Assembly (NCBI RefSeq): GCF_000518705.1
Contig: NZ_JAEC01000004.1
Span: forward strand, 94,285 to 158,284
Direction of reading: 5' to 3'
Origin: Shewanella colwelliana ATCC 39565
GTDB taxonomy: Bacteria > Pseudomonadota > Gammaproteobacteria > Enterobacterales > Shewanellaceae
DNA length: 64,000 nucleotides
The notes beneath the pieces are model-generated. The model ran no database searches. It saw only the letters and a program-made list of their open reading frames with translations, and was not told the origin of the DNA. The translations under genes and the position numbers were made by a program. Of the stretch, positions 1-64,000 are shown in pieces; the stretch's first letter is position 1; the number at the start of each line of letters is the position of its first letter.

Positions 1-91
1 TGTTTGGTGTTTGGTGTTTGGTGTTTGGTGTTTGGTGTTTGGTGTTTGGTGTTTGGTGTTTGGTGTTTGGTGTTTGGTGTTTGGTGTTTGG
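1..91. repeat. Tandem array of 13 perfect 7-bp repeats (TGTTTGG)
   Basis: Thirteen uninterrupted copies of TGTTTGG begin at the first base of the window and end at 91, so the true array may be longer to the left. On the other strand the unit reads CCAAACA. The array lies 18 bp beyond the stop codon of the small membrane protein gene at 109-333 and is not inside any frame visible here. Perfect short-unit arrays of this length usually change copy number by strand slippage. A 7-bp unit would shift the reading frame if the array lay in or near a gene to the left. No function can be assigned from this side alone. Confidence 0.97.
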
Positions 92-108
92 TAGCCGAGT
101 ATCTTTAA

Positions 109-333
109 TTAAGAATACAACCAGACGAAAAACTTAAAAATGGGATAATAAAACAGGATAATGACGACAGCTTTAACTAACACCAAAGAGATAAAAATAA
201 GCGTTGAGTTTGACTCAATACCAATGCCCAAAGAGGAATAAATGGTATCAACTAGGCTTAACGCAATAAGAAAAGCCAAATAATGCACGAACCATGACTT
301 ACCCGCCTTACTCTTCTCCATCCCTTTAAACAT
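109..333 (-). CDS. Small two-helix membrane protein, unknown function
   Basis: This 74-residue frame has two hydrophobic stretches, about residues 17-36 and 42-70, separated by a short polar loop (GIGIESNST), with a basic N-terminus (KSKAGK). That pattern predicts a two-pass inner-membrane protein with its N-terminus inside. No ribosome-binding site is obvious before the ATG at 333, and an internal ATG at 320 is also possible. I do not recognise a family. The gene stands alone, with the 7-bp repeat array just downstream and about 500 bp of non-genic sequence upstream. It is probably real because of the membrane topology, but expression is uncertain. Confidence 0.5.
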   Translation of the reverse strand: MFKGMEKSKAGKSWFVHYLAFLIALSLVDTIYSSLGIGIESNSTLIFISLVLVKAVVIILFYYPIFKFFVWLYS

Positions 334-466
334 GTATTAAACGGCATGAGGCCTTTTAATGTCTATATACGTGATAGTAGGTGCCCTTTTACCCTGTAAC
401 CTAACTAACTATAATTCAATTTACAGCCATTTTTCTCATTGCAATCCAGTGATAGACTAAAGATGA

Positions 467-700
467 TTCAATCCGGCCACTATCAACAGGCGTTTGGATA
501 ACAGCAATGGTGGTGTACTCGTGACTTTAGCTATAACCCTTGGCAATGACAATAATATTTGGCTTTTTGGTCTAGATAACTTGGCTAAAGATAATCCAGC
601 GAGTTAATTAAATGAACCTATCGCAGTTCAGCATCAACTAGCGGCCCTGCTAGGCGTAACAGGTGTTTCAACCGTGATAGAAAAAATACAAGTTGCCTAA
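467..700 (+). pseudogene. Possible remnant of a coding sequence with an in-frame stop
   Basis: Reading from 467 gives about 46 codons containing the segment GGVLVTLAITLGNDNNIWLF, then a TAA at 605-607. The same frame then continues for 30 codons, with the segment AVQHQLAALLGVTGVSTVIE, to a TAA at 698-700. Both halves have the mixed hydrophobic and polar composition of a folded protein. There is no convincing start codon with a ribosome-binding site. I do not recognise the family. It could be the tail of a decayed gene or a chance open frame. Confidence 0.25.
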
Positions 701-810
701 AAATACTGGCCAACTTCTCTATCGATAATTAAATAGATAATTGGAAAGCAAAGTGAACTGCTCAGGTAGCCTGATGTGAATCGCTTGGCTAATACACAGC
801 GCCCCTCGAA

Positions 811-843
811 AATAAAAGGGCCAACCTATCACTAGGTTGGCCC
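811..843 (-). terminator. Intrinsic terminator after the RND efflux operon
   Basis: An 11-bp perfect inverted repeat (GGGCCAACCTA, 818-828 and 833-843) with a 4-nt loop is followed on the minus strand by TTTTATT. It lies 21 bp beyond the permease stop codon. Confidence 0.9.
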
Positions 844-863
844 TTGGTTTTTATCTGTCTTGT

Positions 864-3800
864 TTAGTTTTGTTTCAACTCTTTTTCTAATGCTTGCGCA
901 ACCGCCTCCGGTGAGCCGGTGTTACGAGCGATCAGTGAGTAGGCTACGGGGATGACCAACAAGGTAAAGAAGGTCGCCAAAATGATGCCCGATAACACAA
1001 CAACACCGATTACAAAACGGGTTTCTGCGCCAGCTCCTTCAGCTAACACCAAAGGTATTGCTCCCGCTGCAGTCGTGATGCCTGTCATCAAGATAGGTCT
1101 TAAACGCTGGCGCGACGCTTGAATAATCGCTTCAGTGAATTCAATCCCTTTATCACGCAATTGATTAGCAAACTCGACAATCAAAATACCATTTTTAGCT
1201 GCTAAACCAACCAACATGATGATGCCAATCTGACTGTAGATGTTTAAACTCTGCCCTGTGGCCCATAGACCAATCAAGGCACCCAATGTCGCTAGCGGCA
1301 CAGTAAGCATGATGACAATTGGATGTATGTAGCTTTCAAACTGCGCTGCAAGTACAAGGAATACGATACCTAGGGCTAAGATGAACACAAAGTACATAGA
1401 GCTACCAGACTCTTGGTAGTCCAACGATTGCCCCTTATAACTAATGACAGCTTCAGCTGGCAAGTAGGTATAAGCCAAATCATTTAGATAGTCGAGCGCC
1501 TCACCTAAACTATAACCATCAGCTAAGTTAGCTTCCAAAGTAATGGCACGCATACGGTTATACCTATTCAACTGGCTTGCATCAGCAAACTCCTCAACGG
1601 TCACCAAGTTCGCTAACGGAATCAATTCCTTGCTTCTATCGGAGCGCACATAGATATTGCTTAGGTCGGTAGCAGTATTTTGATTATCGCGATTACCTTC
1701 AATGATGACATCGTACTCTTCACCATCACGCATAAAGGTGGTCACTAATCGTGAGCCCAACATCGACTCCAATGTGCGTCCGATATGAGAGATTGAAACA
1801 CCTAAATCTGCTGCACGGTCCTTATCAATGATCACCCTTAGTTGAGGCTTAGTTTCTTGATAATCATGATCAAGCCCCACCAAATTTGGGTTTTCCTTGG
1901 CTTTTTCTAAAATGATATCGCGCCACTTGGCAATCTCTTCGTAACTGGGTCCGCCGAGAACAAACTGCACTGGTTTACCCACACCACGACCAAAGGCCTG
2001 ACGCATCACCGGAAAGGCTCGAACGCCCGCTAAGTCTGACAGCCGACCACGAATATCTCCAATGATCTCGAATGCACTGCGCCTTGTCGCCCAATCTTCA
2101 AGCACAATAATTGCCATCCCGTTAGAAAAATTAGCACTACGGCCAAAGCCTCTGGGCGCTCGGATCAGTAAGCGTTTAATGTCGCCACTTTCAACCAATG
2201 GCATAAGACGCGTTTCAATTTCATCCATATAAGGAGTGATATATTCAAAACTTGCCCCTTGTGGCCCGTTAACAATCAGGAACATCGATCCCCTGTCTTC
2301 GCGCGGAGCAAATTCTTGCGGCACCTGAGTCATCAAATATCCACTAGATCCCAACGCAATAATGACCAAGGAACTGACCACAAAAGGATGCTTCATCGCT
2401 TTAAGCAGCGTGTATTGGTAGAGATTGGCCAAGCGTTCCATGCCCGCATCAATTTTACGTACTAGCCAAGGGTCTTGCCCAGCAGGCTTTAACAGTTTTG
2501 AGCACATCATTGGACTTAGCGTCAAGGCAACAATACTTGAGAAAATCACCGCGGCACTCATGGCGACAGCAAACTCCTTGAACAACTTACCTAAGTCGCC
2601 CTCGAGGAAAGTGATCGGCATAAATACTGCCACCAATACCAAAGTCGTCGCGACCACCGCAAAGGCGACTTCCCGTGAGCCTAGATAGGCAGCCTTCAAC
2701 GGTGAATCACCCTCTTCGATACGTCGATGGATATTTTCAAGCACGACAATGGCATCATCCACCACCATACCTATGGCTAAGATCATCGCCAGTAAGGTCA
2801 GTAGATTAATGGTATAACCCAAGGCAAATAGCACGATAAATGTTGCCATAAGGGAAACTGGCACCGTTAACGCGGGGATCAACATTGCCCGTACACTGCC
2901 TAAAAACAGGTAAATCACCATAATCACCAAGAACATAGCAATAAACAGAGTTTGATAGACTTCGTTAATTGAGGCTTCAATAAAGACTGAGCTATCATAG
3001 GAGCGCTTTATCTCCATACCGGCTGGCAGCGTAGGATTGACTTTGTCCACCAGAGCATTGGCGGCGCGGGCGACCTCTAGAGTATTGGCCGTTGACTGCT
3101 TCGACACACCTAGGCCAATCATCGCCTCTCGGTTACCCCTAAAGGTAATTCTCTCCTCTTCCGATCCAATCTCAACCCGAGCCACATCACCAAGCTTAAT
3201 CAGGTAGCCATCAGAGCCCTCTGCTAACACTAGGTTGGCAAAATCATCGGGATTCTTAAATGAGCGCTCTAAACGAACAGTAAAATGTCTGTCCTGAGAC
3301 TCCACTGAACCTGCTGGAAGTTCAACGTTTTCAGAGCGCAATACCCGTTCGATATCGGCCACGGTTAAATTACGTGCTGCTAGTGCTTGGCGGTCAATCC
3401 ACACCCGCATGGCATATACCTTCCCGCCACCGATACGAATATTGGCCACACCGTCGATGACCGAAAAGCGATCAACTAAATAGCGTCTTGCATAATCAGT
3501 GAGTTGCAGCGTATTCATCTGATCTGAAACCAAGTTCAGCCACATAATCACTTCATCACCACCATTGGCTTTCTGCACCTCTGGGGGATCGGCTTCTTCA
3601 GGCAAATTGTTGAGCAAACCAGAAATTCGGTCACGAACATCATTGGCTGCCGCTTCAATGTCTCGGCCAACATCAAACTCAAGAGTCACCGACGAGCGGC
3701 CATCGCGACTTGAAGAGTTAATATTACGGATTCCTTCTACACCACTGATCCTGTCTTCCACTAACTGGGTGATCCGGCTTTCCACCACAGCTGCGCTTGC

Positions 3801-3959
3801 GCCGCGATAGTTAGTCTGAACCGATACGATAGGCGGATCGATATTGGGGTATTCTCTGAGCGGTAATTTGTCGAAAGAGACTAAACCAAAGGCAATAAGT
3901 AAAATGCTAATAACGGAAGCAAAGACCGGCCGTTTTACCGACAAATCGGTCAAGATCAT
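864..3959 (-). CDS. RND multidrug efflux permease (HAE1/AcrB family)
   Basis: This 1031-residue protein has the length and layout of the hydrophobe/amphiphile efflux RND pumps, which are proton-driven inner-membrane trimers that export drugs through a periplasmic adaptor and an outer-membrane channel. The first transmembrane helix is at about 12-30. A large periplasmic loop carries the YPNIDPP and VSVQTNYRGAS features typical of the family. TM4 contains the proton-relay aspartates D401 and D402 (MVVDDAIVVLEN), and a later helix holds the matching lysine (VGLAAKNG). The gene overlaps the end of the adaptor gene by 4 bp (ATGA), so the two are translationally coupled. No outer-membrane factor gene is adjacent, so a TolC-like protein encoded elsewhere is presumably used. 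Substrates cannot be told from sequence. Confidence 0.95.
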   Translation of the reverse strand: MILTDLSVKRPVFASVISILLIAFGLVSFDKLPLREYPNIDPPIVSVQTNYRGASAAVVESRITQLVEDRISGVEGIRNINSSSRDGRSSVTLEFDVGRDIEAAANDVRDRISGLLNNLPEEADPPEVQKANGGDEVIMWLNLVSDQMNTLQLTDYARRYLVDRFSVIDGVANIRIGGGKVYAMRVWIDRQALAARNLTVADIERVLRSENVELPAGSVESQDRHFTVRLERSFKNPDDFANLVLAEGSDGYLIKLGDVARVEIGSEEERITFRGNREAMIGLGVSKQSTANTLEVARAANALVDKVNPTLPAGMEIKRSYDSSVFIEASINEVYQTLFIAMFLVIMVIYLFLGSVRAMLIPALTVPVSLMATFIVLFALGYTINLLTLLAMILAIGMVVDDAIVVLENIHRRIEEGDSPLKAAYLGSREVAFAVVATTLVLVAVFMPITFLEGDLGKLFKEFAVAMSAAVIFSSIVALTLSPMMCSKLLKPAGQDPWLVRKIDAGMERLANLYQYTLLKAMKHPFVVSSLVIIALGSSGYLMTQVPQEFAPREDRGSMFLIVNGPQGASFEYITPYMDEIETRLMPLVESGDIKRLLIRAPRGFGRSANFSNGMAIIVLEDWATRRSAFEIIGDIRGRLSDLAGVRAFPVMRQAFGRGVGKPVQFVLGGPSYEEIAKWRDIILEKAKENPNLVGLDHDYQETKPQLRVIIDKDRAADLGVSISHIGRTLESMLGSRLVTTFMRDGEEYDVIIEGNRDNQNTATDLSNIYVRSDRSKELIPLANLVTVEEFADASQLNRYNRMRAITLEANLADGYSLGEALDYLNDLAYTYLPAEAVISYKGQSLDYQESGSSMYFVFILALGIVFLVLAAQFESYIHPIVIMLTVPLATLGALIGLWATGQSLNIYSQIGIIMLVGLAAKNGILIVEFANQLRDKGIEFTEAIIQASRQRLRPILMTGITTAAGAIPLVLAEGAGAETRFVIGVVVLSGIILATFFTLLVIPVAYSLIARNTGSPEAVAQALEKELKQN

Positions 3960-5041
3960 GCTATAGGCTCCACTTTAGCTTGTTCTAAGAAACTAAAATG
4001 TTCACTCATTTGTACTTTAACTTTATCACCTGGCCTAACTTTAAGAATGCCACGGATCATCACTTGCTCACCCACAGCGATGCCGTCTGTTATCTCAACC
4101 CAACCGCGCTTGCGTAAACCCAATTTAACTTGGCGACGCTCAACCACACCTTCCTCATTAACGAGGTACACAAAGTGATCACTTTGGATAGGAATAATGG
4201 CAGCCTCGGGGATGATTAATGCTTCACGGCTTTGTTTAATTAATTTCACCTTCATCAACATGCCTGGTAACAGACGTAAATCTTGATTAGGTATTTCTGC
4301 GCGAACAACTACAGCGCGAGTTACCGGATTCACTCTGCTATCAACCGAGACAACCTTGCCCTTAAACAGCTCACCACCATAGGCAACGGCGCTTGCCTCA
4401 ACCTCTTTACCTATCACCAACGCTGCGAGAAAACGTTCGGGTACAGAAAAGTCCAGTTTAATAGTTGAGATATCATCTAAGGTGGTGATCACTGTACCTG
4501 GGGTCACTAGGCTGCCTTGACTGACTTGGCGCAAGCCTAGTCGGCCAGAAAATGGCGCTAGGATACGTCTGTCTTTGAGTGCTGATTCCGCCTGCTCAAG
4601 TTCTGCTTTAGCCGTATCAATCAGTGTTTGTAATCTATCTCGCTCAAGTGCGGCAACCGTTTGGCTGGTTACTAGCGAACTGATACGGGCCAATTCTCGT
4701 TTGTGATCGTTCATTTTGACGTTAGCAACCGTAACGCGAGCCATCTGCTCACGATCTTGCAAACGCACTAACAAGCGACCTTTTTCAACAATCTGTCCAT
4801 CATCAAAGTTCAGCTCGGTGACCATATCGGTTACTTTAGGCGTCACAGTGATTGACTCATTCGCCTTGCCTGTGCCCAGCGCTTCAACTTCATCACGTAT
4901 GGGTTGCAATGCCGCAGTCGCAACCACCACATTAGGAGTGGGTCTAGGTTTCGCTACGCGGGATTCTTTGGCAGGATTTGACAGATAATAGCCAGCAGCG
5001 GTTGCCAGCAACAGTATTGAGATTATTATAATTTTTTTCAT
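3956..5041 (-). CDS. RND efflux periplasmic adaptor (membrane fusion protein)
   Basis: The 361-residue protein starts with KK followed by a hydrophobic anchor (about residues 2-20). It then shows the MFP pattern: a first barrel-sandwich half (about 60-95, with DDGQIVEKGRLLVRL), an alpha-hairpin, the second half (DRRILAPFSGRLG), and beta-barrel and membrane-proximal domains. The ATG at 5041 is preferred over the one at 5062 because it places MKK directly before the anchor and has GGAA upstream. The adaptor links the permease at 864-3959 to an outer-membrane channel. There is no lipobox cysteine, so anchoring is probably by the N-terminal helix. No regulator gene lies next to the pair. Confidence 0.92.
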   Translation of the reverse strand: MKKIIIISILLLATAAGYYLSNPAKESRVAKPRPTPNVVVATAALQPIRDEVEALGTGKANESITVTPKVTDMVTELNFDDGQIVEKGRLLVRLQDREQMARVTVANVKMNDHKRELARISSLVTSQTVAALERDRLQTLIDTAKAELEQAESALKDRRILAPFSGRLGLRQVSQGSLVTPGTVITTLDDISTIKLDFSVPERFLAALVIGKEVEASAVAYGGELFKGKVVSVDSRVNPVTRAVVVRAEIPNQDLRLLPGMLMKVKLIKQSREALIIPEAAIIPIQSDHFVYLVNEEGVVERRQVKLGLRKRGWVEITDGIAVGEQVMIRGILKVRPGDKVKVQMSEHFSFLEQAKVEPIA

Positions 5042-5198
5042 CAATATTCCATTGAACGTCAATTTGTTAACGGTAGTTTACCGAGTAATTACGGCGCTTC
5101 AAGGTGTTTTACTTTTGCTTACAAACTTAACAAGCACACAACGGAGAATCTTACGCTAGATTCAAATTAATCGATCACTGCAAACATAAATAACCGAC

Positions 5199-7571
5199 TC
5201 AGTGTACAAATATTGGCGAGTGTTTAAGCTCATTCATAAAGTCAGCTGCCACTAATGAACGATTCATGTAATAGCCTTGGCCATAATCACAGGCTAATGC
5301 TTGCATATGGCGGTACTGCTCTTTAGTTTCAATGCCCTCTGCTACCGTTTTAATGTTGAGGCTTTTGGCTAAATTAATGATGGTTTCTAGAATTATTTGG
5401 TTATCGTAAGTCAAGTCCATATGACTGATAAATGAACGGTCTATCTTTAATAGGTCAAACGTAAATTGATGCAGGTAGCTCAGCGAAGAATAACCCGTAC
5501 CAAAGTCATCTAACGAGATAGTGACGCCCATACCGTGCAGCCGTTCGATGGTGGAACGTGTTTCTTCAACCGAACTAACAATGGTTTGTTCGGTTATCTC
5601 GACACTCAACATGGCAAGTAATACTGGCTGAAACCTGAAATAACGGTCAAACAGCGCCATTAAAGCGATAGAGTTAAGCCCAGCACCTGACACATTAACG
5701 CTGAGTTTAAACGCCGGGGGAAGATGAGCTTGTTGGCTGGCCAAAAAACTCATGGCCTGTTCGACTACAAATAGGTCGAGCTTATCCAGCAGCCCCGCTT
5801 TTTGTAATTCAGGTAAAAAACGAATGGGGGCAATCATTCCATGACTGGGATGACACCACCTAATGAGCGCTTCAGCCCCTAGAATTTCATCGTTTTTTAA
5901 GTGATAAAGGGGTTGGTACTCTAAAAACAGCTGACCTTCTGCTAACCCTTGGGTAAAGTCAGTTTCAAACTTGTAGGTCGTAGACAACAAGCTATCACCA
6001 TCTCCGTGATAGCTATAGCAACGGTTCCGGCCCAATAGTTTTGCTTTATACATCGCCTCATCGGCATAAATAAGCAGTTGTGCAGGTGTTGCATCAGCAT
6101 CAAAACAGTTAACTATGCCAATACTACCGGTCACTTTTAGCCTAATACCGCCTAAATCCTGCTGCCTAGACATCGCCTGCAACAGCTGAGTGGCAATGGT
6201 TTCACTCTCGTTTGCGCTACTAATATCTTCTAGCAATACCGCAAACTCATCGCCACTCAACCGACATAAGGTGTCTTGAGGCCGCAGTACTAGCTTGAGT
6301 CGTGCTGCCACCGCCTTAAGCAGTTCATCGCCTAAGTGATGGCCATAGGTATCGTTAACGCCCTTAAATCTATCTAGGTCAATATAGAGGATAGCGATAC
6401 CTTTGCCAGAATTAGAGGCCAATGTTTTTAGGGATCGATTAAACCTGTCAGAAAATAAAATACGATTAGGTAATGCGGTTAATGGGTCATGCAGTGCCAG
6501 AAATTCCATACGCGATTTAACGTTCATGCGCTCAATAGCATTGCGGATATGCTTGGCGACAAACATCAGTAACTGTTTATCTTTTAGCTGGAATGCGTAG
6601 CTGTCACTGTAGTTTTGAACGACAACGATACCGCGGAAGTGCTCGTCACCAAAAGGGACACCGAGCCACGCCTTAGGAACCGTTCCGTTTATATGTATTT
6701 CCCCTGCCGCAACCATATGAGCTAGCTGAAGCTGATTAAGTAGCAGTGGTTTATTTTTTAGTAGCACGTGGCCGGTAATACTTGGGCTTGCAGCATCAAT
6801 GTAGATCTCAGTATCTTGCTCAACATGGTCAAATTCATCTATATGATAAGGAAACGATAGCGAAGTGCCCTCCTTACTTAAAATTGCTACATAAAAGTTT
6901 TTTGCAAACGTTAGTCGGCTGATACATTGATGTAGGCGTGCATAAAAATCATGAATCGAATCCGTTTCAAAGATGATCTCTGCGATTTCAAATAAGGTAT
7001 CCTGGATCTTACTTGAGTACTCAAGCTCCTCAATGGTGGTTTGTAATTGCAACAGGGTGCGGGCTTTGTGAATTTTTAGTGCGGTAATGGTGGCCAGCGC
7101 GTACAAGGTTTGTTGATGCTGTTCATTATAGAAATTCTTCTTTGGGTGTTCGGTATCGATGACACCAATCACTTCGCCTTCGACGATCATCGGCACCGCA
7201 AGTTCCGACAACCTAGGGGCGTCATCCACCACATAGTGGGGTGATAAACGCGTATCACTGATAATAATAGGGATGCCAGATTTGGCGACTTGCCCTACAA
7301 CTCCCTCACCAATTTTCAGCTCAATTGGTGATAAAATCTCTTTATCTTTTGGGTTCTTCGCACCAAAACTAGCGGTTTGTATCAGGCATTGACGTTGTTC
7401 ATCGACCAGGTAAATGACTACATCGTCAAAACCTAACTGAGATACCACATTACGCGCCAAATGCCACAAGATGTTATCAACACCATTGAGTGACAACATA
7501 TCGATCGCAAATTCACTGACTATTTTGAGGTACTTTGCTTCGATATCCTTAAGATGAACTGATGATGTCAT
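5199..7571 (-). CDS. GAF-GAF-GGDEF-EAL cyclic-di-GMP signalling protein
   Basis: The 790-residue protein has a GAF domain at about 20-170, a second GAF-like region at about 190-345, a GGDEF domain at about 365-525 and an EAL domain at about 535-785. There is no membrane segment, so it is cytoplasmic. The cyclase motif is SGDEF rather than GGDEF, and an RxxD inhibitory site (RPQD) sits exactly five residues before it. The EAL domain keeps EAL, the DDFGTGYSSL loop and the KTVAEGIET glutamate, so phosphodiesterase activity is likely. The GGDEF domain may be a synthase or a GTP-sensing partner. GAF ligands are unknown. The gene is monocistronic, and its neighbours give no hint of its target. Confidence 0.93.
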   Translation of the reverse strand: MTSSVHLKDIEAKYLKIVSEFAIDMLSLNGVDNILWHLARNVVSQLGFDDVVIYLVDEQRQCLIQTASFGAKNPKDKEILSPIELKIGEGVVGQVAKSGIPIIISDTRLSPHYVVDDAPRLSELAVPMIVEGEVIGVIDTEHPKKNFYNEQHQQTLYALATITALKIHKARTLLQLQTTIEELEYSSKIQDTLFEIAEIIFETDSIHDFYARLHQCISRLTFAKNFYVAILSKEGTSLSFPYHIDEFDHVEQDTEIYIDAASPSITGHVLLKNKPLLLNQLQLAHMVAAGEIHINGTVPKAWLGVPFGDEHFRGIVVVQNYSDSYAFQLKDKQLLMFVAKHIRNAIERMNVKSRMEFLALHDPLTALPNRILFSDRFNRSLKTLASNSGKGIAILYIDLDRFKGVNDTYGHHLGDELLKAVAARLKLVLRPQDTLCRLSGDEFAVLLEDISSANESETIATQLLQAMSRQQDLGGIRLKVTGSIGIVNCFDADATPAQLLIYADEAMYKAKLLGRNRCYSYHGDGDSLLSTTYKFETDFTQGLAEGQLFLEYQPLYHLKNDEILGAEALIRWCHPSHGMIAPIRFLPELQKAGLLDKLDLFVVEQAMSFLASQQAHLPPAFKLSVNVSGAGLNSIALMALFDRYFRFQPVLLAMLSVEITEQTIVSSVEETRSTIERLHGMGVTISLDDFGTGYSSLSYLHQFTFDLLKIDRSFISHMDLTYDNQIILETIINLAKSLNIKTVAEGIETKEQYRHMQALACDYGQGYYMNRSLVAADFMNELKHSPIFVH

Positions 7572-7683
7572 TGAGTCCCCATATCTTGTCCAACCAAACG
7601 ATTAACACTCGCTCAATCAACTATATGGCATAACTTTTCATCTCGCTATGTTGAGTCAACAGAAAACTAACTAATATTGAGGT

Positions 7684-7713
7684 AAAAAAAAGAGGCCTTA
7701 AGGCCTCTTTTTT
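7684..7713. terminator. Bidirectional intrinsic terminator downstream of bamC
   Basis: A perfect palindrome, AAAGAGGCCTT/AAGGCCTCTTT (7689-7710), is flanked by an A-run on the left and a T-run on the right. On the minus strand it ends dapA-bamC transcription 15 bp beyond the bamC stop. Confidence 0.9.
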
Positions 7714-7727
7714 GCGATGTGGAGAGA

Positions 7728-8846
7728 TTATCTGACTTTACGATCTTCGCTCATCAGCTCAGACAACCCATCATAAACGGCTTCGACAACCTCATTGTCT
7801 ACTGGCTCATCAGCCATGTTATTGAGATAAATTCGTGTTGTGACATTCTCGTCGCTTTGCTCAATACGTAAACGATATGAACCTTCTTTTACAGGCAGTT
7901 TCTTTTCATTCCATAACGAACTCCAGAAACCAGAATCATCGTTAACATTGATGTAATACAAGCCCTTGTTGCTGTCCATGTCGACAATTTCAAAGCCCAT
8001 TTCTGGCAATACGATGCGTAAACGATCCCATGTGCGGGTATAAGGGGCTTGTGCTAACCAGTAACTGGCCTGAGGCGTTTCACCTTCAACCGTTTCTGGC
8101 GCCTTAACCAACTCAACCTCAATACCTAAGCTTTCACGCAAACGTTTAGCCTTAATAGCTTGTGACCGTTTTACACTCATGTATGCGATTGAACTGTTGA
8201 GCATATCTATGGTGTAACGGCGCTTATCTTCACCACTCAGCAAAATCTCTTGATCTTTACCGTCATAGCTTTCTTCATGATCAATCAGTTCAATGCTCAA
8301 TGCACCACTGCGACCATGTGGACGCACGTCAACCGTAAACAGATAACGTTGACGCACTAGGTAGATTTCGTCACTACCCCATAGGCTTGAGTCAATCACT
8401 TCTTGATTTTCAATCCAATCCGTCTCAATCGTTCCGGCTTCCGGATCCTCTTTTAGAATAGGGATAGATTGACTCGTAAAGTAATTTTTGAGAATGCCGA
8501 ACAGCTCATCTCTTAAGTTGATATCATTATCGATAGATTCAACAACAACCTTAATGCTGTCGCTAGACTCTTCAACATGAGTTCCTTCAGCCATTGGCAA
8601 GACTTGTAGCGGCGGACGGATATCTAACCTTTTACCAACGAGTTCGGTATCTGCTTTGGCACTTAAATTGGGGATGTCATACTCGCTACTATAAACAGGT
8701 TCTGACAATCCTTCAGGTATAACCAGCTTGGCTTGTGAGGTTAATGTCGCATACTCATCATTGCCATTTGCTTGTCGTCTATCGACCGGTGAACTACAAG
8801 CGGTCACCGCTGCAATCAATATTATCGGGGTTACTTGCTTTAGCAT
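7728..8846 (-). CDS. bamC: BamC, outer-membrane assembly complex lipoprotein
   Basis: BamC (formerly NlpB) is a lipoprotein of the BAM complex that inserts beta-barrel proteins in the outer membrane. This 372-residue protein begins with a short signal peptide and a lipobox ending in AVTAC, so the mature protein starts at Cys17. The long unstructured N-terminal segment that contacts BamD follows, then two helix-grip domains. It lies 3 bp after dapA, the arrangement seen in E. coli, and is certainly co-transcribed with it. It is slightly longer than the E. coli protein (344 residues), which is usual for this group. The terminator at 7684-7713 closes the operon. Confidence 0.93.
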   Translation of the reverse strand: MLKQVTPIILIAAVTACSSPVDRRQANGNDEYATLTSQAKLVIPEGLSEPVYSSEYDIPNLSAKADTELVGKRLDIRPPLQVLPMAEGTHVEESSDSIKVVVESIDNDINLRDELFGILKNYFTSQSIPILKEDPEAGTIETDWIENQEVIDSSLWGSDEIYLVRQRYLFTVDVRPHGRSGALSIELIDHEESYDGKDQEILLSGEDKRRYTIDMLNSSIAYMSVKRSQAIKAKRLRESLGIEVELVKAPETVEGETPQASYWLAQAPYTRTWDRLRIVLPEMGFEIVDMDSNKGLYYINVNDDSGFWSSLWNEKKLPVKEGSYRLRIEQSDENVTTRIYLNNMADEPVDNEVVEAVYDGLSELMSEDRKVR

Positions 8847-8849
8847 CTA

Positions 8850-9734
8850 TTATTGAACCTCTATATGGGCATTTTTCATCGCTTCTAGCAACAGACCATG
8901 ATATTCGGGTGAAAGTTCCGTTAATGGCAAACGAATATGTCCATTATTGATTAATCCCATTCGATGTGCGGCCCATTTAACCGGGATGGGGTTCGCCTCA
9001 CAAAATAGCGCACTGAATAACGATTTGATTTCAGCTTCAACAGCAAGCGCCTTTACGCTATCGCCCTTCAAGGCCGCTTCGCACATCGCTTTAAATTGTT
9101 TGGGTACGATATTGTTAGCGACTGAGATGACACCATCGCCGCCTAACTGTAAAAATTCTCTTGATGTGGCATCGTCACCACTGTACAGCTTAAAGTCTTG
9201 ACCACACAGTGCTCTAAGGCGTGCAACTCGGCTCAAATCACCAGTGGCCTCTTTGACCCCAATGATATTAGCAACGTTAACAAGTTCGGCGACCGTTTCT
9301 GGTAACATATCCACAGCCGTACGACCGGGTACATTATAAAGGATCTGTGGTATATCGGTCGAAGCCGCTACAGCCTTATAATGGGCAATTAAGCCTTTAG
9401 GCGTTGGCTTGTTATAATAAGGGGTCACACCAAGCATGGCGGCCACCCCAATCTTGGATTGTGCTTTAGTAAGCTCTATCGCCTCTGCTGTGGCGTTGGC
9501 GCCATTCCCGCCAATTACGGGGACTCGTCCAGCGGCAAACTTAACCGTATGAGAGACAACCGCGATATGTTCTGACAGCGGTAAAGTGGCTGATTCGCCA
9601 GTGGTGCCTACGGCAACTATCGCATCGGTACCTTGGGCTATGTGGTACTCAACGAGCTTCTCTAGACTTGCATAATCGACTGAGCCATCACTATTCATTG
9701 GTGTGATTAAGGCTACAATGCTTCCGTTTATCAT
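8850..9734 (-). CDS. dapA: 4-hydroxy-tetrahydrodipicolinate synthase
   Basis: DapA condenses pyruvate with aspartate semialdehyde, the first committed step towards diaminopimelate and lysine. The 294-residue TIM barrel has the family length. The TTGE motif (about 44-47), the catalytic tyrosine in YNVPGRT, and the Schiff-base lysine in GVKEATGD are all present. It is the first gene of dapA-bamC. It is transcribed divergently from gcvR, with a 240-bp intergenic region that must carry both promoters, as in E. coli. Confidence 0.97.
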
Positions 9735-9974
9735 GTGACTTCCCCAAGGGTTCAGGACTCGCTATGGTACTGATGCTCACTCGTAAAAACAAGCATAAGT
9801 ATCTTGAGAATTATTGGAATATATTGTTTCGCTGATCCTAGGCAATTGTCGACTTGATTATTAAGACGGGGATCGCAAAACTGTTAACATGTGTTAGCAT
9901 AGCGCTCCGCAAAACGTCACCATGTTTAATCGCCGTTTATTTATACAACCAGCACTGTTTTATGGGGGAATTTC

Positions 9975-10517
9975 ATGTCCAATCATCTAGTCGTCACTGC
10001 ACTGGGTTCTGATAGTCCAGGTATCGTCAGTAAATTTGCACGCCTAGCCAGTGAATGCGACTGTGACATTGTCGACAGCAGAATGGCATTATTTGGAAGT
10101 GAATTTACCTTGATCATGATGATTTCGGGTTCTTGGGCATCTATTACCAAAATGGAGACCACCCTGCCAGCATTGAGTGTTGAACTAGGCTTGCTCACTG
10201 TGATGAAACGCAGTTCTAAACACGTTGCAGCCAATTATGTCTCACGCCTAGAAGTGACCTTCAACGGCCAAGACCAGCGCGGCACGATGAAGAGCATTAC
10301 CCAGTTCCTTGCCGATCGCTCACTAGACCTCGCCGCCGTTCGCTCTCATGCAGAAGAAACCAGTGAAGGCCAACCTGTGCAAAATGTTTTTTTAGCCATC
10401 AATGTACCTGAGAAAGTGGATATCGATAAACTTGAACTCAGTATCGATGAACTTGCAAAAGAGATGGATCTAACATGCCATATCAAACGTATGCAAGATA
10501 AAGAAACACAGATATAA
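9975..10517 (+). CDS. gcvR: GcvR, glycine cleavage system regulatory protein
   Basis: The 180-residue protein has two ACT-type halves (about 1-85 and 92-170), beginning MSNHLVVTALGSDSPGIVSK. In E. coli GcvR binds GcvA when glycine is scarce and so represses the gcvTHP operon; ACT domains sense the amino acid. The ATG follows TGGGGGAA at a good distance. Its position divergent from dapA and 9 bp ahead of bcp is the standard gammaproteobacterial arrangement. No gcv structural genes lie in this window. Confidence 0.9.
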   Translation: MSNHLVVTALGSDSPGIVSKFARLASECDCDIVDSRMALFGSEFTLIMMISGSWASITKMETTLPALSVELGLLTVMKRSSKHVAANYVSRLEVTFNGQDQRGTMKSITQFLADRSLDLAAVRSHAEETSEGQPVQNVFLAINVPEKVDIDKLELSIDELAKEMDLTCHIKRMQDKETQI

Positions 10518-10526
10518 GGAAACATA

Positions 10527-10994
10527 ATGAATACGTTACAACAGGGCGATGTTGCGCCAAACTTCTCATTGCAAAACCAACATGGTGATACCGTATCACT
10601 GACCGATTCACTAAAAAATGGGCCTGTACTGGTTTACTTTTACCCTAAGGCATTGACACCAGGGTGCACAGTGCAAGCCTGTGGCTTACGTGACAGCAAA
10701 AGTGAGTTAGACAATTTAACCGTTACTGTATTGGGGATTAGTCCAGATCCTGTGGCCAAATTGGGGCGTTTTGCCGATAAACATGAACTTAATTTCTCAC
10801 TTTTGAGCGATGAAGATCATGCTATCGCCGATGCTTTTGGTGTTTGGGGTGAAAAAAAATTCATGGGTAAAATCTATGACGGTATCCACAGACTCAGTTT
10901 TTTAATTGGCCAAGATGGCAAAGTCGCCCATGTGTTTAATAAGTTTAAGACCAAAGAGCACCATGACGTCGTGCTTAATCATATTAAATCTTAA
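10527..10994 (+). CDS. bcp: Thiol peroxidase of the Bcp/PrxQ type
   Basis: The 155-residue thioredoxin-fold peroxiredoxin reduces peroxides using thioredoxin-derived electrons in the cytoplasm. The peroxidatic cysteine is C47 in the motif LTPGCTVQACGLRD. A second cysteine, C52, five residues later is the resolving residue typical of the atypical two-cysteine Bcp/PrxQ type. It is translated 9 bp after gcvR, so the two form an operon that ends at the hairpin at 11021-11043. Confidence 0.95.
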   Translation: MNTLQQGDVAPNFSLQNQHGDTVSLTDSLKNGPVLVYFYPKALTPGCTVQACGLRDSKSELDNLTVTVLGISPDPVAKLGRFADKHELNFSLLSDEDHAIADAFGVWGEKKFMGKIYDGIHRLSFLIGQDGKVAHVFNKFKTKEHHDVVLNHIKS

Positions 10995-11020
10995 CCTGTC
11001 AAAACCGTAACAAATTAAAA

Positions 11021-11043
11021 AGCCAGCGTATAGCTGGCTTTTT
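11021..11043 (+). terminator. Intrinsic terminator of gcvR-bcp
   Basis: The stem AGCCAGC/GCTGGCT (11021-11027 and 11033-11039) with a 5-nt loop is followed by a T-run, 26 bp after the bcp stop. Confidence 0.9.
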
Positions 11044-11141
11044 ACGTTTTACCCCAATCGATATAAGCCAATAAATCATAATGTCATATGACTTAACAGA
11101 AAATATCGACAAATCCCTTCTGTCAAACTTAGTACTAATCG

Positions 11142-11750
11142 TTACAGATAAGGCCAAATTAGCGCAACAGCGATACTCCACATCGTCAAACAAATGAAAC
11201 GATCGAGATAACACCAAGCTTTCGGTTTTTTAAAAAGCGGTGAAAGATACTTTGCTCCAAAGCTTAGGCCAAAAAACCACACAAAAGAGGCTAGTACAGC
11301 ACCTGCGCCGAACAACGGCCTGTCAGCCCCATCAAATTGGGTACTAATACTGCCGAGCAAAACCACAGTGTCTAAGTAAAGATGCGGGTTTAGTAAGCTT
11401 ATGCCAAGTGTCGTCAGGACTGCAGCCCGCAATGTATCGCCCTTCAGCTCCGATTCGCTTGACAGTGCTTGGGGAATAAACGATGAATGTAGCGCCCTGG
11501 CACCATATACCACTAAAAAAACTGCGCCTCCGATACTGGCAATATCTTTTATCAGTGGAAACGCCAAAATGAGATGCCCAAGTCCAGCAACACCCGCGGT
11601 GATCATTAACGCATCAATAAGCGAGCATAATGCAGCGATAGGCAGCGAATGTGAGCGCTTTAACCCTTGTTTTAACACAAAGGCATTTTGGGCTCCCACA
11701 GCCATAATCAAACTACCACCAACACCAATCCCCTGAATAAACGCCTGCAC
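11142..11750 (-). CDS. argO: LysE/ArgO-family amino-acid exporter
   Basis: The 202-residue membrane protein has about six hydrophobic segments and starts with the LysE-family signature GGSLIMAVGAQNAFVLKQGL. The family exports basic amino acids such as arginine and lysine. The start is a GTG at 11750 with GGAGAAGG upstream. It is transcribed divergently from a LysR regulator that closely resembles ArgP, and that regulator-exporter pair supports the ArgO call over other RhtB-type exporters. ArgP would activate it in response to arginine from the shared 122-bp region. No terminator is clear downstream. Confidence 0.88.
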   Translation of the reverse strand: MQAFIQGIGVGGSLIMAVGAQNAFVLKQGLKRSHSLPIAALCSLIDALMITAGVAGLGHLILAFPLIKDIASIGGAVFLVVYGARALHSSFIPQALSSESELKGDTLRAAVLTTLGISLLNPHLYLDTVVLLGSISTQFDGADRPLFGAGAVLASFVWFFGLSFGAKYLSPLFKKPKAWCYLDRFICLTMWSIAVALIWPYL

Positions 11751-11872
11751 AACCTTCTCCCAACACTCGCCCTAAAAAGTAGAAAGCGAGAATAACCAAA
11801 ACAGGCAATTAAATATAACTAATGTTTTTAATGTATCATTAGCCTAACTTATAATGTCGACAGGTGATTAGT

Positions 11873-12763
11873 ATGCTAGATCAAGCGCATCTTAAGGCGC
11901 TGAGTGTTGTGATCTCAGAAGGTGGATTTGAACGCGCTGCAAAGGTGTTATTTGTTACCCAATCGGCGGTATCGCAACGAATTAAACAGCTGGAAGAGAA
12001 AGTCGGCCAAGCCTTAGTGGTAAGATCAACACCAGTGCAAGCAACGCCAATGGGCAAGCGATTACTGCGCCATTTTGCACAAATCCAACTATTAGAAAGC
12101 GAGCTCAGCGCCGAAATTGATGCTGACGACCCAAGTTTGCCCACGATTGTTAAAATAGCGGTCAATGCCGACAGTTTGGCGACCTGGTTTTTACCGGCAT
12201 TGGCCCAACTTTTCAAACGGCATAATTGGTTACTGGAGTTGATAGTTGATGATGAGTCATATACCCATTATCTTCTCAAAACAGGCGAAGCTGTTGGCTG
12301 CGTCACCACCACAGCGGTCGCTTTGCCAGGTTGCAGCAGTGAGTACTTGGGCCAAATGGAATACTTATGTGTAGCAACCGATGAGTTCATTGATAAGCAT
12401 TTTGCAGCAGGCGTTAATAAGCAGAGCTTACTGCAAGCCCCGGCAGTGGTTTTTTCCACTAAAGATAAACTGCATGAAAAATTTCTAGGCGATCATTTCT
12501 CAATTGCACCCGGTAGATGGCAACAACACAAGATCCCCTCCTCGGAAAGCTTTTTAGATGCCATCTTATTGGGGATGGGTTATGGTCTTGTGGCACATTT
12601 ACAAGCTAAGCCACTGCTTGAAAACGGCCGCCTCAGGGCGCTTTGTCCAGAAAAACTGATGGCAGTCCCTCTATACTGGCAACATTGGAACATTAAAGCG
12701 AAACAAACCACTTTGGTATATCGCGCCCTAGCCGCCACGGCTAAACAAGCTTTAATCCAATAA
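11873..12763 (+). CDS. argP: ArgP-type LysR transcriptional regulator
   Basis: The 297-residue LysR protein has an N-terminal winged helix-turn-helix (about 1-60, with ERAAKVLFVTQSAVSQRIKQ) and a substrate-binding effector domain. The sequence around the recognition helix is the ArgP/IciA type. The ATG at 11873 has AGGTGA six bases upstream; a GTG three codons earlier (11864) is part of that ribosome-binding site and is rejected. Its divergent partner is the LysE-type exporter. ArgP family members sense lysine and arginine and activate argO. Confidence 0.88.
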   Translation: MLDQAHLKALSVVISEGGFERAAKVLFVTQSAVSQRIKQLEEKVGQALVVRSTPVQATPMGKRLLRHFAQIQLLESELSAEIDADDPSLPTIVKIAVNADSLATWFLPALAQLFKRHNWLLELIVDDESYTHYLLKTGEAVGCVTTTAVALPGCSSEYLGQMEYLCVATDEFIDKHFAAGVNKQSLLQAPAVVFSTKDKLHEKFLGDHFSIAPGRWQQHKIPSSESFLDAILLGMGYGLVAHLQAKPLLENGRLRALCPEKLMAVPLYWQHWNIKAKQTTLVYRALAATAKQALIQ

Positions 12764-12790
12764 CAAAAAAAGCGCCTAAGGCGCCTTTTT
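12764..12790. terminator. Shared terminator between argP and perM
   Basis: The stem GCGCC/GGCGC (12772-12776 and 12780-12784) has an A-run on the left and a T-run on the right. It can terminate both convergent genes. Confidence 0.8.
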
Positions 12791-12803
12791 CATGGGTCAT
12801 ATT

Positions 12804-13898
12804 TTACGACACCGTATGCTCTTTATTGGGCTTTTCTTCAGATACCTTTGCCGACTGCGGCCATGCATTTATCACGGCTTTGACTAATGATGCGAGTGGA
12901 ATCGCGAAAAATACTCCCCACACCCCCCACAAACCTCCGAATACAAGCACTGCGGCGATAATGAACACAGGATGTAGGTCCACCGCATCAGAAAACAAAA
13001 TAGGTACCAATAGGTTGCCATCTAATGCCTGAATGATGCCGTAACCTAACATCAAATAACCAAATTCAGGGCTCACGCCCCACTGAAAGAAAGCCACTAA
13101 AGCAATGGGCAAAGTGACCAAGGTAGCGCCAACATAAGGGATCAGCACAGAGAAGCCTGTTAGCACCCCAAGTAATGCTGCGTAGCGCAGATCCATAATC
13201 GCAAAGAAAATATAACTAACGGCGCCAATGATGACTATTTCAATGACTTTGCCACGAATATAGTTAAAGATCTGCTGATTCATCTCCAGCCAAACTTTAC
13301 GGGCTAGATCACGGTTAGTCGGAATAAACCGCTTGCTACCCTTAATTAAAAAATCTTTATCTTTCAAAAAGAAAAATACCAGCAGTGGTACTAAAATCGC
13401 GTAAACCATTAACACTAGTAATGAGGCTGAGTAACCAATTAGCTGCTTACCTAGGTCAAAAATATGTTGGGTATCTAGTAGCTTTTTTAGTTCACTGACC
13501 ATGGTATCGAGCTGAGTCGTACTCATAAATTGTGGATATTGCTCCACATAGCCTTTGATGGTTATAAGCCCCTTATCTAACATAGAGGGTAGATCTGAGA
13601 CTAATGACACCCCTTGCTTCCACACGCTCGGCACTAAACCAAAGGTAAGCAGCAGCATTATGCCAATAAAAAGCACTAAGACTAATGATGCACCTGTAGT
13701 GCGATTAATACCCACTTTTACCATTTGCGCCACAGGCCATTCCAGTAGAAAAGCCAAGACCAACGCCACAATCAAGGGAGCCAGTAGTCCACCCGCAAAA
13801 TAGATAGCCAGAGCAATAGCCACCAAAATAAACACTAATGTGACCGCTTGTGGATCACTAAATCGCTCTTTATACCAACTCGTTAATAAACTAAACAT
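12804..13898 (-). CDS. perM: PerM-like membrane protein of the AI-2E transporter family
   Basis: The 364-residue protein has about eight hydrophobic segments and the family's conserved C-terminal portion (GFSVLIPYVGATLVTLPIAL and GNLLVPILFSDAVDLHPVF). Members are annotated as permeases or AI-2 exporters, but the substrate of PerM is not established. E. coli perM also sits next to bepA. Here perM follows a TusA-like gene by 31 bp in the same direction, so they are probably co-transcribed. The C-terminus is charged and cytoplasmic. Confidence 0.85.
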   Translation of the reverse strand: MFSLLTSWYKERFSDPQAVTLVFILVAIALAIYFAGGLLAPLIVALVLAFLLEWPVAQMVKVGINRTTGASLVLVLFIGIMLLLTFGLVPSVWKQGVSLVSDLPSMLDKGLITIKGYVEQYPQFMSTTQLDTMVSELKKLLDTQHIFDLGKQLIGYSASLLVLMVYAILVPLLVFFFLKDKDFLIKGSKRFIPTNRDLARKVWLEMNQQIFNYIRGKVIEIVIIGAVSYIFFAIMDLRYAALLGVLTGFSVLIPYVGATLVTLPIALVAFFQWGVSPEFGYLMLGYGIIQALDGNLLVPILFSDAVDLHPVFIIAAVLVFGGLWGVWGVFFAIPLASLVKAVINAWPQSAKVSEEKPNKEHTVS

Positions 13899-13929
13899 CC
13901 ACCATTCCCAAATAGGTTTTCGACAAATA

Positions 13930-14157
13930 TTAGGCGTTAGCGGTCTTAACCACAGCCAACACTAACATCTGTTCATCATTACGCAGTTCCTGAATTTGGT
14001 ACTGCGCTTTTGTTAAAAAACGAGGCACATCACGGCGCGAGCCTGCATCGGCAAGAGAAATCTGAGCCCTTTCCATATCGTCAAGCCCCTTTAAAGCAAG
14101 CTTAAGTTTAACTAAGGCTAGCGGGCAACGATAGGCGGTTAAATCAATAAAAGTCAT
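13930..14157 (-). CDS. TusA/SirA-family sulfur-carrier-like protein
   Basis: The 75-residue protein matches the TusA fold: a conserved cysteine at C11 in YRCPLALVKLKLAL, then beta-alpha-beta segments. TusA proteins carry persulfide sulfur for tRNA thiolation and other uses. The usual motif is Cys-Pro-x-Pro; here the second proline is alanine (CPLA), while the cysteine is kept. It is therefore more likely a paralogue than the tusA used for tRNA. It is the first gene of a likely operon with perM and is divergent from bepA, with 196 bp between the starts. Confidence 0.85.
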   Translation of the reverse strand: MTFIDLTAYRCPLALVKLKLALKGLDDMERAQISLADAGSRRDVPRFLTKAQYQIQELRNDEQMLVLAVVKTANA

Positions 14158-14353
14158 AATGAACTTGCTAAAGACAAACTTGCGCTATTATCCTAAGTCT
14201 CAAAGTAAACCACAAGATATCAATCAGTGTTTACGCCAATGACATTAAGGACATAGTAAAATCCGCTTGGCATGGCGATGTTCGGTGAACTAATTCAACT
14301 TTAGTTACTCCAATATTTTGTATTGTATCTATCTTCACAGGCTAAGGATTAGT

Positions 14354-15811
14354 TTGACTAAAATTAAAGCAGCAAAGTCTCTGGTCGCTGGTGCCCTATC
14401 ACTGGCGTACTTTTCTATTGCACCGATGAGTTTTGCCAACAGCGATCTACCAGACCTTGGCACGGCAGCGGTCAATACCTTCAGTTTAGAAAAAGAGAAT
14501 ACCTATGGGGATGCGTATATGCGTGTCATCCGTTCTTCAGCGCCACTCCTAAATGACCCGGTATTAAATCAATACATGACTGAACTGGGTAATAAGTTGG
14601 TGGCCCATGCAACGGGGGTTAAAACCCCCTTTTATTTTTTCCTACTTAGAAATGATGAGATTAATGCTTTCGCATTTTTTGGTGGACATGTTGGCGTACA
14701 CACTGGGCTTTTTCTTAACGCCGATAATGAAAGTCAACTCGCCTCAGTGATTGGTCACGAGATTACTCACGTTACCCAACGTCACCTTGCGCGCTCATTA
14801 GAAGCCAAGGAAAAGAGTTCAGCGGCGACCATGGCTGGTCTACTTGGGGCAATTTTATTGACGATTGCAGCCCCTCAGGCTGGTATGGCAGCGTTGGCAA
14901 CCACCCAAGCGTTAGCCACCCAGGCACAAATTAACTACACCCGTTTACATGAGAAAGAAGCCGACCGTATTGGTATGCAAATATTGGTAGATGCCGGATT
15001 TGACCCTAATGGCGCAGCAGATTTCTTCGCTAAACTCGCCACTCGGTACCGCTTCACCTCTAAGCCGCCACAAATGCTGCTGACTCATCCATTGCCCGAA
15101 TCACGTATCGCAGAAGCCCGTAACCGCGCAGCACAATATCCTCACAGGTATATACCTGATAATATTGATTTTCAGCTGGCAAAGGCGCGTATTCAGGTAC
15201 GCTTTTCAAGTTACAGCGAAGAAGCAGCGTTGGCGCTTTTTACCGATAAATTAAAGAAACGTAGTTATGAGTTTAAGCAAGCGGCACAGTATGGCTTAGC
15301 GTTGGCGTTACTGAGATCAGAGAAGGAAGCAGAGTCAGAACAGATCATTGATGAGCTGCTTAGTGAAGATCCGAATAACCTATTTTATATCGATACTAAA
15401 ACAGATCTGTTACTCGCTCGTGGGGAACATAAAGCAGCCATCAGCTTATTGAAAAAGCAACGTCTACTTAAACCCACATCGCAAGTCATCAACATCAATT
15501 TGGCAAACACCTATATTGAAAATAATCAGGCGTCTAAGGCGATACCGATTTTAGAAGATATGATTTTCCTTGATAGACAGAATCAGTTGCCTTTGCTATT
15601 GCTCAGTGATGCGTACCGGAAATCGGGCAACAAGGCGATGGAACATTATGCGAAAGCGGAATCAATGGCCTTGGCAGCTGACTATGATGGGGCAATTGAT
15701 CAACTTAATTTCGCCTATCGATTATCTGAATCCGATCCATTGCAATTAGCGCGTATCGAAGCTCGGATTCGTCAGTTTAAACAATCGAAACGTGCCATAG
15801 AACAGCTTTAA
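14354..15811 (+). CDS. bepA: BepA, periplasmic M48 metalloprotease with TPR repeats
   Basis: BepA (YfgC) is a periplasmic chaperone-protease that helps LptD assembly and degrades stalled outer-membrane proteins. I place the start at a TTG at 14354 with TAAGGA five bases upstream. This gives 485 residues with a clean signal peptide ending near SFA, close to E. coli's 487; a TTG at 14318 would extend into non-signal sequence. The zinc motif HEITH is at 135-139, with a downstream glutamate in LHEKEADRIG and the conserved LTHP histidine. TPR-like helices fill about 300-480. A hairpin terminator follows at 15820. Confidence 0.93.
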   Translation: MTKIKAAKSLVAGALSLAYFSIAPMSFANSDLPDLGTAAVNTFSLEKENTYGDAYMRVIRSSAPLLNDPVLNQYMTELGNKLVAHATGVKTPFYFFLLRNDEINAFAFFGGHVGVHTGLFLNADNESQLASVIGHEITHVTQRHLARSLEAKEKSSAATMAGLLGAILLTIAAPQAGMAALATTQALATQAQINYTRLHEKEADRIGMQILVDAGFDPNGAADFFAKLATRYRFTSKPPQMLLTHPLPESRIAEARNRAAQYPHRYIPDNIDFQLAKARIQVRFSSYSEEAALALFTDKLKKRSYEFKQAAQYGLALALLRSEKEAESEQIIDELLSEDPNNLFYIDTKTDLLLARGEHKAAISLLKKQRLLKPTSQVININLANTYIENNQASKAIPILEDMIFLDRQNQLPLLLLSDAYRKSGNKAMEHYAKAESMALAADYDGAIDQLNFAYRLSESDPLQLARIEARIRQFKQSKRAIEQL

Positions 15812-15819
15812 CAGTTAGT

Positions 15820-15856
15820 AAGGTGAGCGAACTCTTTGTGACTACGCTCACCTTTT
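15820..15856 (+). terminator. Intrinsic terminator of bepA
   Basis: The perfect stem AAGGTGAGCG/CGCTCACCTT (15820-15829 and 15845-15854) with a 15-nt loop is followed by TT. The T-run is short, but the stem is strong and lies 8 bp after the stop. Confidence 0.75.
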
Positions 15857-15898
15857 GAAGTATCATGTCGGCACTTTTTAACAACAAGCAGACATCCT

Positions 15899-16246
15899 AT
15901 GACTCAAGTAAGCATTATTCATAACCCACGCTGTTCAAAAAGCCGCCAAACTTTGGCGTTACTTGAAGAAAACGCCTGTGATATTCAGATCATCGAATAC
16001 TTAAAAACACCACTCACTAAGTTGGAATTACGCACCATCATCGAAAAATTGGCCATTTCACCTCGTGCATTGATGCGCACTAAAGAAGATGAGTACAAGG
16101 CACAAGGCTTAGCCGATATTCAAGACGACGAGCAGTTATTGCAAGCTATGGTCGACACCCCAAAACTGATTGAGCGACCAATTGTACTCGCTAACGGAAA
16201 AGCAGCTATTGGCCGTCCTCCTGAAAGCGTTCTCGCAATTTTATAA
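15899..16246 (+). CDS. ArsC-family arsenate reductase-like protein (YfgD type)
   Basis: The 115-residue protein has the ArsC thioredoxin-like fold, with the catalytic cysteine C12 in HNPRCSKSRQTL and an arginine-rich active-site region later (LIERPIVLANGKAAIGRP). ArsC enzymes reduce arsenate with glutathione and glutaredoxin. No arsenite pump or ArsR lies nearby. The bepA-adjacent location matches chromosomal yfgD, whose physiological role is less clear than that of plasmid arsC. It is followed 14 bp later by a DUF2069 membrane protein gene, forming an operon. Confidence 0.9.
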   Translation: MTQVSIIHNPRCSKSRQTLALLEENACDIQIIEYLKTPLTKLELRTIIEKLAISPRALMRTKEDEYKAQGLADIQDDEQLLQAMVDTPKLIERPIVLANGKAAIGRPPESVLAIL

Positions 16247-16260
16247 GGCTAAGCGTTTTT

Positions 16261-16632
16261 ATGAGCTCAACTTCTCTGTTTAAATTATGCCGTGCTACCT
16301 ATGTCGCATTACTGTTCCTCATGATAGCTTGGTTTGGTAATCAAGGTTTGACCGGTGAATATTCGATGGTGTTTAGCCTGCTGTGGATTTTACCGCTACT
16401 AGCACCGCTTAAAGGTATTTTAACTGGTAATCCTTATACCTATGCGTGGGCAAGCTTTATTGTTTGTCTCTATATGCTGCATGGACTAACTCTGCTGTAC
16501 GTCACAGACACTGCGCTGATTTTCGCCATTGTCGAAGTCGCCTTGCTGAGTGTGTTGCTGATAGGCTTACCTTTCTATGCGCGGATCCGCGGACGTGAGT
16601 TAGGTCTCGGACTCAAGAAACGCAAAAAATAG
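16261..16632 (+). CDS. DUF2069 inner-membrane protein
   Basis: The 123-residue protein has four hydrophobic segments (about 12-30, 38-55, 62-82 and 85-107) and a very basic C-terminus (GLGLKKRKK), which suggests a cytoplasmic tail. It matches DUF2069, a family of unknown function often found next to arsC in gammaproteobacteria. It is the last gene of the arsC operon, closed by the hairpin at 16641. Confidence 0.82.
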   Translation: MSSTSLFKLCRATYVALLFLMIAWFGNQGLTGEYSMVFSLLWILPLLAPLKGILTGNPYTYAWASFIVCLYMLHGLTLLYVTDTALIFAIVEVALLSVLLIGLPFYARIRGRELGLGLKKRKK

Positions 16633-16640
16633 GCCATTAA

Positions 16641-16665
16641 AAAAGCGCCAATTGGCGCTTTTTTT
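16641..16665 (+). terminator. Intrinsic terminator of the arsC-DUF2069 operon
   Basis: The perfect palindrome AAGCGCCAATTGGCGCTT (16643-16660) is followed by a T-run, 8 bp after the stop. Confidence 0.9.
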
Positions 16666-16736
16666 ATCGTTTCATAGCGCTGTTGTGCCCTACATCAACG
16701 CCACCCTTTACACCGATTTATCTCTGCCTGACTACC

Positions 16737-16752
16737 TGTGATCTAGTTCACA
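16737..16752 (+). promoter_or_regulatory. CRP (cAMP receptor protein) consensus site
   Basis: TGTGA-TCTAGT-TCACA matches the CRP consensus TGTGA-N6-TCACA at all ten conserved positions. It lies 66 bp before the ATG of the lipoprotein metalloprotease gene at 16818. The -10 box is not obvious, so I cannot tell whether the site would activate (class II spacing) or repress. A TATATT at 16756-16761 is very close to the site. Confidence 0.7.
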
Positions 16753-16817
16753 TGTTATATTTTAGTAAAGATTACTCGAATCTTAACAAGAACATAAAGA
16801 CAGCGGAGACAGTGTCA

Positions 16818-18739
16818 ATGAGTAAACCCCTGTATTTAATCCTCTTTTCGGCATTAACACTTACCGCATGTGGTGGTAGTAGCTCTGATAATAGTGGTAA
16901 CCCAGAAGTCCCCTCCCCGATCTCGGCCGCTGTAATGTTTCATCAACGCTTAATGTTAACACCACAGATTCAGGGTTAATCTTTTTGACCGAACCTAGTT
17001 ACCAAGTTGGTCAGCCGAGTACACTTATCGGAAAAATAGGTAACCAAGACAGTCGTCAACATCAATATTTTTGGCAACAGACGGCAGGACCAGTTCTTGA
17101 ATTAACCAGTCAACGCTCTCCCATATTTTCATTTGAAGCCAGCAGTAGTGGAGAATACCAGTTTGAACTCACGGTAACATCTACCGGTCAGACCTATAGC
17201 GAGAGTATCCCGATCACTGTGACCGACGAGACTCCGGTGTTACGTCTGCGTAACGACCATCAAGTGGTTCAGGGCAATAATGTCAGCGTACGTATCGATC
17301 GCATCAATGGTGAAGTGCCATCAGCATTAAGTTGGTGTGTCGCTGCGGGTCCTAATATCAGTTTGGATCTGTCGAATAACGAACGAGCACTGTTTACGGC
17401 GCCTAACGTACCGGCAGATACTGTCAGCATTATTCGTGCAACAGCCCAAGTTGATGGTCAAAGTGTGTCAGACGATGTGCATTTGCTTATCACTAAAGAG
17501 GCACCCATTACCTCAACCTTTTTCGAAGAACCCGTCGCACGAACGTTCGCCTATAACAGCGACTCTCCTTACGCACAAACATTACAGCGCTGTGTTTACT
17601 CAAACCAGTTAACCAGTCTGTGTAACATCAACCAACTGCCTCTCATTGGACAATTAAACCAAAACTTGGATAATCAATTAATCTTGGATAGAGTTCTGGT
17701 GTCCCATCAATGGATGGGAGACAACTTTGCCGAATTTCTCACAAGCCTTGATCCAAACAGCGATTTTGCACGATTGCTTCAATCCGTTACCGCTGTGGTC
17801 ATTAGCTATGATATCCGCCCCTCTTTTTACTGGGTTGCCACCGGTGCTATCTACCTCGACCCCAATGATTTATGGCTAACTAAATTTGAGCGAGATACCA
17901 TCAATGAAGCGCCCGATTATCGTAGTGGTTTTGGCAGTGACCTCAATTTTTTAATGCCCTGGCGCTATGTCAAAGATAACCAATACACCTCTTATCTTGT
18001 ATCAAGAGAACAACGTGTTGACCGCAATTGGCAAGCAGCTGCACCAGACTTTGCGTCATTGCTACTACATGAGTTGGCCCATGCTAATGATTTCTTTCCG
18101 CGTAGTAGTCATGCGCTCCTTCAAGGACCAAGACTGTACGACGACTACTTGCGTCGCAGCGATAGCAAGTTATTAGTATCAGATCAACTAGAAGGCGCCT
18201 ACCCATTAGTCAGCCAAGAGATGTTTAGTCTTGCCGATGTCAGGTTTAGAGGTGAAAGTGCGTCTGAGACACAAAAAAGTTACCAACCCAGTGATATTAG
18301 CCAGTTCTTTTCTAATGATAGAGCCAGTGACTTCTATGCCTATTCAACAACACGCGAAGATGCCGCAATGCTATTTGAAGAAGCAATGATGAGTCATCGC
18401 TACCAAATTCAGCGAGATGTTGGTGTGACAGATTATCCTGATAATGCAACCGCCAGCAGCATTGTTGTCGACTGGGGGCAACGTGGTCGTATTGGCCAAG
18501 TAGAATTGGCCGACCGCGCGGTACTCGTCATTGATCGTATATTGCCAGAGTTGAACGCCCAGCAATGGGTCGCCAACTTACCCGCTCCTATAGCGATGCG
18601 AGCCGGTGAAACTTGGCAACAAAACCTATCGCTGACAGCCCAGCAAACCGTGAGTCAAGTCAAAGCAAAACAGTCGAGTCCATCGACGTTACTGTTAGCT
18701 GAACCGCCGCTACAATTGAGCGGCGACCGCCATAAGTGA
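16818..18739 (+). pseudogene. Frameshifted lipoprotein with PKD-like repeats and a HELAH metalloprotease motif
   Basis: The ATG at 16818 has GGAG upstream and encodes a lipoprotein signal with lipobox LTAC followed by a Gly/Ser/Asp-rich linker. That frame stops at 16977-16979. The rest of the protein is in another frame, open from 16901 to 18739. The two join well near 16928-16936 if one base has been lost, giving ...ISAAV followed by NVSSTLNVNTTDSG. The downstream part has two beta-rich PKD-like domains (to about 17500), then a unique domain with LLLHELAHANDF (HExxH, about 18070) and a later EDAAMLFEE that could supply the third zinc ligand. It was probably an outer-membrane-anchored peptidase. 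The break may be a true mutation or a sequencing error. Confidence 0.75.
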
Positions 18740-18750
18740 ATAGACTAAAA

Positions 18751-18777
18751 AAAGCGCTGATTAATCAGCGCTTTTTT
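18751..18777. terminator. Shared terminator between the lipoprotein gene and hda
   Basis: The perfect 24-bp palindrome AAAGCGCTGATT/AATCAGCGCTTT (18751-18774) is flanked by an A-run and a T-run. It abuts the hda stop codon, so it mainly serves the plus-strand gene. Confidence 0.88.
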
Positions 18778-19486
18778 ATAGTCTTAGCATCTCTTTGACA
18801 AAAGGAATCGTCAATTTACGTTGATGGACTAACGAGGCTTTATCAAGTCGGTCAAGTACGTCAAATAGTGTTCGAAGATCGCGTGCCAATCGATTGAGCA
18901 AAAACCTGCCAACATCTTCAGGCAGCTGGAGCCCCCGCATTGCCGCCCGTCGCTGTAACGCAACCAACTTTTCATCATCTGCCATAGGTTGCAGCTGATA
19001 GGTCAAGCCCCACTGCATTCTTGAAATAAGATCCGGCAGAACAAAGCCGCTATCGACCGCAGAAGCACTAGCGCTTACCACTAATGCGCAGTTTTCCTGT
19101 TCAGCGACTCGATTGTAAAGGTCAAACAGTGCTTCTTCCCATAATGGATGTCCAGCAATTGCATCAATATCGTCGATGCAAACTAAGTCAACTAGCTCTA
19201 AACCTTCTAGAAGATCGGTCGAGATGCTCGCATGAATACCAAGGGGTAGATAGAAGCTGTTACGATTAAGTTCGTTAGCATGGGCGCAAGTCGCGTGCAT
19301 TAAATGTGTACGACCAGACTTTACCGGGCCCCAAACATAAACAGCGTTATTGGCGCTACCATCGGCACAGCCTTGTAAGCTTTGAATAAGCTCATCATTA
19401 CCTGCTGCCGGATAATAACTGTTGAAGGTTTCATCATCGGGCAGATAGACAGGTAATGACAATTGTAAGGGTGAGTTAGATACCAC
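18776..19486 (-). CDS. hda: Hda, DnaA regulatory inactivator
   Basis: Hda is a DnaA-related AAA+ protein that, bound to the sliding clamp, stimulates ATP hydrolysis by DnaA and prevents re-initiation. The 236-residue protein has the N-terminal clamp-binding peptide QLSLPVYLPDD, a modified Walker A (WGPVKSGRTHL) and Walker B (DLVCIDDID), and a sensor II helix region near the C-terminus. The start is a GTG at 19486 with only a weak ribosome-binding site. A DUF2066 gene lies 70 bp upstream in the same direction and may be co-transcribed. Confidence 0.93.
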   Translation of the reverse strand: MVSNSPLQLSLPVYLPDDETFNSYYPAAGNDELIQSLQGCADGSANNAVYVWGPVKSGRTHLMHATCAHANELNRNSFYLPLGIHASISTDLLEGLELVDLVCIDDIDAIAGHPLWEEALFDLYNRVAEQENCALVVSASASAVDSGFVLPDLISRMQWGLTYQLQPMADDEKLVALQRRAAMRGLQLPEDVGRFLLNRLARDLRTLFDVLDRLDKASLVHQRKLTIPFVKEMLRL

Positions 19487-19556
19487 TAATTATGTCTCAA
19501 ATTCACTCATAAAATAGAAACGGCAATTGCCGACAAATAGGTGCAGCACCTTATCA

Positions 19557-20663
19557 TCAATTTCCTAACCAAATATAGTTGGTAGATTGAGTCTGTGACA
19601 CTGGTAACGGATCTAAACTTTCATTCGCTATAGGGCGTTGAACAACCTGTTGCCTGATCTTTGATTCAAGGTTGATCAACCGTTGAAGATCGTCCTCTGA
19701 ACCAAACAGATCCAGTGAAAACTTTGCCGTCACACCCCGTAATGTCGTCAAAGAGACTCTCTTTACCGCACTTAACTGCTGCAAATACTTTTCGATATCC
19801 ACAAGTTGTTTACGATCTGTAATGTCGATAAAAGTAATTTGAGTCTGTAATGCCTCACCACTATCCGCGACGGCATATTGGCCCACATAATATTCACTCA
19901 ATGCCAACAGTATTGCCCCCATCGCGCTATCAGCATCAGCAACTTTACCTTCATCTTGGATTAAAGGCGCGAATAACGGTTCGTCTGATACGCTGGGGTA
20001 CAACGCCATATTGTAGTTCAATAATCCATCGGCGCTGGGTTCAATGGATGCCATAACAAAGTAGTCGGTGTTATAACGCTGCGATGCGGATGCAACCACA
20101 TCATTAAACATACCACGTACATCATTTGCAGCGATAACCATAGAATCATCGAGATCCATCAGCGGCAACAACACGGGTAATCCTCTTTGGTTGGCCGTAG
20201 CTGTAATCGTTTGACGGCTTTCATCGGTCGATGAGTCATTCAAAATCTTACGACTACCATCAGCATCGAGGCTGAGCCAAATTAGGGTAAGCGGACGCTG
20301 CTGGCCCCAGACAGGCAATTGTGCATCACGAAGTAAGCGAATAATTTTTTGATGGTCAAAAGAGGCATGAAGATACTGTTCGCCATCAATCTCTTTATAG
20401 CCGTACTGACGAATAAGAGAGGTAGGCTTGTTGATACTCGATGCAATACTCGGTGCCATTAACGCGCTTTGGCTGCCAGAATTCTTCAAGATCACATTTT
20501 GCAAAGCCTGTTTTAACGCCTCATTTCTGGTCTTAACCGCCCGGTCTTCGACCTTGACGAAACTTTCATCTAATTGAGACACTTCCGCAGCCATAGCGCT
20601 GGTTGTCACCGATAATGCTGCAGCACTTAACAGCAATGAAACTAAAAAAGTCGTCCTGAACAT
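19557..20663 (-). CDS. DUF2066 periplasmic protein
   Basis: From the ATG at 20663 the protein is 368 residues with a typical signal peptide (MFRTTFLVSLLLSAAALS, cleavage near AMAA). The frame is open 51 codons further upstream, but that extension is histidine- and arginine-rich and not signal-like, so I reject it. The ribosome-binding site at 20663 is weak. The family is DUF2066, of unknown function, regularly found beside hda and purine or uracil genes in gammaproteobacteria. No catalytic motif is visible. It is divergent from uraA. Confidence 0.82.
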   Translation of the reverse strand: MFRTTFLVSLLLSAAALSVTTSAMAAEVSQLDESFVKVEDRAVKTRNEALKQALQNVILKNSGSQSALMAPSIASSINKPTSLIRQYGYKEIDGEQYLHASFDHQKIIRLLRDAQLPVWGQQRPLTLIWLSLDADGSRKILNDSSTDESRQTITATANQRGLPVLLPLMDLDDSMVIAANDVRGMFNDVVASASQRYNTDYFVMASIEPSADGLLNYNMALYPSVSDEPLFAPLIQDEGKVADADSAMGAILLALSEYYVGQYAVADSGEALQTQITFIDITDRKQLVDIEKYLQQLSAVKRVSLTTLRGVTAKFSLDLFGSEDDLQRLINLESKIRQQVVQRPIANESLDPLPVSQTQSTNYIWLGN

Positions 20664-20858
20664 CCGTATAAAATCTATAACCGCAAAGAATGGCGCAAGT
20701 GTAACATACTCTGTAAAAACATGCCTTCCCCCGATGTGAGAAGCATGGTGTTTTTTGGCTCGCACGCGAGCGTCTTTAAGTAAATGTGATCGACACAGAT
20801 GCAAATGTAACAACAAGCAGGTAACATTTAGCGGTTTACCTTAAAAAAGAGAATAATA

Positions 20859-22097
20859 ATGAATCGTTTAGCTATACCCCTACAGGGCGCACAAATGCTG
20901 TTTGTCGCCTTCGGTGCATTAGTACTTATGCCCTTACTAACGGGATTAGATACCAATGTAGCACTGTTTACCGCTGGTTTCGGTACCCTACTCTTCCAGT
21001 TAGTCACCAAACGTCAAATACCCATTTTTCTAGCCTCATCATTCGCATTTATTGCTCCCATCCTTTATGGCGTCCAGACCTGGGGGATCCCTTCAACCAT
21101 GGGCGGACTGATGGCGGCCGGTTGTGTGTACATCATCCTAGCCAGTTTGGTGAAGGTTCGTGGCGACGGCTTTATTAAACGTCTGCTTCCACCAGTTGTG
21201 GTTGGCCCTGTGATTATAGTCATCGGCCTTGGGCTAGCGCCCGTTGCCGTCAATATGGCATTGGGCAAAAGTGGTGACGGCAGCTTAACTTTAGTAGGCG
21301 CTAATCAAGCGTTAATTATCTCACTCGCTTCATTATTGACCACTATCGCGGTGGCTATTTTTGCTAAAGGCATCGCTAAGCTTATGCCAATTCTTGCCGG
21401 AATTATTGTTGGCTATGGCCTCAGCCTATCGTTTGGCATTGTCGACTTCTCCCCTGTTGTCAACGCCAGCTGGTTTGCTATCCCCAATTTTGTCGCCCCA
21501 GAATTCAATTGGCATGCTATTGCCTTTATGATCCCAGTGGCAATAGCGCCCGCCGTTGAGCATATTGGCGACATCTTGGCGATATCAAATGTCACGGGTA
21601 AGGATTATATGAAGAAACCAGGCCTACATCGCACCTTATGCGGTGACGGTGTCGCAACCATTGCTGCCTCCGCGCTAGGTGGGCCACCAAATACCACCTA
21701 TAGCGAAGTCACGGGCGCTGTAACATTAACAAAGAGTTTTGATCCACGTATTATGACTTGGACCGCTATCACCGCTATTACCCTAGCTTTTGTCGGTAAA
21801 CTCGGCGCCTTAATGCAGACTATCCCCGTGCCAGTGATGGGAGGGATTATGTGCCTCTTATTTGGTTCTATTGCCGCGGTAGGTTTAAATTCGTTAATCA
21901 AGAATCAAGTCGATTTAAGCGAACCTAGAAATCTCTGTATTGTTGGCGTCACGCTTGTATTTGGTATAGGTGGGATGGCTTTTGGTATCGGGTCCTTTAG
22001 TCTGACTGGTATCAGCTTATGCGGTATCGTTGCAATTACCATGAATCTACTGCTTCCGTTACCAAAACCGGCAACAGAATCAGGGAATCCAAACTGA
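20859..22097 (+). CDS. uraA: Uracil permease (nucleobase:cation symporter, UraA type)
   Basis: The 412-residue protein has the NCS2 layout of 14 hydrophobic segments. Both substrate-binding glutamates of UraA are in context: VEHIGDILAISN, and the GGPPNTTYSEVTGA loop between helices. It imports uracil with protons. The ATG follows AGAG at a suitable distance. upp, its usual partner, is not in the window, although the neighbourhood (hda, DUF2066) is a common one. A strong terminator follows. Confidence 0.93.
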   Translation: MNRLAIPLQGAQMLFVAFGALVLMPLLTGLDTNVALFTAGFGTLLFQLVTKRQIPIFLASSFAFIAPILYGVQTWGIPSTMGGLMAAGCVYIILASLVKVRGDGFIKRLLPPVVVGPVIIVIGLGLAPVAVNMALGKSGDGSLTLVGANQALIISLASLLTTIAVAIFAKGIAKLMPILAGIIVGYGLSLSFGIVDFSPVVNASWFAIPNFVAPEFNWHAIAFMIPVAIAPAVEHIGDILAISNVTGKDYMKKPGLHRTLCGDGVATIAASALGGPPNTTYSEVTGAVTLTKSFDPRIMTWTAITAITLAFVGKLGALMQTIPVPVMGGIMCLLFGSIAAVGLNSLIKNQVDLSEPRNLCIVGVTLVFGIGGMAFGIGSFSLTGISLCGIVAITMNLLLPLPKPATESGNPN

Positions 22098-22120
22098 TAT
22101 AAATTAGTATAAATGAACAA

Positions 22121-22148
22121 AAAAGCCCTTCTATTGAAGGGCTTTTTT
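22121..22148. terminator. Terminator between uraA and grxD
   Basis: The 11-bp stem AAAAGCCCTTC/GAAGGGCTTTT (22121-22131 and 22136-22146) with a 4-nt loop has T-runs on both strands, so it can serve both convergent genes. Confidence 0.9.
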
Positions 22149-22176
22149 TGGTAAAAAATCGACTTTTAGGCAGCGA

Positions 22177-22527
22177 TTATGCTTGATCTTCGGCCGCAGG
22201 ATACTTTGCTGCAGTTTCAGAGATAAGCGTTTGTAACTCACCTTTTTGGTACATTTCAGTCAAAATATCACAACCACCAACCAATTCACCTTCAACCCAT
22301 AACTGTGGGAAGGTTGGCCAGTTTGCATACTTAGGAAGCTCTGAGCGAATATCTGGGTGCTGTAAAATATCAACAAATGCGAATTGCGCACCACAATTGA
22401 TCATGATCTGTGCAACTTGAGAAGAAAAACCACAGCTCGGTAACTTAGGTGATCCCTTCATATAAACAATGATTGGGTTTTCAGCAATTTGTTGTTTGAT
22501 CTTTTCTACAGTTTCATTTGTGTCCAT
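22177..22527 (-). CDS. grxD: Monothiol glutaredoxin GrxD
   Basis: The 116-residue protein carries the monothiol glutaredoxin signature CGFS with the active cysteine at about residue 32 (PSCGFSSQ), plus the WPTFPQLWVEGELVGGCDI glutathione-binding region. Such proteins bind a [2Fe-2S] cluster with glutathione and hand it to iron-sulfur proteins. The ATG has AGGAA upstream. The gene is monocistronic and divergent from sodB, with 231 bp between the starts. Both products relate to iron and oxidative stress. Confidence 0.95.
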   Translation of the reverse strand: MDTNETVEKIKQQIAENPIIVYMKGSPKLPSCGFSSQVAQIMINCGAQFAFVDILQHPDIRSELPKYANWPTFPQLWVEGELVGGCDILTEMYQKGELQTLISETAAKYPAAEDQA

Positions 22528-22758
22528 GTTTATTCCTAAATATAACAGCTAAACGTCTTAAACAGTTTCGCCTATTGTACGTCAGGTTGGAACAGAACGA
22601 AAACCTACTTTTTTCAGGGTTATTTATCTGTTTACTGTATCGATTGCATTAATCGAAAAAATCCACCAAACAATGATTCACATCACAATTTTATCAGGTA
22701 GAATGTGGCGCAGTGAGCAAACATATAAAAGACAAATGAATGTCAATGGAGAATACAC

Positions 22759-23343
22759 ATGGCTTTTGAATTACCAGCACTTCCTTATGCACAAAACGCG
22801 CTCGAGCCCCATATTTCCCAAGAAACCATTGAGTACCATTATGGTAAACATCACAACACCTACGTCGTGAAGTTAAACGGTCTAGTTGAAGGTACTGAAC
22901 TTGCAGAGAAGAGCCTAGAAGAGATCATTAAGACCTCTACTGGCGGTATTTTCAACAATGCAGCACAAATTTGGAACCACACATTTTACTGGAACTGCCT
23001 ATCACCAAACGGTGGCGGTGCTGCAACAGGTGAAATCGCAGCTGCTATCGACGCCGCTTTCGGTTCTTTTGATGCGTTTAAAGCTCAGTTCACCGACGCT
23101 GCAGTGAACAACTTTGGTAGCGCATGGACTTGGTTAGTTAAGAACGCAGACGGTAGCGTTGCTATCGTTAATACCAGCAATGCCGCTACACCGCTAACAG
23201 ATGCAGGCGTTACGCCACTGATGACAGTTGACGTGTGGGAGCACGCGTACTACATCGATTACCGTAACGTTCGTCCTGACTATTTAGCACATTTCTGGGA
23301 ACTCGTTAACTGGGAATTTGTTAACAGCAACTTTGCTGGTTAA
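22759..23343 (+). CDS. sodB: Iron superoxide dismutase
   Basis: SodB converts superoxide to hydrogen peroxide and oxygen in the cytoplasm. The 194-residue protein has the family length and metal ligands H27 (EYHYGKHH), H74 (IWNHTFYW), D158 and H162 (VDVWEHAYY). The motif NNFGSAWTWL is of the Fe-type pattern. The ATG follows GGAGAATACAC. A hairpin terminator follows directly. Confidence 0.97.
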   Translation: MAFELPALPYAQNALEPHISQETIEYHYGKHHNTYVVKLNGLVEGTELAEKSLEEIIKTSTGGIFNNAAQIWNHTFYWNCLSPNGGGAATGEIAAAIDAAFGSFDAFKAQFTDAAVNNFGSAWTWLVKNADGSVAIVNTSNAATPLTDAGVTPLMTVDVWEHAYYIDYRNVRPDYLAHFWELVNWEFVNSNFAG

Positions 23344-23361
23344 TCTTAAATTTCGCATTAA

Positions 23362-23390
23362 AAAGGGAGCCTTATCGGCTCCCTTTTTTA
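23362..23390 (+). terminator. Intrinsic terminator of sodB
   Basis: The stem AAAGGGAGCC/GGCTCCCTTT (23362-23371 and 23377-23386) with a 5-nt loop is followed by a T-run, 18 bp after the stop. Confidence 0.92.
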
Positions 23391-23581
23391 TTTCTCACCG
23401 ACTAATAGATCCAACATTTGTCACCCGCCTGCAGTTGCAATAGTTGCATTTGCAACGTTTTGTTATTGTTTTTATTATGATTTTTCATACTCAGCTCACA
23501 TTTCCCGTCTATTATTAGAGGTAGGTAACTGATTATCAGTTGCTCCTTAGCACTAATTGTTGGCTTTTCAGGGGGTGGAAA

Positions 23582-25516
23582 ATGGGCATATTTGAGCATT
23601 ATCAACAACGCTATGAAAAGAAATTAGACGAAGAGTATTCATTGCAAGACTTTCTTGCCATATGTAAAGAGGATCGCATCGCGTATGCATCGGCTGCAGA
23701 GCGTTTATTAATCGCAATCGGTGATCCAGAAGTCATCGATACGTCCAAAGATCCAATACTAAGTCGCATCTTTTCTAACAGACTTATCTCACGCTATCCG
23801 GCATTCAAAGACTTTTATGGAATGGAAGAAGCGATTGAACAGATAGTCGCATACCTTAAACACTCGGCTCAGGGCTTAGAAGAATCCAAACAGATCCTAT
23901 ATTTGCTTGGGCCTGTCGGCGGAGGTAAATCTTCTCTTGCTGAAAAACTCAAAGCCTTAATGCAGCATGTCCCTATTTATGTGTTAAGTGCCAATGGGGT
24001 ACGTAGTCCGGTAAACGATCACCCTTTTTGCTTATTCAATCCTGAAGAGGATGGTGAGATTCTCAAAAATGAGTATCAGATACCAGAGCGTTATCTAAAA
24101 ACTATCATGTCGCCATGGGCTGTTAAACGCTTACATGAATTCGGTGGTGACATTACCCAATTTAAAGTCGTTAAAGTCTACCCTACAATTTTAGATCAAG
24201 TGGGTATTGCCAAAACAGAACCAGGTGATGAGAACAATCAGGATATTTCATCTCTTGTCGGTAAAGTCGATATTCGCCAACTCGAACACTTTGCCCAACA
24301 TGATGCCGACGCATATTCATACTCTGGTGCACTGTGCCGTGCAAACCAAGGTTTAATGGAATTTGTGGAGATGTTTAAGGCCCCGATTAAGGTATTACAC
24401 CCGTTACTCACAGCTACACAAGAGGGCAACTACAATGGTACAGAAGGCCTTTCTGCACTGCCCTTTAGCGACATCATTTTGGCTCACTCTAACGAATCAG
24501 AATGGACTACTTTTAGAAACAATAAAACTAACGAAGCCTTCTTAGATCGGGTATATATAGTCAAAGTGCCCTATTGTCTTCGCGTCTCAGAGGAGATACA
24601 GATCTATGAAAAACTCCTGTTTAATTCTGAATTATCTCAAGCGCCATGCGCACCATATACCTTAGAAACCCTTGCCCAATTTAGTGTTCTATCACGGATA
24701 AAAACACCTGATAACTCTTCTATTTATTCTAAGATGCGAGTTTATGACGGTGAAAGCCTTAAAGACACAGATCCAAAGGCAAAATCCTATCAAGAGTATC
24801 GCGATTATGCTGGCGTAGACGAAGGGATGCAGGGATTGTCTACCCGCTTTGCCTTTAAAATCTTATCCAAAGTTTTTAACTTTGACCACAGTGAAATTGC
24901 CGCTAACCCAGTCCACTTGTTCTATGTGCTTGAACGTCAAATAGAGCAAGAACAATTCCCAAGTGAAATGGCTGAACGTTATTTAGAGTTTTTAAAAGGT
25001 TATTTAACGCCCAAATATATCGAGTTTATCGGAAAAGAGATTCAAACCGCTTACTTAGAGTCCTACTCTGAATATGGGCAAAATATCTTTGACCGTTATG
25101 TCACCTACGCTGATTTTTGGATTCAAGATCAGGAGTATCGCGACCCTGAAACTGGCCAATTATTTGACCGCTCAGCACTAAACGCCGAGTTGGAGAAAAT
25201 AGAGAAGCCAGCAGGGATCAGTAACCCGAAAGATTTTCGTAATGAAATCGTTAATTTCGTCCTGCGTGCACGGGCCAATAACGACGGTTCCAACCCACTT
25301 TGGACCAGCTACGAAAAACTGCGTACCGTCATCGAAAAGAAGATGTTCTCCAACACAGAAGATCTTCTGCCCGTTATCTCCTTTAACGCCAAAACCTCTA
25401 ACGATGATCAACGAAAACACGATGATTTTGTTAATCGAATGATGGAGAAAGGCTACACCAAAAAGCAAGTAAGACTGTTATCTGAGTGGTATTTACGCGT
25501 ACGTAAATCATCGTGA
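23582..25516 (+). CDS. prkA: PrkA/YeaG serine protein kinase
   Basis: With the ATG at 23582 (GGGGGTGG just upstream) the protein is 644 residues, the same length as E. coli YeaG. An in-frame start at 23540 lacks this signal. The N-terminal AAA+-like domain has a P-loop at about 110-117 (GPVGGGKSS), and the C-terminal part is the kinase-like PrkA domain. E. coli YeaG is a stress- and nitrogen-starvation-induced protein kinase. It heads a three-gene operon with the yeaH-like and spoVR-like genes, the standard partnership of this family. Confidence 0.95.
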
Positions 25517-25565
25517 TAGGCAGAGTTTGGGGAGCATGCTCCCCACTAGTCTTTGGGAGGTGCGC

Positions 25566-26834
25566 ATGGCTAATTTTATTGATAGAAGGCTTAATGCAAA
25601 AGGAAAGAGTACGGTAAACCGACAACGATTCATCAATCGATATAAGCAACAGATAAAGAAAGCGGTGAGCGATGCGGTAACACGCCGTAGTGTCACTGAC
25701 GTCGATAAGGGTGAAAAGATTGGTATACCGACTCGAGACATCAGCGAACCCACTTTTCACCAAGGTCGTGGTGGTGTGCGCGAGCGAGTGCATCCCGGGA
25801 ATGACCAGTTTTCTCGAGGTGATAAAGTCGATCGGCCTCCTCAAGGCGGTGGTCAAGGTAGTGGCCAAGGTGATGCTTCAAACTCAGGAGAAGGCCAAGA
25901 TGATTTTGTATTCCAAATTTCTAAAGACGAATACTTAGAGCTACTTTTTGAAGATCTTGAACTGCCTAACTTGCAGAATAATCGTTTAAATAAGTTGGTG
26001 GAATATCAAACTTATCGCGCTGGATTTACCAATGATGGCGTGCCAGCAAATATCAATATCGTACGCTCTCTGCGCTCTTCGTTGGCGCGGCGAATCGCAA
26101 TGTCATCATCTAAAAAAGCTAAGTTGGCCGAGCTTCAAGCTGAACTAGAAACACTTGAATCTACTCCAGGCGCACAAGCTGAGAAGATCTTGACGCTCAA
26201 ACAAGGCATTGAGGAGCTCAAAAAACAGATAGCCAGAGTGCCATTTATTGATACCTTCGACTTGCGCTATAACAACTTTGCCAAGCGTGAAGTCCCCTCA
26301 TCTCAAGCGGTAATGTTTTGCCTAATGGATGTCTCCGGTTCAATGGACCAAGCCACTAAAGATATGGCGAAACGTTTCTACATCTTGTTATATCTCTTCT
26401 TAACACGTACCTATAAAAACTTAGATGTCGTCTATATCCGTCATCATACTCAAGCCAAAGAGGTTGATGAACATGAGTTTTTTTACTCCCAAGAAACTGG
26501 AGGCACTATTGTATCCAGTGCTTTAAAATTAATGCATGAGATTCAAAAAGAGCGCTACCCTGAGAACGAATGGAATATCTACGCCGCCCAAGCCTCGGAT
26601 GGCGACAACTGGGCCGATGACTCGCCGACTTGTCGAGAACTATTAGAAAAAAAATTGTTACCTGTGGTGCGCTATTTTAGCTACATCGAGATCACAAACC
26701 GCGCACACCAAACCCTATGGCGTGAGTATGAAGCCTTACAGAAAGTCCATGACAATATTGCAGTACAGCACATCAAACAAGCAGAAGATATCTATCCGGT
26801 ATTTAGGGATCTCTTTAAGAAACAAGCAGTATAG
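25566..26834 (+). CDS. yeaH: YeaH-family VWA-like protein
   Basis: The 422-residue protein (ATG at 25566, GGGAGGTG upstream) has a basic N-terminus, a glycine/glutamine-rich linker at about 90-112, a coiled-coil-like segment at about 180-222, and a von Willebrand A-type domain with a MIDAS motif (D255, S257, S259 in MDVSGSMDQ). The family (DUF444) always accompanies PrkA, but its biochemical role is not established. It starts 49 bp after prkA and ends 8 bp before the spoVR-like gene. Confidence 0.93.
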
Positions 26835-26842
26835 GGGGCGCT

Positions 26843-28366
26843 ATGGAATCGAATAAAAACAAAGTGCTAGATGATGGGCCGGATTGGACCTTTGACCTTT
26901 TACAGTCCTATTTGACCGAAATTGAACGAGTTGCAGCCCACTATCGTCTTGATAGCTATCAAAATCAAATCGAAGTGATCACAGCAGAACAGATGATGGA
27001 TGCCTACGCTGGCATAGGAATGCCCATTGGTTACACACATTGGTCGTTTGGCAAAAAATTTATCGAGACAGAACAAGGCTATAAACGCGGCCAAATGGGT
27101 TTGGCCTATGAAATTGTCATTAACTCAGATCCCTGTATAGCCTATCTTATGGAAGAAAACACCATCACAATGCAGGCACTAGTAATGGCTCACGCCTGTT
27201 TTGGTCACAATAGCTTTTTCAAAGGCAATTACTTATTTAAAACTTGGACCGATGCCACCTCAATTATTGACTATTTGGTATTTGCTAAAAATTATATCAG
27301 AGAATGTGAAGAGCGTTTTGGCGCCGAGCAAGTGGAACTGATCATAGACTCTTGTCATGCGCTCATGAGTTACGGAGTTGACCGCTACAAACGCCCCAGT
27401 GAAATCTCGTTAAAAGAGGAGAAAGTACGCCAAAAAGAGCGCGAAGAATATCTTCAAAGCCAAGTGAATGACCTCTGGCGCACAATTCCTTTATCGCCAG
27501 CCGCTTCCAATGAAAAGCATGTAAGCCATTTCCCCGCAGAGCCACAAGAAAATATTCTCTATTTTATTGAGAAACATGCCCCCTTGCTTGAACCCTGGCA
27601 GCGTGAAATCGTGCGTATTGTCAGAAAAATGGGGCAATACTTCTACCCGCAAAAACAAACCCAGGTGATGAATGAAGGTTGGGCAACATTTTGGCACTAC
27701 ACCATTCTCAATCACCTTTACGATGATGGCTTAGTGAGCGATCGATTTATGATCGAATTTCTTAAAAATCACACCAATGTTGTCGCACAGCCTAGCTATA
27801 ACAGCCCCTATTATAGCGGTATAAACCCCTACGCCTTAGGTTTTAATATGTTTGTCGATATTCGCAGGATCTGCGAACACCCTACCGAAGAGGATAAACG
27901 TTGGTTTCCTGATATTGCAGGTAGTAATTGGCTCGACACGCTGCACTTTGCCATGGAAAACTTTAAAGATGAAAGTTTTATTAGCCAATACTTGTCGCCG
28001 ACCATTATTCGCCAGTTTAAGTTGTTTAGTATTTTAGATGACGACAGAAAAAACTATCTCTCTGTCTCCGCGATTCATGATGACCAAGGTTACCAAGAGA
28101 TCCGTCACGCACTATCACAACAATATAATCTTTCAAATCTTGAGCCCAATATTCAGGTGCAAGATGTTGCTGTGACAGGCGATCGCTCTCTTACCTTACG
28201 CCATGTCCCCAATGACCGTATTCCATTGGATGAAAGCTGTAATGAAGTATTAAAGCATCTGCACCGGCTTTGGGGGTTTGATGTGACATTAGAGGAGGTT
28301 AACGAAACTGGTGAGACCAAAATCATAGCCCAATGTCCAGACAAGCAATCTGAAGATAAACCATGA
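26843..28366 (+). CDS. SpoVR/YcgB-family protein
   Basis: The 507-residue protein belongs to the SpoVR family, named for a Bacillus spore-cortex gene but common in non-sporulating bacteria with unknown biochemical function. Recognisable features are the WSFGKKF segment and the MAHACFGHNSFF and MNEGWATFWHYTI motifs, whose histidines and glutamate resemble metal ligands. It is the third gene of the prkA operon (spacing 8 bp), with the ATG preceded by AGGGGGCGCT. The genes probably act together in stress or starvation. Confidence 0.93.
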   Translation: MESNKNKVLDDGPDWTFDLLQSYLTEIERVAAHYRLDSYQNQIEVITAEQMMDAYAGIGMPIGYTHWSFGKKFIETEQGYKRGQMGLAYEIVINSDPCIAYLMEENTITMQALVMAHACFGHNSFFKGNYLFKTWTDATSIIDYLVFAKNYIRECEERFGAEQVELIIDSCHALMSYGVDRYKRPSEISLKEEKVRQKEREEYLQSQVNDLWRTIPLSPAASNEKHVSHFPAEPQENILYFIEKHAPLLEPWQREIVRIVRKMGQYFYPQKQTQVMNEGWATFWHYTILNHLYDDGLVSDRFMIEFLKNHTNVVAQPSYNSPYYSGINPYALGFNMFVDIRRICEHPTEEDKRWFPDIAGSNWLDTLHFAMENFKDESFISQYLSPTIIRQFKLFSILDDDRKNYLSVSAIHDDQGYQEIRHALSQQYNLSNLEPNIQVQDVAVTGDRSLTLRHVPNDRIPLDESCNEVLKHLHRLWGFDVTLEEVNETGETKIIAQCPDKQSEDKP

Positions 28367-28380
28367 TTTTCGAATATAAA

Positions 28381-28403
28381 AAAAGCGCCATATAGGCGCT
28401 TTT
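28381..28403. terminator. Terminator between the prkA operon and rplY
   Basis: The stem AAAAGCGCC/GGCGCTTTT (28381-28389 and 28395-28403) with a 5-nt loop is preceded by an A-run. It can end both the plus operon and minus-strand rplY. Confidence 0.85.
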
Positions 28404-28419
28404 CTATTTCAATTCGCTA

Positions 28420-28710
28420 TTAAGCGAAAGTGAAATCCACGTGCTCAACTTGTGGCTTGAACGCGTGACGTTGTAGTGCTTGAACACGAACTTTAACTTC
28501 TTTATCGCCTTCTAGAACGATAGTGATATCTGAGCTGTAGAAATCTTCGTTAGCTTGGATATTGATGATGTTTTTGTGTTCGAATTCAATAGAAATTGGT
28601 TCTTTGCCCGCACCGTAGATAACAGCAGGAACTTTACCAGCATGACGTAGGCGGCGGCTCGAACCTTTCCCAACTGCAGTGCGGGTTTGTGCGGCGATTG
28701 TATAAGACAT
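28420..28710 (-). CDS. rplY: Ribosomal protein bL25
   Basis: The 96-residue protein starting [20 protein letters not shown] is the short bL25 form that binds 5S rRNA; E. coli L25 has 94 residues. The frame is open 21 codons further upstream, but the ATG at 28710 matches family starts and has AAGTGAG before it. The [17 protein letters not shown] segment is the conserved RNA-binding part. It stands alone, as is usual. Confidence 0.96.
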
Positions 28711-28833
28711 AATAGACTCACTTATTAAAAATAATTTTAGGTGGTCATCATTTTCGACCAATGATGACCTCATTTAAAGCGAGCGAATACTAGCACATCA
28801 ATCTTAAGTACACAAATAATACACGACAATGGC

Positions 28834-29382
28834 TTACCAACTTCTTACCGGCCCAGTATCCACGTGCACAAAGCCCGAATTAGGATAATAGCCAACACCG
28901 CCAAGTTTAAGTGAAATGGCCGCATCACGAAGATCTTTAAGGTTCACATCGGGTATCGCAATATCCATTGCCATCCCTTTCATATGATAACTCTTCTTAG
29001 CCACGCCATTGCTACGATTGGCAAGCATCTGGTTAGTCTTTGGCGATCGATAGCCAGAGATAACATGATACTCTTTATCAAGATTAAGTGTTTGTTTTAG
29101 CGAAAACAAAAGGTCAAACAAGCGCCTATCCATTGGCGCCGCTTCATTTTGTCTATGATCGCGCAGAATATGATCAAAATCAGATAGGGTATTATTTTGG
29201 TAATCCCCATCAACCCAATAGCTTCCTTGCCCACGTTCCCCTGTATGTCTATTGTAAAAGCCCAAACTACGAACACCAGTTGTAGAACGACTTGCATATA
29301 CTTTTGCAGGAACCATTGAAAACATCGCAACGCCACCTAGGCCTAACATCAACTGCCTACGTGCAGGACAAACTATTGTCAA
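28834..29382 (-). CDS. DUF882/M15 peptidoglycan endopeptidase (MepK/YcbK type) with Tat signal
   Basis: The 182-residue protein begins with a twin-arginine-like signal (ARRQLMLGLGG) and then a DUF882 (peptidase M15A) domain. Zinc-binding residues are in context: SYHMKGMAMDI and GFVHVDTG. E. coli MepK cleaves 3-3 peptidoglycan cross-links, the kind made by L,D-transpeptidases, and the next gene upstream encodes such a transpeptidase, as in E. coli ycbB-ycbK. The start appears to be a TTG at 29382 with GGTGG upstream. The 90-bp gap to the ycbB-like gene makes co-transcription possible. Confidence 0.88.
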   Translation of the reverse strand: MTIVCPARRQLMLGLGGVAMFSMVPAKVYASRSTTGVRSLGFYNRHTGERGQGSYWVDGDYQNNTLSDFDHILRDHRQNEAAPMDRRLFDLLFSLKQTLNLDKEYHVISGYRSPKTNQMLANRSNGVAKKSYHMKGMAMDIAIPDVNLKDLRDAAISLKLGGVGYYPNSGFVHVDTGPVRSW

Positions 29383-29472
29383 ATCAATACCACCGACTAC
29401 TTTTTAAACAAAACAGCCAACAAACTAAACTGAAATGCAAACAAGATCAAGTGATGATTGTGCAGGAGTCCC

Positions 29473-30861
29473 TTAAGGTACCTGGGTTTGCGCGCGTATT
29501 GTGTTGCTGTTTAACTGATTAGTACGTTGATTTTTATTGTATATATCGTCACGATATTGAGGCGTGTTTTGTCTGTCTAGCCATGATGTCCAATAGACTA
29601 GATGTAACGGAAGTTTCTCATCGAACGCAAACCACTGAGTCTTGGTTCGCTCAATTTGCATGTCAACCCAAGTCTGCTTATCCCTTACCAAATGAGACGC
29701 CATCCAGTTGGCTAATTGTTCAACTTTCTCAACCCGAATACAGCCAGAAGATAGCGCTCTAATGTCTTTAGCAAAAAGATGTTTATCTGTCGTATCATGC
29801 AGATAAATATTATATTGATTAGCAAAGAAAAACTTGTATCTTCCTAGTGTATTACTCTCACCAGGTTTCTGCACTAACCGATAATGAAATGGCCCCTTAG
29901 CGATATCTCGCCACTCCTCATCAGATTTAGTCACTTTCTCCCCAGAATAGTCGAACACTTCAAAATCTCTAGCCGTAATGTAACTACCATCTTCTCTTAC
30001 TTTAGGTAACAGGTCGTATTTAAGTAATCGTCTTGGCACGCGCCAGCTGGGATTAAGCACTAAGTTACTCACTTGACCTTTTATCAATGGCGTTTGTCGA
30101 TAGGGTTTGCCAACAATCACTTTAGAGCTTAGTGCTATGTTGCCGTGATCGACCAATACCATTTGGTACTCTGGAATATTAATGAGTAAGTAGGTTGATT
30201 CGACACTGGCAAGATAGCGATGCTGCTCAACAAAGTTGCTGGCTAACGCTTGGGCCCGCCTAAAAGGACTCCAGTTTAACCACCTCACAGTCGCAGGCCC
30301 AATAATACCATCCTGTTTTAATCCATGACGTCGTTGAAACCGAAGAACGGCTTGGTGCAATGATTCCGTAAATGTTCGACTGTCAGTATCTGCTTGAGGG
30401 TGATCGCCCAATAAGTTGAGCCTTTTTGAGATCATTGGAATATCGATATGCTGGTCGCCTAAATGTAACCAAACTCCTGGTGCAATCGCTGGCCAAGCCT
30501 GGTTTTCTTCCAACCATAGTAAATACTTCAGACGGTTACTTACTTGTAAATAGTTATCGACCTGCGGCTCTGTAGCAAGGGCTTGAGTGTAGGGGTCTTG
30601 AAAATGAACTTGTGAGTCAAATCGCGTTTCAATGGCATTATTCTGCCAAAACCCTGCAATAGTAGCACTGGCTTGTTGAATACTCTCAGGGGAGCTTGAA
30701 GCCAGCTCTATTTTTAGTTGGCGCATCTCGTCATTGGGGCTCGCTAGCAAAATAAAATCGAGCTGGTTTAACAGCAGTTTATTTGCAGCGGCCAACCGCT
30801 CGTCACCCGTTGACGTAAAGCTGACGAGCAACACCAAACTTAAAATCATCCATCGCACCAT
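29473..30861 (-). CDS. L,D-transpeptidase of the YcbB/LdtD type
   Basis: From the ATG at 30861, with AGGAGG six bases upstream, the protein has 462 residues. It starts with a signal peptide (about 1-19), has a peptidoglycan-binding domain near 150-195 (LRFQRRHGLKQDGIIGP), and ends with a YkuD catalytic domain. The active-site motif SSGCIRV places the nucleophile at C374, with HDTTDKHLF before it. The enzyme makes 3-3 cross-links or attaches proteins to peptidoglycan. The frame is open 17 codons upstream but has no ribosome-binding site there. It pairs with the MepK-like gene downstream. Confidence 0.92.
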   Translation of the reverse strand: MVRWMILSLVLLVSFTSTGDERLAAANKLLLNQLDFILLASPNDEMRQLKIELASSSPESIQQASATIAGFWQNNAIETRFDSQVHFQDPYTQALATEPQVDNYLQVSNRLKYLLWLEENQAWPAIAPGVWLHLGDQHIDIPMISKRLNLLGDHPQADTDSRTFTESLHQAVLRFQRRHGLKQDGIIGPATVRWLNWSPFRRAQALASNFVEQHRYLASVESTYLLINIPEYQMVLVDHGNIALSSKVIVGKPYRQTPLIKGQVSNLVLNPSWRVPRRLLKYDLLPKVREDGSYITARDFEVFDYSGEKVTKSDEEWRDIAKGPFHYRLVQKPGESNTLGRYKFFFANQYNIYLHDTTDKHLFAKDIRALSSGCIRVEKVEQLANWMASHLVRDKQTWVDMQIERTKTQWFAFDEKLPLHLVYWTSWLDRQNTPQYRDDIYNKNQRTNQLNSNTIRAQTQVP

Positions 30862-30970
30862 AAATCCTCCTAGATATATTATGGTGCATAGATTCAATTC
30901 TGGCCTAGACAACTAAAGATGTATTTTAGAAGTCAGTTAACTATCTCTGTTTATACAAAAACTTAAGATT

Positions 30971-31543
30971 TTAGCCAAGTGTTACACGGCTAATGATAGT
31001 TTTCCCTGTATAAGGGTAGTAACTGAGTTGCCAATTCTTGGCGCCTTTAGTGCGATCATCAGCAATATAGTTAAAGTAGCAACGCGTACCTGGATCGGAA
31101 ACTAGGCCACCTGAGTACCAATAGATGATATCTGTATCACCACCAAAAGAGGCATCCTCGTGCCGGGCTAGCTTAAAGTCGTCATTATCTAATAACCCTT
31201 GCCAAAGTTGTCTACAAAAATCACCTTGAAGCTGTTGACCGTTACTTCCAGATCCTTGTGTATCACGACCGAGTGCGAAACCTGTAACCGTTGAGTCGAT
31301 ATCACCTTCACCAAAGCAAGCGAGATCTGTCACTGCACCGACTGCCCCTGCCGTTAACCAACAACTATGATAAAGCGAGGCCGCCGTACTAAATGATCCA
31401 AACGCACTTTTTGCGACACTGTCATGAGCATCTTGTCCGAGGTTGATAAAGCGAGGCAGAGCAACAATCGCCAAGATGGCGAGAATAACAATAACGACAA
31501 CTAACTCGATAAGGGTAAAACCATTTCTCTTATACAAGGCCAT
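30971..31543 (-). CDS. Type IV pilin-like protein (MSHA or pseudopilin type)
   Basis: The 190-residue protein has a classic class III signal: a short basic leader, a glycine, then FTLIELVVVIVILAILAIVA, with prepilin peptidase cutting before F. The C-terminal part has four or more cysteines and a central Gly/Ser-rich loop and resembles MshA/MshB-type minor pilins. It stands alone, with no secretion or pilus assembly genes nearby, so it presumably uses machinery encoded elsewhere. I prefer the ATG at 31543 because it gives a normal 7-residue leader; the ATG at 31573 would give 17. Confidence 0.85.
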   Translation of the reverse strand: MALYKRNGFTLIELVVVIVILAILAIVALPRFINLGQDAHDSVAKSAFGSFSTAASLYHSCWLTAGAVGAVTDLACFGEGDIDSTVTGFALGRDTQGSGSNGQQLQGDFCRQLWQGLLDNDDFKLARHEDASFGGDTDIIYWYSGGLVSDPGTRCYFNYIADDRTKGAKNWQLSYYPYTGKTIISRVTLG

Positions 31544-31671
31544 AGAACCCACGTCACTAACAAAGATATACATTATACGCCAAATGAGTTGGATTGGGCA
31601 GTTAAGTTAACCAGCAAAGCGCTAATAACAAACATCCATTAAGGCTACTATTACTCATCGTGGCAACCAAC

Positions 31672-31703
31672 AAAAAAGCCTCAACATACGTTGAGGCTTT
31701 TTT
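31672..31703 (-). terminator. Terminator of the tRNA/uvrY operon
   Basis: The 13-bp stem AAAAAAGCCTCAA/TTGAGGCTTTTTT (31672-31684 and 31691-31703) with a 6-nt loop ends with a T-run on the minus strand, 12 bp after the tRNA-Leu 3' end. It is symmetric and could also work on the plus strand. Confidence 0.92.
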
Positions 31704-31715
31704 GTCATCTTAAGA

Positions 31716-31801
31716 TGGTACCCGTGGCCAGACTTGAACTGGCACGCTTATTCAGCGAGGGATTTTAAATCCCTTGTGTCTACCGATTCCACCACACGGG
31801 C
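31716..31801 (-). tRNA. leuZ: tRNA-Leu (anticodon UAA)
   Basis: An 86-nt gene including an encoded CCA. The 5' end begins GCCCGTGTGGTGGAATCGG, and the anticodon stem AGGGA/TCCCT encloses the loop TTTAAAA, so the anticodon is TAA. The long variable arm typical of leucine tRNAs is present. It is the last of three tRNAs downstream of pgsA. Confidence 0.96.
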
Positions 31802-31838
31802 AATGTGTGTTTTATCGCTACTGCGTTAAAACTTAAAG

Positions 31839-31912
31839 TGGAGGCGCGACCCGGAGTCGAACCGAGATCGACGGATTTGCAATCCGCAGCATAGCCATTC
31901 TGCCATCGCGCC
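31839..31912 (-). tRNA. cysT: tRNA-Cys (anticodon GCA)
   Basis: A 74-nt gene with encoded CCA, acceptor stem GGCGCGA, and the anticodon GCA within CGGATTGCAAATCCG. It lies between tRNA-Gly and tRNA-Leu, 37 bp from tRNA-Leu, in the E. coli order. Confidence 0.96.
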
Positions 31913-31941
31913 TTTTGAATAACCTAACCAATCTAAAAGAT

Positions 31942-32017
31942 TGGAGCGACATATCGGGTTCGAACCGATGACCTATACCTTGGCAAGGTATCGCTCTACC
32001 AACTGAGCTAATGTCGC
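31942..32017 (-). tRNA. glyW: tRNA-Gly (anticodon GCC)
   Basis: A 76-nt gene with encoded CCA, acceptor stem GCGACAT, D-arm AGCTCAGTTGGTAGAGC and anticodon GCC (in ACCTTGCCAAGGT). It lies 139 bp downstream of pgsA and is the first of the three tRNAs. Confidence 0.96.
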
Positions 32018-32156
32018 CTTTTGTATCCAACTGCAATCATATTAAACGCTATGTTTCCCCTGACTGCGGAATGGCATTCTACCGATTTACGCCTCAGTGT
32101 CAACGCCATATTTTGTATTAACCAACCGTTTGAACACTTAGTGATCGCATTGCATT

Positions 32157-32717
32157 TTAATTGTGCGATTCGTCGGTTAAATCACTCCAAGCAGCCATTA
32201 TGTAGCTGACCATAGACCAAAAAGTCAGTATTGCGGCAACATAAAAGAGTGCAATCGCTGTATAAGTCAAAAATTCATTAGGACGCCAAATAAGCCCAAC
32301 AATTGCCACCATCTGTGCAGCCGTTTTATATTTGCCAATCCAGGATACTGCTACTGCGCCGCGCTTGCCAATCTCAGCCATCCACTCACGTAATGCAGAT
32401 ATCACGATTTCACGGCCAATCATAAACAATGCAGGTAACGTTAACCAAATATGGTTGTATTCAGCCACCAATAACACTAAGGCTGTAGTAACCATTATCT
32501 TATCGGCGACGGGATCTAAAAAAGCACCAAAGCGAGTCGATTGTTTTAATTTACGCGCTGCATAGCCATCTAGCGCATCGGTGACCGCTGCCAACCAAAA
32601 AACAAATGCCGCAGCAAATGGCGACCAAGAGTAGCTCGTATAAAAAAGAACAACGAAAACAGGTAATAAAAGCAACCTGAAAAGAGTAAGTGCTATCGGA
32701 ACATTAAACGGCATCAT
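32157..32717 (-). CDS. pgsA: CDP-diacylglycerol-glycerol-3-phosphate 3-phosphatidyltransferase
   Basis: PgsA makes phosphatidylglycerol phosphate, the precursor of phosphatidylglycerol and cardiolipin, in the inner membrane. The 186-residue protein has about five hydrophobic segments and the CDP-alcohol phosphotransferase motif DG-x2-AR-x8-G-x3-D-x3-D ([19 protein letters not shown], then PVAD). It starts 44 bp after uvrC ends. The first two codons are both ATG, so the exact start (32717 or 32714) is open. Confidence 0.96.
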
Positions 32718-32761
32718 AAAACCAATTTTTTAAAAGCAGCGCCAATCTTGCCTTAATTTTG

Positions 32762-34591
32762 TTACCCTCGCAATGCATCATGTATTGTTTGTGCCATTTC
32801 TAAGCTAATACCTGGTACTTTTGCCAATTCAGCCACACTAGCCCCTTTAACTTGTTGCAATCCCCCCAAATATTGGAGCAGTGCTTTACGCCGTTTGGGC
32901 CCGACGCCAGCAATAGACTCAAGGCTTGATGTATTGCGGGTTTTCTGACGCTTATTTCGATGACCCGTGATGGCAAAGCGATGGGATTCATCACGAATAT
33001 GTTGAATTAAGTGCAACGCACCAGAATCTGCTGGCAAATTAAAGGCTATCTCATTTTCACCATAAATTAACGTTTCCAGTCCAGGTTTTCGCCCTTCTCC
33101 TTTGGCGATACCAATCAACGTGGGGGCCACATCAAGGTGAACAAATTTTTCATTAACCACCTTCTGCGCAATTCGGAGCTGCCCTATTCCGCCATCAATA
33201 AACAAGATGTCAGGAATTTTCCCTGAGGCATCAATCTTATCAAAGCGCCTTGAGATGGCTTGCTTCATAGCTGCGTAGTCATCCCCTGGCGTAATGTCGT
33301 TAATGTTATAACGCCGATAATCAGCTTTACTCGGCCCTTGACGGTTAAATACAACGCAGGAGGCTACGGTACTTTCTCCCATCGTATGACTGATATCAAA
33401 ACACTCCATACGCGCAATGGCTTGGCTTTGCTCCAAGGCTTCTTCTAACAATAAAAAGCGCTCTTCTACGGTATTTTGATGGGATAAACGCGTTTCAACT
33501 GCATGATGAGCGTTGGTTTCGGCGATACGTAAAAAGCTGGCTCGCTCGCTACGTACTTTGGTTTTTATCGCAACGCTTTTTGATAATGCTTGCTCTATCG
33601 CCAATTCAAGTTCATGAATATCATCAAACGCATGGCTAACAATAATCTCTTTGGGCAAAGTGCGTTGACTGTCAAAGTTGAGATAAAATTGCAGCATAAA
33701 TGCCCGCAAAATTTCTGACAACTCAGTTTTATCGGGTATTGCAGGATAATAGCTACGACTACCAAATATTTTTCCGCTGCGAATAAACAACAGATGAAAG
33801 CAGGCAATCCCAGAGGAGTAATAGACACCAATTACATCCATGTCTCCACTATCGTTTGAAACTTCTTGCTGCTCGGCTACCCGCCGCAGAGCACTGATCT
33901 GATCACGATACCGCGCAGCGTCTTCAAACTGAAGGGATTGTGAGGCTGTTTCCATCTTCCCTACTAGCTCGCCAACCACTTGCTGATCTTTGCCTTTTAG
34001 AAAAAGGGTCGCTAACTTGACCTGCTCTTGATACTCCTCATCAGAAACCTTTGCCACACATGGACCACTGCAGCGTGCGATCTGATATTGCAAACAGGGA
34101 CGAGAGCGAGCTTTGTAATAGAGATCATCACATTGTCGGATGGGAAACAGTTTCTGCATTAGGTGCAGGCTTTCTCTCACGGCCCCACCATTGGGATAAG
34201 GCCCAAAATAGTGGCCCTTTTCGCGCTGAGGCCCCCTGTGGTAGGCGAGTCGCGGATGTTTGTGGCCACTTAAAAAAATATAGGGATACGACTTATCATC
34301 TCTCAGTAGCACATTGTATTTGGGCATGTACTGCTTAATATAATCATTCTCAAGGATCAGTGCATCGGTTTCACTGTGGGTTAATGTCACATCAATATTA
34401 GCGATGTGGGAGACTAAGGCTTGAGTCTTTACATTAGGTAGGTTGCGTCTGAAATAGGAACTGAGACGCTTCTTTAAATCTTTAGCCTTGCCAACATAAA
34501 TAACGCTTCCGCGAGCATCATACATGCGGTAGACGCCTGCAGAAGAGGAAACCGATTTAAGAAACAGTGCCGCATTAAAAGAGTCAGTCAT
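32762..34591 (-). CDS. uvrC: UvrABC excinuclease subunit C
   Basis: UvrC makes both incisions in nucleotide excision repair. The 609-residue protein has an N-terminal GIY-YIG nuclease domain (AGVYRMYD...[14 protein letters not shown], about 18-50), four cysteines near 150-180, a UVR motif (about 205-240) that contacts UvrB, an RNase H-like nuclease domain with MECFDISH, and C-terminal helix-hairpin-helix motifs ([14 protein letters not shown]). It lies between uvrY and pgsA, 31 bp after uvrY. No LexA box was recognised upstream. Confidence 0.97.
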
Positions 34592-34622
34592 TCGCTATGC
34601 TTGTCTGTTTAGCTTTAGTCAG

Positions 34623-35267
34623 TTAAAACTGGCCAGTATCGAGCATTTTGTAGCGAATCGCTAACCGCGTTAACTCTACATCACCACTGATCCCCAATTT
34701 CGCGAACAGGCGATAACGATAGCTGTTCACTGTTTTAGGACTCAAATTAAGTTGCTCGGAGATATCACTGACTTTTTCACCACTGGTGATCATCATCATG
34801 ATCTGCAACTCTCTTTCGGACAGCGATTTAAAAGGGTTTTCTTCAGTTTGACTAAATTGACTTAAGGCCATCTGCTGGGCTATCTCTGGCGACAAATAAC
34901 GTTGACCGTGGGCAACTTGTCTAATCGCTTGAATCACCTCAGGTGGCGTCGCCCCTTTGGTCAAATATCCTGACGCGCCCGCTTGCATCACTTTAGTTGG
35001 GAAGGGATCTTCACTGTGTATGGTCAAAACAATAATTTTAGCATGGGACTGATAGCGTAAAATCTTACGGGTCGCCTCAAGTCCACCAATGCCAGGCATA
35101 TTCATATCCATCAGAATCACGTCGGCTTCATTGTTACGACACCACTGCACTGCAGCTTCGCCATCACCAGCTTCGCCCACCACTTTAATGCCACGCTCAT
35201 CCTCGAGAATACGACGAATGCCCGTTCTAACTAATTCATGATCATCAACCAAATATACAGATATCAA
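34623..35267 (-). CDS. uvrY: UvrY/GacA response regulator
   Basis: The 214-residue protein has a receiver domain with the phosphorylation aspartate D54 (DVILMDMNMPG) and a LuxR-type helix-turn-helix near 150-205 (LSERELQIMMMITSGEKVSD). It is the partner of the BarA sensor kinase and normally activates CsrB/CsrC-type small RNAs. I place the start at a TTG at 35267: this gives MISVYLVDDHELVRTGIRRI, which aligns with family starts. The open frame runs 19 codons further upstream without family resemblance. It is the first gene of the uvrY-uvrC-pgsA-tRNA operon. Confidence 0.94.
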   Translation of the reverse strand: MISVYLVDDHELVRTGIRRILEDERGIKVVGEAGDGEAAVQWCRNNEADVILMDMNMPGIGGLEATRKILRYQSHAKIIVLTIHSEDPFPTKVMQAGASGYLTKGATPPEVIQAIRQVAHGQRYLSPEIAQQMALSQFSQTEENPFKSLSERELQIMMMITSGEKVSDISEQLNLSPKTVNSYRYRLFAKLGISGDVELTRLAIRYKMLDTGQF

Positions 35268-35619
35268 CTTAACTCTACCCTGATAGCGAATACTAAACCG
35301 ACATTGGTTTACGTAGGATAACACAAAGTAATTTATCCCAATTGTTGCGAATAAGAAAGCATAATGTGGTTTTGTATAAGCTTATGAATTATAAGTGAAC
35401 TATATTTTTATTTATGCACAAATAATCAGCAGGTATCACAGGCTTATATACAATTGCTGGACACCTAAACATGAAATGAAACGATAGAGAAAGCCTAAAG
35501 CGAAAAAAGGCAACACAGAGGCTGCCTTACATAAACATATATCTGTCACCTGAAAACGAAAGTCATCACAGCACGAGCATTCTACTCTAGGCACTTACAA
35601 TCAATGTATTAGATCAAGC
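35268..35619. other. Intergenic region: uvrY promoter side and nucleotidase terminator
   Basis: This 352-bp AT-rich gap must contain the uvrY promoter, although I could not pick a convincing -35/-10 pair. It also holds the terminator of the 5'-nucleotidase gene at 35503-35528. No gene is visible. Confidence 0.6.
35503..35528 (-). terminator. Terminator downstream of the 5'-nucleotidase gene
   Basis: The 6-bp stem AAGGCA/TGCCTT (35507-35512 and 35523-35528) with a 10-nt loop is followed on the minus strand by a T-run. It lies about 90 bp after the stop. Confidence 0.65.
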
Positions 35620-37335
35620 TTAGTTGCCTGCACAGCTATTAACTAATGCCCCCCCCTTGTGAAACTGAAGCTGACCGTCAACGGGTGCATAGTCTGCGAC
35701 CTTCAAATTGGGATGGTTGACAAAATATTCACGAAACACTGATGCATCGGTAAGCTGCGTATCGATATAATTTGGATGCTGATTGATGACAGGGTAATCA
35801 TCACCGCCCGCAGCACTAAAGTGGATTAGCGCAAACGTGTAGTTTTGTGCTAAGTCGAACGCCCTCCCCCCTAGTTGTGCAATATCAACCTTACCAGCGT
35901 CACAATCAACATCCATTCTTACTGAGTTGAGTTGTGGGTACCCACCACCTGTTTTAACCGCTATCTCGGCAAGGTAATCTTCAACCTCTTCACCACTCAT
36001 GGTCACATATGAGACAAAATTACCAAAAGGTTGTACCGTTAGCACGTCTCGATAGGAGATATCCCCCGCCTCAATCGATGCACGTATCCCGCCTGAGTTC
36101 ATCACCCCAAAGTCAGCAGTTACCGCAAAATTGTCAGTAATGAATTGTGAGTAGGCGGTTGTTAATAACTGACCTAAGTTGGTTTGTTGCGCCCTAACAA
36201 CCTCTCGGTCACCTTCAAAACGGCCATCGGTATGAGAAATAACGACATCGAGCAGTTCTTGGCCGCGTTCTTGATAAGGCTTTAAGGTCTCGTAAACAAA
36301 TGAATCAGGCGTGATCTCTTGGGTGGCGTACTCTAGATCCCCATCCTCATTTTCAACCTTTAAATTGATAGGGATCAGCTGATAGTTGGCTAACGTCAGC
36401 TTACCGTCCATGTATTCAAAATCAGCACGCCCGACATACTTGCCCCATTCATGAGCTTGCATGATAAAGGTATCATTTTGAAAGTCAGGTTTACAGGTAT
36501 CACCTGGCGTGAAGTCGGCATACTCATCACCCTCCATACACACTGGGTTTTGCGAATGGCCACCAATAATAGCTTGTAACTTGCCTTGCTCAACAGAGCG
36601 CGCCAGCATCACATCTCCCGGTGCTTCTGTACCATGATTACCATCGGCATAGTGCCCCATATGGGTTAGTGCAAACACCATGTCAACGGATTCATTTTGC
36701 TCAATCTCAGCTAATACTTTAGGTAATTCGAGTTGAGGGTCGGTAAAGGTTAAACTCCCTACATTTTCAGGGTTGGTCACTTTGGGGGTGTCAATTGTCG
36801 TGAAGCCAATAATGGCAATCTTTAACCCATTTACCTCAAATACTCGATACGGTTCAAAATAGCGCTCATTACTATCTTTGTAATAGATATTCGCCGCAAG
36901 CATTGGAAAATTCGCCAACGTTTGCTGCATATCTAAGGTACTCAGTGGGTTATCAAACTCATGATTACCTACTGCCATCGCATCATAGCCAAGTAGGTTC
37001 ATACCAACAAAATCAGGAATAGCTTGCTGCATATCGGATTCAGGGACACCGGTGTTGATATCGCCACCAGAAAGTAAAATCGTTTCACCGCCATTACGCT
37101 CAACTTCATCACGAATTTTCGCAATCACCGTCTTGCGCGCCGCCATGCCGTACTCACCATTACTGTTTTGCCAGAAACGACCATGATTATCATTAGTATG
37201 AATAAGCGTAAAGGTTTTACAGCCATCTCCCGCCGCTTCGCATGCCGTTTCTACTTTATCATCGCTACTATTACAACCAACCAACACTGCTAAGACAGTG
37301 GTTGCTAATATACTTTTAAGCCATTTACTATTCAT
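35620..37335 (-). CDS. 5'-nucleotidase (UshA/CD73-type) lipoprotein
   Basis: The 571-residue protein starts with a lipoprotein signal (lipobox LVGC, then NSSDD). It has an N-terminal metallophosphoesterase domain with HTNDNHGRF, GGDINTG, VGNHEFDN, LTHMGH and IGGHSQ, which are the dinuclear metal ligands. The C-terminal substrate-binding domain carries FSAAGGDDYP. Such enzymes dephosphorylate nucleotides or UDP-sugars outside the inner membrane, releasing nucleosides and phosphate. The acidic residues after the lipid cysteine make the final membrane uncertain. The start at 37335 gives a normal lipoprotein signal; 37356 is possible. It is monocistronic. Confidence 0.9.
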   Translation of the reverse strand: MNSKWLKSILATTVLAVLVGCNSSDDKVETACEAAGDGCKTFTLIHTNDNHGRFWQNSNGEYGMAARKTVIAKIRDEVERNGGETILLSGGDINTGVPESDMQQAIPDFVGMNLLGYDAMAVGNHEFDNPLSTLDMQQTLANFPMLAANIYYKDSNERYFEPYRVFEVNGLKIAIIGFTTIDTPKVTNPENVGSLTFTDPQLELPKVLAEIEQNESVDMVFALTHMGHYADGNHGTEAPGDVMLARSVEQGKLQAIIGGHSQNPVCMEGDEYADFTPGDTCKPDFQNDTFIMQAHEWGKYVGRADFEYMDGKLTLANYQLIPINLKVENEDGDLEYATQEITPDSFVYETLKPYQERGQELLDVVISHTDGRFEGDREVVRAQQTNLGQLLTTAYSQFITDNFAVTADFGVMNSGGIRASIEAGDISYRDVLTVQPFGNFVSYVTMSGEEVEDYLAEIAVKTGGGYPQLNSVRMDVDCDAGKVDIAQLGGRAFDLAQNYTFALIHFSAAGGDDYPVINQHPNYIDTQLTDASVFREYFVNHPNLKVADYAPVDGQLQFHKGGALVNSCAGN

Positions 37336-37681
37336 CACATCAACCCTAGTTATCATTATTAATCACCAAATATTGAATTGGCATCAGAAGGTTAAACCGC
37401 GATGAATATAGCAAAACAAGTTACATAAAATGTGACTATTCCAAATAAAAACAGCAACTTAAAGCAAAGTATTAACATTAATTGTTTTCTTGATGAAAGT
37501 AATCACCATAGCAACAAGTTATTGATGACATTTACCATGATTTAGATAGCATTTATTTTGATTCAACTCATTGAATATCAGCAACTTAAAATAATAAAAA
37601 AAAGGCGACACCTTCCTAATTACAGAACAATGCCGCCAATTAATATACAGTCCTTAAAATAAGCAAAAACTTAAAACCAAC
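37336..37681. other. Intergenic region upstream of the nucleotidase gene
   Basis: A 346-bp, very AT-rich stretch. It contains the nucleotidase promoter region and the esterase gene's terminator (37593-37637). I see no ORF with a ribosome-binding site and no convincing CRP or FNR site. Confidence 0.6.
37593..37637 (-). terminator. Long-loop intrinsic terminator of the esterase gene
   Basis: The minus-strand stem GGCGGCA/TGTCGCC (plus-strand 37631-37637 and 37604-37610, one G-T pair) with a 20-nt loop is followed by a run of eight T's and ATT. It lies 44 bp after the esterase stop. Confidence 0.7.
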
Positions 37682-38353
37682 TTATTTGAGACGCGCAAGC
37701 AACCATTTACCAATATCTTGTAACTGATTAGGAACAACACTGTGCGCCATTGGATACGTCTGCCACTGGGTTTGATACCCCGCGGCAGAAATCAGGTCAA
37801 AAGCCTGCTTACCTGCTTGCATTGGCACCACATCATCTTGCTCGCCATGCTGCTGCAAGATAGGTGTATTACGATTAGCATCACTCAATTGATCGGGGAG
37901 TTGCGTACCTGTGGGTAAGTAACAGGATAGCGCCATGATGCCCGCTAAGGCATGAGGGTACCGTAGGCCAGTAAACAGACTCATTACGCCACCTTGACTA
38001 AAGCCTGCTAATACAATTTTATTCGCTGGAATACCTAATGCCATTTGTTCATCAATGAGCGCATTAATGGCCACTTCAGATAGCTGTACACCAGCCATAT
38101 CGGCTCGGTTTTCAAGCTCCATTCCTTTGATGTCATACCAAGCTGGCATCACGTAACCTTGGTTAATGGTGACAGAAATGCTTGGCGCATGAGGAAAAAC
38201 AAACCTAACTCCTATGGTATCTGGAAGGCCGAGTAACGGTACTACTGGCGCAAAACCCGCGCCGGAGTCACCGAGGCCATGTAACCAGATCACACAAGAC
38301 TTGGCTTGCTGCTGGGGTTCTATCGTAATTCGCTCTAATGGTTGGCTCGACAT
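37682..38353 (-). CDS. Carboxylesterase/acyl-protein thioesterase-like alpha/beta hydrolase
   Basis: The 223-residue protein is of the phospholipase/carboxylesterase 2 family. It has the oxyanion-side motif LHGLGDSGAGF, the nucleophile S119 in GFSQGG, an acid at D173 or D174 (EQDDVVP) and H204 (MAHSV), a complete catalytic triad. No signal peptide is visible, so it is cytoplasmic. The family hydrolyses short acyl esters; the natural substrate is unknown. It is divergent from the glutathionyl-hydroquinone reductase gene and has its own terminator. Confidence 0.9.
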   Translation of the reverse strand: MSSQPLERITIEPQQQAKSCVIWLHGLGDSGAGFAPVVPLLGLPDTIGVRFVFPHAPSISVTINQGYVMPAWYDIKGMELENRADMAGVQLSEVAINALIDEQMALGIPANKIVLAGFSQGGVMSLFTGLRYPHALAGIMALSCYLPTGTQLPDQLSDANRNTPILQQHGEQDDVVPMQAGKQAFDLISAAGYQTQWQTYPMAHSVVPNQLQDIGKWLLARLK

Positions 38354-38520
38354 TTATCTTCCTTTAAACGGCAAAATTTTTGATGGCGCAGATCATAGCA
38401 GGATAACTGCAGCGACCCCAACAGTTCTAAAACATCGAATGATTAAACCGCTAATATGTGCTTTTATATCGACATTCTGCAACCTAAACTAGGTTTCAAC
38501 AGTGATAACAGGAAGCGATA

Positions 38521-39513
38521 ATGGGCCTTTTACAAAACGGCAAGTGGGTCGATAAGTGGTACTCTACCGATAAAAATGAAGGGAACTTTGAACGAGAAGA
38601 CGCCATTTTTCGTCAACAGATCTGTGCGCCAAGTGACGGCAAGCCAACACCAAGGTTTACGCCTGAATCCCAGCGCTATCATCTTTATGTGTCTCTGGCT
38701 TGCCCTTGGGCACACAGGACACTGATCTTCCGAGAACTCAAAGCATTGCAATCCCATATCGGTGTGACCACAGTAGAACCCCATATGCTTGCCAACGGCT
38801 GGGAGTTTAGCGGCCCTAAGCAGAGTGAGATAGCCAGCCATATTAACGGCGCTGAAAGCGACAGACTCAATGGCAAAGATTTCTTATATGAGATTTACCA
38901 AACAGCCAAACCAGATTACAGTGGCCGCGTAACCGTGCCTGTATTGTGGGATAAATCCTTAAACACCATTGTCAGTAACGAATCATCTGAAATCATCAGA
39001 ATGTTTAATAGTGAGTTTAATACGTTGACGGGTAACGAATTAGATTTTTACCCAAAAGCATTACGAAATGAGATTGACCAGATCAATGCATGGATCTACA
39101 GCGATATTAATAATGGTGTCTATCGCTGTGGCTTTGCGACCACACAATCTGCCTATAATACCGCCTTTGACAAAATTTTTAGTGCATTAGATAGAGTCGA
39201 AGCGTTACTCAGCAAGCAAAAGTTTCTGGTAGGAGACACCTTAACGGAGGCTGATTGGCGGCTATTTACCACCTTAATCCGCTTTGACGCAGTTTATGTG
39301 GGCCACTTTAAAACCAATCGAAATCGTATTGCTGACATGAGTGCAATTCAGCACTATATGAAGGCGTTATATCAGTATCCAAATATTGCCAAGACGGTAA
39401 ACTTTGAACATATAAAGCAGCATTATTACTTCAGCCATGGACAAATCAACCCCACAAGGGTTGTACCAAACGGTCCGCAACTGGATCTATTATCGGCACA
39501 TAATCGCGGTTAG
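38521..39513 (+). CDS. Glutathionyl-hydroquinone reductase (Xi-class GST, YqjG type)
   Basis: The 330-residue protein has the Xi-class glutathione transferase signature, with catalytic C61 in SLACPWAHRTL, an N-terminal thioredoxin-like domain to about 170 and a helical C-terminal domain. The family reduces glutathionylated hydroquinones with glutathione. AGGAAG lies upstream of the ATG. It appears monocistronic; the convergent small gene at 39514-39738 ends at the adjacent base. A quinone role could fit respiratory quinone maintenance, but this is inference. Confidence 0.92.
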   Translation: MGLLQNGKWVDKWYSTDKNEGNFEREDAIFRQQICAPSDGKPTPRFTPESQRYHLYVSLACPWAHRTLIFRELKALQSHIGVTTVEPHMLANGWEFSGPKQSEIASHINGAESDRLNGKDFLYEIYQTAKPDYSGRVTVPVLWDKSLNTIVSNESSEIIRMFNSEFNTLTGNELDFYPKALRNEIDQINAWIYSDINNGVYRCGFATTQSAYNTAFDKIFSALDRVEALLSKQKFLVGDTLTEADWRLFTTLIRFDAVYVGHFKTNRNRIADMSAIQHYMKALYQYPNIAKTVNFEHIKQHYYFSHGQINPTRVVPNGPQLDLLSAHNRG

Positions 39514-39738
39514 TTACAGATCAAGCCCAAGCTCGGTCGCAACAACCTCCATCTGTGTCAATGAGTCAAGTTTACAGTGCCAACGTACCGCGCCAGCATC
39601 GGCTACGATCATCAATGCATCACTAATTAGCTTAATATCTTCGGCCATTGCATAAAGCGTCACCGGTAAGGCCGTTAGCTTAATCTGCAACTCAAAAGGG
39701 GATAAAATAAGCTTGCCTTGCGTAAAATCTAACACCAT
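39514..39738 (-). CDS. Small conserved protein, possibly DUF3389
   Basis: The 74-residue protein from the ATG at 39738 (GGAGTCG upstream) begins MVLDFTQGKLILSPFELQIK and ends with a region resembling small Vibrio/Shewanella proteins of the DUF3389 type (VADAGAVRWHCKL). The frame is open back to 39780, but that start lies inside the slyD terminator, so it is rejected. The composition suggests a soluble alpha/beta protein. Its function is unknown. It lies downstream of slyD and abuts the convergent glutathione transferase gene. Confidence 0.6.
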   Translation of the reverse strand: MVLDFTQGKLILSPFELQIKLTALPVTLYAMAEDIKLISDALMIVADAGAVRWHCKLDSLTQMEVVATELGLDL

Positions 39739-39759
39739 AAAACGACTCCAGTGAAGGCA

Positions 39760-39792
39760 CAAAAAATAAAACCCAAACAACTGTTTGGGTTT
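39760..39792 (-). terminator. Terminator of slyD
   Basis: The 10-bp stem AAACCCAAAC/GTTTGGGTTT (39769-39778 and 39783-39792) with a 4-nt loop is followed on the minus strand by TTATTTTTT, 24 bp after the slyD stop. Confidence 0.9.
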
Positions 39793-39816
39793 ATATCACA
39801 TCATTAACCTACTCGC

Positions 39817-40299
39817 TTAGTGGTGATGACCACCTACACCATGGGCATGACCATGGGCAATCTCTTCGTCGGTAGCATCACGCGCGTCAACAACATCAAG
39901 ATCAAACGTTAACTCGCGACCCGCTAATGGGTGGTTTACATCGACGGTGGCCATAAACTTGCCCACCTTAATGATGGTCACTTGGCGTTGTCCTTGATCA
40001 GTATTAATCAGTGCACGCATGCCCGCTTTCCACACTTTTGCGCCTTGCAGATGTTTAACAGAAACACGCTGCTCTGCATCTTCATTACGAACACCGTAAG
40101 TCTGTTCAGGAGGTAAGGTAACCGAGAATTTGTCACCAATTTCGCGTCCAGCGATCGCATTTTCAACTCCTGGCATCATATTGTCATGGCCATGAAGATA
40201 CGCAATTGGGTCTAAACCTTCATTGGTCTCTAATACTTCACCCGCTTCATCACGAAGGGTGTAGTTAAACTGAACAACCATATCATCTTTAATGCTCAT
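39817..40299 (-). CDS. slyD: SlyD, FKBP-type peptidyl-prolyl isomerase
   Basis: The 160-residue protein has the FKBP domain interrupted by an insert-in-flap domain (about 65-125), as in SlyD, and a histidine-rich C-terminus (HGHAHGVGGHHH) that can bind nickel. SlyD folds proteins and helps metal delivery to hydrogenases. The start at 40299 has AAGGAAA upstream; the frame opens at 40323. The tail is shorter and lacks the cysteines of the E. coli tail. Confidence 0.93.
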   Translation of the reverse strand: MSIKDDMVVQFNYTLRDEAGEVLETNEGLDPIAYLHGHDNMMPGVENAIAGREIGDKFSVTLPPEQTYGVRNEDAEQRVSVKHLQGAKVWKAGMRALINTDQGQRQVTIIKVGKFMATVDVNHPLAGRELTFDLDVVDARDATDEEIAHGHAHGVGGHHH

Positions 40300-40410
40300 C
40301 AGATTTCCTTGAATCTCTATCAAATTTAATTGCGACGCAGCTTAACAAATGTTGCGCTGTTGCTCTAGCGCTATTATTGCGCCTCAAGCCTCTCTTTAAA
40401 CAAGCTGGCG

Positions 40411-41286
40411 CTATCTTACCTTGGCACCAGGCACAATAGCCAAATGTTCGATTTTCGCCAACACATCAGTGTTATCTAGGGCCAGCTGACAAACGCCAGT
40501 GCGAATTTGATGTCCTATAGAACAATCAACGCTCCATTGACGTAATAAGTAGCCCGCTAACGCGGCACGACTACTGATGACTAACTGCCCATCACGCATT
40601 TGATAGTCTAGTGCAATAGCTTCTCCATGCTTAAGACTTGGGTGAGGAATCAACACCAATTCCACAAGTTGCTGCCAATGTTGGTCTAGCGCGGCAAGTT
40701 CATGATCGTAGGGCTCAATGCTTGACACCCCGACAGATTTTATTCGCGTCACGACAAAGTCTGTAAAAATCTGATGATGACGGTCAAATGCTCTTACGTG
40801 CCAACGCTGACCATTATTAACTAATGTATGGGGTACCACTTCTCGCTGTGTCTCACCTGAAGATACCGACACATAAGTCATTGCGATCGCACGCTGATGC
40901 TGTATGGCCCGCATCAGCGCGGCAATGATCTCTGTATTAGGGTGAATAAGCTGAACGGCGGCAATACAGATTTGGCTGGGTTCAACAGGATGTGACAAAC
41001 CATCACCAAATCCGTTAGCAAGCCCATGCAAAATCACTTCCGGATCGTGGTCAAACAGAGGCTTAAATGTATCACAGCGATGATAACGTTTAGTTTGATG
41101 AACCAACTGCATGCTTTGGGGTGCTAACGCCTTATAACTGGCAAGATCTCGTGTTGCAGCCGCTAAACCTGTAGCAAACTTTGCAATAAGATCTTGACGC
41201 GAAACCTGCGCAAAGTATTGCAAACTAAAATCAATAAACGCCAATCGCTGACGTTGACCATGAGACAGTTTGTCCATCACATCCAT
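40411..41286 (-). CDS. WYL-domain transcriptional regulator, BrxR/CapW-like
   Basis: The 291-residue protein has an N-terminal winged helix-turn-helix (about 10-65) followed by the segment YKALAPQSMQLVHQTKRYHR, which resembles the linker of BrxR/CapW regulators. A WYL domain occupies about 120-200 (MTYVSVSSGETQREVVPHTL, then RWHVRAFD) and a C-terminal WCX-like region follows. BrxR and CapW repress phage-defence operons (BREX, CBASS), but no defence genes are visible here. The ATG at 41286 has GAGG upstream. It lies between slyD and the mltB-like gene. Confidence 0.82.
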   Translation of the reverse strand: MDVMDKLSHGQRQRLAFIDFSLQYFAQVSRQDLIAKFATGLAAATRDLASYKALAPQSMQLVHQTKRYHRCDTFKPLFDHDPEVILHGLANGFGDGLSHPVEPSQICIAAVQLIHPNTEIIAALMRAIQHQRAIAMTYVSVSSGETQREVVPHTLVNNGQRWHVRAFDRHHQIFTDFVVTRIKSVGVSSIEPYDHELAALDQHWQQLVELVLIPHPSLKHGEAIALDYQMRDGQLVISSRAALAGYLLRQWSVDCSIGHQIRTGVCQLALDNTDVLAKIEHLAIVPGAKVR

Positions 41287-41349
41287 GAGCTAATACCTCG
41301 ACACCATAACGAAACGTTTTTACACCACACAGAGCACACCCTGCAGGAA

Positions 41350-42537
41350 CTATTGTATTCCAAGCGACTTAAACGTCTGATCGCTAGGGAAACCATCAGC
41401 AATTAAGCCGACACTGCGTTGATAAGCTTGCAAACCCGCACGAGAATTGGTCCCTAACACACCATCGGGCTTACCAACATCAAAGCCCTTGTCATTAAGC
41501 GCACTTTGTAACTGCTTTAATCTTTCGCGGCTGATATTATCTTGCTTTGGTGGTGCCACTGTCAGCGGCGCCCCACCATTAATCCTATCGGCTAAGTTGC
41601 CCACCGCAATTGCATAAAATTCAGAACGATTCCAGCGCATAATCACATCAAAGTTGCTGTATCCAAGAAATGCGGGACCTGCATGGCCAGCAGGTACATA
41701 TAAGGACGCCTGCATATCAGGCGTTGCCAATGGTTGTCCATTGGCCTGGGTAATACCCGTTGTCGCCCACTGTGTAAGTGGCTGCGCTTGTTTACGTCCT
41801 AGTTGACTAAAGTCATAGTTTGCAGGCAATCGAACCTCTCTGCCCCAGCGTTCATTACGCACCCAGCCTAACTGATTGAGAAAGTTGGCGGCCGATGTTA
41901 ATGCGTCAGTAGTACTGTTCCACAAATCTGCTTTGCCATCATCATCGGCATCAATAGCGTATTTTGCATAGGCAGAAGGCATAAACTGCGTATGACCCAT
42001 CGCCCCCGCCCATGAACCTACCATATCTTTGGTATCAAACTGATAAGCTTGCTTTAATTTTAATGCCTGAATGAGTTCGCCAGTAAAGTAGTTGCTGCGT
42101 CTTGGGTCGCACGCCAAGGTAGTCAATGAATCAATAACAGGCATTTTACCCTTGTAAGAACCAAAGTTTGTCTCTAACCCCCAAAAAGCCATCAAATATT
42201 GTGGCGGTATGCCGTACTCTTGCTGTAACTGTTTTAGCAAGACGCGATGTTCTTTCAGCAGTCGGCGCCCTTCTTTCACGCGCCAATCCGTAACACGCTT
42301 AGTGAAATAGTTATCAAAGGTTTGACTAAATTCAGGTTGTTTCTTATCAAGCTCAATCACTCGAGTGACATACTTAACCTGCCCCAAAGTCTGTTCAATG
42401 GTCGTTTGGGAGACACCCGCTTGCGTCGCTTTCTCTTTTAATGAGGCCACGCAACTGTCAAATTCATTTGCCGTCGCATTAAGGCTACTCACCCCAGAAA
42501 CCAAGAGTGCAGAGGCGATAGTGAGCAATGTTTTCAA
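41350..42537 (-). CDS. Lytic murein transglycosylase (MltB family) with PG-binding domain
   Basis: The 395-residue protein has a signal peptide (about 1-24), an SLT_2-type catalytic domain with the glutamate E122 in MAFWGLETNFGSYKG, and a C-terminal peptidoglycan-binding domain (about 335-395, LQSALNDKGFDVGKPDGVLG). It cleaves glycan strands to 1,6-anhydro ends. There is no lipobox, so unlike E. coli MltB it should be soluble in the periplasm. The ORF ends 63 bp before the WYL gene in the same direction. Confidence 0.92.
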   Translation of the reverse strand: MKTLLTIASALLVSGVSSLNATANEFDSCVASLKEKATQAGVSQTTIEQTLGQVKYVTRVIELDKKQPEFSQTFDNYFTKRVTDWRVKEGRRLLKEHRVLLKQLQQEYGIPPQYLMAFWGLETNFGSYKGKMPVIDSLTTLACDPRRSNYFTGELIQALKLKQAYQFDTKDMVGSWAGAMGHTQFMPSAYAKYAIDADDDGKADLWNSTTDALTSAANFLNQLGWVRNERWGREVRLPANYDFSQLGRKQAQPLTQWATTGITQANGQPLATPDMQASLYVPAGHAGPAFLGYSNFDVIMRWNRSEFYAIAVGNLADRINGGAPLTVAPPKQDNISRERLKQLQSALNDKGFDVGKPDGVLGTNSRAGLQAYQRSVGLIADGFPSDQTFKSLGIQ

Positions 42538-42794
42538 ATTGGATACTCCTAGATAATCAGCGGTTGGTTATACTCGCCACCTTGAAACTGACCAACCTTA
42601 AAAAGAGATAGCGATAAGACATCATAACGATTGGTACTGTTTATACTAGATTTTTTATCGCAATTTAATTCACCTGCTAGGCTTTTATCTGTAAGCGGCC
42701 AATTAGTGCGCTTTTTTACTAAACTATCACTTGGCTGACTCATTACTTGACGTATAATGGGGCGTTTTTTTAACAAACTTCAAAGAGATCGAAC

Positions 42795-43154
42795 ATGACT
42801 GACAGCAATCCCGTTTTAGTAAGTTTTATTGAAAACGTAAAAGAGCACCAAGCCGTTTGGGGTCTTCAGGACGAAACTGGTGAAGGTTGGGTAGTTTGCG
42901 ACTCTTCAGAGTATGAAGAAACTGACGTCATGCCGTTATGGTCAAGCCAAGATCTAGCAAGAATACACTGCACTGAAGAGTGGAAGAACTATCAGCCAGT
43001 ATCAATTAGCCTAGAAGAATTTCTTGAGTATTGGGTGAGCGACCTTCATGATGATGGCGTACTCATTGGTGTTGACTGGGTAGCCGAACAAGAATGCCTA
43101 GAACTTGACCCGATTGCAGTGGCCAAGACATTAGTTGATATCGAAAAAGAATAA
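42795..43154 (+). CDS. DUF2750 family protein
   Basis: The 119-residue acidic protein has the tryptophan-rich pattern of DUF2750: AVWGLQDETGEGWVV, MPLWSSQDLAR, EEWKNYQPVSISLEEFLEYW and DGVLIGVDW. Its function is unknown, and it is cytoplasmic by composition. The ATG follows AAAGAGATCGAAC. A second hypothetical gene with a TTG start follows 46 bp downstream and may be co-transcribed. Confidence 0.85.
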   Translation: MTDSNPVLVSFIENVKEHQAVWGLQDETGEGWVVCDSSEYEETDVMPLWSSQDLARIHCTEEWKNYQPVSISLEEFLEYWVSDLHDDGVLIGVDWVAEQECLELDPIAVAKTLVDIEKE

Positions 43155-43200
43155 GTTTCATCCGGTGCCAAATACGCCAATAGCAGACAAGGGTTAAACC

Positions 43201-43845
43201 TTGTCTGCATTATTTCCATTGATTGATATCCCGTTCACTCAACGCCACACCTGTTGGTTTTGCAGTGAACCATGCAATGCGATATTTAACTATCAAGCGC
43301 ACCACTACACGCCACATCCATCACTCTCCCTTCCTTGCTGTAAAGAGTGTCTATCATTTGCATCAAAAGCTCCGTTAACCTCAATTTGGGACTGTCAAAT
43401 GGCAGTCAAAGATGAACTTATGCGACGCTATGCCAAACATTTGGCCATAGGTGAAAATTGGACTGAACAGGAGTTAGCCGAATCTGAGTTCTCTTGTAAA
43501 GTATTTGAAGGGTTTAAAAAGAGTGCATGGTTTATGTACCAAGTCGCCAAACAGCGAGTATCAGCCTCTGGGTGGCCATTGAGTCTGAATGGTGTCAGTT
43601 TAGACGCCAGTCAGTACGATCTTGGCTTCATGTTTGACGGTGTCAATTACACATCAATCTCAAGCGCAGTGGAGCACTACAGCAACATGCTAGGCTTAGA
43701 CAAACTATTTTTGCAGGATCTAGTGAGCTTAGTAGGCCGAGAACGATTTGGCTATGCCGTCAGAATCTGTCGGATCAATATCGTTTCAACCAAAGCGGTG
43801 AAGCGACAGGTACTGGCGGATATGAGTAACGAGTTAAACGATTAA
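43201..43845 (+). CDS. Hypothetical protein with N-terminal zinc-ribbon-like cysteines
   Basis: The 214-residue protein begins at a TTG at 43201 with AAGGG upstream. The first 60 residues contain CWFC near residue 20 and CCKEC near 48-52, spaced like a zinc ribbon. The remainder is mixed, with aromatic residues and no membrane segment. I do not recognise a named family. It may be a nucleic-acid-binding or regulatory protein, but nothing in the sequence proves this. It lies downstream of the DUF2750 gene and converges with cheV. Confidence 0.65.
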   Translation: MSALFPLIDIPFTQRHTCWFCSEPCNAIFNYQAHHYTPHPSLSLPCCKECLSFASKAPLTSIWDCQMAVKDELMRRYAKHLAIGENWTEQELAESEFSCKVFEGFKKSAWFMYQVAKQRVSASGWPLSLNGVSLDASQYDLGFMFDGVNYTSISSAVEHYSNMLGLDKLFLQDLVSLVGRERFGYAVRICRINIVSTKAVKRQVLADMSNELND

Positions 43846-43912
43846 CTTGTCTGTTTCACTTTGCATTGTCATTCGATAAAGCCTAATGCCAAGCTAAACC
43901 TAAACGTCAGTC

Positions 43913-44851
43913 CTACACCACTTGACGTAATCTATCTTGTACAACACCTACCAGTAGATCGGGTTGAAACTTAGAAATAAATTTATCGCAGCCAACCTTT
44001 TCTACCATGGCGTTATTAAAACTGCCGCTTAAGGATGTATTGAGAGTGATATAAAGTTTGTTCATGCGTTTGTCTTTGCGGATCTCATGAGTCAGACGAT
44101 AACCATCCATCTCTGGCATCTCTGCATCAGTTATCAACATCAAAATCTCATTGTAAACATCTTTACCTTCATCACACCACTTCTGCAGTACCTGTAATGC
44201 TTGCAAACCATCAGACGTCTCAATCACTTCAATCCCTAACGGCTCAAGCGTTTCCTTCACTTGTCGTCTAGCAGTAGAAGAGTCATCGGCAATGAGGATT
44301 TTACGGCCGTACATGTTCGCCGCGAGCTCCTGGTCTAAAACGCCCTCAGAGAGTGAAATATCGTAATGGATAATTTCAGCAAGGACTTTTTCAACATCAA
44401 TAATAGACACCAGCTGTGTGACGCCCTCTACTTCAACTTTGGTGATGGCGGTAAGATAGTTATGGGCACCGGTACTTTTTGGGGGTGGCATAATATCACC
44501 CCAAGTCATATTGATAATATGCTCGACTCGCCCGACCATAAACCCCTGAATGCTTCGGTTATACTCAGTAATGATCAAATTTGCATCGCCATCATCAACC
44601 CTAGGTTGAAAACCGATGGCCGCTCTTAAATCAATCACAGGTATTGAGGTTCCACGAATATTGGCGACTCCCTTTATGCTACTGTGGCTGCCAGGTAAAG
44701 CGCTGAGTGGCGGAAGTTTAACAACCTCTTTAACCTTAAAAACATTTATGGCAAACAATTGTGTCGCATTAATGCGAAACAATAATAGTTCCAAACGATT
44801 TTCGCCGACAAGTTGTGTCCTTTGATCAACCGTTTCTAACACTCTGGCCAT
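43913..44851 (-). CDS. cheV: Chemotaxis protein CheV (CheW-REC)
   Basis: The 312-residue protein has a CheW domain (about 15-165) with NIRGTSIPVIDLR and a receiver domain (about 180-312) with the phospho-acceptor aspartate in LMLITDAEMPEMDG. CheV couples receptors to CheA and tunes adaptation. The start at 44851 is preferred over 44863 because MARVLETVDQRTQL matches family starts. It is monocistronic here; no chemotaxis operon is adjacent. A 13-bp-loop inverted repeat lies upstream at 44884-44910. Confidence 0.93.
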   Translation of the reverse strand: MARVLETVDQRTQLVGENRLELLLFRINATQLFAINVFKVKEVVKLPPLSALPGSHSSIKGVANIRGTSIPVIDLRAAIGFQPRVDDGDANLIITEYNRSIQGFMVGRVEHIINMTWGDIMPPPKSTGAHNYLTAITKVEVEGVTQLVSIIDVEKVLAEIIHYDISLSEGVLDQELAANMYGRKILIADDSSTARRQVKETLEPLGIEVIETSDGLQALQVLQKWCDEGKDVYNEILMLITDAEMPEMDGYRLTHEIRKDKRMNKLYITLNTSLSGSFNNAMVEKVGCDKFISKFQPDLLVGVVQDRLRQVV

Positions 44852-44960
44852 AACACTTCTCACTAAATTTTTAGGGTATTTGGGGGCTATAACTTTAACA
44901 AGTATAGCCCTTTATTGACGCTATTTATCACTGTTCAATCACAGTCGACGAATCTCTTTA

Positions 44961-46583
44961 TTACTGACTAGTATTTAATGCTACAGGTGCCACAGGTATG
45001 ATTCTGGATCCATGTTTGATCACGATATCCATAATACCGAGATGAAGCTCTTCTGAAGCAACTTGGTAAGTAGGCAAACTCTTAGTACCAACATAAGCAA
45101 AAATATTAACCTGCAACCCATGCAGACCAAAGCCCTTAAATGTCACTCTTAATGGCGAATCCATCACTAACTCATGCGCCTCGAGCATCTCTTTAATGTC
45201 TTTGATAATCGCCTTCAATTGTTCGGTATTGGTCATCAAATAGTCTAATCGGATATCTGCTTTAAAACGAATTTTCTCCCGCTCAGAAATATTCTCAATT
45301 TCCATCTCGACCAACTTTGCATTAGGTACATGGATAAGTGTCCTGTCTAGCGTTCTTATCTGTGTGCAACGCAGACCAATCTCTTCAACAGTGCCTTTAA
45401 TTGAACCAAATTTACAGACATTACCCACCTTAATTGGCGCGGCGGAGTATAAGGTAATCGTGCCAATGAAATTCTCAATTGACTGCTTAGAAGCAAGCGC
45501 AATTGCAATGCCACCAATCCCCATCCCAGCGATGATTGCACTGGCGTTAAAACCAAGGTGCTCAAGCCACACCAGCACTGCAAGCACAACAAAAATTACT
45601 CGTAAAAAATTGGTTAGCGGTCTTAAAAGTGATGCCCCCTGCTTTTGTCCTTTGTCGAGCATACGTTGCTTAAGACCAGCTTGGATTATCCCCACTCCTG
45701 ACCAGACTAACCAAATAATTGAGATGAGCGTTAAAATGCCAGTATCAATCGCTTCGAGCGCGGCAGTAGATATGGTGCCATGGCTTAGCCAGGTTCTAAC
45801 AGCCATCACAGCAAGGAAGAAGCGCAGTGGACCAGCAACAATGTAGGCGAGTTCAGTTTTTAAATGATACTCTGTACGGAGTATCAGTATCTTAAACAAC
45901 CATGTAATTGGGATGATGATACAAAATGCTACCACTAAGTAGGTCACGATTAATGCCCACTCCCATATATTGACCTTAAAAACTCGGCCTTCTGGTAGGT
46001 GTGCAATATACCACTCAGTTAATGGCCCGTAGCCCAAATTGCCATATAACTGAGGCACTTTAGCCACCGTTGCATTGGAAATTTTCCAAATCGATCCATT
46101 CGCGCCTGGCACACGTTGTAAATAAAGAGCTATTTCACTACTTTGTAGTTTGACCCGACCAAATAGATCTCGATAACTCGGTAATTGGTCTCCTGTGACG
46201 CCTTGTGGAGTATCACTAATAAGCTCCAAATCAATCCACATGTTCCGGTCAATAATCGCCTGCAGTTTTTGTGCATATTCAGGACCTTTGTCAGCAGACA
46301 AACCGTCTGGCAAGTACCTCAAATCGAGATATTTGGCCGCCGTTTCAAAATCTTGTTCATAGGTCGCTTGAGTGAAACCTTCTAGGGCACCGCGAGGCGT
46401 GTCGCGGCGGAGTGCGTCTTTATAATTATACTTGTGTGGCTCAACGTCTAAAAACTCTTGTTCTGTGGTGTCCGTCGATGCCTTTTGCAAAGCTTGTACA
46501 ACACTTGTTGGTTCAGCAGCATTAGCTACCAAAGCAAAAGCTGATAGGAATAAAACCCACCCAAAAAAAAATTTGTTATGCAT
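44961..46583 (-). CDS. MscS-family mechanosensitive channel
   Basis: The 540-residue protein has a signal peptide (about 1-22, cleavage after ANA), a periplasmic domain of about 185 residues, then about four to five transmembrane segments (from residue 205). The pore-lining helix and beta domain of MscS follow (GMGIGGIAIALASKQSIENF, then GTVEEIGLRCTQIRTLD). It would open under membrane tension and release solutes. The large N-terminal domain places it with the longer MscS-like paralogues. No regulator is adjacent. Confidence 0.92.
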   Translation of the reverse strand: MHNKFFFGWVLFLSAFALVANAAEPTSVVQALQKASTDTTEQEFLDVEPHKYNYKDALRRDTPRGALEGFTQATYEQDFETAAKYLDLRYLPDGLSADKGPEYAQKLQAIIDRNMWIDLELISDTPQGVTGDQLPSYRDLFGRVKLQSSEIALYLQRVPGANGSIWKISNATVAKVPQLYGNLGYGPLTEWYIAHLPEGRVFKVNIWEWALIVTYLVVAFCIIIPITWLFKILILRTEYHLKTELAYIVAGPLRFFLAVMAVRTWLSHGTISTAALEAIDTGILTLISIIWLVWSGVGIIQAGLKQRMLDKGQKQGASLLRPLTNFLRVIFVVLAVLVWLEHLGFNASAIIAGMGIGGIAIALASKQSIENFIGTITLYSAAPIKVGNVCKFGSIKGTVEEIGLRCTQIRTLDRTLIHVPNAKLVEMEIENISEREKIRFKADIRLDYLMTNTEQLKAIIKDIKEMLEAHELVMDSPLRVTFKGFGLHGLQVNIFAYVGTKSLPTYQVASEELHLGIMDIVIKHGSRIIPVAPVALNTSQ

Positions 46584-47039
46584 CCTAGCCTCAAAAAATT
46601 AACAAAAGCCTATGAATTCTAGCATTTATTACAGATAACAAAAGATACTAAACAACGCATTTGCGCAAAAACACTAACCTTATAAGTCTCCCATCAAAAC
46701 TATTTGACAAGCGAATGCTTGTCGGTATACTGGCTGGAAGTTTGAGACTCCCTGTCCTGTATTCTTGTTTCGCTAGACCATTGTCATCGCATCCAACTAA
46801 TCCAGCAGTCCCCTTAATACGTCATATCATTGTCATAAAACCATGATTTACTGTGTACATCCCAGTATCTCGGTGGCTAGACAAAGAGCAAAGCCAGTCA
46901 CCATTGAAATGCTGATGATTAGTTTAAGGGAAATGGGTTATCTCAAATGTTTTTAACTCATCTTTTGCATAAGCTAAGGATATTTTATTATTAAATTTAA
47001 ACTGTTAAGCAAACAGTCAACACTATAGGAGTATGACCT
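46584..47039. other. Intergenic region with a palindromic promoter and possible mini-ORF
   Basis: No conventional gene fills these 456 bp. It contains the plus-strand promoter with embedded palindrome at 46704-46731, a 37-codon ORF at 46843-46956 without a ribosome-binding site, and the leader of the 57-residue gene at 47040, including the inverted repeat ACTGTT-N5-AACAGT (47001-47017). A longer frame at 46661-46846 runs across the promoter and is not credible. Confidence 0.6.
46704..46731 (+). promoter_or_regulatory. Sigma70-like promoter with a perfect palindrome in the spacer
   Basis: A perfect -35 (TTGACA, 46704-46709), a 16-bp spacer and a near-perfect -10 (TATACT, 46726-46731) point rightwards. 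A perfect inverted repeat, GACAAGC-GAAT-GCTTGTC (46706-46723), overlaps the -35 box and fills most of the spacer. That is the geometry of an operator for a dimeric repressor or a spacer-distorting activator. The expected start site is near 46738. It would drive the intergenic transcript leading towards 47040. The regulator is unknown. Confidence 0.6.
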
Positions 47040-47213
47040 ATGTCGTACAAAATGAATGGACATGAGATCACGGTTAATTTTCCCGTTGCCTCTATTTCCT
47101 TGAACAAATCTTCTATCGCTTTCACCGATAGTTTAGGTAAAAACAAGCAAACATTTTCTAAGCGTGTCGAAGCACTTCAATTTATGAAATGGTTGCTGTC
47201 TAGCAATAAATAA
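47040..47213 (+). CDS. 57-residue hypothetical protein
   Basis: An ATG at 47040 with AGGAG eight bases upstream opens a 57-codon frame ending at TAA 47211-47213. The product starts MSYKMNGHEITVNFP, contains the segment SKRVEALQFMKWLL, and ends in SSNK. It is basic and soluble, with a likely beta N-terminal half and a C-terminal helix. I do not recognise a family. An inverted repeat (47001-47017) lies just upstream of the ribosome-binding site. The strong ribosome-binding site and protein-like composition make it a credible small gene. Confidence 0.6.
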   Translation: MSYKMNGHEITVNFPVASISLNKSSIAFTDSLGKNKQTFSKRVEALQFMKWLLSSNK

Positions 47214-47360
47214 CTAACCACCGCTATTCGATACACCTCCTCTCACCGTATCGAAGGTTGCTGTTGCAACAAGTAGGATTGACATCATCTGTCAACGACT
47301 CAGCAAATCACTTGTCTCAGGTTGTATCACTTTCACAGATACTAACCTGAGCCGGGTAGA

Positions 47361-48293
47361 TTAATCAGCTTTACCACTCAATGGATACTTTCTCTGATAC
47401 CTTGGCAACATCGACTCATTGCCCAGTAAGCCTCCCTGATGCAAATATACAATAGTTTCATGACTATTCTCGGCCATGTAATGGGTTAAATTAAGCCAGC
47501 CTAGTGGATCATAAAGCAACTCAAAAGTAATTCCCGTTTTATTCACTTTGTTCCAAATATCATAAAACTCTCGATAGAGCTTGCCAAAATGATAACGTTT
47601 TGCCAATGCGACCACATGTGGGTGATGGGATAGATTTGCTGACAGTTGGGTAAACTGAGCATTCAAATAAGTACAATCTCCAACAACAGCGCAGGTGACA
47701 ACTTTGATACTGGAGGCAAGTTCGTAAAAGCTCTTTTGCAAAAATAACGCTGTAGTACCAGTGCCAGAAGGAAGGAAAACGGTAAGTTCTGCCAAATTTT
47801 GTTGTTTTTTCCACTCGTTCAATTCCATCGCTAACCGCCGAACGCCAAACTCAGCATAAGCACATCGACCACCTTCAGGCACAAATAGAGTATTTTGCTG
47901 ATTGGGCAGGATCTCCTGCTCTATGTAATCTAATGCAGCACGCCCTTGCCGATCACTGCATAAGCTTAAATCGATAATATTGGCGCCATTATTAAGCGCA
48001 CCCAAATAATTGCCACTTGGATTATCACGTAGGTGACTGGCAATGTGATCGACATAAAAGTCCAAACGCCAACCCTTTAGTTGCGCTAACGCTGACATTG
48101 AATAGAGCGAATTAGCCTGAGGAGAGCCGTAGCCAATCAGCCGGCATATGCCGTCAAACTCATGCTGCAAAAAATGGGCAAATTTGCGCGCTTTATTACC
48201 AGAAAAATAGGGGTGCAACAGATCGTCGCGTTTAACGAAAACTCGATATCCGTCAACGTTGATGCTATGGATAGGGGTATTAGCTAACTTCAT
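47361..48293 (-). CDS. PLP-dependent ACC deaminase/D-cysteine desulfhydrase family enzyme
   Basis: The 310-residue protein belongs to the tryptophan-synthase-beta-like PLP fold. The family lysine is K34 in YFSGNKARKF, and glycine-rich phosphate-binding residues appear in LPSGTGTTALF. Relatives deaminate 1-aminocyclopropane-1-carboxylate or desulfhydrate D-cysteine; the two cannot be separated by eye, and a D-cysteine role is more usual outside plant-associated bacteria. The start at 48293 matches the fold's N-terminus; the frame opens 26 codons upstream at 48371. It appears monocistronic. Confidence 0.82.
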   Translation of the reverse strand: MKLANTPIHSINVDGYRVFVKRDDLLHPYFSGNKARKFAHFLQHEFDGICRLIGYGSPQANSLYSMSALAQLKGWRLDFYVDHIASHLRDNPSGNYLGALNNGANIIDLSLCSDRQGRAALDYIEQEILPNQQNTLFVPEGGRCAYAEFGVRRLAMELNEWKKQQNLAELTVFLPSGTGTTALFLQKSFYELASSIKVVTCAVVGDCTYLNAQFTQLSANLSHHPHVVALAKRYHFGKLYREFYDIWNKVNKTGITFELLYDPLGWLNLTHYMAENSHETIVYLHQGGLLGNESMLPRYQRKYPLSGKAD

Positions 48294-48495
48294 TATCTTG
48301 AGCGTCTTTAGATGAGACGGCCATTTTACCCTGTATATGGATCGATGAGCAATCTGACTAACTTTAGGCATAATATGTCACACCTTAACAATAGCTCATC
48401 CGTAAAAAGCAATTATAACAACAATAATCAGCAACTTAACAGTTGGCACGCTATCTGCTTATCACTTAAGTAGATAAGGGAAATAGGAAATTGAT

Positions 48496-48903
48496 ATGCC
48501 AATTCTAAGATTAATATTTAATATTGCGTGGTTTATTTTAGGCGGGTTCGTCATGGGCTTAGCTTGGTGGCTAGCTGGACTACTTTGCTTCATTAGTATT
48601 ATAGGCATTCCGTTTGGCCGAGCCTGTTTCGTCATTGGCGAGATGGCATTTTGGCCCTTTGGACAGGATAATATTAACCGAAAGGCACTCACAGGTGTGG
48701 AAGATATAGGCACAGGTCCACTGGGTTTAGTCGGTAATATTGTGTGGTTCTTATTCTTTGGGATTTGGTTGGCAATTGGGCATATCACCCATGCGTTAGC
48801 GTGTTTTGTTACCATTATAGGCATCCCGTTTGGGATAGCGCATTTAAAACTGGCGCTGTTAAGTTTGACGCCTATAGGTCAAACCATCACAGCCAAAGCA
48901 TGA
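48496..48903 (+). CDS. YccF family inner-membrane protein
   Basis: The 135-residue protein has two copies of a YccF-type repeat: NIAWFILGGF...IIGIPFGRACF near the start and NIVWFLFFGIW...IIGIPFGIAHL later. Each has a hydrophobic hairpin, giving about four transmembrane segments. Its function is unknown; the family is widespread. The ATG follows AGGAAATTGAT. The gene stands alone, with a convergent solute-binding-protein gene 51 bp downstream. Confidence 0.88.
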   Translation: MPILRLIFNIAWFILGGFVMGLAWWLAGLLCFISIIGIPFGRACFVIGEMAFWPFGQDNINRKALTGVEDIGTGPLGLVGNIVWFLFFGIWLAIGHITHALACFVTIIGIPFGIAHLKLALLSLTPIGQTITAKA

Positions 48904-48954
48904 TCTTAATTGCTTAAAATATTCGCGACATGAATGGCTGCCAACCGCGGCCAT

Positions 48955-49734
48955 TCATAGCGACTTAAGATATTCATCGACCACCTGGTTGATATCGATA
49001 CGCGCCAAACCCTCGTTATATATCTCACGCCACTTAATGCCCTCATCGCTATTTTTAAATGCCACATAAAGCTTTTTTGTATCAAGCAGTTGCTTATTTA
49101 TTTGCAGTTTTTCGCCTAACCCCACTAAATGTGGTTGCGCCACTAAATAGTTAAACACATAGAGATCCATCACAGCTCCAGGAATGCGCCCTGTAGCTAC
49201 TTTTCGAATATTGTGTTCATCGGAACTAACCGTTTCGACTGGTTGCCGGCCAGAGTCGATCATCTCATCCAACTCCAGTGTATTAACGTAATCCCTTACG
49301 ACACCTAAGGTGTAGCGGTTAAGATCTGTAATCCTGGACCATTGCATAGGGAACAGATGATGCTCTATTATCCCTAAGGGACTTTCGCCCATGGAGCTGG
49401 AAAAAACAAACTGATCGGTTGGATGGTAGTATTCGGGGAAATAGCCCATATAGATGGAATCTTCACGATTAACAACGCGGATTGTTCGACTCCATGGATA
49501 GTAATCGACTTTCAACTCATGTCCCATGGCATTCAATGCGGCTCGTGCGACCACAACACTTGCGCCGCCGCCTTTAAGTGTCTCACCACTATATGGCGGC
49601 CAATTTAAAGACGATAATACTAAGGTGTCAGCGCGACTGTGGATTGCTGTTACCAACATCAATAGCCCACTCGTGATGAGGCACAATATCATCCACAAAA
49701 CAGATCTGCTATCGACAGTAAAAGTAGCATTCAC
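48955..49734 (-). CDS. Periplasmic solute-binding-protein-like (SBP_bac_3) protein
   Basis: The 259-residue protein starts at a GTG at 49734 (GAGGAA upstream). It has an N-terminal hydrophobic signal ending near RAD, then a bilobed binding fold beginning TLVLSSLNWPPYSGETLKGGG, which is typical of amino-acid-binding proteins. No ABC permease or ATPase genes are adjacent. In Shewanella and Vibrio such orphan proteins are common and of unknown ligand. It converges with yccF. A 9-bp inverted repeat (48930-48938 and 48950-48958) overlaps its stop codon. Confidence 0.85.
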   Translation of the reverse strand: MNATFTVDSRSVLWMILCLITSGLLMLVTAIHSRADTLVLSSLNWPPYSGETLKGGGASVVVARAALNAMGHELKVDYYPWSRTIRVVNREDSIYMGYFPEYYHPTDQFVFSSSMGESPLGIIEHHLFPMQWSRITDLNRYTLGVVRDYVNTLELDEMIDSGRQPVETVSSDEHNIRKVATGRIPGAVMDLYVFNYLVAQPHLVGLGEKLQINKQLLDTKKLYVAFKNSDEGIKWREIYNEGLARIDINQVVDEYLKSL

Positions 49735-49990
49735 TATGTCTAATTCCTCTATTTACTTTTAAAGTCATCTTTCATAAAAGAGATACAGTAACCCTCCTTC
49801 TTTAATAATCTAATTAACTCCACCAGCAAGCAATTGAACCATTGCCACTTATACTGCAGGCTCTTTCAAAAAGCACAACACTATAACTAACGTTGACCCA
49901 TAAATCCTTTTGTTACAAATATTGATTCGCAATATGGGGAAAAATGATGCACAACAAGTATAGTTAATATCTGCATTACAAGGGGTAAAC

Positions 49991-50221
49991 ATGTTACGAA
50001 AAACAGTTATTACGATTGTGGGAGGCGGATTAACCCTGTTAGGTACGGCTTTGATCGTCTTACCAGGGCCTGCTTGGTTATTACTCCCTATCGGGCTAGC
50101 AGTGCTGAGTCTAGAATACTCATGGGCAAAACGTTGGCTAAAAAAGAGTCAGCGCTTCATGAGCCATAGCGCCAATTTGCTTGATAAGAAGATTAGGGAT
50201 TATCGCTACCGAAAGCCATAA
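49991..50221 (+). CDS. Small PGPGW-type transmembrane protein
   Basis: The 76-residue protein has two hydrophobic segments around the motif LPGPAWLLLPIGLAVLSLE, a variant of the PGPGW family signature, followed by a basic amphipathic tail (SWAKRWLKKSQRF). The family is predicted to sit in the membrane with unknown function. AGGGG precedes the ATG. It is monocistronic and lies between an orphan binding protein and the cytochrome c peroxidase. Confidence 0.82.
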   Translation: MLRKTVITIVGGGLTLLGTALIVLPGPAWLLLPIGLAVLSLEYSWAKRWLKKSQRFMSHSANLLDKKIRDYRYRKP

Positions 50222-50437
50222 AGCGGTCAATATCACACATTACCCCATAAGCGTGAGGTACTGCAATGAGCCTATCCTTAGTGATAACCCCTGTCTGTGA
50301 TCTAAATCGTATAACCTCAATCCAAAATAGCGATAGTCTCAATCTAAACAATACGTTATAAGTACTCAGTTAAAAAATCTACACTAGCCTCAAGTTAATA
50401 ACCCTACATTTAGCATGTATTTATATGAGGTTTTTAG

Positions 50438-51430
50438 ATGAAGCAACTTAGTACACTTAGTATTGCCGTAATCACCACACTGGCCAGCCACTCTTTGTTT
50501 GCCCAAGAGCCCATCGCAATAATCGAACCAGCCAAAATCACTCAGCCTGAAAAAGTTGAGTTAGGTAAAATGCTATTTTTTGAACCACGCCTATCTAAAT
50601 CTGGGTTCATCTCTTGTAACTCGTGCCACAACCTTTCGTTAGGTGGCGTTGATGCATTGCCAACCTCTATTGGCCACAACTGGCAACAGGGCCCTATTAA
50701 CTCTCCCACGGTCCTCAATGCTGAATATGGTTTAGCCCAATTTTGGGACGGCAGAGCAAAAGATCTGCAAGAGCAAGCAGCAGGCCCGATTGCAAATCCC
50801 AAAGAGATGGGCTTTACCCACGAATTGGCCGTATCTACCATCGACTCTATGCCAGGGTATCAGAGCCGTTTTGCAGCGATTTATGGTAAAGATAGCGTAA
50901 ATATTGACAATATCACCGATGCCATTGCTGAGTTTGAAAAGACCTTAGTCACCCCAAATAGCCCTTTTGACAAGTACCTTGAAGGTGACAAAGAGGCGAT
51001 CAGTGAAAGTGCGCAAGCAGGTTACCAGCTGTTTAAAGATAAGGGGTGTAGCAGTTGCCATAATGGCCCTGCGGTTGGAGGAACTATGTACATGAAAATG
51101 GGACTTGTTAAGCCATTCCACACGAATAACCCAGCAGAAGGTCGCATCGCTGTAACCGGTAAGGAATCGGATAAGCACGTGTTTAAAGTGCCAACCCTAA
51201 GAAATATTGAACTAACCTACCCCTACTTCCACGATGGTGAAACTTGGACCTTAGAAGAAGCAGTTAATACAATGGCCGACATCCAACTTGGTGCAGCATT
51301 GACAGAAAAAGAAACCAAAGAGATGGTCAGCTTCTTAAAAAGTCTTACAGGTGAGCAGCCGCAAATTACCTTACCTATTTTACCGCCGTCCAATGCTAAT
51401 ACTCCAAGACCACTGCCGTTTACTAACTAG
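50438..51430 (+). CDS. ccpA: Dihaem cytochrome c peroxidase
   Basis: The 330-residue protein has a signal peptide (about 1-22, cleavage after LFA) and two CxxCH haem-binding sites: C60-N-S-C63-H64 and C204-S-S-C207-H208. It matches the bacterial dihaem peroxidases that reduce hydrogen peroxide in the periplasm with electrons from cytochrome c. The late conserved segment FKVPTLRNIELTYPYFHDGE is typical. GAGG precedes the ATG. The upstream region has a CRP-like half site (TGTGAT near 50295) only. A weak hairpin follows the stop. Confidence 0.94.
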   Translation: MKQLSTLSIAVITTLASHSLFAQEPIAIIEPAKITQPEKVELGKMLFFEPRLSKSGFISCNSCHNLSLGGVDALPTSIGHNWQQGPINSPTVLNAEYGLAQFWDGRAKDLQEQAAGPIANPKEMGFTHELAVSTIDSMPGYQSRFAAIYGKDSVNIDNITDAIAEFEKTLVTPNSPFDKYLEGDKEAISESAQAGYQLFKDKGCSSCHNGPAVGGTMYMKMGLVKPFHTNNPAEGRIAVTGKESDKHVFKVPTLRNIELTYPYFHDGETWTLEEAVNTMADIQLGAALTEKETKEMVSFLKSLTGEQPQITLPILPPSNANTPRPLPFTN

Positions 51431-51453
51431 TCTAGGTTAACTAAAAACACGTG

Positions 51454-51485
51454 GAGGTTATTGCCAATGTCGGGATAACCTCGTT
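51454..51485 (+). terminator. Weak hairpin terminator of the cytochrome c peroxidase gene
   Basis: The perfect stem GAGGTTAT/ATAACCTC (51454-51461 and 51475-51482) with a 13-nt loop is followed only by GTTT, so it is a weak terminator or a processing hairpin. Confidence 0.5.
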
Positions 51486-51493
51486 TACACCAT

Positions 51494-51850
51494 TTATACG
51501 GCGACTTGATAACTTAGCTGAGTCAAACGGTCTACAATCGCAATTAGCACACCTTGGCGGCGCATGTTATTAAGCACCCCAGGGCTAAAGCGCTCTAAAC
51601 GCGCCATTGCAGTCAACAACAACTGACATTCATAAAAGCTTGCATCGCCTATATAATCAGGCCTATCGACGAGATAGCTATGCTGATACCACTCATCCCA
51701 ATTTAACTGCGCGAGTAGCAACCCATTATGATCCATCGCTTCCATAAAACCATATAAATGCTCGGCCAAGACCAGATGTTCTCCAGGTGTCAGCTTGGTT
51801 CTATATTGACTATTGATGTTTGCCATCTGGACTGATGATAACCCATTCAT
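51494..51850 (-). CDS. Hypothetical protein, DUF6508-like
   Basis: The 118-residue protein from the ATG at 51850 (GAGGAGATCGAT upstream, a very strong site) contains a motif resembling DUF6508 proteins: a tryptophan/acidic segment (LNWDEWYQHSYLV), then LLLTAMARLERFSPGVL and a C-terminal hydrophobic helix. The frame is open 46 codons upstream but without a ribosome-binding site. Its function is unknown; it is cytoplasmic by composition. It converges with the cytochrome c peroxidase gene. Confidence 0.65.
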   Translation of the reverse strand: MNGLSSVQMANINSQYRTKLTPGEHLVLAEHLYGFMEAMDHNGLLLAQLNWDEWYQHSYLVDRPDYIGDASFYECQLLLTAMARLERFSPGVLNNMRRQGVLIAIVDRLTQLSYQVAV

Positions 51851-52075
51851 ATCGATCTCCTCATTATTGCAGATCGCAATTAAGCCTATCCTTAAACGGC
51901 TAAATTGACGGTCGCTCGCCAATATATTTAATCTGCATAACCCATACCACTTAGTTGCTGACAAGTGTATGGAACGCTTACTGAACACACGCTTAACGAT
52001 TGCAGGAGAGACTCTATCTAAGGAAATCTATCAATAAGACGTAAGTGAGGACTTATCTTATAGCTATCAATCTAC

Positions 52076-52993
52076 TTAGCTGATTGTCGAGCCTGTGGGT
52101 AGATTATGAAATCGGCTAAACTCTTTTAATATCAGATCGGTAAATAGACGACCAGCACGGCCCAACGGGCGGTCCATAGTCGACACTAATTGGGGGGTAA
52201 AGCTGAAGCGGCTGCCCCCTAAGAAATCCAACTCAACAAGGCTTTCCAGAGCAAGTTCATCTTTAATAAGAAACTCAGGCATCCAACCGAAGCCCAATCC
52301 CATCAGCAGTGCATTTTTTTTCATAATGAACCCCGACAGAAAAAACACCTTATCTCCACCAAACTGCAACTCATCACTGTTGTGCTTGGCGGGCGAAGAA
52401 TCTTCGATGGTTAACTCCACATGTTGCAGTAACTCATACAAGCTTACATCAGTCGCACTCGCAAGTGGGTGCTGTGCAGATACGACCAACATACTGCGAA
52501 TTTCCGGTAACGACTTGGGGCGATAATTGGGGCCGGTCCGATAGTCTTTTACCAGCATCAGATCTGCCTTATCACGCTCAAATCTGTGCTGTACACCGCC
52601 CAAGAACTCCATGTTTAACTGAATTTTGGTCGGGATATTATGTTCTGATAGCTGTTTTAGTGCACTCATAATGGGTTCCATAGGCAAAGACCCATCAACT
52701 ACAACTTCAAGCTTAGGCTCCCACCCTTCACTGAATCGACTCGCTAAATGTTCGATATTATTGAGATATTGTAGCAATCTTCGTCCTTCTGCCAGAATGA
52801 CCTTGCCCTCGGCTGTTAATTCCGCCCGGTACTGATCACGACAAAATAACTTTACACCTAAGTGTTGCTCTAGCTTTTTTACTTGATAACTGACCGCCGA
52901 CTGAGCCTTATGCAATCGCTCTGCAGCCTTAGCAAAACTGCCCTCTTCCACTAAAACTTCCAGTACTTTAAACGCTTCAACATCAATCTTCAT
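52076..52993 (-). CDS. LysR-family transcriptional regulator, divergent from hmgA
   Basis: The 306-residue protein has a LysR winged helix-turn-helix (about 5-60, FAKAAERLHKAQSAVSYQVK) and a periplasmic-binding-protein-like effector domain. The start at 52993 is preferred because AGTGAG sits eight bases upstream; the ATG at 52999 and the GTG at 53002 lie too close to it. It is divergent from hmgA with a 153-bp gap, a layout that suggests it regulates tyrosine or homogentisate catabolism, although no direct evidence is visible. Confidence 0.88.
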   Translation of the reverse strand: MKIDVEAFKVLEVLVEEGSFAKAAERLHKAQSAVSYQVKKLEQHLGVKLFCRDQYRAELTAEGKVILAEGRRLLQYLNNIEHLASRFSEGWEPKLEVVVDGSLPMEPIMSALKQLSEHNIPTKIQLNMEFLGGVQHRFERDKADLMLVKDYRTGPNYRPKSLPEIRSMLVVSAQHPLASATDVSLYELLQHVELTIEDSSPAKHNSDELQFGGDKVFFLSGFIMKKNALLMGLGFGWMPEFLIKDELALESLVELDFLGGSRFSFTPQLVSTMDRPLGRAGRLFTDLILKEFSRFHNLPTGSTIS

Positions 52994-53146
52994 ACGCATC
53001 ACTCACTGTAAAGCAAATACCACCATCTATAAATTAGATGGAGTTAAGCTATTTATTATTCTTTTTTTTGTTCATTCTAGCAACTAAATTGATACCTAGA
53101 TCACAAATTGATAAGTGTGCCAGCAGAGCACCCAAGGACTTAAGCG

Positions 53147-54307
53147 ATGCCATTTTATGTAAGACAGGGAGAGATCCCACATAAACGCCATATCACGTTT
53201 AAAAAAGAGAATGGTGAGCTTTATCGCGAAGAGTTGTTTTCGACCCACGGTTTTTCCAATATTTACTCCAATAAATATCATCACAATATGCCCACCAAAG
53301 CATTGCAGGTTGCGCCTTATCAGCTCAATCATGGTGAGACTTGGGAAGATTCGCTTATCCAAAACTACAAGCTCGATTCAAAACAAGCCGACTGCGAAGG
53401 TAATTTCTTCTCTGCACGCAATAAGATCTTTCACAATGCCGATGTTGCCATGTATACGGCCAAGGTAACTGAAGACACAGAAGCGTTTTACCGTAATGCC
53501 TATGCAGACGAAGTGGTTTTTGTCCACGAGGGGGCAGGCACTTTATACAGTGAATATGGCACCTTAGCAGTTAAGAAGTGGGACTACCTAGTGATCCCTC
53601 GCGGCACTACGTATCAATTGAAATTCGATAACTATCAAGCGGTTCGTCTATTCGTGATTGAATCATTTTCCATGATTGAAGTGCCTAAGCACTTCCGAAA
53701 TGAATATGGTCAACTGCTCGAATCTGCTCCCTATTGCGAGCGAGACCTTAGAGTACCGAGTTTGCAACAAGCGGTGGTTGAAAAAGGTGAGTTTTCACTG
53801 ATCTGTAAATTTGGTAATAAATACCAATTAACGACACTTGAATGGCATCCCTTCGATTTAGTGGGCTGGGACGGCTGCGTTTATCCCTGGGCATTTAATA
53901 TTCAAGATTACGCGCCAAAGGTCGGTCAGATCCATCTACCGCCTTCCGACCACTTGGTCTTTACCGCCCATAATTTCGTAATCTGCAATTTTGTCCCGCG
54001 CCCCTACGACTTCCACCCACAGTCAATTCCAGCGCCTTACTATCACAGCAATATTGATAGCGATGAGGTGCTCTATTATGTCGACGGTGACTTTATGAGT
54101 CGCACAGGTATCGAAGCGGGCTACATGACCTTACATCAAAAAGGCGTGCCGCATGGACCACAACCTGGTCGTACTGAAGCCTCAGTGGGCAAAACTGAAA
54201 CCTATGAGTATGCAGTAATGGTGGACACCTTTGCACCACTGCAACTGACCCAGCATGTCAATGCGTGCATGAGCAAAGATTACAACCGTTCCTGGCTAGA
54301 AGAGTAA
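53147..54307 (+). CDS. hmgA: Homogentisate 1,2-dioxygenase
   Basis: HmgA opens the homogentisate ring to maleylacetoacetate, using Fe(II) and oxygen. The 386-residue protein is a double-cupin enzyme of the shorter bacterial type. Family-typical elements include DEVVFVHEGAG, the LHQKGVPHGPQPG metal-binding region near the C-terminus, and RPYDFHPQSIPAPYYHSN. The ATG follows AAGGA. It is followed 96 bp later by hpd, in the same direction. Loss of this enzyme would lead to pyomelanin. Confidence 0.96.
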   Translation: MPFYVRQGEIPHKRHITFKKENGELYREELFSTHGFSNIYSNKYHHNMPTKALQVAPYQLNHGETWEDSLIQNYKLDSKQADCEGNFFSARNKIFHNADVAMYTAKVTEDTEAFYRNAYADEVVFVHEGAGTLYSEYGTLAVKKWDYLVIPRGTTYQLKFDNYQAVRLFVIESFSMIEVPKHFRNEYGQLLESAPYCERDLRVPSLQQAVVEKGEFSLICKFGNKYQLTTLEWHPFDLVGWDGCVYPWAFNIQDYAPKVGQIHLPPSDHLVFTAHNFVICNFVPRPYDFHPQSIPAPYYHSNIDSDEVLYYVDGDFMSRTGIEAGYMTLHQKGVPHGPQPGRTEASVGKTETYEYAVMVDTFAPLQLTQHVNACMSKDYNRSWLEE

Positions 54308-54403
54308 AAGCGTTCAGCCAGTGCTGAACATCTAATAAATATAACACCAGAGGTGACACCGAAGAGTGTCCTTGGTTGCAATAAGTTGAAAGAGGATAAT
54401 TAC

Positions 54404-55444
54404 ATGGCAAGCGAACAAAACCCACTGGGTCTACTTGGTATCGAATTCACTGAATTTGCTACACCAGATCTAGATTTTATGCATAAAGTTTTTATCGACT
54501 TTGGTTTCTCAAAACTTAAAAAACACAAGCAGAAAGATATTGTTTACTATAAACAAAATGATATTAACTTTTTACTCAACAATGAAAAACAGGGCTTTTC
54601 AGCCCAGTTTGCCAAAACGCATGGCCCAGCCATTAGTTCTATGGGCTGGCGTGTAGAAGATGCCAACTTTGCCTTTGAAGGTGCTGTAGCCCGTGGGGCT
54701 AAACCCGCAGCAGATGAGGTGAAAGATCTTCCCTATCCCGCTATCTATGGCATTGGTGACAGCCTTATCTACTTTATCGATACGTTTGGCGATGACAACA
54801 ATATCTACACTTCTGATTTTGAAGCGTTAGATGAGCCTATCATCACCCAAGAGAAAGGCTTCATTGAGGTCGACCATCTCACCAATAATGTCCATAAGGG
54901 CACCATGGAATATTGGTCAAACTTCTACAAAGACATTTTTGGCTTTACAGAAGTGCGTTACTTCGACATTAAGGGCTCACAAACAGCTCTTATCTCTTAC
55001 GCCCTGCGCTCGCCAGATGGTAGTTTCTGCATTCCAATTAACGAAGGCAAAGGCGATGATCGTAACCAAATTGATGAGTACTTAAAAGAGTACGATGGCC
55101 CAGGTGTCCAACACTTAGCGTTCCGTAGCCGCGACATAGTTGCCTCACTGGATGCCATGGAAGGAAGCTCCATTCAAACCTTGGACATAATTCCAGAGTA
55201 TTACGACACTATCTTTGAAAAGCTGCCTCAAGTCACTGAAGACAGAGATCGCATCAAGCATCATCAAATCCTGGTAGATGGCGATGAAGATGGCTACTTA
55301 CTGCAAATTTTCACCAAAAATCTATTTGGTCCAATTTTTATCGAAATCATCCAGCGTAAAAACAATCTCGGTTTTGGCGAAGGTAATTTTAAAGCCCTAT
55401 TTGAATCGATTGAGCGTGATCAGGTGCGTCGCGGCGTACTCTAA
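54404..55444 (+). CDS. hpd: 4-hydroxyphenylpyruvate dioxygenase
   Basis: Hpd converts 4-hydroxyphenylpyruvate to homogentisate, the step before HmgA. The 346-residue protein (ATG at 54404, AAGAGGA upstream) has the two-domain vicinal oxygen chelate fold and iron ligands H158 (FIEVDHLTNN), H237 (GPGVQHLAF) and E314 (FIEIIQRK). The frame is open back to 54353, but the internal ATG is better supported. The order hmgA-hpd gives a short operon. The later enzymes (MaiA, FahA) are not in the window. Confidence 0.96.
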   Translation: MASEQNPLGLLGIEFTEFATPDLDFMHKVFIDFGFSKLKKHKQKDIVYYKQNDINFLLNNEKQGFSAQFAKTHGPAISSMGWRVEDANFAFEGAVARGAKPAADEVKDLPYPAIYGIGDSLIYFIDTFGDDNNIYTSDFEALDEPIITQEKGFIEVDHLTNNVHKGTMEYWSNFYKDIFGFTEVRYFDIKGSQTALISYALRSPDGSFCIPINEGKGDDRNQIDEYLKEYDGPGVQHLAFRSRDIVASLDAMEGSSIQTLDIIPEYYDTIFEKLPQVTEDRDRIKHHQILVDGDEDGYLLQIFTKNLFGPIFIEIIQRKNNLGFGEGNFKALFESIERDQVRRGVL

Positions 55445-55467
55445 CAATCACCCAGTGATCCAACCTC

Positions 55468-55496
55468 AAAAAACCAGCATCGCGCTGGTTTTTTTA
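55468..55496 (+). terminator. Intrinsic terminator of hmgA-hpd
   Basis: The stem AAACCAGC/GCTGGTTT (55471-55478 and 55484-55491) with a 5-nt loop is followed by a T-run, 26 bp after the hpd stop. Confidence 0.92.
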
Positions 55497-55562
55497 TTGC
55501 AGCACAACAATAAACCTCTACACTAGCACACTTAATTATCTACTCACTGGCCTAACGCTTTC

Positions 55563-56180
55563 ATGTCAGAACATATTCTCATTGCGGTATTTTTACCGAC
55601 CTTTTTTTTCGTCTCAATTACACCAGGTATGTGTATGACACTGGCCATGACTCTCGGTATGAGTATCGGTGTGCGCCGAACCTTATGGATGATGGTTGGT
55701 GAGCTAGCAGGCGTTGCCCTCGTGGCGATTGCCGCCGTAATGGGTGTCGCCAGTATGATGCTGAACTATCCACAACTCTTCGATATTTTAAAATGGGTCG
55801 GTGGGCTCTATCTTGGTTACATCGGCATTAGCATGTGGCGGGCCAAAGGGAAAATGGCCAACCTTGACAATACCTCCAGTCAGATCAGTAATCGAGCGCT
55901 AATAACTCAAGGCTTTGTCACCGCAATTGCTAATCCAAAAGGCTGGGCCTTTATGATCTCGCTGCTCCCCCCTTTTATCAGCGTTGACCAAGCGATTGCA
56001 CCACAATTAATGGTATTACTGTCAATTATTATGATGACAGAGTTCTTCAGCATGCTTGCTTATGCGAGCGGCGGAAAAACCCTTAAACTGTTTTTAAGTC
56101 GAGGCGATAACATCAAGTGGATGAACCGCATAGCAGGGAGTTTAATGATCTGTGTTGGCTTATGGTTGGCGCTAGGTTAA
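55563..56180 (+). CDS. LysE/RhtB-family amino-acid exporter
   Basis: The 205-residue protein has about six hydrophobic segments and the LysE-family start TPGMCMTLAMTLGMSIGVRR. The family exports amino acids such as homoserine, threonine or lysine. The substrate is unknown; the position after hmgA-hpd and before an acyltransferase-like gene does not decide it. The ribosome-binding site is weak. The stop is only 11 bp from the convergent gene's stop. Confidence 0.88.
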   Translation: MSEHILIAVFLPTFFFVSITPGMCMTLAMTLGMSIGVRRTLWMMVGELAGVALVAIAAVMGVASMMLNYPQLFDILKWVGGLYLGYIGISMWRAKGKMANLDNTSSQISNRALITQGFVTAIANPKGWAFMISLLPPFISVDQAIAPQLMVLLSIIMMTEFFSMLAYASGGKTLKLFLSRGDNIKWMNRIAGSLMICVGLWLALG

Positions 56181-56191
56181 CGCAGAGTCTG

Positions 56192-57364
56192 TTAGTCGCC
56201 CTTTTTATACGGTAAGACTTTCCGCAATTGCGCCATATAATGGTTAATTTGCTGTCGCTCTTGTTGGGTAAAATCCTCAATAGCGACGCGAAAACCAGGA
56301 TGCTTGATTTCATGTGCTGAGTAGGTTGCTACCGGTTCAAATCCACGCAAGACTTTATGCTCTCCTTGGGCGCCTGCATCAAATATCTGAACCCCATGGG
56401 TTATCGCATAATCAATCCCTTGGTAATAACAGGTTTCAAAGTGCAGCCCATCCATCTCTACCAAGCTGCCCCAATAACGCCCATAAAGTGTGGTCGCTGA
56501 GGTAAAATAGAGGGCTGCGGCAATAGGAATAACGCCATGCGACGTTTGTTGCTCAACAATAAGCAACAAGATGGCATCCGCCATCGAAGCTAGCAATTGG
56601 CTGAAAAAAGCATGATTTAGGTATCCACTGTGACCAGAGCGTTTATCGTAGGTCGCTTGATAGCACGCCACAAAGTGCAGTAAGTCACTTTCTGTGACAT
56701 CCTCACCCTTAACAAAGCGGAAACTCAACCCTTTATCGTCTAGCTGACGACGCTCTTTAAGGATATTTTTACGCTTGCGGCTACTCATGGTGGCAACAAA
56801 GTCATTGAAGTCACTATAACCACGATTGTGCCAATGAAATTGGGTACCGAGGCGCGTAAGGTGACTCGCCTTCCTGAACTTTTGCTGGGCCTCGCTATCA
56901 TGAAATAGGTTATGCCAACCTGATGCACTTAGTTTATCAAGTAAGCCATCTAAATAGTGACTTAACTGCTGCAGTAACAGTGTTTGTTCCCCCACCTGCA
57001 CACTTGGCGCGATGGCTATCCGCTTACCGCAAACGGGAGTAAATGGAATCGCGCTGACAAGTTTTGGATAGTAATCGAGCTGGTGTCGGGCATAAGCCTG
57101 CGCCCACGCCCAATCAAACACATATTCACCATAGGAGTGAGTCTTAAAGTACAAGGGCATTACTGCAACGCTTTGCCCTGCATGGGTCACTTTAACGTGC
57201 ATAGGTTGCCATCCACTCGCCCCACCAACACAACCACTCACCTCAAGCGAGTGTAAAAAATCATAGCGGGTAAACGGGTTACTTTGCCCCATTAAGCTAG
57301 ACCAAGCCTGCTTACCAATCTGCTCAATCTGATTAACGTATTGAAAACTAAATTCCACTGACAC
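56192..57364 (-). CDS. FemAB/GNAT-type acyltransferase-like protein (COG3146)
   Basis: From a GTG at 57364 with AAGGAG six bases upstream the protein has 390 residues. It belongs to the group annotated as peptidogalycan biosynthesis/recognition or GNAT-like. Features include the SSRKRKNILKERRQL segment, ALYFTSATTLYGRYWGSLVE, and the C-terminal FDAGAQGEHKVLRGFEPV, which is typical of the family. The biochemical role is not established. The frame is open to 57415 upstream, but that part lacks a ribosome-binding site. It is divergent from ggt, with 83 bp between the starts. Confidence 0.85.
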   Translation of the reverse strand: MSVEFSFQYVNQIEQIGKQAWSSLMGQSNPFTRYDFLHSLEVSGCVGGASGWQPMHVKVTHAGQSVAVMPLYFKTHSYGEYVFDWAWAQAYARHQLDYYPKLVSAIPFTPVCGKRIAIAPSVQVGEQTLLLQQLSHYLDGLLDKLSASGWHNLFHDSEAQQKFRKASHLTRLGTQFHWHNRGYSDFNDFVATMSSRKRKNILKERRQLDDKGLSFRFVKGEDVTESDLLHFVACYQATYDKRSGHSGYLNHAFFSQLLASMADAILLLIVEQQTSHGVIPIAAALYFTSATTLYGRYWGSLVEMDGLHFETCYYQGIDYAITHGVQIFDAGAQGEHKVLRGFEPVATYSAHEIKHPGFRVAIEDFTQQERQQINHYMAQLRKVLPYKKGD

Positions 57365-57447
57365 CCATAACTCCTTACGACAACACCTTGCTTTTAACAG
57401 CATTAATCGGCACATTTAGTAACAAATCAAGATACAAAGGAATGATT

Positions 57448-59178
57448 GTGCGCCCAATTAAGACCCTCATTATCGCCATCTCTCTCTCTTTGCCGCTAAT
57501 CTCAGGGCAATTTGTTCACGCTAACGAATCATCAATATACAGTAATAGTGCCACTGTCCAACCCATCTGGGCTAAACATGGCATGGTATCAAGCCAAGAA
57601 GCGCTGGCAACCCATGTTGGTGTCGATATTCTCAAACAAGGCGGTAATGCCGTCGATGCAGCCGTCGCGGTTGGTTTTGCTCTGGCCGTCACCCTGCCAC
57701 GCGCAGGGAATTTGGGGGGGGGCGGATTCATGCTCGTTCACCTTGCTAAGGAGAAACGAACCTTGGCTATCGACTATCGTGAAGTGGCACCAGCCAGTGC
57801 CCATAAGGATATTTTCCTCGACGAAAATGGGGATCCGGTGGCAAAGTTAAGCCGTGAACATGGGCTTGCTGTTGGCGTACCTGGCACAGTAATGGGCATG
57901 GAGTTGGCGTTAAAACAGTATGGCACCATGACCATGTCGCAGGTCGTTGCCCCTGCCATTGAACTGGCTAAAAAAGGCATTTTAGTGACCCCAGATCTAG
58001 CAACATCCTTAGCGGGCCTTAAACGCAGAATCGCACAGTGGCCAAGTTCCAAGGCAATATTTTATCAAGCAGATGGCAGCAATTTTGCCATTGGAGACAC
58101 CTTATTTCAGCCTGAGCTTGCTCACTCACTCTCTTTGATTAGTGAGCAAGGCAGCAAAGGGTTTTATACTGGCGACACGGCAGAAAAGATTGTGGCAGCG
58201 ATTACTGAAGCGGGTGGCGTTATGACCCTCGATGATCTGGCACAATACAAGGTGATAGAGCGACAACCTATCAGCGGCCAATATCGAGGCTATCAAGTGG
58301 TCTCCATGCCACCGCCGTCATCAGGGGGGATTCATATTATCGAGATGCTCAATATGCTTGAGCCCTACCCGATTGAAAAATTGGGGCACAACAGTGCCGA
58401 TACGCTTCACTTAATGGCTGAAGTGATGAAGCGGGCTTACAGCGATCGTAGCGAATATTTAGGCGATCCCGGCTTTGTTGACGTGCCCATCAGTCAACTT
58501 ATCAGTAAAACCTATGCCAACAGTCGTGCCAAAAGCATTAGCATTAACCGAGCGACACCCAGCAGTGAAATTGCACCTGGGAAAATTGCAGGTTATGAAA
58601 GCCCACAAACCACCCACTATTCTGTTGTAGACAAATGGGGGAATGCGGTAGCAAATACCTACACACTGAATTTCAGTTATGGCTCAGGGTTAGTCGCTAA
58701 GGGAACGGGGATTTTACTCAATAACGAGATGGATGATTTTTCAGTTAAAGCAGGTGTGCCAAATGGCTATGGCCTCATTGGTGGTGATGCCAATGCGGTG
58801 AAGGGAGGTAAACGTCCATTGAGCTCCATGAGCCCAACCATCGTAATGAAAGCGGGTAAACCCTTTATCGTCACAGGCAGTCCTGGGGGCTCGCGAATTA
58901 TCAATACTACTCTACAGATTATTATGAATGTCATTGATCACAAGCTGAATATTGCAGAAGCCAGTTATGCCAGCCGTATACATCATCAGTGGTTACCGGA
59001 TGAACTACGAGCCGAAAAGAGCCTTAATCGCGATACAATAAACTTATTAGAAGCGAAGGGGCATAAAGTGAAGGTAAAAAATGCAATCGGCGCTACCCAA
59101 TCTATCATGGTAACGGAAGAGGGTATCTTCGGCGCCTCGGATCCACGAAGAGCCGGCAGCAAAACAGCGGGATATTAA
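57448..59178 (+). CDS. ggt: Gamma-glutamyltransferase
   Basis: Ggt transfers or hydrolyses the gamma-glutamyl group of glutathione in the periplasm. The start is chosen as a GTG at 57448 because AAAGGA lies exactly six bases upstream; the ATG at 57442 directly abuts it. The 576-residue precursor has a signal peptide (cleavage near VHA) and is self-processed before T388 (ESPQ|TTHYSVVD), giving two subunits. The glycine-rich NLGGGGFM and PLSSMSPT segments are typical. It converges with the M20 dipeptidase gene; together they suit glutathione breakdown. Confidence 0.95.
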   Translation: MRPIKTLIIAISLSLPLISGQFVHANESSIYSNSATVQPIWAKHGMVSSQEALATHVGVDILKQGGNAVDAAVAVGFALAVTLPRAGNLGGGGFMLVHLAKEKRTLAIDYREVAPASAHKDIFLDENGDPVAKLSREHGLAVGVPGTVMGMELALKQYGTMTMSQVVAPAIELAKKGILVTPDLATSLAGLKRRIAQWPSSKAIFYQADGSNFAIGDTLFQPELAHSLSLISEQGSKGFYTGDTAEKIVAAITEAGGVMTLDDLAQYKVIERQPISGQYRGYQVVSMPPPSSGGIHIIEMLNMLEPYPIEKLGHNSADTLHLMAEVMKRAYSDRSEYLGDPGFVDVPISQLISKTYANSRAKSISINRATPSSEIAPGKIAGYESPQTTHYSVVDKWGNAVANTYTLNFSYGSGLVAKGTGILLNNEMDDFSVKAGVPNGYGLIGGDANAVKGGKRPLSSMSPTIVMKAGKPFIVTGSPGGSRIINTTLQIIMNVIDHKLNIAEASYASRIHHQWLPDELRAEKSLNRDTINLLEAKGHKVKVKNAIGATQSIMVTEEGIFGASDPRRAGSKTAGY

Positions 59179-59193
59179 ATAGTGATGTAGTGC

Positions 59194-59230
59194 GGAATAA
59201 ATCGCGCAGCCATAAACTGCGCTATATTCC
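59194..59230. other. Extended inverted repeat between convergent ggt and dipeptidase genes
   Basis: Nested stems GGAATA/TATTCC (59194-59199 and 59225-59230) and GCGCAG/CTGCGC (59204-59209 and 59217-59222) form a 37-nt structure without a T-run on either side. It may stop or slow both convergent transcripts or protect their 3' ends. Confidence 0.6.
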
Positions 59231-59231
59231 A

Positions 59232-60824
59232 CTATTCTGCTTGCACAGCCAACTCCACAAAGGCTGCGGTATACATTTTGAGATTAAGCATAAATTGTTC
59301 ATGGGTGATAAATTCATGTTCACTATGACCTGTGTATTCCACACCAGGCATGGCGGGGCCAAAACTAAGTGCATTAGGAAACAGCTTACTGTTCGTCGAG
59401 CCGCCAATTGCAACCGGTCGCGGGTTTTCAACGTCAGCAAAATGGCCAAATACTGACAATAAAGTATTCAGATGCGGTGCCTTATCCATTAACTTAGGTT
59501 CACCCCAATAGGTGTCGATATCAATAAGTTCAATATCGTTAGCCTGTTGCCAATCGCTTAATGCCATAAATGTCTGTTCATCTAACGTTTGTGCTGTTTT
59601 ACCTAAGGGTCTACGCAAATTAATGGTGACTTCAGTCCCCTGCTCCAGCGCTTTTATTACTGTCGGTGCAAGGCTCATTTTCCCCATAAAGGGATCACTG
59701 TAACCAATCTCGCCAAACTGCTCGGCATAGAGCCCAAGACCAATCATCTGTGCGACAAATCGCTGGGTCAACGCCGCTGTGGTCGCAGGCCAATGATAAC
59801 CTGCCAGCAACGTAGCCAGATGAGTGACAGCATTGACGCCATCTTCGGGCGTTGAAGAGTGAGTGGACTTACCGTCAGCTAGAACAGTTAACCGGTTGCC
59901 TTGTTGAATAAATTGGTATTGCACCCCTGGTTGTTTTTCAGCGCGGTGCTTAAGCAGGGTGACCAGTTTGGCATCTATATTGACGATTTCAGCCCTTGCT
60001 TGCTGGGGGATCTGGCTAGCAAATACACCACCCGTAAACTCAACTAGGCTAGCAGAACCTACCTGCGCATCGGCAACATTAGGAATAATAAATTTTATCT
60101 GGCTCCAGCCTTTCTCCGCTGTCACCACTGGATATTCAGCATCAATGGTGATGTTAATCTCTGCAGGGGTAAATGTGTCTAAAAACGCTTTTAGTGGATC
60201 CCAATCTGACTCTTCTGCCATATAGACCATTAATTCGATACGTCTATTTAATTTAAGCCCGCGATCATTAATGGTCTTCATTGCATACATTGCGGTGACA
60301 ATGGGCCCTTTATCATCTTCGGTGCCACGACCAATCAACAGCCCAGGCATGCTAATCTTATTCAGTTCGAAAGGATCCGTTTGCCACAGGTTTGCATCAG
60401 CAGGTTGCACATCACCGTGGGTGATAACGCCAAGCTTATCTTTACTTTCCCCAAGCCCAATCAGTACCACATAACCATGATCGGCGTAGTCTAACCCTAA
60501 TGTTTCACTGAGGGCTTTTAATTCCCTTTTTAAGCCAATAAATTCAGGATTGGTATCGGGTGTCATGCCATCTACGGCAACCGTTTTGTAACGTACTAAA
60601 CTTGCTAAACTTTTGACTGTTTCATTACCATATTGGCTCACGGCAAGCTCGGCCGTTTCTATCGCCAGAGTAGAGATGGGAGCATGGTTATGTTCAATTG
60701 TCGCTTTCGTCGCGGGGCTGATACAAATACTAAAAAAAGCTGTCAGCAAAGCTGCCTTTACAAGGCTAAAATGATGAGTAATCATAAAAGGATAGGTATT
60801 ATTGTTAATGATTAATCGCCGCAT
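59232..60824 (-). CDS. M20 family metallo-dipeptidase, periplasmic
   Basis: The 530-residue protein has an N-terminal signal-like segment and an M20 peptidase body. Metal-binding residues fit THGDVQPAD, GRGTEDDKGP, MVYMAEESDWDP and a late histidine in GVEYTGHSEHEF. The second, dimerisation-like domain lies in the middle. It resembles peptidase-V/Sapep-type dipeptidases. The ATG at 60824 is used here; a second ATG at 60785 would give a more compact signal peptide, and neither has a strong ribosome-binding site. With ggt next door it may cleave the cysteinylglycine product, which is inference. Confidence 0.88.
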   Translation of the reverse strand: MRRLIINNNTYPFMITHHFSLVKAALLTAFFSICISPATKATIEHNHAPISTLAIETAELAVSQYGNETVKSLASLVRYKTVAVDGMTPDTNPEFIGLKRELKALSETLGLDYADHGYVVLIGLGESKDKLGVITHGDVQPADANLWQTDPFELNKISMPGLLIGRGTEDDKGPIVTAMYAMKTINDRGLKLNRRIELMVYMAEESDWDPLKAFLDTFTPAEINITIDAEYPVVTAEKGWSQIKFIIPNVADAQVGSASLVEFTGGVFASQIPQQARAEIVNIDAKLVTLLKHRAEKQPGVQYQFIQQGNRLTVLADGKSTHSSTPEDGVNAVTHLATLLAGYHWPATTAALTQRFVAQMIGLGLYAEQFGEIGYSDPFMGKMSLAPTVIKALEQGTEVTINLRRPLGKTAQTLDEQTFMALSDWQQANDIELIDIDTYWGEPKLMDKAPHLNTLLSVFGHFADVENPRPVAIGGSTNSKLFPNALSFGPAMPGVEYTGHSEHEFITHEQFMLNLKMYTAAFVELAVQAE

Positions 60825-61054
60825 ATTGCCACAAAAAAGCCCTGTTAGAACTAAAAAACGACCAACTCACAACATTTGTTACAAACAAAAGACAAATTTG
60901 ATGGCTTTCTCTGTAAGAACAATGATAATTAACCCGTTTAACGTCAGGCAAAATGCATTTTTGACGTGAGTGTTACACCAATATTGACCACACAATAGTG
61001 CAACAACAATGACTTGTTGCTATCGATTCCAAGCAAATAACCGGGGATTTTAGT

Positions 61055-63235
61055 ATGAAGGGATTGACCCTTAAGCCACTTGTGTCAGCGATGGCACTGA
61101 CCTTTGCGCTAGGCGCATGCAGTTCAAATACCGTTAGCAACGATGACAGCAACATTGCACCCAATGTGGTTGCACAGCAAATTATCGACAATAACGCGAC
61201 CAACCCATTTTTTAAGCCTTATGACACTTATATGGGTATCCCCGATTTCGACAAGATTAAGCCTGAGCACTACCTTCCGGCATTCAAAGCCGGTATCGCC
61301 CAGCACAAAGCTGAGATCCAAGCGATTATTGATAATCCAGATGCGCCAACTTTCGCCAATACGATTGAAGCAATGGAGTTTTCAGGCGAATTAACCACCA
61401 AAGTTGCCAGCGTTTTTTATAATTTGACAGGCGCCGATACCAACGACGAACTACAGGCTATCTCGAAAGAGGTCTCACCAATGCTTTCTTCAGCTGGTGA
61501 TGATGTTCTGCTTAACGACAAACTGTTTCAGCGCGTTAAAACTGTTTATAACCAAAAAGAAAGTTTAGGTCTAAGCGTTGCCCAGCATAAATTACTTGAA
61601 GATACGTACAAATCATTCACCCGTGGCGGCGCTAACTTAAGCGAAGCTGACAAAGTGAAGTTACGCGCACTCAATGAAAAAATTGGTAAATTAAGCCTTG
61701 AATTTGGCGACAACCTATTGGCCGAAACTAATGCCTTTGAGCTGGTAGTTGAGCGTGAATCTGACCTCGCCGGATTGCCACAAGATGTGATTAATACTGC
61801 AGCCCAAACTGCCACAAAACGTGGTCATGAAGGCAAATGGGTATTTACCACCCAACGTCCTTCTATTACGCCGTTTTTGACCTATGCCGATAATCGTGAT
61901 CTACGTGAAAAAATTTACAAAGGTTATATTGAGCGCGGTAACAACAATAACGCCAATGACAACAAGAAAATATTGGCTGAGATGGCAGCACTTCGCGCAG
62001 AGCGTGCTCAACTCATGGGCTATAAAACCCACGCCCATTTCGTCCTCGAAGAGCGTACAGCCAAAACACCAGAAAATGTTTATCAGCTGCTAAACAAAGT
62101 ATGGCCAGCAGCACTGGGTCAAGCCAAGGCTGAAGTGGCAGATATGCAAGCGCTTATCGATTCTGAAGGTGGCGACTTTAAACTCGCAGCGTGGGATTGG
62201 TGGTACTATTCAGATAAGATCCGTGTAGCTAAATATAGCTTTAACGAGCAGCAAACACGCCCTTACTTCTCATTAGAAAACACCCTTAAAGGCGTATTCT
62301 ATACCGCTAATCGTCTGTACGGCATCACGGTAAAAGAGCGCACCGATCTACCTAAGTACAATGATGAAGTGCGTACCTGGGAAGTCTTTGATAAAGATGG
62401 GTCATTGATGGCTATCTTTATGGGCGACTACTATGTGCGTGACAGTAAGCGCGGTGGCGCTTGGATGAATGCCTACCGTCAGCAATACAACATGAACGGT
62501 GTAGACTCTACGCCTATCATCGTAAACGTACTAAACTACCCTCGTCCTGTGGGTGATGAGCCCTCTTTGTTAACCTTTGATGAAGCCAGCACCCTATTCC
62601 ATGAATTCGGCCATGCACTGCACGGCATGCTATCTGATGTCGAATACCGCTCACAGGCGGGAACATCTGTACCGCGCGATTATGTGGAGTTCCCATCGCA
62701 AGTGATGGAAAACTGGATGACTCAGCCGGAAGTGTTAGCGCAGTTTGCCAAACACTACAAAACAGGTGAAGTGATTCCACAAGCATTAGTGAAAAAGATC
62801 CAAGCTGCCAGCAAGTTTAATCAAGGCTTTGCTACGGTTGAATATATGGCTGCGACTAAGCTGGACCTTGATTGGCACACATTGACTGACTTCACGCCAA
62901 AAGATGCAGCACAGTTTGAAGCTGATTCTTTGAATAAGATGGGATTAATTGGTGAAATTGCACCGCGTTACCGCAGTACCTACTTCTCACACATCTTTGC
63001 TGGTGGGTACTCTGCCGGTTACTACAGCTACCTGTGGTCAGATATTTTGGGGGCTGACGCATTTGAAGCCTTTAAAGAGAATGGTATTTTCGATAAAGCA
63101 ACCGCAGATGCCTTTAGAAACAATATACTATCTCAAGGTGGCAGTGAAGATCCTATGCTACTTTACAAGCAATTCCGCGGTAAAGAAGCAGGCATCGAGC
63201 CGCTACTAAGAAGCCGAGGCCTTTTGTCTAAATAG
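61055..63235 (+). CDS. M3 family metallopeptidase lipoprotein (Dcp-like)
   Basis: The 726-residue protein has a lipoprotein signal (lipobox LGAC, lipid cysteine near residue 22) and a full M3 peptidase body. The zinc site HEFGH starts at H516 (LFHEFGHALHG), with the third ligand glutamate in FPSQVMENW. It is similar in length to peptidyl-dipeptidase Dcp but is lipid-anchored, so it works outside the inner membrane rather than in the cytoplasm. It would degrade oligopeptides. GGGGATTTT precedes the ATG. It ends with a strong terminator. Confidence 0.94.
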   Translation: MKGLTLKPLVSAMALTFALGACSSNTVSNDDSNIAPNVVAQQIIDNNATNPFFKPYDTYMGIPDFDKIKPEHYLPAFKAGIAQHKAEIQAIIDNPDAPTFANTIEAMEFSGELTTKVASVFYNLTGADTNDELQAISKEVSPMLSSAGDDVLLNDKLFQRVKTVYNQKESLGLSVAQHKLLEDTYKSFTRGGANLSEADKVKLRALNEKIGKLSLEFGDNLLAETNAFELVVERESDLAGLPQDVINTAAQTATKRGHEGKWVFTTQRPSITPFLTYADNRDLREKIYKGYIERGNNNNANDNKKILAEMAALRAERAQLMGYKTHAHFVLEERTAKTPENVYQLLNKVWPAALGQAKAEVADMQALIDSEGGDFKLAAWDWWYYSDKIRVAKYSFNEQQTRPYFSLENTLKGVFYTANRLYGITVKERTDLPKYNDEVRTWEVFDKDGSLMAIFMGDYYVRDSKRGGAWMNAYRQQYNMNGVDSTPIIVNVLNYPRPVGDEPSLLTFDEASTLFHEFGHALHGMLSDVEYRSQAGTSVPRDYVEFPSQVMENWMTQPEVLAQFAKHYKTGEVIPQALVKKIQAASKFNQGFATVEYMAATKLDLDWHTLTDFTPKDAAQFEADSLNKMGLIGEIAPRYRSTYFSHIFAGGYSAGYYSYLWSDILGADAFEAFKENGIFDKATADAFRNNILSQGGSEDPMLLYKQFRGKEAGIEPLLRSRGLLSK

Positions 63236-63252
63236 GCTCAGATTAGTCACTC

Positions 63253-63281
63253 AAAGCGCGCTTTATAGCGCGCTTTTTTTT
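63253..63281 (+). terminator. Intrinsic terminator of the M3 peptidase gene
   Basis: The 10-bp stem AAAGCGCGCT/AGCGCGCTTT (63253-63262 and 63267-63276) with a 4-nt loop is followed by a T-run, 17 bp after the stop. Confidence 0.93.
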
Positions 63282-63521
63282 ATCCCTATTCCGCACAAAC
63301 TCTCGCTTACGCCCACTATTTGACCACACTAATGATATTGTCTAATTGTTAATCGATGTTACAAAATGATACATGCAAACTCTGGGGTTCGTCACAATTA
63401 TCAAACAATGAGACGCTATAATCGGCAACCGTTAATAGACAATTATACTCAAAATAGCGCTATTAGCAGTTTAAGAGGTCTTTAGTTACCTCTTGGGGTC
63501 TAAACAAAAAAGAGAATGGAT

Positions 63522-64000
63522 ATGTTAAATAAAAAAATTTTAGCAGTTGTTATCGCATCATCACTCGGCTTAGCGGCATGTGGATCAGACAATAATGACG
63601 ACAACACCACGGCAGTTCAGGTTGATCTACGCATTTTAGAAACCAGTGACCTGCACACTAATATCATGGATTACGATTACTACAAATCGAAATACGATCC
63701 AACCATTGGCTTAGCCAGAACCGCAAGCCTAATAAAACAAAAAGGCAGCGACGTCAGTAATTTCGTTCTTGTGGACAACGGCGACTTACTCCAAGGTAGC
63801 CCTATGGGTGACTATGTTGCCAATAATTTCAAACGTGACAACACCATAGGTGGTACTCACCCAGCCTACAAAGCCATGAATACCTTAGGCTACTCTGTGG
63901 GCAATATCGGCAACCATGAGTTCAACTATGGCTTAGATTTCCTAAGCGAAGCAATTGCTGGTGCAAATTTCCCTTATATTAACGCCAACGTATTGTGTGA
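63522..64000 (+). CDS. CpdB-like cyclic-nucleotide phosphodiesterase/3'-nucleotidase lipoprotein (partial)
   Basis: The ATG at 63522 (AGAGAATGGAT upstream) opens a frame that runs off the window end after 159 codons. The product has a lipoprotein signal (lipobox LAAC, lipid cysteine at residue 20, followed by GSDNNDD). It then has the metallophosphoesterase motifs ETSDLHTNIMDYDYY, DNGDLLQGSPM and IGNHEFNYGLDF. This pattern is the CpdB subgroup, which hydrolyses 2',3'-cyclic nucleotides and 3'-nucleotides. It is the second member of this superfamily in the window after the 5'-nucleotidase at 35620-37335. Confidence 0.9.
   Translation, partial: MLNKKILAVVIASSLGLAACGSDNNDDNTTAVQVDLRILETSDLHTNIMDYDYYKSKYDPTIGLARTASLIKQKGSDVSNFVLVDNGDLLQGSPMGDYVANNFKRDNTIGGTHPAYKAMNTLGYSVGNIGNHEFNYGLDFLSEAIAGANFPYINANVLC

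Follow-up and report, generated by a model that had tools for sequence, protein, structure and literature searches.

Genetic context of the promoter

A sigma-70-type promoter, P1, lies at 46704–46731 on the plus strand of the window, by which we mean the whole 64-kb stretch of DNA that was analysed. To its left, on the minus strand, is the gene of an MscS-type channel of 540 residues (44961–46583), and to its right, on the plus strand, is the gene of a 57-residue protein (47040–47213), followed on the minus strand by a gene (47361–48371) whose product resembles PLP enzymes by weak matches below the cut-off. A Pfam scan of the ten neighbouring proteins encoded between 42795 and 51430 left three with no match, the 57-residue protein among them. 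A perfect inverted repeat overlaps P1, and the DNA between P1 and the 57-residue protein gene carries Pho-box-like direct repeats, a second candidate promoter (P2) and two possible hairpins (H1 and H2).

P1 is conserved upstream of the 57-residue protein gene

An earlier note on this DNA had described a near-consensus promoter here, and that description is borne out at exactly the coordinates given above: TTGACA (46704–46709) and TATACT (46726–46731) match the consensus at 11 of 12 positions and are separated by 16 bp, within the 16–18 bp required for sigma-70. RNA polymerase would recognize these hexamers and, judging from the position of the -10 element, start near 46738, which would give the 57-residue protein gene, if it is transcribed from P1, a 5' leader from 46738 to 47039 on the plus strand.

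The 57-residue protein is found in 128 of the 129 genomes of the genus, this one included, with genome G131 lacking a match. The DNA upstream of its gene in all 128 genomes formed our set of leaders; one of them, cut upstream by a contig end, was dropped from the counts of P1, the Pho-box-like repeats and P2, leaving 127, and a leader from a genome labelled as another family was also left out. Requiring at least five of six matches in each hexamer, a 16-bp spacer and a location between -470 and -290, we found a P1-like pair in 66 of the 127 leaders (own included), compared with a mean of 1.5 and a maximum of 4 in 40 dinucleotide shuffles, although the relatedness of the genomes means that these counts cannot be treated as independent. 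The pair lies 334–433 bp upstream of the ATG in these 66 leaders, and the conserved promoters comprise 58 distinct 28-mers. When a spacer of 16 or 17 bp was allowed in a slightly narrower zone, P1 was present in 74 of 128 leaders and absent from 54. In genome G011, P1 is kept though the left neighbour is a CheW/response-regulator-like gene in place of the MscS-type gene (matched by eye to the CheW/response-regulator gene at 43913–44863 of the window), which indicates that P1 goes with the 57-residue protein gene. Because its position before this same gene is conserved, in about half of the genus, we judge P1 from these sequence comparisons to be a real, conserved and ordinary promoter.

The conserved position also bears on the product of P1, for which the earlier note had offered a small RNA, a mini-protein or the leader of the 57-residue gene. 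The leader is the most likely of these, and a leader of about 300 nt would be transcribed through into the gene; the terminator scan found no terminator-like site on the plus strand between 46731 and 47040. The distance of about 300 nt from P1 to the gene, together with the conserved blocks that directly follow the -10 element in related species, could suit an independent small RNA or mini-protein, but an RNA of this kind should end at its own terminator, and none is seen before 47040. Moreover, Rfam matched nothing in the P1 region, either in the whole window at the gathering score, where only three tRNAs were found elsewhere, or in 46580–47300 at E values up to 5. The folding energy of the leader is ordinary (z = -0.66), and gaps in the aligned leaders have lengths not divisible by three. 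We consider a separate product very unlikely on these grounds.

The inverted repeat is probably a coincidence

The inverted repeat, GACAAGC-GAAT-GCTTGTC (46706–46723), consists of two perfect 7-bp arms around a 4-base loop. It had been placed in the spacer of the promoter; the perfect symmetry holds, but the repeat is not confined to the space between the hexamers, as it takes in four bases at the 3' end of the -35 element (GACA) together with 14 of the 16 spacer bases. A second copy, with up to 3 mismatches, was not found in the window.

How improbable such a repeat is depends on where one looks for it. With the P1 hexamers fixed and the spacer randomized, an arm of at least 7 bp around a loop of 3–8 bases arises with p = 0.0037, which agrees in part with the earlier claim that it is unlikely by chance. 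Across the window, however, there are 24 perfect 7-bp inverted repeats with loops of 3–8 bases, including 7 whose loop has four bases, which is about the chance level: 4.3 are expected per loop size, or about 26 over the six sizes and about 19 with nested repeats counted once. The repeat in P1 was picked post hoc, after 64 kb had been read. Parts of it also occur in other P1 promoters, since AG follows the -35 element in 27 of the 66 and GTCG precedes the -10 element in 9 of the 66; both are ordinary context of this promoter family and are probably symmetrical here by accident.

The symmetry is not shared by the orthologous promoters. Among the 58 distinct promoters, all seven arm positions are paired only in this genome, and the next four have five paired positions. 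The mean number of paired positions is 2.28, as compared with 2.40 when half-sites were swapped between species, and 918 of 1000 swaps scored at least as high. Searched as TTGACAAGC-N4-GCTTGTC, TTGACA with the palindrome occurs exactly in 1 of the 129 genomes, this one, and within one mismatch in 18 of the 129; comparison of coordinates by eye across the 129 genomes placed no other such site inside the leader of the 57-residue protein gene. Within this genome we located 25 near-copies with 1–2 mismatches, of which 21 fall within open frames 90 codons or longer (stop-to-stop frames, which are not proof of genes). None of the 25 has a good promoter beside it: the best promoter-like pair nearby matches at 9 of 12 positions, so that no near-copy stands by a pair of 10 or more. 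Matches with up to 3 mismatches are in modest excess (215 versus 152 for the reversed control). A collection-wide scan returned at least 118 stretches scattered over unrelated bacteria and archaea, and is uninformative because a search for 16 fixed bases over both strands of 257 billion bases should by itself yield about 120.

These comparisons bear directly on the proposal in the earlier note that the repeat is a tightly controlled operator. Autoregulated promoters of the TetR family are of sigma-70 type with an operator over the spacer, and P1 resembles them in its near-consensus hexamers and in the inverted repeat over its spacer. Unlike in promoters of this type, the repeat in P1 is not conserved and has no further sites by promoters, and the ten neighbouring proteins scanned include no DNA-binding Pfam family, with three lacking any match, although regulators need not be linked to their targets. 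We rejected an operator over P1 on the non-conservation of the repeat, the half-site swapping and the near-copies. The value of p = 0.0037 would still allow an operator that arose recently, in this species or in the strains closest to it, where a dimeric repressor, TetR-like or similar, bound over the -35 element and the spacer would block RNA polymerase at P1. The perfect symmetry, its placement over these two elements and the excess of loose matches in the genome are in line with such a site, but its absence from all the other distinct promoters and the failure of any of the 25 near-copies to provide a further good site beside a promoter argue against it, and we regard it as distinctly unlikely.

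In another reading the repeat would act as RNA of the opposite strand, weakly terminating antisense transcripts, and the scan does list a terminator-like site on the minus strand at 46723–46706, followed by AAATAGTTTT. However, the scan found 4 terminator-like sites where 2.6 are expected in shuffles, the T-run is poor, and the repeat is not conserved, which makes this explanation extremely improbable.

Chance is most likely the origin of the inverted repeat, as far as can be judged from the sequence comparisons. P1 is thus probably the distal sigma-70 promoter of the gene at 47040, carrying a coincidental repeat that is confined to this genome and for which no dedicated repressor would be needed. 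This case illustrates how the usual surroundings of promoter hexamers can line up by chance into an eye-catching palindrome within a strong promoter, and how comparing the members of a genus can reveal this.

Conserved elements in the leader

Control of the 57-residue protein gene, if there is any, would more likely reside in the DNA downstream of P1, namely in TGTCAT-type direct repeats, in P2 and in a hairpin near the ribosome-binding site. Conserved blocks are apparent in an alignment of 18 leaders, hand-chosen from the 128. One of the conserved elements is a pair of 11-bp direct repeats (CGTCATATCAT TGTCATAAAAC) with a third block common to many leaders (CATGATTTACT here), together spanning 46820–46852 on the plus strand. 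Of 127 leaders, 114 contain the pattern TGTCAT-N5-TGTCAT with 10 or more of its 12 positions matched, compared with 3.05 in shuffles, and in the window it matches at 11 of 12 positions at 46820. Similar TGTCAT-type repeats lie elsewhere in this genome (locus L326), upstream of a PstS-like gene. The binding site of PhoB, the Pho box, is described as a 22-bp element made of two 11-bp direct repeats (PMC3978041). The repeats at 46820 are like it in having two TGTCAT-type units with an 11-bp period in most leaders of the genus, but differ in that no clear -10 element follows them at the usual distance and in that the third conserved block does not resemble TGTCAT. We accordingly call them Pho-box-like only, which is a description of their sequence.

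The second candidate promoter, P2, is located at 46915–46943 on the plus strand and reads ATGATT-17-TTATCT here, while the form seen in relatives is TTGATT-17-TAGTCT. This form is present with at least 9 of 12 matches in 66 of 127 leaders (7.3 in shuffles) and with at least 10 in 46 of 127 (0.65 in shuffles), this form having been derived from the very leaders in which it was then counted, and the shuffles preserving base content only. P2 scores 9 in the window and is absent from the list produced by the sigma-70 scan. Genes with two promoters and a long leader are a general type, which the arrangement here resembles in having a distal P1, a proximal P2 candidate and a possible hairpin near the ribosome-binding site; it differs in that the region has no Rfam family and in that P2 is weak in this species.

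Two possible hairpins lie closer to the gene, both on the plus strand. H1 (ATCTTTTGC-ATAA-GCTAAGGAT, 46960–46981) falls in a conserved sequence block; it was recognized in the alignment and in a single fold, and its pattern is present in 75 of the 128 leaders. H2 (ACTGTT-AAGCA-AACAGT, 47001–47017) is located just 5' of the ribosome-binding site, and its arms differ between species and still pair, changing together to ACTGC/GCAGT, TCACC/GGTGA, TCGCC/GGCGA and others. Because H2 shifts in register between species, we scored it sequence by sequence, with two scores whose shuffles both preserve base content only. The longest perfect arm, which was the first score tried, is barely higher than in shuffles (5.58 versus 5.06), whereas the mean number of hydrogen bonds is 13.8 versus 9.9 in shuffles and reaches at least 13 in 48 of the 53 representative leaders scored, which were taken from clusters. 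An alifold consensus from the raw alignment of 54 leaders contained no pair, which counts against both hairpins, and the folding energies of single sequences are ordinary (z of -0.66 and -1.13). Because of the empty consensus, the longest-arm score close to that of shuffles and these ordinary energies, RNA structure in the leader of the 57-residue protein gene is only suggestive.

Taken as a whole, the leader might be an undescribed control region in which P1, the Pho-box-like repeats, P2 and the covarying hairpin at the ribosome-binding site together set the dose of the 57-residue protein, perhaps in response to phosphate, and in which P1 of this species may have an extra operator. We put this forward tentatively, as a rather unlikely reading. 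Among the Shewanella papers listed for transcription starts, small proteins or Pho terms, the titles and abstract openings contain nothing on this locus.

The 57-residue protein

The protein encoded behind this leader matches no Pfam or NCBIfam family at E ≤ 0.001, no PDB sequence at E ≤ 1 and no PHROG at E ≤ 1. Its Pfam match to phage Soc is weak (E = 0.01) and falls below the cut-off. A model built from the single sequence consists of strands and a C-terminal helix with a mean pLDDT of 79.8, and a fold search of the PDB with this model gave no match at E ≤ 0.001. In a sample of 295 genomes from the whole order, 44 have a match to the protein, 21 of them from this genus; of the 23 matches outside the genus, one is 81% identical and the others are 31–45% identical. 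The leader elements and this uncharacterised protein are of more interest than the palindrome, and this gene, which is nearly universal in the genus, has a conserved leader of several elements and encodes a small protein that fits no family by the customary cut-offs, is a reasonable subject for further work.

The leader left out of the counts above (L342, from genome G057, labelled as another family) precedes the gene of an 81% identical protein and contains a P1-like pair with 10 of 12 matches, which is perhaps a matter of transfer or of labelling.
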